IMG/VR virus record: IMGVR_UViG_3300025728_000372
Coordinates: 1-42,225 of that record
DNA length: 42,225 nt
Source: a virus
Reading direction: 5' to 3' (one strand)
Both the position numbers and the translations under genes were made by a program. Positions 1-42,225 of the stretch are shown piece by piece; position 1 is the first letter of the stretch; each line of letters starts with the position of its first letter. The notes below the pieces were generated by a model. That model made no database searches, was not told where the DNA came from, and saw only the letters and a list, made by a program, of their open reading frames with translations.

Positions 1-702
1 CTATTCATCCCCTATTTCAGGAAAACATTCAACTTTTTCTTTTTTCAAATCGATCTCAACAATTTTTCCATTTAATAAATCAAATTTATAAGCTTTTATA
101 ACTTTGTCATATTTTCCAGATGAATCTATTTTATTTATTACAACACCAAAGTATTGATTACGTTTATTATTGTAACAGTCAAAAGATAAATATTGGTTTC
201 CTTCCATTTTATATTGATGCTCATCAGTATTTATTGCTTTACCGATATCTAATATATCAATCACTTTCCATTTCTCTCCTTTTTCTTTTTTAAAGAATAT
301 TGTCAAAAGATTTCCTTTTTGATTAATATTTAGCACACCAAAATCTCTGATTTTAATTACGTTTTGATCACTAGCTTTTTCATCGTTTAAAACTAATATA
401 CTTTGACGTTTTTCATCTTCAGTTATTGTCGAATCAATTAAAAAATCTGGATTCTCTTCTTCAAATTTATATCTACCATTGTTGTAATTTACATATATAC
501 CTGCCAAGTCTAAATCAGAATCTTTGTATACCTCATCTATTTTAAAATCTGACTTTTTTTTGTTAGATACTTGCAAAGAATCTACTGAATTATTCTCTTT
601 TATAGTAGTATCATGTTCATTAGATAATTTATTAATCTCGGTTTGACTTTTTTTTCCACAAGAGAACAATAAAACAACAACCAATAAAAATATTTTTTTC
701 AT
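1..702 (-). CDS. Small putative lipoprotein (233 aa)
   Basis: The product starts with a lysine-rich n-region, a short hydrophobic core and a lipobox ending LLFSC-GKK, so it is very likely a lipoprotein anchored by its N-terminal cysteine. The rest is hydrophilic and rich in Lys, Asp and Glu, with a beta-rich body and no motif I recognise. Its stop codon lies exactly at the window edge, so the gene is complete. It is the most distal of three lipoprotein genes downstream of the large minus-strand effector, separated from the second by a hairpin terminator. It may therefore have its own promoter. By position it could be an additional immunity protein, but that is inference. Confidence 0.7.
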   Translation of the reverse strand: MKKIFLLVVVLLFSCGKKSQTEINKLSNEHDTTIKENNSVDSLQVSNKKKSDFKIDEVYKDSDLDLAGIYVNYNNGRYKFEEENPDFLIDSTITEDEKRQSILVLNDEKASDQNVIKIRDFGVLNINQKGNLLTIFFKKEKGEKWKVIDILDIGKAINTDEHQYKMEGNQYLSFDCYNNKRNQYFGVVINKIDSSGKYDKVIKAYKFDLLNGKIVEIDLKKEKVECFPEIGDE

Positions 703-921
703 ATAAATTATTTATTTACATCCATTTCTCATAATCATCCTGATGGATATATTTTGAGTTTTTTTTAAAAAAATTAGAATCTTTAGGAATTAAAACAGTT
801 ACCAAATTACCAATATTATTCACCTTTTTAGAATTTTATGTAATCCCATTATGACATGCTAAACTGTTTGTTTTAATAATTTCATACTTATTATTTTTAT
901 GCTAAAATAGAATATTCTTTT
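703..921. other. Short AT-rich gap before the 233-aa lipoprotein gene
   Basis: I see no gene here, and no convincing TAnnTTTG element on the minus strand, although a promoter for the 233-aa lipoprotein gene is expected here because a terminator lies just upstream of it. Confidence 0.4.
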
Positions 922-959
922 AAACAAAAAACTACCCGGTTAGAGGTAGTTTTTTGTTT
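922..959 (-). terminator. Hairpin terminator, probably bidirectional
   Basis: A 15-bp perfect stem (922-936 with 945-959) around an 8-base loop has A-rich left and T-rich right arms, so it can act on either strand. It sits just past the stop codon of the 192-aa lipoprotein and probably ends the minus-strand effector operon. Confidence 0.75.
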
Positions 960-1538
960 TTAATTTTGAACTAATTTTATTTTATCAGGATGATCTTTTA
1001 GTATTGAAAACTCAATTTTCTCAACCCAATCAGTATCAGGAACATTTAAAGTTGACCTGAAAAATAACTCTCCATTCTTTTCGTGCATGAATTCTGTATA
1101 TTTAACAATCGAATATTTATTAAATTCCTTATCCTTAATTTTAAGATTATCTTTATCTATTTTCTTTGTTACAATATTTTTATTATTTTTTTGTAAAATA
1201 ATTTCAGATACCCGATTATGATAAATATCAAAATTTACATGATATGAATCTTCACCAATTTTTTTTACAATTGAACTATCGTTAAGACTATAATTACATA
1301 CTTTTAATTCAAAATCTTCTTTATTGCTTTGTATTATTTGTGAACTTTTTATTGTGTCAAGATCTATATTCCAATAATTTTTTATAGTATCCTTATCTTC
1401 TTTTTCTTCTACTAAATCATATTTACTTAATTCTTCTTTGTTCTGTATTTCTTCAGAATCAATCTTTTTTGTTTGGTTTTGATTCTTGTTACAGCTTACC
1501 AGAACCAATAAAATCAAAATTGCTTTTATTTTTTTCAT
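960..1538 (-). CDS. Small putative lipoprotein (192 aa), candidate immunity protein
   Basis: The N-terminus MKKIKAILILLVLVSC-NKN is a clear lipoprotein signal with cysteine at position 16. The mature part is highly charged and predicted beta-rich, with no family I recognise. It lies 59 bases downstream of the preceding lipoprotein gene, and a terminator follows directly, so it is probably the last gene of the operon that begins with the peptidoglycan-targeting effector. A periplasm-facing lipoprotein encoded behind such an effector fits an immunity role, but this is inferred from position and topology only. Confidence 0.7.
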   Translation of the reverse strand: MKKIKAILILLVLVSCNKNQNQTKKIDSEEIQNKEELSKYDLVEEKEDKDTIKNYWNIDLDTIKSSQIIQSNKEDFELKVCNYSLNDSSIVKKIGEDSYHVNFDIYHNRVSEIILQKNNKNIVTKKIDKDNLKIKDKEFNKYSIVKYTEFMHEKNGELFFRSTLNVPDTDWVEKIEFSILKDHPDKIKLVQN

Positions 1539-1597
1539 AGTTTTTTATACAAAAATATTATGTTTAGTACTGTTTTAGAACCATCCTGAATAGCATT

Positions 1598-2611
1598 TTA
1601 TTCTTTCATCAATCCAGATATACTTTCATCAGTTAACGGATTCTCAATACTAAAAATTTTACAATCTGTAATTTCAAATTTTTTGTTTAGTACAAATATT
1701 ATCCCAAATTGGTCTGCTCTGCTTAAATTACAAATTAACAATAAGTTGCTTTTATTTAAAACTTTCCCTAAAACATTCACACTTTTAGCTTCATTTGTAT
1801 ATTCTCCAACTGAGTCATAAAATAATTTGTAGACATTAGCAGAAGGACTTTTGGAAAATAAAACATTCTTTATATCCTTTTCATCGATAAATGTAGTATT
1901 TGATGAATCGAATTCATCAGATTCTAAATAGGATTTAAAATTAACATCGCCACTCACAGCAGCAGTTTTTTTAATAATATATCCTAGTCTTTCCGGAGCG
2001 GCCATTTTATCTTCATTAGGAGAATTAAACTGATCGACAATTTCAAATTTTCCTTTATCATTCACTTTATAATCCACATTAGGATGAAAAGGTTTACCTG
2101 ATTCGATTTGACAGTGTATTATACCATTTTTATCGATATAGACTTTAGATGTACATTGGCAAATTTGCTGATTGTACTTTGATAAATCTAAAAAATCAAT
2201 TAATTCGTCTTTTGAATTGTAGTTTAACAACGTGTAAACTGATTCAAGTGTCGAAAGTATTACGGTATTACAATTTGGCTGTAGATTAATTCTCTTTTTA
2301 ATCCTTATCCACTCAAATGACTTTTTATCGCTATATCCAAGCTTTTTAAATCGTTCATAGCTTTCACTATCTAAAACTATCTTATCAAATAATAATGATT
2401 TATATTGAGACTCCTTTTTACCCAAATCAATATCTTCTCCAAGATCATCACCTTCAGGATCAAGCCTTAATGTATCTTGAAGTTTTATTGATTGAATATT
2501 ATTTATACTAAGCGTATTATTTTTAATTTCTTTTTTTATAGTTTCATTTTTGCAGCCGAGCATAATAAACAATGTGCAAATCATTGTCATTCTATAAATA
2601 ATACCATTCAT
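1598..2611 (-). CDS. Putative lipoprotein (about 337 aa), candidate immunity protein
   Basis: The open frame extends upstream to 2710, but the first plausible start is the Met at 2611. From there a short lipoprotein signal ends in the lipobox FIMLGC-KNE. The longer version would put 33 non-signal residues in front of it. A start at 2590, just after the effector stop, is also possible. The mature part contains a short cysteine-rich patch (QQICQCTSK) and a beta-rich C-terminal half. I do not recognise the family. The start overlaps the 3' end of the effector gene by 20 bases, which implies translational coupling. That makes this the strongest candidate for the cognate periplasmic immunity protein. 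Confidence 0.7.
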   Translation of the reverse strand: MNGIIYRMTMICTLFIMLGCKNETIKKEIKNNTLSINNIQSIKLQDTLRLDPEGDDLGEDIDLGKKESQYKSLLFDKIVLDSESYERFKKLGYSDKKSFEWIRIKKRINLQPNCNTVILSTLESVYTLLNYNSKDELIDFLDLSKYNQQICQCTSKVYIDKNGIIHCQIESGKPFHPNVDYKVNDKGKFEIVDQFNSPNEDKMAAPERLGYIIKKTAAVSGDVNFKSYLESDEFDSSNTTFIDEKDIKNVLFSKSPSANVYKLFYDSVGEYTNEAKSVNVLGKVLNKSNLLLICNLSRADQFGIIFVLNKKFEITDCKIFSIENPLTDESISGLMKE

Positions 2612-5600
2612 AATAATTAAATTTAATTTTATCATCTTTAAGTTGTTGCCAAGTCCAAAGATTTGATTCTCCTTTAAGTACCGAATTATCAGAATAATTC
2701 TTCCCTCCATTATAACCTCCTTTGCCTCCTTTATCTTTTCTTATTTTAAAACTCTGTATTCTTCCATATGGATCATCAACTATTATTCCAACATCATTAA
2801 CATCTACTACCCTAACTATATGTCCCAATAAAGACATACAAACTCCATAACCTTTATTTAACTTATCTTCTAATAGTTTTTTATGAGCATTTTTGTCATA
2901 TATCGAAGCAACACCTTCAAATCCTCCTTTAATTCCAAGCTGATTCGCTATTTTTATTCTAATAGCAGCTTCGAATCTACTATCATCACCTTTTTTAAGA
3001 ATATCTCTAATCATTACCATCATAAAATCTTCCATCTTCATATTAGGATCGGGAGCGGGATTCACCTGACCTAAATACTGCAATGCAATAGATTCGCTGA
3101 CTACATTACACATTGTATCAGCTAAACTGTGATAAGTAGCGTCTCTTTGGCTATTATATTCTACAAAATATTGCAGAATACGGTAGGCTTTTATTTTTTC
3201 TTCATTCGAACCTAACTTATCAATAGCCTTTCTAATTTCTTTTATCTGTGCGGCGCTAAAATAACAGAAAGTTAATGAGGTGTCCAAATTAAAAATTTCT
3301 TTTGGATTACTCATTATCAAATTGTAAGATTTAATCATTAAAACAGTGTTTTTAGAATACCCTCCTTCTTTTTGATTCTCTTCCAATGCTTCTCTAACTT
3401 CCCATACATATGTTTTTCCACCAGCTTTACCTACTTTATTTCCGTCTTTATCTATTTCATCAGCTTCTCTTAAGAAAGGTTTATTGGCACGATAAGCAGC
3501 TTTTGGATCTCCATACACAACTTCATGATCTAAATGTCCTAATCCTGCTGCGGTAGGATAATTTACCGATAAATAAATATCAGTTGCACTTTTTAATTGA
3601 TTTTTAGTTTTTAATAAAAACCATTCTTCAACATAATCCAGTTGCTTTAAAGCAGTCATATTAAGTAATTCAGTACGTTTTACTTTTAAGTGAGTCGAAG
3701 CATCTTTACCAAATTGGATTAATCCGACGTATCCACCTTCGTTACTATCATTTGGATCATTTTTAAAAGTACCCGCTTTAGGAGAAAATGTATTACGAGT
3801 TTCAAATGCCATAATATTCATTAACACATTTGGAGAAAATGGAACACCTTTTTTCTTTTCTATATTTTTACATATCTGAACTACTCTTATTCTAAATTCC
3901 TTACTTACTTTATTTCCCCAAATCAATTGCGGATCGTCTTCATTTATTTTTCCTGTACTACCTGTAGCTACTTTTACACTAGTTTCCACAATCATATTGA
4001 TCATTTTATCAGTCAAATGTTTCGTAGAATACCCTTCAATTCCCACATAATACTTATTTACTGTTCCGTTTTTTGCTCCTTTAGCGGGCATTATAATAAA
4101 ACTAACAATAGCATCACCTTCTGAATTTACTTTTGCCGCGTGTCTAAAAGCTGGTTTTTCGCTCACTTTATGGGCAGTTAATACAATTTCTTTTCCAACC
4201 ATATTTTGTGTTTTGGCAACTATGGTTACAGTGGTACCTTCCTTACTAAACGGAATTTTATCCTCTGCTTTTACACGATTGCCATCATACATGAAATAAG
4301 CATCGGTTATTTTTGCACTCGTCGTAACATTTAATAAAGTTTCTTTATAAGCGTTGGCGTTTTCCTTAAATAAATAGGGCACATTTCCGTTTTGTAATCC
4401 TTCGAGTTCAAATCTAATTTTAGCGGTTTTTCCATTTTTAAGTCCAAAATGTTTCTGCAAATTGGCATCAAATTTTAAGATTTTATTGATTTCACCATCA
4501 CCATTTGTTGTCGTATCATTATGATAATTAACTTCTTTGCTGTCATTTAAATAGAATTTAATTCTTACCGCTTGATTCACATATCCTGGAATACTTGCCT
4601 TGATATGATTAATCTCCCCGGCAAAACCAGATGCTTTCTTTTTGTTGCCGTCATTATAAGTCCAATAAGCTTCGGTTACTTCCGGATGTTTTACAAATAT
4701 TTTTTTGCTTGATGTTGATTTAGATCCTTGTTTAACATTACTATAAGCTTCAATTGTAAATTCACCTTCTTTTTTAGGAATTGAAAAGGTAAAAGATTCT
4801 CCTTTAACTAAATATTGCTTTCCTGCATCATTATTTTCTAATTGCAATGGCAAACGATCCGGAACGTATATTTTACCATTTTTATCATAAACCATCCATT
4901 TAATATTTTGTTTTTCCTGTGGAGTCGCTGGTTCAATTTTAAAGTTTTGGGCTTTAAAATGAACGTCTTGATTTGATTTACTCCATAAATAAATATCCTT
5001 TTCGGCCTTGTTCTCTACGATCTCTATTCTATTAATAAAGTTTTTGATTGTATTAATAGTGTATTTTTGATTTAAAGCATATTGATCTTTACTAAAAACT
5101 TTAATACTGTATTCTCCTAAATTTGGCATAGCAAGCTTAACAATTCTTGTAGAATCCAATTCTTGTTCGTCTGAAACTGTGGTTACTTTATCTGCATTTG
5201 TATGAGCGATCTGATAATAAAGTTTTAACGGATTTAATGTTTTTACTTCAAGATTTTTTAATCCTACTTTAAACAACTGTTCTTCTGTAGAAGGTCTTAT
5301 AAAAGTGGTTTTAATAGTTGCCGGAGCTACGATTGTAATTTCCTGAGCGATTATTTCTACTTCTACAAAAGCCGCTAATTTTAAATTTTTCTTATTCTTA
5401 CTATTTGATCCGGGATTTTTACCGTAAGCTTCCACTTTATATTTTCCTGGTGTATCAAAATTATAACTAAACGAAGTTCCTTCGTTTATAAAAATAATTC
5501 CTTTGTCATTTTTCTTTTGACTATTATAAACAATCCAATTGATATCTTTCTTTTTAAAATCTCCATCCGTTACAAGAACCTCATCAAGAATAAAATCCAG

Positions 5601-6812
5601 GCTTTCTCCAACGATAAATTTAGTGGCGCCAGTATTTTTAATTTTAACGGCTCCTTTATTTACATCACTTCCCTTGAGCTCTTTGTCATTTATTTCTTTT
5701 AAGAAAACATAAACATTTTCTTTCCCAATTTCGGCATAAAGTCTATCCGCACTTAAATTAGGATAGATTTTTGTTTTTGTGGCTATTGTAATCGTGGTTG
5801 GTAATGAATCCAGCCCTTCAACTTCCTTTAGTAATAAAAATAGTTCGTTGTATCGTTCAAATAGATTTGCGACATTGATTGTATCATCCTTTAATTGTTT
5901 TTGGATTAGTTTCCAACGTGCTGTACTATCACTAGAAATTTTACCTTTAAGTATATTAGCATCAATCGATTTGATCATTTTTTCGCGAACGATCTCCCAG
6001 TTAAAATTTTGCACCGTAATAACCTGATTTGCTTGCTTTAATGCAGCATACATTTGTGTAAACAGGGTATGTTCAGGCTTACCATCAAAATCTTTTGCGG
6101 AAGTATTTTTATTATTAAAAGCTTCAGAAATCTTGGTCCAATAGTCTATTGCGGCAGTATCATTGATAGCAGTAGCCTGATCTAGTTTCTTTTTGATTTC
6201 TTCTTTAATAATTTCGATACTTGGCTCATCAATTCCAGCCTGAAGCATTTGAGGAACTGCCAGGGTTTGTTGCGCTGCCACACTTGCATAAGTCTCAGAC
6301 ATTATAATGTTAACATTGTTTTCGGCTCCCTGAATCGAAGAAGTAATGTTGGCTGATTCGGCAGAACTTACTATTGGACCGCCAGTGTTATCAGCAACGC
6401 CTTCTCCGATTGAAGCGTTGGAAGTTGATGTTGCTGTCTCTGCAACTGAAGAAGTATTACCAACCAACTTTGATGCGCCGTTGATGCCTTCTCCAGCTGA
6501 GACTATCTGATTTGCTTTTATTCCCTCAGAAACCGAAGAAGTATTGCTCACCGATACCAGTTGTTTTTCGTTTATCCCAACATTAGTATTTGTAGCGCCT
6601 TCTCCAATTGAGGTACTAGAATTGTTTGCAATAGCAGTAACATTTAAAGTTTTTTGCTCCTGCCATATTTGCTCTATATCTTTTTGCTGATTTATTTCTT
6701 TTGAAACTTTGGCTAACTCTTTTATGATAGCTTCTGTTAAGTGCTCTGAACTTTTTATATCAGCACTATTTTTTATTGAAAGATTGAAATTGTGAATTGC
6801 ATTTTTACTCAT
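2592..6812 (-). CDS. Large multidomain effector with Ig-like, lysozyme-like and C39-like peptidase domains
   Basis: This is a candidate secreted or particle-borne toxin of about 1406 residues. The N-terminal 200 residues are Ser/Thr/Ala-rich with recurring S-x-GEG and NTSSV phrases. A helical stretch follows, then several Ig/PKD-like beta-sandwiches with lines such as INWIVYNSQ and PGKYKVEAYG. Near residues 980-1130 is a lysozyme/transglycosylase-like domain with a candidate catalytic Glu in MAFET followed by GGYVGLIQFG. The C-terminal 200 residues resemble a C39/papain-like cysteine peptidase, with Cys in DTMCNVVSES (about 1235) and His in GHIVRVVDVNDVGIIVDDPYG (about 1331). The frame is open to 6860, but a promoter -7 element lies at 6834-6844, so the Met at 6812 is the likely start. 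It is transcribed divergently from the fibre array under the same activator box. Confidence 0.8.
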   Translation of the reverse strand: MSKNAIHNFNLSIKNSADIKSSEHLTEAIIKELAKVSKEINQQKDIEQIWQEQKTLNVTAIANNSSTSIGEGATNTNVGINEKQLVSVSNTSSVSEGIKANQIVSAGEGINGASKLVGNTSSVAETATSTSNASIGEGVADNTGGPIVSSAESANITSSIQGAENNVNIIMSETYASVAAQQTLAVPQMLQAGIDEPSIEIIKEEIKKKLDQATAINDTAAIDYWTKISEAFNNKNTSAKDFDGKPEHTLFTQMYAALKQANQVITVQNFNWEIVREKMIKSIDANILKGKISSDSTARWKLIQKQLKDDTINVANLFERYNELFLLLKEVEGLDSLPTTITIATKTKIYPNLSADRLYAEIGKENVYVFLKEINDKELKGSDVNKGAVKIKNTGATKFIVGESLDFILDEVLVTDGDFKKKDINWIVYNSQKKNDKGIIFINEGTSFSYNFDTPGKYKVEAYGKNPGSNSKNKKNLKLAAFVEVEIIAQEITIVAPATIKTTFIRPSTEEQLFKVGLKNLEVKTLNPLKLYYQIAHTNADKVTTVSDEQELDSTRIVKLAMPNLGEYSIKVFSKDQYALNQKYTINTIKNFINRIEIVENKAEKDIYLWSKSNQDVHFKAQNFKIEPATPQEKQNIKWMVYDKNGKIYVPDRLPLQLENNDAGKQYLVKGESFTFSIPKKEGEFTIEAYSNVKQGSKSTSSKKIFVKHPEVTEAYWTYNDGNKKKASGFAGEINHIKASIPGYVNQAVRIKFYLNDSKEVNYHNDTTTNGDGEINKILKFDANLQKHFGLKNGKTAKIRFELEGLQNGNVPYLFKENANAYKETLLNVTTSAKITDAYFMYDGNRVKAEDKIPFSKEGTTVTIVAKTQNMVGKEIVLTAHKVSEKPAFRHAAKVNSEGDAIVSFIIMPAKGAKNGTVNKYYVGIEGYSTKHLTDKMINMIVETSVKVATGSTGKINEDDPQLIWGNKVSKEFRIRVVQICKNIEKKKGVPFSPNVLMNIMAFETRNTFSPKAGTFKNDPNDSNEGGYVGLIQFGKDASTHLKVKRTELLNMTALKQLDYVEEWFLLKTKNQLKSATDIYLSVNYPTAAGLGHLDHEVVYGDPKAAYRANKPFLREADEIDKDGNKVGKAGGKTYVWEVREALEENQKEGGYSKNTVLMIKSYNLIMSNPKEIFNLDTSLTFCYFSAAQIKEIRKAIDKLGSNEEKIKAYRILQYFVEYNSQRDATYHSLADTMCNVVSESIALQYLGQVNPAPDPNMKMEDFMMVMIRDILKKGDDSRFEAAIRIKIANQLGIKGGFEGVASIYDKNAHKKLLEDKLNKGYGVCMSLLGHIVRVVDVNDVGIIVDDPYGRIQSFKIRKDKGGKGGYNGGKNYSDNSVLKGESNLWTWQQLKDDKIKFNYYEWYYL

Positions 6813-6833
6813 CGCTATAGTGTTTTTTCCGGA

Positions 6834-6897
6834 TGTAAAAGTACTATTGATATGTGTCAATTTAAAATTTCAAACCACTTGTATTCAGTAGTTTCAG
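6834..6897 (-). promoter_or_regulatory. Activator box plus -7 element for the effector operon
   Basis: Read on the minus strand, CTGAAACTACTGA (6897-6885) lies exactly 54 bases, start to start, from TACTTTTACA (6843-6834). This is the same arrangement as the plus-strand tail promoters. It ends about 22 bases before the ATG at 6812 and rules out translation from 6860 for the resulting transcript. Confidence 0.75.
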
Positions 6898-6912
6898 TAA
6901 GTTTACTTTCTA

Positions 6913-6977
6913 CTGAAACTACTGAAAACAGTAGGCTTTTTTCTCTTTATTTTCCATTCTTCTGACTTACTTTTACA
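6913..6977 (+). promoter_or_regulatory. Activator box plus -7 element, first fibre operon
   Basis: CTGAAACTACTGA at 6913-6925 is followed 55 bases on (start to start) by TACTTTTACA at 6968-6977. It stands back to back with the minus-strand box at 6885-6897, so one 43-base region holds two divergent activator sites that would co-induce the effector and the fibres. Confidence 0.75.
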
Positions 6978-7098
6978 CCCTCAAATATCAAATAGAGGCA
7001 TCTGTTTTTATACCATAATAAGTTGCTAACCCTTCTCTGATTTTCTCAAAAAACAATCACATCATTTTATATTAATCATTTTAAAAACGATAACCATT

Positions 7099-7209
7099 AT
7101 GGATTATGTATTACCAAATGGCATTACTAAAATGCCCAAAATACCTGACAAGAATAATTTTCATTTTTTGCCAAATCAAACATTCAAAGAAAATTTTCGC
7201 ACTCTATAA
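7099..7209 (+). CDS. Short ORF (36 aa) resembling the N-terminus of the 64-aa tail-operon protein
   Basis: The frame encodes MDYVLPNGITKMPKIPDKNN and 16 more residues. It resembles the start of the 64-aa protein at 16528 (MDYTPKDLGETPKTPDMSNF) in the pattern MDY, then PK-x-PD, then NF and a following Leu. It lies between the activator-dependent promoter and the first fibre gene, the same relative place as its relative in the 16528 operon (first gene after the box). It could be a truncated duplicate or a genuine small protein. The similarity is short, so confidence is limited. Confidence 0.4.
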   Translation: MDYVLPNGITKMPKIPDKNNFHFLPNQTFKENFRTL

Positions 7210-7285
7210 ACCCCAAAACCCGCTCATTATAGAGGCAACAACAATAAGAATTAAAACTTAATTACATAATTTAAAAAAAATAAAA

Positions 7286-7909
7286 ATGGCTTTACAAACA
7301 TTAAAAACTATTAAAAGCTGGTTTAGAACAGGTTTAAAACCTACACAAGCACAATTTTGGGACACTTGGGATTCCTTCAGGCATAAAAGCGAAAAAATTC
7401 CTGCAAAAGATATTGAAGGGATTGATACATTATTTGGAGATAAAATTGTTCCGTCTGGACAATTTATAGTTTTTAAAGTTGATCCAAATACAGCAGATGA
7501 ATTAGAAATCGGTGATAGTGTCATTGGATACTGCGAAAACAATTTCCTCTGTGAAGCAACGTATTACGGTGGAGATACAAGTTTGATAAGCAGTTTTACT
7601 AAATCAAACAATAGTGTAGGAAGAATTATATCATTCACTTTTAACAATCCAAACTACGGTGATATTATTACTTACGAACTGAATGGTGAAGTACTACAAA
7701 GAGATTATAGCTGTGGTGCCTATAACGGAATTTATATTATGTTTAAAAGACCCGGAGAACAAGAATTTTCAAGTACACGCCCTAGTGGTGAATACCCGAT
7801 ATCTAGATTATCATGGCTTGAATTAACTCCTGGTACTATTATTAAATTAATTGACACAATTGGTGACTTTGACGATTCGATAGAATATGTAATACAAAAA
7901 CCTGAATAA
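7286..7909 (+). CDS. Short fibre protein with shared N-terminal adaptor (207 aa)
   Basis: Residues 1-50 form the adaptor seen in four proteins of this window: a helix, then WFRTGLKPTQAQFWDTWDSF and a short linker ending in IEGID. The C-terminal 150 residues are a different, beta-rich domain with no motif I recognise. They begin near VPSGQFIVFKVDPN and end in SIEYVIQKPE. I read it as a small receptor-binding fibre or a fibre-associated cap attached to the particle by the adaptor. It is the first full-length gene after the box at 6913 and is followed 22 bases later by another fibre-like gene, so the two are probably co-transcribed. Confidence 0.6.
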   Translation: MALQTLKTIKSWFRTGLKPTQAQFWDTWDSFRHKSEKIPAKDIEGIDTLFGDKIVPSGQFIVFKVDPNTADELEIGDSVIGYCENNFLCEATYYGGDTSLISSFTKSNNSVGRIISFTFNNPNYGDIITYELNGEVLQRDYSCGAYNGIYIMFKRPGEQEFSSTRPSGEYPISRLSWLELTPGTIIKLIDTIGDFDDSIEYVIQKPE

Positions 7910-7931
7910 TACATCTCAAAAAATAATCAAT

Positions 7932-9134
7932 ATGAAAAAAGTAATTATACTGTACATGTTAATCATTGGGATGATGGCAGGTGCACAAAATCAAATTATA
8001 ACAAAACCTTTGCAATTAACCACAGTAAACCAAGGCTTTGCTAATGATAGCGTACTTGTATGGGGTAAAGATAAAATTGTGAAGTTTATGCCTAAAAGTA
8101 GTTTCGGCGATAGGGCTTCAACTCATATTACAGCTGGTTACAACGTAACGATTACTGGATCTGGAAATATAAACAATCCATATGTAATCAACGCCAACTA
8201 TCCAACAAATGGAGCAAGTTATTCTGATAATCCTTTTACCGCATACTGTTTTATTTATCCGGACAGAGGTTTTCAATATTATAAACAAAAATCACCAAGT
8301 AACGAAGGAAGAGCTGCTCAGGCAACCTATTCTGACTCAAGTATAAACTATTCATTGCAGACATCTGAAAGCAATGGTATTAATATTGGATTAGAATTAA
8401 AATTTCCAAAACCTGGTTCCAGCTACTATACCAGAACCTTACCAATATCTGTTAATGGGAATTTTGCTGATGCAAATGGAAATATAACATTGTCTCAAAA
8501 TGGCGTTACTCCTACTTTGCAATCTGTAATTAATGTAGGAAATTTTATTACAAATCCTCAAGGAGATAATTTAAAGATACTGCAAGACGATGGAGGTGGG
8601 TCTATAAATAGAAAGCTGATCGATATGACCACAAATGGTGTAGGTTTAAAGATTAATAACACAAATATTGGTATTTACAACCAAAGTTCTGGTAATTACC
8701 AATACGGTATGCTTTTAATAGATTCCGAAGGATCTAAAGGAATGGCTCAGCTTAATGCTGTCAAATACTCACAAGGCTGTGCAATATCATTTAACAATCA
8801 AGAAGGTGCGATTGGAATTTACGGTACCTCTGCTTCGTCAAGACCAATGATAGAGCTTGATAAAAGCTCAAAAGGTCCGGCGATTTACATACAATCTACA
8901 AGTACTTCGGCGCCTTTTGTAGTTTCTAAAGCAAGCTCTGGAGGTTATTCTCCATCAAGCAATCTATTCTCTGTCAATAGTACAGGTAGTTTTCAGGTTA
9001 ATTTTTCGGATGTTATTGCTCCTGCATCTGCTACCGAAAAAGGTGCTGAAGGAGAAGTAAGAATAACTCGTACACATATTTATGTGTGTACTGCAACAAA
9101 CACTTGGGTTCGTACCGCTTTATCTACCTGGTAA
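7932..9134 (+). CDS. Tail-fibre-like protein with an apparent signal peptide (400 aa)
   Basis: The first 20 residues (MKKVIILYMLIIGMMAGAQN) look like a Sec signal peptide with a cut after GAQ. Residues 20-58 (QIITKPLQL..., ending VKFMPKSSFG) match the N-terminal module of the 689-aa fibre at 37010. The body is Gly/Asn/Ser-rich fibre sequence with NGNFADANGNITLSQNG. The end, YVCTATNTWVRTALSTW, is typical of fibre C-termini. A signal peptide is odd on a structural part of a particle assembled in the cytoplasm. It may be uncleaved, or the protein may be exported separately. It follows the 207-aa adaptor protein closely. Confidence 0.65.
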   Translation: MKKVIILYMLIIGMMAGAQNQIITKPLQLTTVNQGFANDSVLVWGKDKIVKFMPKSSFGDRASTHITAGYNVTITGSGNINNPYVINANYPTNGASYSDNPFTAYCFIYPDRGFQYYKQKSPSNEGRAAQATYSDSSINYSLQTSESNGINIGLELKFPKPGSSYYTRTLPISVNGNFADANGNITLSQNGVTPTLQSVINVGNFITNPQGDNLKILQDDGGGSINRKLIDMTTNGVGLKINNTNIGIYNQSSGNYQYGMLLIDSEGSKGMAQLNAVKYSQGCAISFNNQEGAIGIYGTSASSRPMIELDKSSKGPAIYIQSTSTSAPFVVSKASSGGYSPSSNLFSVNSTGSFQVNFSDVIAPASATEKGAEGEVRITRTHIYVCTATNTWVRTALSTW

Positions 9135-9192
9135 TAATATAGATTACCCTCTGGAAACTACACTATTCTAATAAACTTAAACCTAATATTAT

Positions 9193-9384
9193 ATGTATAA
9201 AACAAAAATTGCTGTAATCGTTAGTCTTTTAATTGTCTTAACAGGCTTTATCGATACTAAATTCGATCTTTTGCAAGAAGCAGGTTTTTCATTGATAACC
9301 ATCAACAGAATTAAATTGATTGGTTTGTTTTTATCGGCTGCATTACCAAGTATTACACCTTTATTTTTGAAAGAAGAAAAGTAA
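9193..9384 (+). CDS. Small two-helix membrane protein (63 aa)
   Basis: The protein has a hydrophobic segment at about residues 5-21, a short loop with Lys/Asp, and a second at about 38-57, ending in the charged tail KEEK. This layout fits a small holin-like or accessory membrane protein, but there is no diagnostic motif. It sits 58 bases after the fibre gene and just ahead of a terminator, so it would be the last gene of that unit. The same region reads open on the opposite strand, but the hydrophobic pattern favours the plus strand. Confidence 0.5.
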   Translation: MYKTKIAVIVSLLIVLTGFIDTKFDLLQEAGFSLITINRIKLIGLFLSAALPSITPLFLKEEK

Positions 9385-9428
9385 AATCTGTATTCAAAAG
9401 AAAAGTAATACGTCGCTTTTAAACTGAG

Positions 9429-9480
9429 ACACTCAAGATTATTAGAGACATACATTACCTGATGATCTTGAGTGTTTTTT
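9429..9480 (+). terminator. Hairpin terminator after the first fibre unit
   Basis: A 10-11 bp stem (CACTCAAGAT at 9430-9439 pairs with 9465-9474) encloses a 25-base loop and is followed by six T. The long loop makes it weaker than the others here. No activator box lies between it and the next gene, so some read-through into the 570-aa fibre is likely. Confidence 0.6.
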
Positions 9481-9533
9481 ATTTCTAAATAGCTAAAAAT
9501 CAACTTACACAAATAACAACGAAATTTAAAAAA

Positions 9534-11246
9534 ATGGCAATACAGGCATTAAAGACAATAAAAAACTGGTTCAGAACCGGTTTAAAACCAACACAAACTC
9601 AATTTTGGGATACTTGGGATTCTTTTCGGCATAAAAATGAAAAAATTCCTGTAAAAGATATTGAAGGCATTGACGAATTACTTAATTCAAAGACAGACGA
9701 ATCTGATTTTAAAACAATCAATGGTGAATCAATATTAGGTTTCGGAGATATTATGCTCACAAATGAAAATATCGTTCAATCTGTAAAAGGAATTAATGTC
9801 GATAATACAGACCCACAAAATCCAATTATTAGAGGAAATGGAGAGATAAAAGGTGAATTTAAAAATAGTAAAGAAGCAATATTAGCCGGGCTAGTAGAAG
9901 GAGATTTATATAATCTTCCTATAAATGCAGAAACAAATAATGCAATAGTCTGTGTAGTAAAGAAATTACAAGGATCTATCTTAAGATTAACATTTGACGA
10001 TATTAATGCAACTTGTTCAGAAAAAGAAATTACTAATAAATTAAATATAGAGGATTGGAATTCTTATTTTATATCACAAAGCTCATCAGTTTTTGATTCT
10101 GTAATAATTTCTGGTAATACTGCAACTTTTACAGGTAGTGGCGGCATGCAATTAATATTTCTATATAATATGGGAATAAATGAATTAGAAATCCTAAATG
10201 GATTTGAATATTGTCAATATATGTATTTAACTGGAAATAACATTTCTAAAATGCCTGATATAAGCACTTTATCTAGTTTAAATGGTTTTGCATTAAATAG
10301 AAACAATTTAACAGATTTTGTTAATGATATTTCTCTCCCTGATAGTTTGCGATCTTTAAGTTTGGATTATAATAGAATAGTTAATTTCGATCCTACAGGT
10401 TTGAATGATGGTTTAGAAGCCATATTTTTAAATAATAATTCTATAGAGACATTTAATCCTTCAATTAAATTACCTAGCAATTTAAAATCAATACATTTAT
10501 ATAATAATAACATAGAACTTTTTGATCCAAGTATTTCACTTCCTGATGGGTTAACCAGCTTATGGCTTAATGCTAATAAAATTAGCGTTTTCGATCCAAG
10601 TATTGCGTTACCATCATCACTAGAAGAATTGCAAATTGGTTCTAATTTATTAACGAATTTTAATCCGTCAATACCAATGCCTTCTAATTTATTGAAATTA
10701 GAATTAAGTCACAATCAAATAACGAAGTTTGATCCTATTAATGCAATCACATCTTTAAAATCATTATTCCTTATTAATAATAAGTTTACAGAAATAACTC
10801 CTGCAATATCTCTCAATGAAGGATTAGAATATTTATTTATGGGAGCTAATCAAATAAAAGATATAAGTACTTTTAATATACCAATAGGTTTAAAGACTCT
10901 AGAAATTAATCAAAATCTTTTAACTGCTTTTAATCCCGTTCTACCTCCTACTTTAGAAACTATAATACTTACCGGTAATCCAATTGGCAACTTTAATCCA
11001 TCCTCAGATTTAAATAATTTAAAATATCTTTATTTAGGCAATACAAGTGCTGATAAATTTAATCCATCCTCAACATTAAATTCTTTAATTCTATTAGAAT
11101 TAAGTACAAACGCAATTGATTTTGACTGGTCCTTAATAAATTGGATCGTGAATGTACCAAATGCAGGACAACTTTACCATAATGGTGCAGCAACAGGCAC
11201 ACCAACAGCTACGGCATTATTAGCTAAATCTTGGAATTTATATTAG
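9534..11246 (+). CDS. Fibre with leucine-rich repeat receptor-binding region (570 aa)
   Basis: The N-terminal adaptor (WFRTGLKPTQTQFWDTWDSF) is nearly identical to that of the 207-aa protein at 7286. A fibre linker follows with TINGESILGFGDIML and PQNPIIRGNGEI. From about residue 205 to 555 there are roughly a dozen leucine-rich repeats of 22-23 residues, with the pattern LPxxLxxLxLxxNxIxxFdPSI. The C-terminal cap ends GAATGTPTATALLAKSWNLY. LRR solenoids bind proteins or glycans, so this is probably a target-recognition fibre. It lacks its own activator box and probably depends on read-through from the unit starting near 6977. Confidence 0.75.
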   Translation: MAIQALKTIKNWFRTGLKPTQTQFWDTWDSFRHKNEKIPVKDIEGIDELLNSKTDESDFKTINGESILGFGDIMLTNENIVQSVKGINVDNTDPQNPIIRGNGEIKGEFKNSKEAILAGLVEGDLYNLPINAETNNAIVCVVKKLQGSILRLTFDDINATCSEKEITNKLNIEDWNSYFISQSSSVFDSVIISGNTATFTGSGGMQLIFLYNMGINELEILNGFEYCQYMYLTGNNISKMPDISTLSSLNGFALNRNNLTDFVNDISLPDSLRSLSLDYNRIVNFDPTGLNDGLEAIFLNNNSIETFNPSIKLPSNLKSIHLYNNNIELFDPSISLPDGLTSLWLNANKISVFDPSIALPSSLEELQIGSNLLTNFNPSIPMPSNLLKLELSHNQITKFDPINAITSLKSLFLINNKFTEITPAISLNEGLEYLFMGANQIKDISTFNIPIGLKTLEINQNLLTAFNPVLPPTLETIILTGNPIGNFNPSSDLNNLKYLYLGNTSADKFNPSSTLNSLILLELSTNAIDFDWSLINWIVNVPNAGQLYHNGAATGTPTATALLAKSWNLY

Positions 11247-11370
11247 TATTTAGCTTAATTCCAATAGTATCGTTTTTAATGAATTCTTATGAAAGAATTA
11301 CATTCACAAACCTACATAAACAGCAAAAAAAAAGCGCTCTAAAACAAACAGTCAAACGTTATGTTTCATG

Positions 11371-11434
11371 CTGAAACTACTGGAAACAAGCTTCTTATTT
11401 TTCGTTTTTCAGGCTCTTCTATCCTATTTTTACA
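11371..11434 (+). promoter_or_regulatory. Activator box plus -7 element, 668-aa fibre
   Basis: CTGAAACTACTGG (one mismatch to the common box) at 11371-11383 lies 54 bases from TATTTTTACA at 11425-11434. TTTTTCAG at 11405-11412, 20 bases before the -7 element, takes the place of a -33 box. The region from the box to the gene start is nearly the same as that before the 743-aa fibre. Confidence 0.75.
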
Positions 11435-11529
11435 TTCTAAGATCCCAGTACATTCTGTACAAAAGCGACACTCAAAAATTCGAGTTTCTCAAATCCACAA
11501 TTTAATTTAACAATCAAATCCACTATAAT

Positions 11530-13536
11530 ATGGCAACAAATATTAATACTATTTTAGGCTGGTTTAAAACCGGCAAAAAACCAACACAAAAGCAATTTTG
11601 GGCCTCCTGGCAAAGTTTTTGGCATAAAGAAGAAGAAATACCTCAAAGCAGCATAACCAATCTGATAAGTGTGCTCGACAATAAAGAGAATATAAACAAT
11701 AAAAGCTTAATACTTTCTTCATTATCAACAAACAATGATTACCCATCTTCAAAGACTGTATATGAATTTGTAAATGAATTTGTAAAAAGTGAAAACAACA
11801 TAAATACCGCAGAAGTATTAAATTTAGTACAATCTGGTTCTTTGATTCCCGGTAATTATTATTTAATAAATGATTTTCAAACAATCTATACCATTAATGG
11901 TTCAGATTCTTCTCCAAAAATAACTACAAAGCGAATAGACTCTTTTATCTCAGATTCTGCTGCTCTAAATGGCGGATACGATTTGAATTTAACTCTTGGA
12001 AAAAATGTAACTATTACAAAACTTCCCGAAGGTTATTCAGGTGCGTTAACTGTGGGTTCAACTACAACTGTGTCTCTTGTCGATCAAGGTTATTATTTCT
12101 GTTTTGCTAATGGAATGGAAAGGGTTTTAGAATTAGAATTTCAATACGAAATGCCAAGATATTCTAATGGAATCGCAGACAATATAGTTGTAAATGATGC
12201 TAATGGAAAACCAATTGTACGCCCGGGAGGTGTATTAAATATTGATGTTCACGACAACAGTCCATATATGAATATGTTGGCTAATGAAAATTTAGGAGTT
12301 CCTTTAGAATCAATTATTTTAAGAGCAAAATCTACAAACGAATTTGAATTAGAAGGAAAATCAGTAACATATCCTGACGATATTATTGAATACAGATTAC
12401 CTGTTGCAGGCAATGTTGCAACAAAAGGTACAATATTAAGACGTTATAATAATGCTCTTAACATTGACTTAAAAATTGACTGGAGAGTACAACGTTATCG
12501 AAGATGGAAAATTTCTGCTGATTCTATTTTAAAAATACTTAACCAGGATCAACCTGTTACCTCTTTAACCGGATTTGCCGGTGTCTATCAATTTACAGCA
12601 ACAAATTCTACTAAACAAACACCTGAAAGATTTTACATCACTTACGATTTAGATTGTAAATCTTTGACTATAGATGCTAACACTAAGATTATTGATTTTA
12701 CAATGCAGGTTAGTTCTTATGATGCTGCCAAAGATTTTACGATTTTTGAATTAGATCAAAATCATCAACCAGTTAATATTAAGCAGATGAAAGTTTCAGG
12801 GGCTTTTGATAATAGTGTAATTCAGAATAATTTGGGCGATCTGAATTTTGATGCTGATGTCGATATCGAAGAATTAACTAATACAACATTTGTCTGTTCT
12901 GCAGTAAGTAGTGGTTCTTTTACCAAAATCTCAGAAAACTTATTTTTAGATAGTTTTTACATGTCTCCATCTGCTAAATCCGGGCTATCAATTTCTAAAA
13001 CAAAGGTATTACCATTTTTTATTGTTAGTAAGACAAGTTCATCTGAAATTTCTAGTTGTATAATTGGCGCTAATAGTAACAATTACAACGGTAATCCTAT
13101 TCCCTCAGTTAGATGGCCAAAAATAGAAAATTTACAAAGTACAACTTTAAACAAAGTCCTTTTAGGCGGATCAACACCAAATTATAATTTTAACAACTCT
13201 GAAATTAGTAATTGTACTTTGTTTTTCTATCTTAATCAACGCAATGTGAATTCATTATCGTATAATGAAGATACTAAATTAACATTCAATAATTGTGTAA
13301 TGTTTGCAATGTCAATTTTCAACAGATCTAAATTAGGAAACATCATATTCAGTGATATAACAGGCAATGTTTTTTATACACCACCATCTGCATCCGGAAG
13401 AGATGTTTACGTAAATTCAGTTGATTTAAATGAAATTAAAATTCAGATGAATAAATACAACCACAAATTATTCTATGAAGAACGAAATGCTTCAGATGTT
13501 TTAACGGTTAATACTTATGCCGCTCCTTTACCATAA
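11530..13536 (+). CDS. Fibre protein with adaptor and long beta-rich C-terminus (668 aa)
   Basis: The adaptor (WFKTGKKPTQKQFWASWQSF, then HKEEEIPQSSITNL) pairs closely with that of the 743-aa fibre and more loosely with those at 7286 and 9534. Residues near 95-120 hold GSLIPGNYYLINDFQTIY, a phrase also seen in the 689-aa fibre (NSLIPGAYYKISG), probably a short conserved fibre module. The rest contains a region around IDWRVQRYRRWK and a Ser/Asn-rich, probably beta-helical C-terminus. I read it as a receptor-binding fibre. It has its own activator-type promoter and its own terminator, so it is a monocistronic cassette. Confidence 0.7.
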   Translation: MATNINTILGWFKTGKKPTQKQFWASWQSFWHKEEEIPQSSITNLISVLDNKENINNKSLILSSLSTNNDYPSSKTVYEFVNEFVKSENNINTAEVLNLVQSGSLIPGNYYLINDFQTIYTINGSDSSPKITTKRIDSFISDSAALNGGYDLNLTLGKNVTITKLPEGYSGALTVGSTTTVSLVDQGYYFCFANGMERVLELEFQYEMPRYSNGIADNIVVNDANGKPIVRPGGVLNIDVHDNSPYMNMLANENLGVPLESIILRAKSTNEFELEGKSVTYPDDIIEYRLPVAGNVATKGTILRRYNNALNIDLKIDWRVQRYRRWKISADSILKILNQDQPVTSLTGFAGVYQFTATNSTKQTPERFYITYDLDCKSLTIDANTKIIDFTMQVSSYDAAKDFTIFELDQNHQPVNIKQMKVSGAFDNSVIQNNLGDLNFDADVDIEELTNTTFVCSAVSSGSFTKISENLFLDSFYMSPSAKSGLSISKTKVLPFFIVSKTSSSEISSCIIGANSNNYNGNPIPSVRWPKIENLQSTTLNKVLLGGSTPNYNFNNSEISNCTLFFYLNQRNVNSLSYNEDTKLTFNNCVMFAMSIFNRSKLGNIIFSDITGNVFYTPPSASGRDVYVNSVDLNEIKIQMNKYNHKLFYEERNASDVLTVNTYAAPLP

Positions 13537-13600
13537 AACAGTAAAAGGTTATTCTCTTAAAAAAAGAATCTACTCTAAAATACATTCCATTTAACTAATA

Positions 13601-13654
13601 CATCAAAGTCTATCGAAGATCACAAATCCTCTTTTAGACTTTGATGTCTTTTTG
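13601..13654 (+). terminator. Hairpin terminator after the 668-aa fibre
   Basis: CATCAAAGTCTA at 13601-13612 pairs perfectly with 13635-13646 (12 bp), followed by a T-rich tract to 13654. It isolates the 668-aa fibre gene from the next fibre cassette. Confidence 0.8.
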
Positions 13655-13710
13655 TAAAAAATAAAACATAAAACGCTAACAACAAGTAACTTAACCAAAT
13701 CCATTTTCAG

Positions 13711-13774
13711 CTGAAACTACTGAAAACAAACCTCTTAATTTTCGTTTTTCAGACACTTCTACCGTATTTTTACA
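13711..13774 (+). promoter_or_regulatory. Activator box plus -7 element, 743-aa fibre
   Basis: CTGAAACTACTGA at 13711-13723 lies 54 bases from TATTTTTACA at 13765-13774, with TTTTTCAG at 13745-13752. The leader down to the ATG closely resembles that at 11435-11529, including a shared GTAC-rich stretch and AATTCGAGTTTCTC. Confidence 0.8.
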
Positions 13775-13871
13775 CTCTAAAATCACAGTACATTTCGTAC
13801 AAGAGCGACACTTAAAAAATTCGAGTTTCTCAAAATCCACAATTTAATTTCGTAATCAATTTCAATATAAT

Positions 13872-16103
13872 ATGGCAACAAGTATTAATACCATTTTAGG
13901 CTGGTTTAAAACTGGCAATAAACCAACTCAAAAACAATTTTGGAATTCCTGGCAAAGCTTTTGGCATAAAGATGAAGCAATACCACAAAGTAGTATAACC
14001 AATCTAAAAAGTACACTGGATTCTAAAACAGATGAATCACAATTCGAAAGTCACAAACTTGATCGATCTGCTCATGCTACTTTATTTGATGCTAAAGAAG
14101 ATAAAACTCAAAAAGGTGTTTCTAATGGATATGCTCCATTAAACAGTTTTACAAAATTGGCAAGTCAATATTTAGACATAATAAATGACTTGGTTTCTGG
14201 TGGTTCTACTTCACTTTTAAGCGCAGAGCAAGGTGTGATTCTGCAAAACCAAATCAATAATATAAATACATTGTTGGTTTCAGACAATCTAAACCTCAAC
14301 ACATTTCAGGAAATTGTTGATGCCATTGAAGTTGTTCAAACTTCATTAAATTCTATTTTAGTAAATGATCTTACAACTGGCGGAACAACCAAAGCTTTGA
14401 CTGCTGAAATGGGAAAACTACTGCAAGCCACAAAAGTCGACAAATCTTCAGGAAAAAGTTTACTTGCAGATTCCGAAATAAACCGTCTTGCAACACTCGT
14501 TAATTATGTACATCCAGCAAATCATCCGCCAAGTATTATCGCTCAGGACGTTAATAATAGATTTGTAACAGATGCTGAAAAAGCAACTTGGAATGCTAAA
14601 CAAGCTTCACTTGGTTTTACTCCTGAAAATATCGCTAACAAAAATGTTGCAAACGGATATGCCGGACTTGGTGTTGACGGAAAACTGATCTCTTCACAAA
14701 TTCCTTCGATAACTATAAATGACACTTTTGTAGTTGCTTCAGAAACTGAAATGCTAGCTTTAACTGTAGAAACCGGAGACATAGCAGTGAGATCTGATTT
14801 AAATAAATCTTTTATCTTAAAAGGTAAAAATCCAACACTATTATCAGATTGGCAAGAATTGCTTACGCCAACTAGTGATGTAACAACCGTTTTTGGTCGT
14901 AACGGAGCAATTACAGCTCAAACCGGAGATTATACAGCTGATCAAATCACTGAAACAGCCACGAAGAAATTCCAATCTGCAAATCAGCAAGCGTTTAATG
15001 ATGCAACGTCCAGTATTCAGACACAATTAAATTCAAAAGTATCAAATGCAACCCATACAGGTGATGCAACAGGCGCAACAACTTTAACTGTAAAAGGAAT
15101 TAATGGAACTTTACTTTCAGAATTGCCAACTGGTATTTTAAAAAATACAACTGCTACCGGCGTTCCTGTAATTGCAACAGCAAGTGATTTTCCAATATTA
15201 AATCAGGATACTACAGGAACGGCAAATAATGCAATAAATCTTGGAGGACAATCTTCTACCTACTATGCACCGATTAATTCACCAGCATTTCGAGGAAGTC
15301 CAACAGCTCCAACTCCGGCATTGGGAACAATCAATGAGCAATTAGCCACTACAACTTTTGTCGCACTTACAAATTTAGACAACGTAAAAACATCTGGAAA
15401 TCAAACTATAAACGGTAGTAAATGGTTTAATGGTTCTGTATTATTTGACTCTGGAGTTATCTTTTTAAAACAACCTTCTAATTCAGCATACAATACGATA
15501 ATGACACTGCCGGATGGAATAGTAATTAGCCAAAATTCTAACGGTGACTTTAGAACAGACATAACATCAAAAGGTATAAAATTTGGTCGAGGAGCTGTTC
15601 AGGCAGAATTAAATACAGATAATTTAACAACTTCCAGAACTTTTTTAATTCCAAACCAATCGGGAACTCTGGCATTAAAAGGAGATTTTTTAACAACACC
15701 CTCAGGTGACACTTTAAGACCTGCACTGATAATTCCAAATGGACATTTAACTACAACTCCACAAGATGGAGCAATTGAACGTGATTGGAACGGAATATTA
15801 TGGGAAACTCATGGCGGAGTAAGAGAAAAAATAGGCGTTCCGGATGTTCCATATAAAAGTATTACGAATCTAAATACCTTATTTACAAGCTACAGAAGAA
15901 GTTCTGTTAATACTTGTCAGGTAAATTATCAAAGCGAATTTGCTCCTGATACTTCTCCATCATGGGGAATGTTAACAAGTTGTAAAACAGATGATGCCGG
16001 AGATTATGGTACTCAAACCTATATTTCGATGGGAACAATTCCTAATACTTATGTTCGAAATTGCAACAATGGAACATGGTCTGCGTGGGTGAAATTAAAT
16101 TAA
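13872..16103 (+). CDS. Tail fibre with adaptor and pyocin-knob-like C-terminus (743 aa)
   Basis: The adaptor is WFKTGNKPTQKQFWNSWQSF plus HKDEAIPQSSITNL. The shaft is typical of phage fibres: DLTTGGTTKALTAEMGKLLQ, NHPPSIIAQDVNNRFVTDAEKATWNAK, GKLISSQIPSITINDTFVV and TVFGRNGAITAQTGDYTADQ. The last 80 residues include YGTQTYISMG and YVRNCNNGTWSAWVKLN, which matches the pattern of pyocin-knob domains at fibre tips. Of the four adaptor proteins this is the one most like a classical tail fibre. It has its own activator promoter and terminator. Confidence 0.85.
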   Translation: MATSINTILGWFKTGNKPTQKQFWNSWQSFWHKDEAIPQSSITNLKSTLDSKTDESQFESHKLDRSAHATLFDAKEDKTQKGVSNGYAPLNSFTKLASQYLDIINDLVSGGSTSLLSAEQGVILQNQINNINTLLVSDNLNLNTFQEIVDAIEVVQTSLNSILVNDLTTGGTTKALTAEMGKLLQATKVDKSSGKSLLADSEINRLATLVNYVHPANHPPSIIAQDVNNRFVTDAEKATWNAKQASLGFTPENIANKNVANGYAGLGVDGKLISSQIPSITINDTFVVASETEMLALTVETGDIAVRSDLNKSFILKGKNPTLLSDWQELLTPTSDVTTVFGRNGAITAQTGDYTADQITETATKKFQSANQQAFNDATSSIQTQLNSKVSNATHTGDATGATTLTVKGINGTLLSELPTGILKNTTATGVPVIATASDFPILNQDTTGTANNAINLGGQSSTYYAPINSPAFRGSPTAPTPALGTINEQLATTTFVALTNLDNVKTSGNQTINGSKWFNGSVLFDSGVIFLKQPSNSAYNTIMTLPDGIVISQNSNGDFRTDITSKGIKFGRGAVQAELNTDNLTTSRTFLIPNQSGTLALKGDFLTTPSGDTLRPALIIPNGHLTTTPQDGAIERDWNGILWETHGGVREKIGVPDVPYKSITNLNTLFTSYRRSSVNTCQVNYQSEFAPDTSPSWGMLTSCKTDDAGDYGTQTYISMGTIPNTYVRNCNNGTWSAWVKLN

Positions 16104-16152
16104 GCTTCACATTAGAAAATAAATATTTAAAAGCAATATTAATCTAAAGCTT

Positions 16153-16208
16153 ACGCCAAAATCGATTGAAAAGTAAAATCCCTTTTCTCAATTTTGGCGT
16201 ATTTTTTT
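16153..16208 (+). terminator. Hairpin terminator ending the fibre array
   Basis: ACGCCAAAAT at 16153-16162 pairs with ATTTTGGCGT at 16191-16200, with further partial pairing inside, followed by a run of seven T. It separates the fibre array from the baseplate-hub operon. Confidence 0.8.
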
Positions 16209-16328
16209 GACACAAAAAACCTTGTTTGACTAATCCAAAAAACCGGTGATTAAGCCTTCTCCAAATAACCACGCAAAAACAACAATAAATAACTAAATAA
16301 CAGTCAGTTATATATAATTTATTTTCTA

Positions 16329-16392
16329 CTGAAACTACTGAAAACACAACTCCAATTTTTCGTTTTTCAGACACTTCTGCCGTATTTTTACA
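16329..16392 (+). promoter_or_regulatory. Activator box plus -7 element, hub/spike operon
   Basis: CTGAAACTACTGA at 16329-16341 lies 54 bases from TATTTTTACA at 16383-16392, with TTTTTCAG at 16363-16370. It would drive the six genes at 16528-20375. Confidence 0.8.
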
Positions 16393-16527
16393 TACTCTAA
16401 TTCCAACTATTAGTTTGCCGAAAAGGCGCAAAAAAACTCCTGCTTTCAAAATATTTCTGAAAGTGGACACCTCAACTATACACGTAATTCAAATCATCAT
16501 ATTAATAATTAAAACAATACACTAATC

Positions 16528-16722
16528 ATGGATTATACACCAAAAGATTTAGGAGAAACACCTAAAACACCAGACATGAGTAATTTCAAAAATCCTTTAA
16601 CCCAAGCATCGGCAGGAAGCATTTTTATAGAAAGCTTTAACATCGCGCCTTTAAGTGTATCCGAAAAAAGCGAAAGTCTGTGCGAAGCCATTAAAAAAGA
16701 AAGCAGAGATTCTAATATCTAA
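16528..16722 (+). CDS. Small conserved-looking protein (64 aa), first gene of the hub operon
   Basis: The N-terminus is proline-rich (MDYTPKDLGETPKTPDMSNF), the middle small and polar, and the C-terminus charged and helical (SLCEAIKKESRDSNI). I do not recognise the family. Its start resembles the short ORF at 7099. It is 66 bases upstream of the chaperone-like gene and is the first gene after the activator promoter, so it is probably expressed with the hub proteins. A small structural or assembly role is possible. Confidence 0.6.
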   Translation: MDYTPKDLGETPKTPDMSNFKNPLTQASAGSIFIESFNIAPLSVSEKSESLCEAIKKESRDSNI

Positions 16723-16788
16723 TATTCGAAAATTACAACGCTTAATTCTCCACCAGAACAAAAGATAAAACCGCTAAAAAACAAAAAA

Positions 16789-17259
16789 ATGCCAGACGAA
16801 ACAACCATACAAAACCTAAAAGAAAAATACGGAACCGTATTAAAACTTACCTCAGCCGACGAATTAGCAGCTACTTATTGCAAAAAACCTTCGTTCAATA
16901 CCTTCTTAAACTATCAAAATATATACAAAGACAATCCGCATGAAGCGATCTTGTTTTTGTTTAAAGAATGTGTTCTTGATCAGGAAAATTATGATGATGA
17001 ATTCATGCTTTCGGCAGGAAATTCAATTGTTGCGATGATAAAAAAAGACAGTGAATTTACGATAGATGCAACTCCGCAAAAAGACGAATTCAAAAAATCG
17101 GCTGCACTTATTAGACAAGCTTTTCAGGTCGATCCATATCAACTTTCTATGGATGAGTTTTACAAACTTCTTGAAGAAGCTCTTTGGTTACAAAAACACA
17201 ATGAGAAAAGAATGGAAAATACTCTCATGACCGCCTTTGCACAAACATTTTCAAACTAA
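16789..17259 (+). CDS. Tail-assembly-chaperone-like protein, copy 1 (156 aa)
   Basis: Residues 10-90 align by eye with the 114-aa protein at 24893. Both have a K-x-V-KLT strand, a short AxY/AYF-KKP motif, a helix, an ALxxLFKxC helix and an acidic turn before a final helix. This pattern fits the tail-assembly-chaperone-like proteins of contractile tails (XkdN/gpG type). This copy has an extra 65-residue helical C-terminus (QLSMDEFYKLLEEALWLQKH). It lies immediately upstream of the DUF6046-like and hub genes, where it may act as a chaperone for hub or tape assembly. Confidence 0.6.
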   Translation: MPDETTIQNLKEKYGTVLKLTSADELAATYCKKPSFNTFLNYQNIYKDNPHEAILFLFKECVLDQENYDDEFMLSAGNSIVAMIKKDSEFTIDATPQKDEFKKSAALIRQAFQVDPYQLSMDEFYKLLEEALWLQKHNEKRMENTLMTAFAQTFSN

Positions 17260-17279
17260 AAAACAAAAAATAAATCATT

Positions 17280-17837
17280 ATGAAATTCAATTTTAATGTA
17301 AACGAAGTTTTAGATACCAAAAATCCCGAATATACCGGTATTAACTATAACGAATCTGAATCGAAAGATTTTATTATCGATAAAACCGGAGGCGAATTTA
17401 ACTTAAGAGTCTTTGCTCCTTTAGTTTTTGAACCTCTAACGAAAAGCGATCTTAATCTGCCAAGTTTACGAATCGATGCCGTTACTGTAAATCTTAATCG
17501 TTCAAAAGTTATCAAAAAAGAAGGAATCGAAGGAAGAGATTCAACTATAAAAGAGCACATTACAAATGGTGATTTCAGCGTTTCAATCGAAGGATTAATT
17601 GCTAATGAAACCGGAGATGAATATCCAAAAGAAAAGCTTTTTTTATTGAAACAATTCTTAAATGCTCCTTATTCTTTAAGAGTAACACACGCCATTTTGA
17701 ACCGATTTGGTATTTACGAATTAGTAATCGACTCCTACTCGATTCCTTCAATTTCGGGAACAAAAAACATTCAAAAATTTACTGCCAGCGCCACATCAGA
17801 CGAAACCGTAGAACTAATAATCAGAGACAATGCTTAA
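17280..17837 (+). CDS. DUF6046-like baseplate-associated protein (185 aa)
   Basis: The sequence pattern resembles the DUF6046 proteins found in tail modules of Bacteroidota phages: VTVNLNRSKVIKKEGIEGR, VSIEGLIANETGDEYPKEKL, and a C-terminal LVIDSYSIPSISGTKNIQKF. The exact function of that family is not known to me. Its position directly before the hub suggests a part linking tube and hub or acting like gp53. Its 3' end overlaps the hub gene start by 8 bases, so the two are probably translationally coupled. Confidence 0.65.
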   Translation: MKFNFNVNEVLDTKNPEYTGINYNESESKDFIIDKTGGEFNLRVFAPLVFEPLTKSDLNLPSLRIDAVTVNLNRSKVIKKEGIEGRDSTIKEHITNGDFSVSIEGLIANETGDEYPKEKLFLLKQFLNAPYSLRVTHAILNRFGIYELVIDSYSIPSISGTKNIQKFTASATSDETVELIIRDNA

Positions 17838-19134
17838 ACTAAATGCCCGAATTAAAGTCTACGAAACGATACGACTTATTCCAACTCCTAAATATTATGA
17901 ATTTACTTATGTCAAAAATGTAGACATAAGCAGTTCGTACAAATCCCTGACCGATACGGCAACTCTTGTGATGCCCAAAAAAGTATATACGGATACTAAA
18001 GGATTCGACCAAAACTTGTTTGCAAATGCCAGCGGTGAAGAAAAAACAATACATGATTTTTTTAAAATCGAAAATTACATCGAAATATTCTTAGGATATG
18101 ATGGCGATTACAAACCAGCTTTCAGAGGTTATATTACAGGAGTTCAATCAGATATAACAACTGCTACAATAACTTGTGAAGACACAATGTATGCTTTCAA
18201 AAAAGTAAAAGCCGTAAAAGATGACGATGTTCAAAACAAAAATGACGTTCTGAATCTTGTCGCAACAAACCCAACGACAAATGTTGAAAAATTTAATCCT
18301 AAGATTTTTTTCGAAAAAAGAATCAAAGAACTAAAATTACCTTTTAAAGTAAATGCACTTGACGAAGAATTGGGTAATATATTGGTTAACAGAAACCAAA
18401 GTTTGGCTCAGGTTTTTGAAATGCTAAAAGACAAAGGAATCTATACTTATTTTAAAACCGAACAAACTGGTCCTGTTCTTACTATTACCAATAATCCGCA
18501 ACAGCACACTTTTGCTGAATTGGGTGGTTTTATAACTCGAAATTTCATCAAAAGTCCATTGGCGGGAACGCTTGTCAAAAAATTAATCAATCAGGGACTT
18601 AGTATTTTAAGTTCTCAATTGGACAAAGCCGGGAAATCAATCTCCGGAAGTTTCCCTGGAAAAGCACGTTTTAAATTTCGTTATAATATTATCGAAGACA
18701 AATTAGTTGTCGTTAACGAATCTACAAAAAACACGCGTACTCGAGTTGAGAAATACTTTAAGAACTCAAATACTCCAATTTACATTGAATTGGGCGATCC
18801 GAATGGACAATTAACCAAAACCCATGTTTTGCATAATGACACCGATGATTTGCCAAATGATCCAACGGCTTTCAAAAAGGTAACAACACAAGTTGCTTCA
18901 GAATTGTATCAATATGCCGCTTTGAGAGCAATGGAATCTAAGCCAAGCGGGTTTGAGGGTTCTTTCCTGACTTTTGGTGAGCCTTTTGTGCGACCAACAG
19001 ACAAAGTGATTCTTGAAAACGCAAAGGACAAAGAAAAAAACGGAACTTTTCAGGTCGAAAAAGTAGAACGAAGTTTTGGTGAAAACGGGTACAGACAAAG
19101 GATTTTTATAGGACGAAGAGTAGAAGCAATCTAA
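17830..19134 (+). CDS. Baseplate hub protein, gpD/gp27-like (434 aa)
   Basis: Features of the phage late-control-D/XkdQ hub family are visible. These are an N-terminal beta domain (FTYVKNVDISSSYKSLTDTA), a second beta module with IEIFLGYDGDYKPAFRGYIT and TITCEDTMYAFKK, a helical insert, a Q-SLAQVFEMLKDKGIYTYFK segment, and a C-terminal region ending NGTFQVEKVERSFGENGYRQ. The hub is the trimeric ring under the tube that carries the spike. The length is normal for the family, and the next gene is the spike, the expected order. Confidence 0.85.
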   Translation: MLKLNARIKVYETIRLIPTPKYYEFTYVKNVDISSSYKSLTDTATLVMPKKVYTDTKGFDQNLFANASGEEKTIHDFFKIENYIEIFLGYDGDYKPAFRGYITGVQSDITTATITCEDTMYAFKKVKAVKDDDVQNKNDVLNLVATNPTTNVEKFNPKIFFEKRIKELKLPFKVNALDEELGNILVNRNQSLAQVFEMLKDKGIYTYFKTEQTGPVLTITNNPQQHTFAELGGFITRNFIKSPLAGTLVKKLINQGLSILSSQLDKAGKSISGSFPGKARFKFRYNIIEDKLVVVNESTKNTRTRVEKYFKNSNTPIYIELGDPNGQLTKTHVLHNDTDDLPNDPTAFKKVTTQVASELYQYAALRAMESKPSGFEGSFLTFGEPFVRPTDKVILENAKDKEKNGTFQVEKVERSFGENGYRQRIFIGRRVEAI

Positions 19135-19144
19135 AAATACATAA

Positions 19145-20149
19145 ATGGGAAATATAACAGATCTAATAAAAGATGTCGCCAATAAAAATCAAATGATTGA
19201 AACTTTTGCGGCAAAAGTCATCGAAATAAATACAGAAGCAGAATCGCTTCACAATCCTGAAGATGCTTATACTGTAAATGTAATGCGAGCTGATGGCGCT
19301 ATCATAAAAAATGTACGATTAAAAGCTTCGATTCTTGATTTGGAACAAGGAATTATTAGCATTCCAACAAAAGACAGTTGGGTTTTGGCCACAATCATTG
19401 ATGGTGTAGAAACGAGAGCTTTTGTTTCGCAGTTTTCTGAAGTCGAACGTACTTTTATTCGCTTCAAAAATGACCAAAACCGTTATTTGGAAATTAACAC
19501 TAATGTGGATAAACTTGAAATGTTGTTCAAAGAAAAAGAAAGTACTGATCCTTCATCAACTTCTGCACCTACATACAAAAATATCGCACATTTAGAATTT
19601 AATGGAAAAAAACCAGGTCTCAGAACTTCTTTTTACAATGAAAATGGCAAAGAAATTTCGACAAATTTCTTTAATGGCAATATGCAAGAAACTATTTTGA
19701 GCACTATAAATGGCGAAAATACGAGAGAACGCGTAAGGTTTTCGATTTCTTCAGGAGATAATCCAAGTGCCAGAATACAACTTTCAGATACTGATGGCAA
19801 CGAAAAACAAAAAATAACTTTTGACGAATTACATACTGAAATTAACTTAGAAAAAGGAAATACAATTTTCAATTTAAAAGATAATGAAGCCAAAGTAACG
19901 ATCAAAGACGGTTTTGAAGCAATAATTTCAGATGCTAAAACTTCATTTAAAAAAGGAAATTTAACTCTTGAAATGGATGATCGATTTAAAATTGACGTAG
20001 GCGGAAAAAGTTTAAAATCAAAACTAGAAGAATTAATTGATGAAATTGGAAAAATTACAGTAACCACCCCAGTCGGACCATCAGGAATTCCCATCAATTT
20101 ACCTCAACTTATAACAATTAAAGGAAAACTAACAGAACTACTAAAATAA
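19145..20149 (+). CDS. Baseplate spike protein, gpV/gp5-like (334 aa)
   Basis: The N-terminal helix is followed by an OB-fold-like domain: AAKVIEINTEAESLHNPEDA, YTVNVMRADGAIIKNVRLKA, then IPTKDSWVLATIIDGVETRA. The long C-terminal half is charged and beta-repetitive (about residues 120-290), as expected for a trimeric beta-helix spike, and ends with TTPVGPSGIPINLPQLITIK. Such proteins form the puncturing tip on the hub. I see no catalytic or PAAR sequence in it. It starts 10 bases after the hub gene. Confidence 0.8.
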   Translation: MGNITDLIKDVANKNQMIETFAAKVIEINTEAESLHNPEDAYTVNVMRADGAIIKNVRLKASILDLEQGIISIPTKDSWVLATIIDGVETRAFVSQFSEVERTFIRFKNDQNRYLEINTNVDKLEMLFKEKESTDPSSTSAPTYKNIAHLEFNGKKPGLRTSFYNENGKEISTNFFNGNMQETILSTINGENTRERVRFSISSGDNPSARIQLSDTDGNEKQKITFDELHTEINLEKGNTIFNLKDNEAKVTIKDGFEAIISDAKTSFKKGNLTLEMDDRFKIDVGGKSLKSKLEELIDEIGKITVTTPVGPSGIPINLPQLITIKGKLTELLK

Positions 20150-20156
20150 TAAAACC

Positions 20157-20375
20157 ATGCCTTTAAATAAAGCAATTTTAGAACAAGCAATAAAATCTCT
20201 TTTAATTGAAGAGAAAGCAAAAACAGATGATGGTTCTTCTTCTATAGATAATATCTCAGCAAAATTGGCAACTGCAATTGACACATTTGTCAGATCAGGA
20301 CTTGTAACTACCAAAGTAACTACAACTGGTAGTGCTTCTGCTCAAACCGGAACCGGAACTGGAGAAATTTCATAA
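20157..20375 (+). CDS. Small phage-type protein (72 aa) downstream of the spike
   Basis: A helical N-terminus (LEQAIKSLLIEEKAK) and an amphipathic helix (ISAKLATAIDTFVRSG) are followed by a Thr/Gly-rich tail (TTTGSASAQTGTGTGEIS). Similar short proteins with an AIDxFVKSG helix and a TGTG tail occur in tail modules. The function is unknown to me. It is the last gene of the operon, 7 bases after the spike gene, and a strong terminator follows. Confidence 0.7.
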   Translation: MPLNKAILEQAIKSLLIEEKAKTDDGSSSIDNISAKLATAIDTFVRSGLVTTKVTTTGSASAQTGTGTGEIS

Positions 20376-20394
20376 CAAACTTAAACTAAACTTA

Positions 20395-20430
20395 AAATGC
20401 CTCTTGCAATTTGTTGCAAGAGGCATTTTT
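20395..20430 (+). terminator. Strong hairpin terminator between hub operon and repressor
   Basis: TGCCTCTTGCAA at 20398-20409 pairs perfectly with 20414-20425 around a TTTG loop, flanked by A-run and T-run. It lies between converging genes and can serve both the plus-strand hub operon and the minus-strand repressor gene. Confidence 0.9.
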
Positions 20431-20486
20431 ATTATTTAAAAACCTGAACTTAATTAAAATCGAAGTTTAAATTTATCTTTAAAACA

Positions 20487-21287
20487 TTAATTCAGCTTCT
20501 TTCTCAAAGTCTCTTCCATTTCGTAGAATTTACTTTCGAGATCATGAATCTTTTCATAAATATTAATTGGATCCGGCATTTGTTTAGAAGCGTACATACT
20601 TGCGTACCAAACTTCCAGAATATCCTCGGCATAAATAGAATACATTGGGTAATTTCCGTCTCTGTTATCAGATTTAAGGATTAATTTTCCGCTTTCTCTA
20701 ATTCGGTTTAAAACCCTTTTTACCACTACTCCATCATTCTTGCTGATAATAACATAAATTCTTCCGTCAAGAATATCATCAAAATTATCGACATATTTCC
20801 CAAAAAGATAATCTCCGTCATGAATTGTTGTAGACATCGAATTTCCTTTAATTTCAAAACAACGATAAGTTCCGTTTTTTAGCATTGGCATACTAAATGA
20901 AGGAAGTGTTTCCATATATTCCGGATCCGAATATCCATCTAAATAACCTGCACGGGCTTTTACTCCAACAAAATTAATATTTTCTTCACCGTCTTCATTT
21001 ACCGTAATAATCTTTGGCAGATTTAAACCTACTTCAGCAGTTGTTTTATTGGTAAAAATTTCATCACTGTCTCCAAAAAAATAATCCGGATTTACATTAC
21101 AATGTGTAATTATGCTTTGGAGCAAATCAAAACCAGGTTTTGTTCTTTTTCGATCTCCGTCAGCTTGTAATCTTCCAATCGTGATACTATCTATTGTAGT
21201 ACTGGTTACTCCTATTAACTTCGCAAATGAGTTATTGTTTAACTTCATCTCGTCTATAATACGTTTGATCTTAGTATGTATTTCCAT
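20487..21287 (-). CDS. S24 (LexA/CI-type) self-cleaving transcriptional repressor (266 aa)
   Basis: Residues 1-70 form an HTH domain (SFAKLIGVTSTTIDSITIGR). The C-terminal half is an S24 peptidase: candidate cleavage site Ala113-Gly114 in KARAGY, nucleophile Ser150 in KGNSMS, and general base Lys190 in GVVVKR. The 40-residue Ser-Lys spacing is normal for the family. The C-terminal tail is a predicted coiled coil. Such repressors are cleaved with RecA help after DNA damage. It is the only minus-strand gene in the tail cluster and faces a regulatory region with repeated ATGTT(T/G) half-sites, so it probably represses the divergent operon at 21572 and itself. Confidence 0.9.
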   Translation of the reverse strand: MEIHTKIKRIIDEMKLNNNSFAKLIGVTSTTIDSITIGRLQADGDRKRTKPGFDLLQSIITHCNVNPDYFFGDSDEIFTNKTTAEVGLNLPKIITVNEDGEENINFVGVKARAGYLDGYSDPEYMETLPSFSMPMLKNGTYRCFEIKGNSMSTTIHDGDYLFGKYVDNFDDILDGRIYVIISKNDGVVVKRVLNRIRESGKLILKSDNRDGNYPMYSIYAEDILEVWYASMYASKQMPDPINIYEKIHDLESKFYEMEETLRKKLN

Positions 21288-21317
21288 GTTGTAGTTGTCT
21301 TTATTGCATTATGTAAT

Positions 21318-21354
21318 ATGTTTTAGATAAAACAAAACATTCCACTATATGTTG
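21318..21354. promoter_or_regulatory. Candidate repressor operator near the repressor start
   Basis: ATGTTTT at 21318-21324 and AAAACAT at 21334-21340 form a 7-bp inverted repeat, and a further TATATGTTG occurs at 21346-21354. The half-site is the same as in the cluster at 21515-21544. The position just upstream of the repressor gene fits autoregulation. Confidence 0.5.
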
Positions 21355-21489
21355 CAAAGCTAAATAATATATATTGAATAATTGCACTCATTTACATTTT
21401 TTCTTTAAAATAGCTGATTTACAAGCTATTTGTAACCCATTTCTTATTGTATTACTTGAACATTCGAGATAAAAAATTAAATCATATTA

Positions 21490-21552
21490 CTGAAATAACT
21501 GCATTTTTTAGCGTAATATGTTGTGTAATTTAAAACATATGTTGTATATTTG
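21490..21552 (+). promoter_or_regulatory. Promoter of the regulator operon with degenerate activator box
   Basis: TATATTTG at 21545-21552 is a perfect TAnnTTTG -7 element, with TTG at 21521-21523 as a possible -33. CTGAAATAACTGC at 21490-21502, a variant activator box, stands 55 bases upstream. This suggests the operon carrying the HTH gene may be activated by the same factor. Confidence 0.7.
21515..21544. promoter_or_regulatory. Candidate operator overlapping the regulator-operon promoter
   Basis: AATATGTTG at 21515-21523 and the palindrome AACATATGTT at 21534-21543 lie between the -33 and -7 elements of the promoter. Bound repressor would occlude RNA polymerase. The half-sites match those upstream of the repressor gene. 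Confidence 0.5.
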
Positions 21553-21571
21553 TAGAAAATAAATCCATCAT

Positions 21572-22147
21572 ATGATTCTAAAAGACTTTTATACCGAAAA
21601 AAAGAACGCAATCGAAGCAGAGTTCACTTCTAATGCGCCAACAGTTCAGCTTTATAGTGATGCTGTTTTTAAAACTTCTATCGAAACGCCGTTAGCAATG
21701 TTTAAATACGACACTGTAAACTGGGAAACATCTTCTGAAAAAAATTACAAAGCAGATGTGTCATTTTGTTTGTATATCGTATTACCAGTTGATACTATTT
21801 CTTCAACAAGTTATGCAAATGCATTCGACATTGCGCAACGAATTGACAAAGCCGTATTGTCTAATAGCAATAATAACGCTCTTATTGACACGAATTCGAC
21901 TTTTAAAATTAGAGAAAAACAATGTACAAACGAACATACTTACTGGAACAAAAATGATTATTTCATCTGGGAGATCACTTATAAAACAACATTGATCGAA
22001 AATACCTTAAAAAAGAAATATATCCTTTTTAACAACGGATTAAGCAATGAAGAATTAGAAGATCTGGGATATGACTTAACTTCTGGAATAATCGGGATAA
22101 ATCCAAATCAGGTTAAGGGAGATATTGATCTAAATACAAATAATTAA
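21572..22147 (+). CDS. Probable tail terminator/completion protein (191 aa)
   Basis: The pattern fits tail-terminator (gpU-like) proteins: an N-terminal amphipathic helix (LKDFYTEKKNAIEAEF), strands with a central W, YKADVSFCLYIVLPVD, then the helix ANAFDIAQRIDKAVL and a final strand with YKTTLI. The C-terminal 50 residues are an extra acidic tail. Terminators cap the tube and stop its growth. The gene is first in the operon controlled by the candidate operator, with a leader of only about 20 bases, and is followed by the small HTH gene. Confidence 0.5.
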   Translation: MILKDFYTEKKNAIEAEFTSNAPTVQLYSDAVFKTSIETPLAMFKYDTVNWETSSEKNYKADVSFCLYIVLPVDTISSTSYANAFDIAQRIDKAVLSNSNNNALIDTNSTFKIREKQCTNEHTYWNKNDYFIWEITYKTTLIENTLKKKYILFNNGLSNEELEDLGYDLTSGIIGINPNQVKGDIDLNTNN

Positions 22148-22260
22148 TCAAAAAGTTTATTCATCTAAAATTGTAATATCTATGAATTAAAACTCATAAA
22201 ATCTAAGCCACCAAAAAACCTAAAGCATAATTAAATTAATCCCATCATTAAATACCACAG

Positions 22261-22440
22261 ATGAAAAGAAGCAGAACACTATTAGACAAAAGGAGAGATT
22301 ATGTTATTAACTATCTTAATAGAAATCAAGCTAAACAAATGAAAGTTGTAGTATCTGAACTTTCGGATACTTTGTTCCTGACAGAGCGTACTATTTATAC
22401 GATTATAAATGAAGGTCTCGCTACTGAAGCCCAAGCTTAA
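22261..22440 (+). CDS. 59-aa helix-turn-helix protein, candidate activator of the tail regulon
   Basis: The gene is very short. It encodes a basic first helix (MKRSRTLLDKRRDYVINYLN) and then an HTH-like unit in which VVVSELSDTLFLTERTIYTI gives a helix, a turn at Leu-Thr and a recognition helix. The protein ends in EGLATEAQA. It lies 113 bases after the tail-terminator-like gene, under the promoter with candidate S24 operator sites. The next exact activator box starts four bases after its stop. Placement and size recall the pyocin activator PrtN, although I see no sequence identity to it. Its role as the protein that binds CTGAAACTACTGA is inference. Confidence 0.65.
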   Translation: MKRSRTLLDKRRDYVINYLNRNQAKQMKVVVSELSDTLFLTERTIYTIINEGLATEAQA

Positions 22441-22444
22441 AGCA

Positions 22445-22506
22445 CTGAAACTACTGACTTTGACCACGAAAAAAATTGGAAAAAGCAACATTGAATCTTA
22501 AATTTG
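22445..22506 (+). promoter_or_regulatory. Activator box plus -7 element, sheath/tube operon
   Basis: CTGAAACTACTGA at 22445-22457 lies 54 bases from TAAATTTG at 22499-22506, a perfect TAnnTTTG. This copy shows that the element at the fixed distance in the other promoters is the -7 box. The leader to the sheath ATG is about 230 bases, with nothing else recognisable. Confidence 0.8.
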
Positions 22507-22744
22507 TACTCGATATCAAAAGCAAATTTATCTCTTGGCCAAGAGCAAAATTCAATTAAAAAATCAGTTTTTACAAATCATCCAAAAATAGAAATTCTGC
22601 TTTTTGGATTCTGAATTACAAATAGCATTTTAGATAATAAACCATTGATTATAGCAAGTTTCACTACTTGTTACAGCCCCTCTTTTGCCCTTTTTTGAGC
22701 AAAAACCCAAAAACAAATTTTTAAACAATTAAACATTTTATATT

Positions 22745-23908
22745 ATGAGTAAATTAAACGATGTAGTAATTAACAAACTATCAGGCGGATTAGGAAGAAG
22801 AACTCCAGAACAAGACATGGTTTCAGGATTGCTTTTTAGCGGAGTTACCACTGACGAACTTGAGGCTGACAAAGTAGTTCTTTTAGCTTCATTAGAAGAT
22901 GCTGGAGCATATGGTATTACAGAATCAAATGATTTAGGCGGTCAATCTGTTTACTACCAAATTCAACAATTTTTCAGAATGAATCCTTCTGGTGATTTGT
23001 ATATCATGAAAACAGCAGCAACTTCTTATGAAAACATTGCAGGAAAAGCAAAAGATATGCAGGAAAAAGCAAACGGAAACATTCGCCAATTAGCAATTAT
23101 ATTTGCTGGTGAAACAACAACATTTGCACAAACCCTAGCCGCAGTTGCAGCAGCACAAACACAAGCTAAGTTTGCTTATGAAGATTATATGCCTTTTGAA
23201 GTTATCCTGGAAGGAAAAGGATTCAGCTCTGACGACACTACTTCTTTAGCTGGATTAGGAGCTGAAAATGTATCTGTGGTTATTGCAATGGACGTTGAAA
23301 AATCAGAAAAATATCCAAACTCTGCTGCAGTTGGACTAGCATTGGGTGCAATTTCTAAAGCAAAAGTATCTGAGAACATCGCCTGGATCGAAAAATTCAA
23401 TCTTACTGGTGAAGGTTTTGCAAAAGCAGGTTTTGTAGGCGGAGAAGAAGTTAAAACTCTTGGAATCTTAGGAGACTTAAACGAAAAAAGATACATTTTT
23501 GCAAGAACTCACACAGGTTTACCAGGTGTTTATTTTAACGATAGCGCAACTTGTACTACAGGAACATCTGACTTTGCTTATGTAGAAAACAACCGTACAA
23601 TCAACAAAGCAACTCGTTTATTGCGTACTGCTTTATTACCAAAATTGGCTTCTCCGGTTTTAGTAGATATTGATGGAAAATTGCCACAATCAGTTTCAAA
23701 AAGCTTTGAAGGTTTATGCAGATCTGCTTTAGAAGGAATGATTGCAAATCAGGAAGTTTCGGCTTTTGATGTTTATGTAGATCCAAAACAAAACATTTTA
23801 GCAACTTCAGAATTAAAAGTAAAAGCAGAAATCACTCCGGTTGGAACTGCTCGTAAAATTATGGTTGATCTTGGATTCAAAAATCCTTTTGGAATCGACA
23901 AAGCATAA
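22745..23908 (+). CDS. Contractile tail sheath protein (387 aa)
   Basis: The layout fits sheath subunits of the DUF2586 type used by Bacteroidota phages. An N-terminal arm (LNDVVINKLSGGLGRRTPEQ) is followed by an alpha/beta body with VSVVIAMDVEKSEKYPNSAA and GLALGAISKAKVSENIAWIE. A C-terminal part (NNRTINKATRLLRTALLPKL) ends with beta strands and VGTARKIMVDLGFKNPFG, the arm that would link subunits. There is a single sheath gene, as in R-type tailocins, whereas extracellular injection systems often have several. The tube gene follows after 131 bases. Confidence 0.85.
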   Translation: MSKLNDVVINKLSGGLGRRTPEQDMVSGLLFSGVTTDELEADKVVLLASLEDAGAYGITESNDLGGQSVYYQIQQFFRMNPSGDLYIMKTAATSYENIAGKAKDMQEKANGNIRQLAIIFAGETTTFAQTLAAVAAAQTQAKFAYEDYMPFEVILEGKGFSSDDTTSLAGLGAENVSVVIAMDVEKSEKYPNSAAVGLALGAISKAKVSENIAWIEKFNLTGEGFAKAGFVGGEEVKTLGILGDLNEKRYIFARTHTGLPGVYFNDSATCTTGTSDFAYVENNRTINKATRLLRTALLPKLASPVLVDIDGKLPQSVSKSFEGLCRSALEGMIANQEVSAFDVYVDPKQNILATSELKVKAEITPVGTARKIMVDLGFKNPFGIDKA

Positions 23909-24039
23909 TTTACCATTCACAAAACAATAAAAAATTCACCAATGTTATTGCCATAATTCGCTTGCGACAAATGCAACTGAAGCAAGGTTATAGCTCCTGA
24001 ACGTTATCGGGATTATTAAAAAAACAAATAAAGCTACAT

Positions 24040-24465
24040 ATGAATAAATTACCATTAATTAACGGACAACAACACAGCTGGTCATCAATTGAAGTAAGTA
24101 TTGCAGGTAACATCGTTACCGGAATTACAGCTGTAAACTATAGTGACTCAGTATCTAAAGAAAACCATTACGGAGCTGGAGATATGCCAGTTCACAGAGG
24201 TAGAGGAAAATATGAGGCAAAAGCTTCAATCACTTTATACAACTATGAAGTTGAAGCAATTTTAGCCGCTTTACCAAAAGGACAAAGATTACAGGATATC
24301 AATCCTTTTAGCATCATCGTAAGTTACCTTGATGATAGTAACGAAGTGATTACGCACACAGTAAGAAACTGTGAGTTCAACTCAAACAGCAGAGGAATTA
24401 GCCAGGGAGATACTAAAATTGCAGTTTCTTTTGACTTGATCTGTTCTCACGTTGAGTGGAATTAA
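24040..24465 (+). CDS. Tail tube protein (141 aa)
   Basis: The size and pattern are those of XkdM-like tube subunits: SWSSIEVSIAGNIVTGITAV, then YSDSVSKENHYGAGDMPVHR, and a C-terminal strand GDTKIAVSFDLICSHVEWN. Tube proteins stack as hexamer rings inside the sheath and form the channel that could hold cargo. It follows the sheath and precedes a terminator, so sheath and tube form one unit and are expected in roughly equal amounts. Confidence 0.85.
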   Translation: MNKLPLINGQQHSWSSIEVSIAGNIVTGITAVNYSDSVSKENHYGAGDMPVHRGRGKYEAKASITLYNYEVEAILAALPKGQRLQDINPFSIIVSYLDDSNEVITHTVRNCEFNSNSRGISQGDTKIAVSFDLICSHVEWN

Positions 24466-24643
24466 TCAGCCGATAAATTCCTAAAACCATAATCCCCTTC
24501 CCTGTCTCTAAAACCGACTAAAAAGAGAAAACCAATATCAAACGCGTTACGCAAAAAAGAAGTTCAAAAGCAACATGATTTTTGCAAGCAAACTATTCTA
24601 CACGCTCTTTATTCGTCCGTTTTAAGCAGGGAATTTACTTCAG
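24466..24643. other. Untranslated region after the tube gene, nothing recognised
   Basis: Only tiny open frames (16 codons or fewer) are visible. The stretch leads into the terminator at 24644. No repeat or RNA structure stands out. Confidence 0.4.
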
Positions 24644-24702
24644 GAGGCTGCTTTGAGGGTATTCAACTTCAATAGAAATAACTCAGGCAGCCTCTTTTTT
24701 TT
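24644..24702 (+). terminator. Hairpin terminator after the tube gene
   Basis: GAGGCTGC at 24644-24651 pairs with GCAGCCTC at 24687-24694, extended by partial inner pairing, followed by eight T. It ends the sheath/tube operon and probably keeps these abundant proteins apart from the toxin operon downstream. Confidence 0.8.
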
Positions 24703-24750
24703 ATCAGTTTTCATAAATAATTCAATTTCTATAAAGAATAGAAAAACGTT

Positions 24751-24771
24751 AATCAGTTACAATAACTGATT
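24751..24771. promoter_or_regulatory. 9-bp inverted repeat upstream of the toxin operon
   Basis: AATCAGTTA and TAACTGATT surround CAA in a perfect palindrome. Its right half contains AATAACTGA, which resembles the activator box (24757-24769). TATTGCAT follows 54 bases on (24811), a poor -7 match. This could be a weak or differently controlled version of the tail promoter for the operon at 24893. No T-run follows, so it is unlikely to be a terminator. Confidence 0.4.
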
Positions 24772-24892
24772 ATGACATTTATACCCGTGTCTCACAGAAT
24801 TATGCATTGCTATTGCATTTTAGCAAAAGCAAAAGACACCACTAAATCTGACATCAATTACCCAATCATAAAAACAAACAATATCTCTCAAA

Positions 24893-25237
24893 ATGGAAAA
24901 CACAATCTCTAAAACTGCCGATGTTCTTGACGGAAATATTACTCAGGCACAACTAAACCAATGGAAATACAAGCATAAAAAAGTAGTTAAACTGACCATT
25001 TCTGATGATGACGAAACTACATTATTTGCCTATTTCAAAAAACCGGATATGAGTATCAGATCTGCAGTATTGCAAGCTTCAAAAATGGATGAATTCAAGG
25101 CTCTTGAAGTATTATTCAAAAACTGTTATTTGGGCGGCGATGGCAAAATCGAGCAAGAAGATGATTTGCGTCTCAACATTACCACAGCATTCTCAGATCA
25201 TATTCAACCAAAACCTGTTAAAGTAGAAATACTGTAA
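24893..25237 (+). CDS. Tail-assembly-chaperone-like protein, copy 2 (114 aa)
   Basis: The sequence WKYKHKKVVKLTISDDDETT, then AYFKKPDMSIRSAVLQASKM, then ALEVLFKNCYLGGDG and a final helix resembles the core of the 156-aa protein at 16789 and fits the small tail chaperones that bind tape-measure proteins. It lies between tube and the 791-aa toxin, which is the normal chaperone-then-tape order. This suggests it chaperones the toxin or loads it into the tube. That last point is inference. Confidence 0.7.
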   Translation: MENTISKTADVLDGNITQAQLNQWKYKHKKVVKLTISDDDETTLFAYFKKPDMSIRSAVLQASKMDEFKALEVLFKNCYLGGDGKIEQEDDLRLNITTAFSDHIQPKPVKVEIL

Positions 25238-25278
25238 CGGCAAGCATTTTTTATTCTTCTCTGTAAAACACCAAAATC

Positions 25279-27654
25279 ATGATTATTAAAAACCATACAC
25301 TAGAACTTAAAGACATCAGCGCTTCTGAAATGGGCCGGTTTCGGCAAATTATGCTTGGCATTTGGCGTCAGCAGATTGAGGATGATAAAAATGCTGGAGA
25401 AATGGAAAAACCCATTGCTTTAAAATATGACAGCACAAAGGAGCAAAAAACTTCTTTAAAAAAAATAACACAACACAAAGCAACTGTAAAACAAATTAAC
25501 AAAAGAGGATTTGTAATAGCCGAAAACGGTATTCGCTTGCACGCAACACCTTCTCCAAATGATACATCATACTTAAGCAAAAAAGGCATTTTTGGAAAAG
25601 TTTACAAAGTAGTAAGTGAAGTCGTAGTAATGCATGAAGATTTAACCAACAAAGGATGGTATAAAATAAAAACCGCTGATCACAAATATGGTTATATCGA
25701 AACACATAACATTATTTTAATTCCGCATGACAATTATTTAGACAAATACACTCGTACTTTTCTATATGTAAAACCAAATTATAATTTTGAAAATAATATC
25801 GCCAATGTTTTTTATAAAAATTATAAGATAGAAACGGGAAATGATCGAAGAACTTTGGCAGAAGCTTTCTATTTAATTAATACCAAAAGCAATCACAATC
25901 ACGGTATTGTTTTGAAGGAAGAAACTCTTAAAACTGGCAAATCCTTTGAATTAGCAATTAAAGCAGCTCATGATCCTGATTTTCATAAAGCAAGGATAAC
26001 CTACAGCCAATTGCAATTATCTGCTAATCACATTGTACGTATTCCCAATCAACAATATATACAATTACAACGTCAAATAGGCAATCTAAGTTCTCGCTCC
26101 GAATTTATGAATACCGCTATAAAAACTGGTGATATTATTGCAGAAATATTAGCAGGAGTTGGCGGATTAATTGTAGGGGTCATAGAAGGTATTCTAAGAG
26201 GCATATATGATAGTTTGGTAGGAATTATAGAATATATTGAAAGTATAATAGACACGATTAGAGATTTATTATCAGGCAAGTTTCTTGACAAATTGAAAGA
26301 AATGTATGAAGCTATTATCAAATTAGCTAATTCAAGTTGGTCAGAGCTAAAGAATATCTTATACTCTTTTCTAGGTAGTATAGGAGATAGCGTAAAAAAA
26401 GTAATAGAAAATTGGTTTTCTTCATCCTCTTATGAAAAAGGGAAAGTAATAGGGCTCTTGCTGGGAACAATTTTACTAGAAGTTATAGTAGGAATATTTA
26501 CTGGTGGTGGTGAAGCATTTGCAAAATTGGCCTCAAAACTGGGGAAATTGGGTAAAATTTTAATGAAAATAGAAAAATTTACCCATGAAGTAAAAGAGAA
26601 GTTACTATCCAAACTACCCAAAAAACTTTTTGAAAAAGGAGATTATATACATGATCTGGATGATAGTAAAAACTGGATGCGATCGGCTTTGCTAATTCAA
26701 GCCAGAACCACTGCAGAGATTATGGATGCAAGAGGAGACAGTATTAGTCAATTAATGACTTTTTTAAAGCTATCCGGTAAACTGTATCCTAAATTAAAAC
26801 CTAAATGGGATAGCACACATAAGGGAGGTAATATATATGCTATTACACTTACCGCTAGTCCAACTAAAACAGTAGATAGTAATTTTTCAAGTAATGAAAA
26901 AAAAGATGGAGAAAAAACAGATCTTGTAAAACGAAAATTTAAATCTAAAACTGTAAAAAAATTAGAGGAAGCAATTGCTAAAGTCGACAACAAAGTCGCA
27001 CAAGAAAAACTAACTAAACTTTTAAACAAAGGAGATGAGGTTTCACAAAACGTAGTCCAGGAATATTTAGCAAATAACAACATTAGCGGTAGAGTCATAA
27101 AGAATAAAGGCGTTTTACAAAAAGCACTCAATAAAAAAGTAATTCAGACCTATAAAGAACGTTTTCTAAAAGTAGATTTACGGGATGCTAAAGGAATAAA
27201 AATAGATGTAGCCAATTTATCAGACGAGCATTTTGAAAATCTCTTTAAAAATAATTATTTTATGAAACACAATGGCAAATTGATTCCCATAAAGTTTGAA
27301 GCTCATCATATAATCCCAAAAGATTTATTGCTCGATGATGATATGGTAGAATTGCGTAACTTCGTTTCCCGAAACAAAGAAAATTTTGATTTTAACGGAC
27401 TGGACAATGGTATTCCTGTACATAAATTGGATGCAGATTTTCCTGAATTAGGTGGACATAGCAGTCATAAAAAGTACAATAATTTAAGTAAAAAAAGGAT
27501 ATTAGACATCAAGGATCAAAGTTTAGATGAATATGGCCTTTTCGATCAAAATTTATTTGATAAAAAATTATCAAATTATATAAACAAAACACGTGAAAAA
27601 ATTATAACTGAAGTTATTGAAGAAAGTAAAAAAATTAATAATTTAAAATTATAA
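25279..27654 (+). CDS. AHH-nuclease toxin in the tape-measure position (791 aa)
   Basis: An N-terminal helical segment (1-60; MLGIWRQQIEDDKN) may be a loading domain. An SH3-like domain follows (about 62-145; ENGIRLHATPSPNDTSYLSK, YGYIETHNI). Then come a beta/helix region and glycine-rich hydrophobic stretches near 285-320 (AEILAGVGGLIVGVIEGILR) and 388-410. A lysine-rich linker leads to the C-terminal nuclease, with Ala675-His676-His677 in FEAHHIIPKDLL, NGIPVHKLDADFPELGGHSS and a further His727 and His730. This is the AHH/HNH layout of polymorphic toxins. It would cut nucleic acids in the target cell. The gene lies where a tape measure is expected, and a probable immunity gene begins 3 bases after it. 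Confidence 0.85.
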   Translation: MIIKNHTLELKDISASEMGRFRQIMLGIWRQQIEDDKNAGEMEKPIALKYDSTKEQKTSLKKITQHKATVKQINKRGFVIAENGIRLHATPSPNDTSYLSKKGIFGKVYKVVSEVVVMHEDLTNKGWYKIKTADHKYGYIETHNIILIPHDNYLDKYTRTFLYVKPNYNFENNIANVFYKNYKIETGNDRRTLAEAFYLINTKSNHNHGIVLKEETLKTGKSFELAIKAAHDPDFHKARITYSQLQLSANHIVRIPNQQYIQLQRQIGNLSSRSEFMNTAIKTGDIIAEILAGVGGLIVGVIEGILRGIYDSLVGIIEYIESIIDTIRDLLSGKFLDKLKEMYEAIIKLANSSWSELKNILYSFLGSIGDSVKKVIENWFSSSSYEKGKVIGLLLGTILLEVIVGIFTGGGEAFAKLASKLGKLGKILMKIEKFTHEVKEKLLSKLPKKLFEKGDYIHDLDDSKNWMRSALLIQARTTAEIMDARGDSISQLMTFLKLSGKLYPKLKPKWDSTHKGGNIYAITLTASPTKTVDSNFSSNEKKDGEKTDLVKRKFKSKTVKKLEEAIAKVDNKVAQEKLTKLLNKGDEVSQNVVQEYLANNNISGRVIKNKGVLQKALNKKVIQTYKERFLKVDLRDAKGIKIDVANLSDEHFENLFKNNYFMKHNGKLIPIKFEAHHIIPKDLLLDDDMVELRNFVSRNKENFDFNGLDNGIPVHKLDADFPELGGHSSHKKYNNLSKKRILDIKDQSLDEYGLFDQNLFDKKLSNYINKTREKIITEVIEESKKINNLKL

Positions 27655-27657
27655 AAA

Positions 27658-28458
27658 ATGAACTTATATAAACTAGACACTCCGGTTAAACCATATATAT
27701 ATAGAACTCAATCTATTGATCCATCAGATAATTTGCCTTTTTCTGGAGAAAACTATAATGAAAATGAAGATTTTACTGATACAATAAATAAACTACACTT
27801 TCGATTAGAAAGAGATGTTTACGAAAAAAAAATGACTGCTGATTTTTTATACGAAGCCATTGATTTTTATAACGGGCCACTAATTCTTAAACCAAATCAG
27901 GCAAGAACTTTGCGCTTTTACACAATATCTCTTAAATTAAAGGAGTTACTAGAAAAATTAAACTTACCTAAACACAGATTCTATCCAATTACATTAAATA
28001 TTGATACCGGAAAAGATTTACCTTATTATATATTACAAATAGATATTTTCATGATTCCATATGTTGATTTTAACAAATCAAATGTTTACGGATTGAATGT
28101 AGAGACTGAAGAGCTTACTTTTTTTAAAACAGGAGAAATAAAAGATAGTGACGAATTATTTAACTTACGAGAAAAAGAACTATTTTCAAGATTTCAATCA
28201 CAATATTTCACCTTAGAATTAGATTGGGTTTATATGGCTCCTTCTTTTCTTATCTCTGAGAAATCTAAACAATTATTTGAAGACAATAACATAGTAGGAA
28301 TGGAAATCACACCATTTTATGAGGTTAAATCTGATTATGATGAGCCAAATGATTTAGGTTATTTAAATTATTATGGTGGTCGTGAAATTATCATCAATGG
28401 CAAAAGTACAATGGATGGTTTAGATATTAATGATTTTCCAAGAGCTGATAAAGAATAA
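27658..28458 (+). CDS. Probable cytoplasmic immunity protein (266 aa)
   Basis: There is no signal peptide or membrane segment, so it is cytoplasmic, as needed against a nuclease. Features are an N-terminal YKLDTPVKPYIYRTQSIDPS, a central SLKLKELLEKLNLPKHRFYP, and a C-terminal region with GMEITPFYEVKSDYDEPNDL and GREIIINGKST. The K-LKELLEKLNLPKHRFYPI phrase recalls Imm11-type (DUF1629) immunity proteins, which are known partners of nuclease toxins. I cannot confirm the family. It starts 3 bases after the toxin gene and a terminator follows, the classic toxin-immunity arrangement. Confidence 0.75.
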   Translation: MNLYKLDTPVKPYIYRTQSIDPSDNLPFSGENYNENEDFTDTINKLHFRLERDVYEKKMTADFLYEAIDFYNGPLILKPNQARTLRFYTISLKLKELLEKLNLPKHRFYPITLNIDTGKDLPYYILQIDIFMIPYVDFNKSNVYGLNVETEELTFFKTGEIKDSDELFNLREKELFSRFQSQYFTLELDWVYMAPSFLISEKSKQLFEDNNIVGMEITPFYEVKSDYDEPNDLGYLNYYGGREIIINGKSTMDGLDINDFPRADKE

Positions 28459-28485
28459 AAGAACTTCTTATATTTATCTCAAACA

Positions 28486-28520
28486 CCCGTTTTTCAACTC
28501 TGAAAAACGGGATTTTTTTT
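28486..28520 (+). terminator. Strong hairpin terminator after the toxin-immunity pair
   Basis: CCCGTTTTTCA at 28486-28496 pairs perfectly with 28501-28511 around ACTC, followed by eight T at 28513-28520. Confidence 0.9.
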
Positions 28521-28578
28521 ATCATTTATTTTCGTTTTTGGCTACACAATAAAACTACAAAAAACACAAAAACCTCTA

Positions 28579-28642
28579 CTGAAACTACTGATTTACAACA
28601 TCATATTATTTTTTCAGCACGCTATTTCGGCGTATTTTTACA
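28579..28642 (+). promoter_or_regulatory. Activator box plus -7 element, lysis operon
   Basis: CTGAAACTACTGA at 28579-28591 lies 54 bases from TATTTTTACA at 28633-28642. A TTTTTCAG occurs at 28610-28617, three bases further from the -7 element than in the fibre promoters. It would drive the endolysin operon. Confidence 0.8.
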
Positions 28643-28844
28643 CTGTAATTAAAAGCACTTATACTATCAAAATTGTTGTTCTAAAAAAGGAACATTTTTA
28701 CTACTTATTTAAGGAATTCTTTTAACCGAAAATAAGTTTCAAAACACAAATAATCTTACCGAATAATTAAAAATCCTGACTGTTTTTGAATAATCAGGAA
28801 AGGCTTTTTATGCTTAAAAGTTGAAATCATTAATAAATACAAAT

Positions 28845-29327
28845 ATGGATCAAACAACAAAAAAACACATTGATTTGCTTCATCCTTCGGTCAGGGAAGA
28901 AGTTACCAAAATTATTGAGGAATGCGATCTTGCTTTAACCGGAAAGGCTAAAGTGAGAATTACGCAAGGACTCCGATCTTTTCAGGAACAAGAAGATCTT
29001 TATGCTTTTGGACGAACTAAACCCGGAAAAAAAGTGACGAATGCCAAAGGCGGACAATCTGTTCATAATTATGGTTTTGCTGTAGACATTTGTCTCATAA
29101 TCGATGGTAAAACCGCTTCCTGGGATACTGCTAAAGATTGGGATAACGACCAAATATCTGATTGGCAGGAATGTGTCAAAATTTTCAACAAATACAACTG
29201 GAACTGGGGCGGAGACTGGAAAACATTTAAAGATCTTCCGCATTTTGATAAAAAAGGATATAGCGACTGGAAAGTTCTTAGCAAGCTAAAACGCGACAGA
29301 AAAAACTATGTAATCTTATACAAATAA
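28845..29327 (+). CDS. M15-family peptidoglycan peptidase, probable endolysin (160 aa)
   Basis: This looks like a D-Ala-D-Ala/L-Ala-D-Glu metallopeptidase. The zinc ligands of the M15 pattern are visible: His74 and Asp81 in SVHNYGFAVD, and His133 in DLPHFD, with Arg44-Ser-Phe in the substrate region (QGLRSFQEQEDLY). The frame extends to a TTG at 28821, but the ATG at 28845 gives the usual N-terminus for phage endolysins of this type. There is no signal peptide, so release needs the holin at 35973. It is followed by a lipoprotein gene 4 bases later. The likely role is host lysis to free the particles. Confidence 0.9.
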   Translation: MDQTTKKHIDLLHPSVREEVTKIIEECDLALTGKAKVRITQGLRSFQEQEDLYAFGRTKPGKKVTNAKGGQSVHNYGFAVDICLIIDGKTASWDTAKDWDNDQISDWQECVKIFNKYNWNWGGDWKTFKDLPHFDKKGYSDWKVLSKLKRDRKNYVILYK

Positions 29328-29331
29328 ACAG

Positions 29332-29802
29332 ATGAAGCTTTCAAAATTAAAACTAGCATCATTTCTAATTGTTCTTTCGTTTACAATTACTTCTTGTATT
29401 TCGACAAAAACCGCGCTTTACGATCACTATTCTTATCAAAAAACTACAGAACTAAAAGTAGAAACAATAAAATTGATGAATGTCGCAACTCAGCCTTATG
29501 CTCTTCATAAAGAAGAGGTTGAGAATTTATTGCTTGATCTTGATAAATTGGCCGAATATGAAAAAAACAAACCAAATAACGAAATCACTTTTGCGATGTG
29601 CAAGATTTTGAACGATAAAGAAAAAAATCTTTTGGCCGGTTTTTTCAAACGTTGGGAAACAAAAGGAATTCTTTCTAAGACTTTTCTGGAGGAATCCAAA
29701 AAACAGGTTTCAGATGCTTTGGACTTACTTATTCAATATGAAATTAAAAAAGATAAAGAATCTAAAGATGAACTTCTAAACTTAACCAACCTAAATACAT
29801 AA
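29332..29802 (+). CDS. Lipoprotein next to the endolysin, possible spanin-like protein (156 aa)
   Basis: The signal peptide ends in the lipobox FTITSC-ISTK (Cys at 22). The mature part is almost entirely helical and charged (HKEEVENLLLDLDKLAEYEK, ESKKQVSDALDLLIQYEIKK), so it could form a coiled coil across the periplasm. A lipoprotein directly after an endolysin suggests an outer-membrane disruption role like a spanin. Typical spanins are shorter and proline-rich, so this is only a proposal. Confidence 0.65.
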   Translation: MKLSKLKLASFLIVLSFTITSCISTKTALYDHYSYQKTTELKVETIKLMNVATQPYALHKEEVENLLLDLDKLAEYEKNKPNNEITFAMCKILNDKEKNLLAGFFKRWETKGILSKTFLEESKKQVSDALDLLIQYEIKKDKESKDELLNLTNLNT

Positions 29803-29808
29803 AAACCA

Positions 29809-30141
29809 ATGGATAACGATAAACTTATAGGTGAGTTAAAAAGTAAACTAAAAACGATTATAACAAATAGTTATAAAGATCTTAAACCTGAATTAGAAAA
29901 AGACTTAAATGTTTTTTTGGAAACATCAAGAGAAAAACTCGAACGCTGGTTTACGCTTTCGGCTTCTGGAGACATTACCGAAGAAGAATTAGAATGGCTC
30001 ATAAAAAGTCAGCTTGATTTAGTGACTTTGCAAACGCTTCAAACTGCCGGAATATCAAAAATCAGATTGAATACGCTTAAAAATAATATTGCAAAAATAA
30101 TCTTCAAAGTTATTCTCGAGCTAATTATTCCGGTGGTTTAA
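29809..30141 (+). CDS. Small helical protein of the lysis operon (110 aa)
   Basis: It is mostly amphipathic helix (KSKLKTIITNSYKDLKPELE) with an acidic middle (GDITEEELEWLIKSQLDLV) and a hydrophobic C-terminal end (KIIFKVILELIIPVV) that could attach to the membrane. I do not recognise the family. It starts 6 bases after the lipoprotein gene, so it probably works with the lysis proteins. Confidence 0.65.
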   Translation: MDNDKLIGELKSKLKTIITNSYKDLKPELEKDLNVFLETSREKLERWFTLSASGDITEEELEWLIKSQLDLVTLQTLQTAGISKIRLNTLKNNIAKIIFKVILELIIPVV

Positions 30142-30227
30142 AAACCTTGTTCTTATCTTCAAAAGCAAGAGAAAAAATACATTATAAAAACCTCATTATC
30201 AAAGAATTAAAATCCGGTTTTCATTTA

Positions 30228-30291
30228 CTGAAACTACTGATTTACAAGCTTCAAAATCTTGGTTAAAGAGTAAGCATGGCGTATTTTTACA
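30228..30291 (+). promoter_or_regulatory. Activator box plus -7 element, baseplate operon
   Basis: CTGAAACTACTGA at 30228-30240 lies 54 bases from TATTTTTACA at 30282-30291. Unlike the fibre promoters it lacks TTTTTCAG, leaving the box and the -7 element as the only conserved parts. Confidence 0.8.
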
Positions 30292-30377
30292 GTATCAAAT
30301 AAAACAACATCTTTTGGATATGGCGCGCAAATTCAAAGGAGAAAATTAATTAATAAAACAACAAATAATAACGACAT

Positions 30378-30680
30378 ATGAAAGATTTTATCGTAGATGA
30401 AGACTTGTTAATTATAGAGGACGCTTTTGGCAACGGAGATTTCGCTATTCAAGAAGCTGATCAACAAAACATCGAACATTTACTGCTAAGTCAAAAAGGA
30501 AGTTATAAAGAGTTTCCAATACTTGGCGTGGGAATCAAAAAATATATTAACAGTCCGGATGCAACTTCCAGGCTAAGACTAGAAAACGAAATAGACAAAC
30601 AATTATCGTATGACAAGTTCTTTGTAAAAACATTAGATGTCAACGATTTACAAAACATTAAAATCGATGGAAACTATTAA
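30378..30680 (+). CDS. gpW/gp25-like baseplate wedge protein (100 aa)
   Basis: The central phrase QKGSYKEFPILGVGIKKYIN, with the following ATSRLRLENEIDKQLSYDKF helix, is the pattern of gp25/GpW-like wedge proteins in Bacteroidota tails. This protein joins sheath and baseplate and starts sheath assembly. It is slightly shorter than T4 gp25, with little sequence after the helix. Its end overlaps the next gene by 11 bases. Confidence 0.8.
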   Translation: MKDFIVDEDLLIIEDAFGNGDFAIQEADQQNIEHLLLSQKGSYKEFPILGVGIKKYINSPDATSRLRLENEIDKQLSYDKFFVKTLDVNDLQNIKIDGNY

Positions 30681-30969
30681 ACCACAAGAAAACCAAAACA
30701 TTTTTGACCTTTCTTTACAAGAATATGGAAGTATAGAAAAAGTATTCGACCTTCTGGAAGACAATGACAAATTTAGCATTACAGAAGATATTTCTGTATA
30801 TCAGGATTTAAAAATTGGAAGAGAAGCCTTTAAAAAGGATATCGTCGAATATTACAATTCCAGAAACCTAAAGCCAGCAACGGCTCTTACTGAAGAAGAG
30901 GAGTTTTTACTGGACAATTTCTCCGGAATTGATTATATGATTATTGAAGATGATTTTATCATTTATTAA
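30670..30969 (+). CDS. Baseplate protein, LysM/gp53-like (99 aa)
   Basis: The frame extends to 30637, but the Met at 30670 (METIKPQENQNIFDLSLQEY) gives a normal start and a short overlap with the gp25-like gene. The phrase NIFDLSLQEYGSIEKVFDLL resembles the LysM-like region of gp53-type baseplate proteins, which clamp wedges together. The C-terminus is acidic and hydrophobic (IDYMIIEDDFIIY). The assignment rests on size, motif and place. Confidence 0.6.
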   Translation, partial: ETIKPQENQNIFDLSLQEYGSIEKVFDLLEDNDKFSITEDISVYQDLKIGREAFKKDIVEYYNSRNLKPATALTEEEEFLLDNFSGIDYMIIEDDFIIY

Positions 30970-31167
30970 TAAAAAAACTTCAATTCAATTCTTCAAAATA
31001 TCAGTTTTAAATCCTTAAAAAACTGAAAATTTACTTTTAAAGCTGCTCTTTTAGAATTCTCTAAAAAGAAAACTACATCTCAGTAGTATTTACAAAAAAA
31101 CATAAACAATTATCTATAAGCATATTACACATGTCTTACAGGCTAAACTATATTAAAAAATAAAAAT
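30970..31167. other. Gap inside the baseplate operon
   Basis: No gene is seen. AAACTAC at 31070-31076 and, on the other strand, ACTACTGA near 31080-31088 recall the activator box, but neither has a good -7 element at the normal distance. The J-like gene is probably transcribed from the promoter at 30228, with an unusually long internal gap. Confidence 0.4.
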
Positions 31168-32226
31168 ATGGCACGTACAATTGCTGAAATACAGAATGAA
31201 ATTCTGGCCGAAAAGAAGAAACAACCTTCTTTAGAAAAGTTAACAAATGACTCTAAAACAGCCATTTGGAAACTTTGGATCAATATCGTAGCGACCGCTA
31301 TTTGGGTTCACGAAAAAATAGTCGAAAAAAATGCCTTGATTTCAAGACCACATACCTTGAATTGGTATAGAGAACAGGCTTTAAATTTTCATTACGGAAT
31401 GCCTATAGATCCGGATTCCAGCAACGAAATGTCTTTGATTTGGAAAGATGGCTTATACCAATTTGATACAGAAGGACTTTCTGAAGATGAAATTGAAGCT
31501 TCTAAAATAATCAAACATTGCGCTGTAAGCGAAATTGACTTAGAAACAGTTCTTAATCCAGATTCTTCGCCAAAAGAAATCTTATCAGATTACTTTCATA
31601 ACAAAGTTGGAGTTGTTTTTATAAAAGTTGCCACAGTAAAAGACGAAAAAATTTCGAGAATTGATGTTCCAAATCAGCTTTTTGCCTTCAAAGAATACAT
31701 TGCAAAAATTAAAGACGCAGGAAATCAAGTTTACATAAGTTCTGATCAGGGCGATATTCTAAAATTAAGTCTGAATGTTTATATCGATCCTTTGAGTATT
31801 TACATCAACCCCAAAGATCTTGAATATTATCAGTCAAAAATTTCGACTCCGGATTCTGATCAAGGTTTAATCGCAATAGAAGAAAGTGAACCATTAGATC
31901 CATTAAATGGTTCATTGATCTCAGATAGTGACGTATTTCCGGTATTAGATGCAATCAATGATCATTTAAAAAATATCGAATTCAATGGCGCTTTTGTCAA
32001 AACATATCTGGTTGATGCTATTCAGAAAGCTCAAGGAGTTAAAATTCCGATTTTGACAAAAATTCAAACCGCTGCTGCAACAAATCCAAGCGACGAGCCA
32101 AATACTTCACCATCTGATGTGACTAAAATAGAATATTTCATTCCAAGGGCAGGCTATTTTGATCTGGAAACTCTTGAGGTTGAGGTAAATTATATTCCGT
32201 ATACATTTTACAGAGATAAACAATAG
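31168..32226 (+). CDS. Baseplate J-like wedge protein, gp6-like (352 aa)
   Basis: The pattern fits the baseplate J family: MARTIAEIQNEILAEKKKQP, the aromatic helix IWKLWINIVATAIWVHEKIV, then VGVVFIKVATVKDEKISRID. The later part has KDAGNQVYISSDQGDILKLS and DAINDHLKNIEFNGAFVKTY, the core strands and helix of gp6/gpJ arms, and a final ETLEVEVNYIPYTFYRDKQ. Six copies of such a dimer form the ring that triggers contraction. It is followed 15 bases later by the I-like gene, the usual order. Confidence 0.85.
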   Translation: MARTIAEIQNEILAEKKKQPSLEKLTNDSKTAIWKLWINIVATAIWVHEKIVEKNALISRPHTLNWYREQALNFHYGMPIDPDSSNEMSLIWKDGLYQFDTEGLSEDEIEASKIIKHCAVSEIDLETVLNPDSSPKEILSDYFHNKVGVVFIKVATVKDEKISRIDVPNQLFAFKEYIAKIKDAGNQVYISSDQGDILKLSLNVYIDPLSIYINPKDLEYYQSKISTPDSDQGLIAIEESEPLDPLNGSLISDSDVFPVLDAINDHLKNIEFNGAFVKTYLVDAIQKAQGVKIPILTKIQTAAATNPSDEPNTSPSDVTKIEYFIPRAGYFDLETLEVEVNYIPYTFYRDKQ

Positions 32227-32241
32227 TCTAATACATAAACA

Positions 32242-32928
32242 ATGAATAAATACACGATTTTAAAATGGGAAAAGCTATTATTATGGCTCATTCCTCCTAT
32301 TCTTAGGAAAAAAACACATGCAAATTGGCTCAATGTTTTACTCTCACCAATTCGTTCCATTTATGAAGAAACTCTTTATAAAATGCAACATACGGGTCAG
32401 GTAATTTATCTGGAAAAAATTCTGAATGAAACTTTTAATCCAACTAAAACTTACGATCCAAATGCAAGCATAGATCAAAAACGATCAAACGAGTTAATTT
32501 ATATCGACGAATCTGTCAAGCCAACTTTGCAATATGTATATCTCCACAAAGAGTATTATGAACCGGATTATTTTTTAGAAAATGGCACAAGAGTAAAAGG
32601 CGAATTACTGATTCCGCAGCTTAAAATATACACGCATCCGGAATATAAATACAAAAAAAATAAACCTGTTTATCTCGCTCATCTCAAAGATTATACATCG
32701 GTCGCTTATGCCAATTTCAGAGTATTTATTCCTGAAATTTTAACTAAAAACGGAACATTCATTATTCAACCAAATAATGGCGAATCTCAATCGACATCAG
32801 CGATTAGAATTGCAAACATTGAATTCCATAACCTTCTTAACTTCTATAAACTAGCTGGTAAAAGTTATGAAAGCTATGTTTATTTACCCGAAGTTTTAGA
32901 AAATAATATAAAAACAACAGACATTTAA
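32242..32928 (+). CDS. Baseplate I-like/gp7-like wedge protein (228 aa)
   Basis: It follows the J-like gene directly, as in P2-like tails. The N-terminus WEKLLLWLIPPILRKKTHAN and the helix WLNVLLSPIRSIYEETLYKM recall proteins that pair with J. The rest is beta-rich and may hold the fibre-binding part (FLENGTRVKGELLIPQLKIY). I assign it mainly from position and size. It precedes the collar fibre by 10 bases. Confidence 0.7.
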   Translation: MNKYTILKWEKLLLWLIPPILRKKTHANWLNVLLSPIRSIYEETLYKMQHTGQVIYLEKILNETFNPTKTYDPNASIDQKRSNELIYIDESVKPTLQYVYLHKEYYEPDYFLENGTRVKGELLIPQLKIYTHPEYKYKKNKPVYLAHLKDYTSVAYANFRVFIPEILTKNGTFIIQPNNGESQSTSAIRIANIEFHNLLNFYKLAGKSYESYVYLPEVLENNIKTTDI

Positions 32929-32938
32929 ATCCATAAAA

Positions 32939-35407
32939 ATGAAACAAGTAAATTTTAATCATGAAGGAGGATTTCCTCTCGAGCAAGAAACTTTAGAAAG
33001 ACTTCAAACAGCTTACAGGTCTGAGTTGTACGAAGCTTTAAAAAGACATTTTAGCATAGATCTTACTAACGATTATATTCTGGCTCATGCAACAAGTCAG
33101 CAAAAAGGCTGGGCAGTTATCCGTCAGGAAGATCCCGTAAACCCAGGAAATCAGGTAGGAATTTTGTATCCTATTGCTATTGGAGCTCAAACACCTTATT
33201 TAAAAACCATCAGAACTGATATAAATTTAATCTACGGAACCAGCGCATCTCAAACTGCTTATTATGATTATGAAGCTGAATATAGCTTACAGAAATATAA
33301 TGATGAGGTTGTGGTTACTAAAAGTGGCGACGTGCAAACAATCAAATATTATGATGTAAACAATTTGGTGCCTGTTACAGATATCAAAACAATCGATGAA
33401 ATTCTGGCAGCAATAAATTCCAGTATTGATGCAATCCAGGCTAACATTAATGTCATTGAAGGAAATATCAATGCAATCGAAACAAACATTGATGTAATTG
33501 AAGGAAATGTTACTACAATTAAAGGCGATGTTACTGCAATTAAAGGAAACATCAATGCTATCGAAACAAACATTGATACAATTGAAGGTGATGTTACTCA
33601 AATAAATGGTTATTTAGCAAAAGCTTTGGTTGATACCAGTATTCCTGGAACGTCAAATCTTACTCTAAATTATCAGTCAAACTGGACAAACACTCATGTA
33701 GGCGGAAAAATATATTTAGACAATACCAATACAAGTTCTGAAGATTTTATCCTTGCTAAAACCTCACCACATTCTTTATTACTAACTGATAATGCAAGCC
33801 AAGTCTTTAAAAGTAATAACCTGCTAGATTCATTACTTAAGCGAATTACTAAGTTAGAGGAACAACCAGCATCGGCAATACCTTTTGGAATGGTGGCAAT
33901 TTGGGGAAAACCTGCGCCGTTTCCAGAAGGATGGGAAGAATATGTTCCGTTGAAAGGAAAAATGCCTGTAGGACTTCAGACTTTTACTGCTGAAGAAAAA
34001 AGTGATGCACTAGACGGAGATGGCGGTAATGGTCTTAGTTATTACAGAGATATTTATGGTTCAGCAATTTTCCCTTTTGAAGGAATAGGAACTGCCGGAG
34101 GAAGAATGGGCAAAAAAATAAGCATTAATGAAATGCCTACTCATACCCATACGGAGACAAGGGTAAAAGAAGGATTAGGTTCAATAATTAATTTTGAAGC
34201 GGTTGGTGATGACGGTCATTTAGGATATGAATCTATTGCATCTGGACCTGCCGGTGGAGGACAATCTTTCCCATTTTTGAACCCATACAGAGTAGTTCAT
34301 TTTATCGAATACACAGGACGCCCAAGTGATAAAACAGCACCAACAGCACCAACTTTAACAGCACCAGCAGCAAGCATTGGTACTACAAGTATATCTTTAA
34401 ACTGGTCAGGATCAACTGATGAATTTGGTGTTACTGAGTACATTGTATATGGAAACGCTATTTCGCCAATCTCTGTAGGTAATGTTTTTAACCGAACTAT
34501 TTATGGATTAACTCCTGGTACACCTTACACATTTTATGTTGTCGCAAAAGATGCAGCTGGAAACACATCGCCTTCCAGCAATGTTGTAGAGGTAACCACA
34601 TCGACAATAGTGGCGCCTACAACACCACAAAATGTATTATGTTATTTACAAGATAGAAATGAAATCTATCTTCAGTGGGATAACTCAACAAATAATAATG
34701 GAGCTGCTATTTATTACGAAATATGGAGAAGAAGAAATGCTGGAGGTTATGTTCAAATTCCTGGTCTGATTTCTACTAATTATTATACTGATACTGATTT
34801 AGCATACAGTACAACATATTCTTACTATATAGTAGCCAGAGATGCTGTCAACAATCTATCTGGTATTTCTAATGTCGTTTCAGAAACTACATTAACCGCT
34901 TCAGGAGGCGGAGGTGGCGGATGTTTCGATATAGAATCTTTGGTAACTATGGCATCAGGACAATCTAAAAAATTGAAGAATATTGAAATTGGCGACAAAC
35001 TTCAAGGATTTTCTTTCCCGAATGAAATCGATGAATCTGACGGAGATTACATGATTTGGAACGGAAAACTAAATGAAGCTGCCAAAGTAGAAGTAACAGT
35101 CGTAAACAAAAGAGCAAGTTTACAACCTAATTATTTCGAAATCAAAACGACAGATACGACTATTAAAGCTACCGGACAACACCCGCTATTGGTGACTGAA
35201 GACGGTGAAAATGTAAAATGGGTTTGTGTAAAAAATGTGTCACAAGACATGTTATTAATTGACAAAACAGGAAAAACAAAAGCTATTGAATCAATCGTTT
35301 TTAAAGAAGAACCTTTAGAAGTATTACTTCTGGATGTTGAAGACGTTGATAATTATGTTATTTCCGGAATTGTTGCTCACAACAATAAACCTGAAGAAAT
35401 GCAATAA
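32939..35407 (+). CDS. Collar-domain tail fibre with two FN3 domains and a C-terminal Hint/intein-like domain (822 aa)
   Basis: Domains in order are: a baseplate-binding part (1-150); heptad repeats at about 158-220 (INVIEGN, INAIETN, IDVIEGN and so on), a trimeric coiled coil; a tail-collar domain (about 310-460) with PFGMVAIWGKPAPFPEGWEE, NEMPTHTHTE and NPYRVVHFIEY; two fibronectin III domains (about 464-556 and 558-655); a GGGGGG linker; and a 154-residue Hint domain. The Hint domain begins at Cys662 (CFDIESLVTM), has a TxxH block (ATGQHPLLV) and ends GIVAHN (His814-Asn815), followed by seven residues (NKPEEMQ). The residue after the terminal Asn is Asn, not Cys/Ser/Thr, so canonical splicing is not expected. 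Cleavage, or ligation of the fibre's C-terminus, is possible. Confidence 0.85.
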   Translation: MKQVNFNHEGGFPLEQETLERLQTAYRSELYEALKRHFSIDLTNDYILAHATSQQKGWAVIRQEDPVNPGNQVGILYPIAIGAQTPYLKTIRTDINLIYGTSASQTAYYDYEAEYSLQKYNDEVVVTKSGDVQTIKYYDVNNLVPVTDIKTIDEILAAINSSIDAIQANINVIEGNINAIETNIDVIEGNVTTIKGDVTAIKGNINAIETNIDTIEGDVTQINGYLAKALVDTSIPGTSNLTLNYQSNWTNTHVGGKIYLDNTNTSSEDFILAKTSPHSLLLTDNASQVFKSNNLLDSLLKRITKLEEQPASAIPFGMVAIWGKPAPFPEGWEEYVPLKGKMPVGLQTFTAEEKSDALDGDGGNGLSYYRDIYGSAIFPFEGIGTAGGRMGKKISINEMPTHTHTETRVKEGLGSIINFEAVGDDGHLGYESIASGPAGGGQSFPFLNPYRVVHFIEYTGRPSDKTAPTAPTLTAPAASIGTTSISLNWSGSTDEFGVTEYIVYGNAISPISVGNVFNRTIYGLTPGTPYTFYVVAKDAAGNTSPSSNVVEVTTSTIVAPTTPQNVLCYLQDRNEIYLQWDNSTNNNGAAIYYEIWRRRNAGGYVQIPGLISTNYYTDTDLAYSTTYSYYIVARDAVNNLSGISNVVSETTLTASGGGGGGCFDIESLVTMASGQSKKLKNIEIGDKLQGFSFPNEIDESDGDYMIWNGKLNEAAKVEVTVVNKRASLQPNYFEIKTTDTTIKATGQHPLLVTEDGENVKWVCVKNVSQDMLLIDKTGKTKAIESIVFKEEPLEVLLLDVEDVDNYVISGIVAHNNKPEEMQ
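33461..33598 (+). repeat. 84-base direct repeat encoding heptads in the collar fibre
   Basis: The stretch beginning GGAAATATCAATGCAATCGA at 33461 recurs with few changes at 33545, an 84-base period equal to four heptads (28 residues). Repeat-number changes here would lengthen or shorten the coiled-coil shaft without breaking the frame. Confidence 0.75.
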
Positions 35408-35419
35408 ATAATAATCTAT

Positions 35420-35456
35420 AATAATCTTTTGGGGCATAAAACCCCAAAAGATTATT
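35420..35456. terminator. Perfect 15-bp hairpin after the Hint fibre, no T-run
   Basis: AATAATCTTTTGGGG (35420-35434) pairs exactly with 35442-35456 around a 7-base loop. There is no poly-T tract, so it may be an attenuator or 3'-end stabiliser rather than a full terminator. Genes after it run in the same direction without a visible activator box, so some transcription probably passes through. Confidence 0.5.
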
Positions 35457-35490
35457 TACTCTAAAATCATTAATCATAAAAAGACTATAC

Positions 35491-35955
35491 ATGAAAATTG
35501 TGAAATTTATTTTTACAGCTTTAGCATTGCTATGGCTTTCAATTACAATCTTGGCAATGATACCGTTAACTATTTTACTTCTACCAACTCTTTTTATTTC
35601 GAAAAAACATTATACAGAATGGACCCTTTTTTTGTTTGCATTGATTTGTTCTTTAGGCATCTACCCTATTTGCTTTGTATATTCCATTACAAAATGGAAA
35701 GGCTTTTTAAGCTATCTAAGAAAACTTAGTTTATCGATTGACATTACCGGAAATATTGTAGGCGATGCATTATTAAATGACAATTTTATTATCGCTTCTT
35801 CTACAAATCAATTTGGAGTTATCCGGGAAACTATAAGCGACAATTTAGGCGAAAATGAAAGAGACAAAACACTAACCAATTTCGGAAAAAGGTTTACCAA
35901 TTTACTGGGAGTAATTGATTTTGATCATGCCAAAAATTCTATAATAGAAGATTAA
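35491..35955 (+). CDS. Membrane protein with two N-terminal helices (154 aa)
   Basis: Hydrophobic segments at about 5-37 and 44-66 are followed by a cytoplasmic or periplasmic tail with SIDITGNIVGDALLNDNFII and TLTNFGKRFTNLLGVIDFDH. I do not recognise the family with certainty. It is 17 bases upstream of the holin gene, which suggests a part in lysis or in controlling the holin. Confidence 0.65.
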   Translation: MKIVKFIFTALALLWLSITILAMIPLTILLLPTLFISKKHYTEWTLFLFALICSLGIYPICFVYSITKWKGFLSYLRKLSLSIDITGNIVGDALLNDNFIIASSTNQFGVIRETISDNLGENERDKTLTNFGKRFTNLLGVIDFDHAKNSIIED

Positions 35956-35972
35956 AAAACTCAAAAAAACCT

Positions 35973-36443
35973 ATGATGCATAAAATCTCAGAATATTCAA
36001 ATGAACTAAAATTACTGCTTTATGGAGTCTTTATGTACCTGGAAATGGATGTAGAAATTGTCAAAGTTCTGTTTTACTTAATGGTAATGGATACTTTTCT
36101 GGGCATAATCAAAACCATCGTATTAAATAATGCTTTTAGCTTTAAAAAATTAGCCTTGGGATTTGTATCAAAACTTGCCGTATTGCTAATACCAACAGCT
36201 CTGGCATTAATGAGTAAAGGACTTAATTACAACTTTAAATGGTTTGTAACCATAGTAATGGATTTACTTATTGTTAGCGACGGAATTTCTATAATCAGCA
36301 ACATAATTGCCATAAAAACAAAGAAAGAAGTCGAAAATTTCGACGCAATGACCTTGATTCTTAAATCAATAAGAGAACGTTTGATACAACTATTCAAACG
36401 CCTTTTAATCACAATCGATCCTAAATACCATATCGAAAAATAA
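35973..36443 (+). CDS. Phage holin family protein (156 aa)
   Basis: About four hydrophobic segments are seen: LKLLLYGVFMYLEMD, VKVLFYLMVMDTFLGIIKTI, FVSKLAVLLIPTALALM and WFVTIVMDLLIVSDGISIIS. The tail is charged. The phrase LMVMDTFLGIIKTIVLN with later ISIISNIIAI fits the Bacteroidota members of the phage_holin_4 (toxin-secretion/lysis) family. It would let the endolysin encoded at 28845 reach the cell wall. The start could be the first or second Met. Confidence 0.8.
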   Translation: MMHKISEYSNELKLLLYGVFMYLEMDVEIVKVLFYLMVMDTFLGIIKTIVLNNAFSFKKLALGFVSKLAVLLIPTALALMSKGLNYNFKWFVTIVMDLLIVSDGISIISNIIAIKTKKEVENFDAMTLILKSIRERLIQLFKRLLITIDPKYHIEK

Positions 36444-36560
36444 ACCAATATATCATCCCAAAATAATATCCGCAACAACTCACGCAAGTATAAAAAAAAT
36501 AAAAAAACTACTTTCTTTTCTTCTGAATCTAAATTCCAGCCTTTAAACTAACCAACCCAA

Positions 36561-36956
36561 TTGAAAGTAGAAACTAAAAATGCGCCTTACCAATTAGAAC
36601 GAATATTTAAGATTAGAAGAATAAAAAACACAATTGATCTCAGCGAATCCTTTTCTGTTGTGAACAAAAAAGCATCTGCAGCATTCTTTAACGCAGAAAT
36701 TTACAAAGTAACCTTTACCGCCATAATACAAACAAAACTAAAAACTTATGATCTGTTCTTATCCGGCAATGAATTGATTTGTGACGAGGAAATAGAAAAC
36801 CTAAAAAAATCCCTCGACATAATCATTGCCGGAGACGGATCACAATTTGAAATACTTGACTACAAAACAGATTTTATCATTCAGTTTGATCTCGAAAACA
36901 GTTCTTTTCTTGAATCTGATGAAGTTAGGAATGGTTTAATCGTTTTTACGAAATAA
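36561..36956 (+). CDS. Unrecognised protein with TTG start (131 aa)
   Basis: The frame has a stop 10 bases before the TTG and no early in-frame ATG, so TTG is the probable start. The protein is a mix of strands and helices with FKIRRIKNTIDLSESFSVVN, YKVTFTAIIQTKLKTYDLFL and DEVRNGLIVFTK. There is no signal peptide and no motif I recognise. It lies between the holin gene and the first beta-propeller fibre, all on the same strand, so it may be a small tail or fibre accessory protein. Confidence 0.6.
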   Translation: MKVETKNAPYQLERIFKIRRIKNTIDLSESFSVVNKKASAAFFNAEIYKVTFTAIIQTKLKTYDLFLSGNELICDEEIENLKKSLDIIIAGDGSQFEILDYKTDFIIQFDLENSSFLESDEVRNGLIVFTK

Positions 36957-37009
36957 AATAACATCTGCTTCTTAAACTTAAATATCACAATTAAAAAACA
37001 AAATACGAC

Positions 37010-39079
37010 ATGATAAAAAATAATATTAATAAGTCTCTTGAAGAAGCATCTTCACAGGTCCAGATTATTAGCAAGCCTCTAAAATTAGAGTCTGTTAATG
37101 AAGGCAGTAACGAAGATGATGTACTTGTGCGAGGTGCCGACAACACTGTGAAATTTATCCCTCAAAGTTCTTTAGGTGGTGGCTCGGCTATTTCTGTGAC
37201 TAAATCAGAGTTAGATAATCTGATAAATAATAATTCTTTGATTCCAGGTGCTTATTACAAAATAAGCGGAGTTCATCCTTCTTTATATGATGATGGACCT
37301 TTGAGTGGAACTACAATATTTTTACAAGCTCTAACAGAAAACACTTTATTTAAAGAAGGACATGGATTATTTTATAATCCAAAATATGATCAATCGATCG
37401 ATGGATTCAATATATGGAATTCAAAGGCTTTTATACAAAATAAAGCCGGATATTATGAGCAAGTATTATCCCGTACCGGAAATAATCCACAAAGTATAGT
37501 TGTTGATAGTAATGGCGTTGTTTATACGGCTAACGCAAACCCTGTTCCAGGAGGCAGTGGCGTTACAAAAATCTTACCTAATGGAACAAAAATTGATATA
37601 GATACATCAAATAGATCCAGAACAGATAAATTGTGTATAGATTCCGATGATGTTGTTTATATGATAGGCGATTTCGGAGGAACAGTTTCTAAGCTAGATT
37701 CATCTGGTGTTTTATCTACATTGGCAGATTTGGGAAGAAATGGTAATGGAGACATATGTGTAGATTCAAACGGAAACGTATATGTTGCAAATTCCACGTA
37801 TCAAGATGTTATTAAAATTTCGCCAAACGGATCCTTTAAAATTCATGGAACTTGTGGGAATGGAAATCTTAGTATGTGTTTAGATGACGATGCCAATATA
37901 TATGTTGCACATGGAGGCGGCTATGGTATTACAAAAATTTTACCTGATGGAACATCAAGTGTTTTTGCAACACTAGGAACAGGGCCGCAAGATATTTGTT
38001 TTTCTAGCCTAACTGGAAATTTATATGTTAGCACTAGTACGGGACCAGTAATAAAAATCCGGCCAGATGGAACAACAAGTGTTTTCGCAACAATAGGTAC
38101 CGCGTCAGTTCCCTCAAGAGGCCTTTGTTTGGATTCTGAAGATAATGTTATTGTTCTTAACAACTATACTTCACGTGTGTTCAAAATAACTCCTGATGGT
38201 TCATCAACTGTAATTTATGACAATCCTTCTTTTTACACGCCTTTTGCTGTTTGCTCTTCAGGTAACGATTTATATTTTATAAACATGGATTCAAACAATG
38301 TTGTTAAACTTTCCACAAATGAACCAGAACAGTCGTATTCTATAGGAGATAAAACAATTTGGGGAGGATATTCCTGGACAAACAATTCAGGAGCAAAAGG
38401 ACAATATTACGATCAATTCACATTGTCTTATGATTGGACAAAAGATCAATATAATGACGATAATTATAACAAAGTTTTAGATATAATTGAATATGATTAT
38501 CCTAACGATTGGATCTCTCGCAGATACGAAACTGAATCAGGATGTGATGTAATCTATACTAAATCTGATTATGATAATTTTGGTAGAGAATCTGCAATAA
38601 AAACATTTCAATTTGGCAATCCTTTTAATTCTAACTTTTATAAAGGAATTTCAAATATTACAGTTTCTCACTCCTATTTTGACAACATTAATTTTGTTGG
38701 AAGTTATCAAAGATCGATAATTTTAAATTCTGCCGAGCAATCCAATTGCATATTTGGACCAAATAGTTATCAGGAATATTTAACTTTTTCGGGAGGATCT
38801 AGTCAACAGGGTGTTGAATTTAAAAGGAATTCCGGACAAACTCAATGCACCTTTGAAGAAAGCTCTAACTCAGGAAACTATCTAATACCATCAAATTCTA
38901 CAATGTCAAATTTAAGTTTGCTTAAAAACTCAAGCATTCTTAATGTTTCTGCTATTGAAGATTCATTACTTTTTAATCCTTCTATTTTAAAGGAAATATA
39001 CAATAGACCTGATGGTACAACTAAAATCCGTTATTACGATAACGAGGATAATTTAGTTATAAGCGACATTAATGACTAA
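37010..39079 (+). CDS. Fibre protein with NHL-like beta-propeller (689 aa)
   Basis: Residues 15-60 (QIISKPLKLESVNEGSN, VKFIPQSSLGG) match the N-terminal module of the 400-aa fibre at 7932, here without a signal peptide. NNSLIPGAYYKISGV matches a phrase in the 668-aa fibre. From about 160 to 430 there are repeated blades with the pattern D-S-x-G-x-VYVAN...VxKI-PDGT, typical of NHL/SMP-30-like beta-propellers. The C-terminal part (about 440-689) is fibre-like, with KTIWGGYSWTNNSG and a probable beta-helix. A propeller head would serve in receptor binding. Confidence 0.75.
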   Translation: MIKNNINKSLEEASSQVQIISKPLKLESVNEGSNEDDVLVRGADNTVKFIPQSSLGGGSAISVTKSELDNLINNNSLIPGAYYKISGVHPSLYDDGPLSGTTIFLQALTENTLFKEGHGLFYNPKYDQSIDGFNIWNSKAFIQNKAGYYEQVLSRTGNNPQSIVVDSNGVVYTANANPVPGGSGVTKILPNGTKIDIDTSNRSRTDKLCIDSDDVVYMIGDFGGTVSKLDSSGVLSTLADLGRNGNGDICVDSNGNVYVANSTYQDVIKISPNGSFKIHGTCGNGNLSMCLDDDANIYVAHGGGYGITKILPDGTSSVFATLGTGPQDICFSSLTGNLYVSTSTGPVIKIRPDGTTSVFATIGTASVPSRGLCLDSEDNVIVLNNYTSRVFKITPDGSSTVIYDNPSFYTPFAVCSSGNDLYFINMDSNNVVKLSTNEPEQSYSIGDKTIWGGYSWTNNSGAKGQYYDQFTLSYDWTKDQYNDDNYNKVLDIIEYDYPNDWISRRYETESGCDVIYTKSDYDNFGRESAIKTFQFGNPFNSNFYKGISNITVSHSYFDNINFVGSYQRSIILNSAEQSNCIFGPNSYQEYLTFSGGSSQQGVEFKRNSGQTQCTFEESSNSGNYLIPSNSTMSNLSLLKNSSILNVSAIEDSLLFNPSILKEIYNRPDGTTKIRYYDNEDNLVISDIND

Positions 39080-39096
39080 CTTAAAAACACACAAAA

Positions 39097-42000
39097 ATGA
39101 CTAAGAAAAAATACGGAATTAGAACAGTAAACGGTAATGAACCTGATCCGGAAACAGGAAATATTAATATATCAGGTGGAGGTTCTCAGGACTTACAATC
39201 TGTTCTAGGCACTGGCCATAATGCAACCAATGCTTTTATGACAATAGGTGATGAAAATGCATTGTATTCTCTTATTACAAATACAAATGTATCGGCACTT
39301 GACGTTAATTTTGACAGAAGATCTGATTTACTTACTTATGGTTTAGCAGTAACTAACAATTCTGAAAATAATTATACTAACTACTATAAAGATGCTGTTA
39401 CACATTCGACACAAGACAACCTAAAATCTAATAAACTTGTATGGAAGAAACTTACGGATGGAAACAGTGAATATAAATTTCCTGAAAAACCTTCTGGGAG
39501 TTATACTTTAGCCACAAAGGATGAAATTCCAAATCCTCCAACTTTACAGGATGTGGTAAATAATAATAACAATTTAAGCACTCAAATTAATTTTATTGCC
39601 CCAGGAGTTACTTTCCCTAGCTTTATAAATAGTCACTTGCTAGAATTTAATGATTCTGATGGTAATCAGGTATTATTAAATTCAAAAGTATTACAGTTTG
39701 GCAGTTCTACAATAAATACTAAATTAAACGGAAGTGGGAATGGTGACTTTTATTTTCCAGATATTGGAGCGAGTACAAGTGCAACCCTAGCGATTACAAA
39801 TGATTTAAAAGATGCTACTAATTCGATAAAAGGATTGGTCAGATTAAATGGTGATTTAGGAGGAACGGCAGATGCACCAACAGTTCCGGCATTATCAGGG
39901 AAACAAGCTACATTAGTGTCAGGTACTAATATTAAAACCATTAATGGAACCTCATTATTAGGTTCTGGTAATATAACACTACCTACTGGAGGGGCTGTAA
40001 TTAGTGGTTCTGCTAATTATCTTCCTAAATTTAATAGTAATGGAGATAACATTGTAAATAGTAATGCGGTATCTAATAATAATGAGTTACTAATTCAGGG
40101 AGATAATGGAAAATCCGGACTTAGGTTTACAAACATACGTTCTGAGGATAAGTTTGTAAAAACTAAATTGGATTTAAGTAAGTACTTTGTATCTATAAGT
40201 GCCAAATGCGGGCTTGACATTAATGAAAATTCGTACTATCAAGACAACACAACAACACAAATTATCAAGGTTACTCCAGACAAAAAAATTACTATTATAC
40301 GGTTTCCGGCACAAGTTTACATCAACACTTGGTGTAAGGATTACTTAGGAAATATTTACTTTATTGGTAATAATAGAATTTTATACAAGATTGACTCCAA
40401 AGGAGTTTTAACTGAACCCATTTATGACAAAACTGCTTTAACTCTGGTTAATAAAATAGGTATAGATCGAGCTAATAATATCTTCTTAGGGAAATATGGC
40501 ACTGCCGAAATTTATAAACTTGATTCGTCGCTGGCAGTAAGCTTATTTATCACCTTACCTACGAGTAATTTTAATGTTGTAAACACTAACTTCTTATTTG
40601 ATGCAGCTAGTAATATGTATACCGATATAGGATTAGGAGGTGCTAGTTTTTACAAAATAAGCCCTGAAGGAGTAATTCTCTATACCGCTTATGGACCAGG
40701 AACAAATTCTTATGGGTTCAATTTCATCTGGTTGGTTGATGATGTGGTTTATCTGTTTGGGGAGTCCTATACTGGTAGCAATAACTGGGATGTAAGTAAA
40801 ATATCTTCTACAGGTATTCCAACTTTAATTGGAACATTAGTTCAATCTACATATGGCAGAATGAATTCTGTCGAATTATATGAAGGAAATATTTATTATA
40901 CTAAATTTGATGAAGCCACCTTTAATAAATTTGATCCAGTTGGTTTGACTCTTACTACTCTGGATACCTATGATAGTGCAGGCGGCGTATTTAACATGAC
41001 ACCAAAAGGAGTATTTAATATTCTCTCGGGTACAGGAATTTTTAATACCATTACCAAAGTAAATAGAGGAAATAGAACTACATCTACTGGCGAAATTGTA
41101 ATGGATGATTTCTATAAATCGGACAGATTAGTACTTGATACGCCGCTACAAATCAATAGTTCTGTAAATATTAACTCTCTTAAAAACTCATCTAATTATA
41201 CTTATAACAAATCTGCCGAATGGGATCTTGGAGCTGTAGTTGATATTGTAGAAGATACAGCAGGAAATATTTATCATTTAGTTGGCAGTTCAATTTACAA
41301 GACTAATTATAAAGAAGAATCCACTTTATTTGCTACCGTTGGATCGACTCCAATAGCAATGGTTATAGGAAACGATATAATTTATACTGCAAACTCCGGA
41401 GATAATACAGTATCCAAAGTAACAATGGCAGGAGCTGTAACTACATTTGCTACAGGGATAGCATCGCCAAAAAATATGTTATTCGATTCCTTAGGCAATC
41501 TTATTATACATACTCAGGTAAGTGCAAGCGCCTTAATTAAAATAACTCCTGCCGGAATCAAAACAGCTATTGCAACTTTACCATTTGGTCATAAAAATTA
41601 TTTAACAATCGATGCAGCGGATAATTTATATACTACCCAACTTTCGACCAACTACATTTATAAAACAACAATGGCCGGTACTGTTGCAAGATTAGGTACA
41701 ACAAGTGGTACTATTATTCAGGGGCCTTTAGATTCCAATGTTCGTTTAGTCACTAATACCGGATTTAATTATACAATGGATAATACAACTGGGGTTACAA
41801 CTGACCTAGGTTACTATTTACCATATTCCATTGTCAACACTACTCCTATTATTTATCAAGGAGGAAGTTATTATTATGCAGCGGGTAATTCATTAAGAAA
41901 ACTGGATCCTGTTACTAAATTAGCTACTACTTTAGTAATTGCTCCAACTACAATAAGTAAATACAAAATTGCATCTAATGGTATATTATGGGTAGCTAGT

Positions 42001-42225: not shown

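Follow-up and report, generated by a model that had tools for sequence, protein, structure and literature searches.

A candidate self-processing, BIL-like Hint domain at the C-terminus of a phage tail fibre, and the lysine in its short tail

A predicted tail fibre of 822 residues, encoded in a viral DNA stretch of 42,225 nucleotides (IMG/VR record IMGVR_UViG_3300025728_000372; hereafter ‘the window’), ends in a Hint domain that resembles the bacterial intein-like (BIL) domains and is followed by a tail of only seven residues. Our leading, still tentative, reading is that this is a working Hint of the A-type BIL kind which would process itself and be removed from the end of the fibre, with a lysine in the tail as the probable acyl acceptor. 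The chemistry of the superfamily is known, and the terminal, lysine-tailed form on phage fibres appears to be undescribed in the literature open to search: the papers available (mostly not subscription) yielded no description of a Hint that ends a phage fibre. We know of no settled biological role for BIL domains; a Hint that is terminal, optional, strongly selected and lysine-tailed would make such a role directly testable, with naturally Hint-less fibres as controls.

Results

The fibre gene and its setting

The near relatives of the fibre are found in Flavobacterium genomes and their prophages, and its gene (Table 1) lies between tail genes and a holin gene (positions 35,973 to 36,443; Phage_holin_4_1), in an order that is the same in all 20 related prophages examined. 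The initial annotation, made from the sequence, had described a Hint domain that follows two FN3 domains and a GGGGGG linker at the tip of a tail-collar fibre. Its sequence details are all correct: the translation contains Gly656 to Gly661, two stretches match FN3 (Pfam fn3, E = 4.6e-11), and the 154-residue length from Cys662, the TxxH block B, the His814-Asn815 end and the seven-residue tail starting with Asn are exact. The collar label is kept because of a motif and of similarity to a tail protein of Tenacibaculum phage PTm1, with the reservation that the fibre gave no Pfam collar match, only a weak one to Gp10_C (E = 0.034); the C-terminal position of the Hint suggests that it occupies the physical tip. 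Downstream, positions 37,010 to 42,225 encode two large adhesin-like proteins, one of 689 residues with NHL/SMP-30-like repeats and one of 1042 residues, a kind of which the prophage's left end also has several copies.

Table 1. Features of the fibre gene, in window coordinates.
Feature	Position	Strand	Basis
Tail-fibre CDS, 822 aa, Hint at C-terminus	32939..35407	+	ORF translation; strong homologues in ~20/300 Flavobacterium genomes
Conserved N-terminal attachment module, residues 1-106, common to Hint-less fibres	32939..33256	+	homologue comparison
Collar-like region, residues ~311-465	33869..34333	+	motif; similarity to phage PTm1 tail protein; weak Gp10_C
FN3 domain 1, residues 477-551	34367..34591	+	Pfam fn3
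FN3 domain 2, residues ~556-655, fast evolving	34604..34903	+	second Pfam fn3 stretch, borders approximate
Gly656-Gly661 linker, absent from some relatives	34904..34921	+	sequence; alignment of relatives
Hint/BIL-like domain, Cys662-Asn815, 154 residues	34922..35383	+	profiles, predicted fold, alignment
Cys662 (Cys1), putative N-S acyl shift nucleophile	34922..34924	+	invariant 21/21
Block B, T745-G-Q-H748	35171..35182	+	Thr and His invariant 21/21
Block F, Asp799 (D799...Y)	35333..35335	+	invariant 21/21
Block G, His814-Asn815, putative Asn cyclisation site (Asn815 codon 35381-35383)	35378..35383	+	invariant 21/21
C-terminal tail of seven residues, NKPEEMQ	35384..35404	+	sequence; family tail lengths 7-14
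Lys817 (+2), proposed acyl acceptor	35387..35389	+	Lys at +2 in 19/21 relatives, any Lys 21/21; 23/23 clusters
Terminator-like inverted repeat 3' of fibre stop	35420..35456		read from sequence; similar one after Hint-less fibre (G002, G246 compared)

Residues 662 to 815 form a BIL-like Hint domain

Profile and fold searches confirm residues 662 to 815 as a Hint domain, far beyond chance. In isolation they score above the cut-offs of PT-HINT (PF07591; 33.3 bits, cut-off 27.7) and TIGR01445 intein_Nterm (28.6 bits, cut-off 24.5), and narrowly below that of Intein_splicing (PF14890; 33.4 bits, cut-off 35.8). An AlphaFold2 model from a 20-sequence alignment (pLDDT 85.9, pTM 0.82), superseding one from five close sequences (pLDDT 48.9), has the fold of the HINT superfamily, in agreement with the PT-HINT score: it matched 60 PDB structures at E ≤ 0.001, all of the matches listed being Hint, intein or Hedgehog domains, and among its best matches in a viral structure library are phage proteins whose names refer to FN3 or Hint domains. 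Also present are the superfamily's Cys/Ser nucleophile and block-B Thr and His (Cys662, T745xxH748; 21/21 homologues).

The assignment to the BIL-like group, rather than to splicing inteins, bears out the initial annotation and is supported by two features. The PDB ranking is headed by BIL2 of Tetrahymena (6y75; E = 9e-10, TM 0.74/0.81), followed by the Clostridium thermocellum BIL (2lwy; TM 0.70/0.84) and then by mini-inteins. As in A-type BIL domains, a C-terminal His-Asn (21/21) is followed by no conserved nucleophile, position +1 accepting seven different residues in the fibre family (N in 11, S in 4, T in 2, and A, D, K and L once each; n = 21). Where a class 1 splicing intein has Cys, Ser or Thr at +1, this domain has Asn816; nor does it interrupt a conserved host site, because Hint-less homologues stop at FN3 with no equivalent of the seven residues that follow this terminal domain. 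The same seven residues leave no toxin domain after the Hint, as a Pretoxin HINT of the polymorphic toxins would have.

The Hint is an optional module

Searching 300 Flavobacterium genomes with the N-terminal module gave matches in 25, about 20 of them strong. Of the 20 prophages whose fibres were read throughout, 12 have the Hint; in seven the fibre ends after FN3 (G184, G185, G246, G114, G009, G280 and G203), and one (G285; L089, ~1880-1930) has an A-run frameshift just inside the Hint, the remainder being readable in another frame, which is either recent decay or a sequencing error. A tree built from eight neighbouring proteins requires three or more gains or losses of the Hint, and in the close relatives G002 (with Hint) and G246 (without) the flanking DNA is 91-93% identical whereas the distal fibres, Hint included, differ as a block. 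The Hint is therefore dispensable to the fibre, at least in these prophages.

The domain's mobility as part of a module, visible in the replacement of the whole distal fibre between G002 and G246, would suit a remnant or passenger of a mini-intein lodged at a harmless C-terminal site. We regard such an origin as highly improbable, given that there is no endonuclease, that at least 23 separate clusters have the terminal layout (see below), and that in several comparisons the synonymous sites have almost saturated with the protein conserved, a dN/dS contrast that disfavours it.

A gene for a 131-residue protein with no assigned family (36,561 to 36,956) is restricted to Hint-bearing prophages, occurring in 10/14 of these and 0/7 of the Hint-less ones. 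This gene and the adhesin-like genes downstream were considered as partners of the Hint and set aside as a lead only: the raw association is strong and is not independent on the tree, where three Hint changes give three pairs and no power for a test. It would fit a reading in which the fibre-Gly thioester is passed in trans to an amine outside its own chain, whether on an adjacent fibre chain, on a different tail protein or on the surface of the target, fixing the fibre end covalently, much as BIL2 attaches its ubiquitin-like N-terminal partner to lysines of other proteins (PMC8616854). Conjugation of this kind seems improbable here, the 131-residue gene being absent from several Hint-bearing prophages and its association lacking phylogenetic independence; a waiting thioester would, besides, have to outlast the reducing cytosol.

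Conservation and selection

Cys1, the block-B Thr and His, the block-F Asp, the Tyr, and the block-G His and Asn are each present in 21/21 distinct Flavobacterium homologues. Because 65 of the 154 Hint positions are invariant in these sequences, catalytic invariance inside the family is supportive rather than decisive. When the more distant relatives are compared, the Hint has dN of 0.07-0.12 at dS of 0.7-2.0; the adjoining FN3 has dN of 0.5-1.0 at dS of 0.6-1.5 in most comparisons, and the C-terminal tail changes fast. Judged by these rates, the Hint is the most constrained part of the fibre and under strong purifying selection. Its low dN despite high dS indicates that it is old and constrained, not merely recently copied, and recent transfer as the sole cause of its high identity is ruled out by dS. 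A short tail follows every His-Asn in the family, so that the bond for Asn to cut is always present. A poly-Gly stretch was excluded as a required element by relatives with DPIDIQ, EGEYS or DPN directly before Cys1.

A folded cap that catalyses nothing could also be under purifying selection. The Hint fold might serve only to close the fibre end or bind a ligand, with its catalytic residues kept for the fold; given the 65 invariant positions, the weight of catalytic invariance alone is small in this family. We consider an inert cap quite unlikely, since the catalytic residues are fixed in homologues at 21-27% identity (a set partly chosen for them) and are retained in most Flavobacterium Hints found by profile. 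In this latter set nearly all members keep Cys1 or Ser1 and His-Asn, the exceptions being L239 and L254, without His-Asn, and L264, with Ser1 and His-Ser.

Terminal Hints in other phages

Scanning IMG/VR with the pattern Gly4-Cys-Phe-x3-Thr gave at least 80 readable loci, of which a simple motif marked at least 69 as Hint-like. Two architectures were prominent. In one, a long central tail fibre of the gpJ-like kind has the Hint near its N-terminus; in the other, the Hint is terminal, with a few residues after it. Two scans, the Flavobacterium survey and phage NCTB together provided at least 81 terminal Hints, mostly on phage tail proteins and falling into at least 23 clusters at a 50% identity threshold; these counts are lower bounds that depend on the motif and measure breadth, not frequency. 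The patterns demanded Cys1, mostly with Gly before it, and the survey therefore says little about decayed copies. Past the His-Asn, the tails are mostly 3-14 residues long.

Several other arrangements were seen. Unrelated Flavobacterium proteins of 290-400 residues that start with MGNTGYKSF (L241-L247; L249, 9201-10076) end in a Gly-rich linker, a Hint and an HN-x-K tail, the gene in L249 lying in a phage-tail-like cluster beside proteins of 1410 and 1054 residues. Dozens of gpJ-like central tail fibres (L098-L177, e.g. L106, L113, L121 and L165) have the Hint about 15 residues from the N-terminus, in the form GAGGGG/C...HN/AGLG..IAGAGGGGGGKGGGG (slashes marking the domain borders), Gly-rich on both sides and mostly with Ala or Gly at +1. 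Phage NCTB (L006; LT598654, 98275-106649) has three adjacent tail genes annotated with intein domains, one of which encodes a 153-residue protein that is nearly all Hint and ends in VHNKVD. Tandem Hints, the second Cys1 a few residues past the first His-Asn, occur in L400, L439, L491 and L496.

A lysine in the tail

With one tail taken per cluster, lysine is present in 23/23 tails, where length-matched C-termini taken from other open reading frames in comparable loci predict 10.2 (P = 7e-10); two DUF5977-like tails that apparently lack it were probably misparsed at a second His-Asn. Arginine occurs in 5 tails against 8.6 expected across the 23 clusters, and no residue other than lysine is enriched. 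That Lys is enriched and Arg is not suggests that the amine rather than the charge is what matters. Since the idea of a lysine came from these same data, a further scan was made with another motif, which added five clusters. The tail could be read in four of these, and Lys is present in three of the four (L471 being without). Within the fibre family Lys stands at +2 in 19/21 members and somewhere in the tail in 21/21 as the rest of the tail drifts, and in other clusters the first Lys falls anywhere from +1 to +11.

Internal phage Hints, too, often have a lysine shortly after His-Asn, which may be a general Hint trait. In ordinary inteins with Cys, Ser or Thr at +1, 16 junction sequences lack Lys throughout positions +1 to +8; these represent only some four or five host sites, at which the host protein dictates the flanking residues. 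Phage Hints with and without a +1 nucleophile showed no contrast in Lys, four of the five nucleophile-bearing ones having it, in a set too small for comparison.

Self-removed C-terminal domains occur in tailspikes, and the fibre Hint too might be expendable, shed during maturation after, perhaps, helping the fibre to fold or assemble. Water or cell thiols would then cleave the thioester, Asn815 would cyclise independently, and the tail lysine would be chemically idle. The optional presence of the Hint at the fibre end fits such plain cleavage, as does the finding that BIL domains without a +1 nucleophile yield mainly cleaved products (PMC7664689). We think it somewhat unlikely, for it explains neither the enrichment of lysine and no other residue in the tails nor the retention of lysine in a tail that otherwise drifts.

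Discussion

A possible route to fibre processing

The reactions described here, their order, the part played by lysine and the state of the fibre in the particle are what we infer. The three outcomes suggested in the initial annotation, a freed fibre C-terminus, its covalent attachment to a nucleophile on another protein or the target surface, and removal of the last seven residues, would each be compatible with the sequence. In the favoured route, Cys662, aided by Thr745 and His748, would take the Gly661 carbonyl in an N-S acyl shift to form a thioester, and Asn815, aided by His814 and Asp799, would cyclise and cut the chain before Asn816. An amine of the short tail would then resolve the thioester, the Lys817 side chain being favoured and the new N-terminus or water the alternatives. 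The 17-kDa Hint would depart, and the mature fibre would end in its Gly stretch, either free or bearing a short peptide.

In a 2004 study that is cited in PMC7765530, Dassa et al. reportedly proposed that an amine released when Asn cyclises is able to attack the thioester. That proposal, the cleavage by BIL domains noted above and the joining of the N-terminal partner of BIL2 to other proteins by an isopeptide bond to the lysine ε-amine (PMC8616854) together make it most likely that a thioester would form, Asn815 would cyclise and a tail amine or water would resolve the thioester.

Should the tail lysine act in this way, it would take the place of the +1 nucleophile of inteins in a covalent finishing of the fibre that needs neither ATP nor a separate enzyme, and would offer a compact natural module for protein-to-lysine ligation with potential use in protein chemistry. 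The lysine-marked tails, here and in nearly all unrelated phage proteins of this build, suggest that such phages chemically rework their own fibre ends. The broader statement, that BIL-type domains have repeatedly been put at the ends of phage tail and fibre proteins and that the tail lysine resolves the thioester into an isopeptide-capped or cross-linked fibre end, is one we consider doubtful.

Comparison with known systems

The closest known relative in fold is BIL2 of Tetrahymena BUBL1 (PDB 6y75, 6tmm), which shares Cys1, the block-B His, the C-terminal Asn and a protein partner N-terminal to the domain. A lysine isopeptide product has been reported for BIL2 (PMC8616854) and is only proposed for the fibre Hint. 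BIL2 differs in belonging to a eukaryotic, polyubiquitin-like, zinc-regulated locus, in its identity to the fibre Hint (18%), and in having a further ubiquitin-like domain, not a seven-residue tail, after it. The C. thermocellum BIL shares the fold, Cys1, the His-Asn end and the lack of a fixed +1 nucleophile; BILs of its type have been described chiefly from bacterial toxins and from variable proteins that bacteria secrete, whereas the domain described here closes a phage fibre and carries a lysine-marked tail. Class 1 inteins such as DnaB and gp41-1 have the same fold and blocks A, B, F and G; unlike them, the fibre Hint has no Cys, Ser or Thr at +1, a C-extein of only seven residues and no endonuclease.

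Among phage proteins, the ‘tail protein, contains intein domain’ of phage NCTB (LT598654, SBV38305; 28.7% identity over 77% of the query) likewise has a Gly-Gly-Gly-Cys Hint and a His-Asn followed by seven residues with lysines, and is encoded in a tail-fibre cluster; it differs in being a collagen-like fibre with an unrelated N-terminal part, and is known from annotation alone. The intramolecular chaperone autocleavage domains of tailspikes and fibres offer an analogy, as C-terminal phage-fibre domains that remove themselves, a removal that is proposed for the fibre Hint, whose fold and chemistry are unrelated to theirs.
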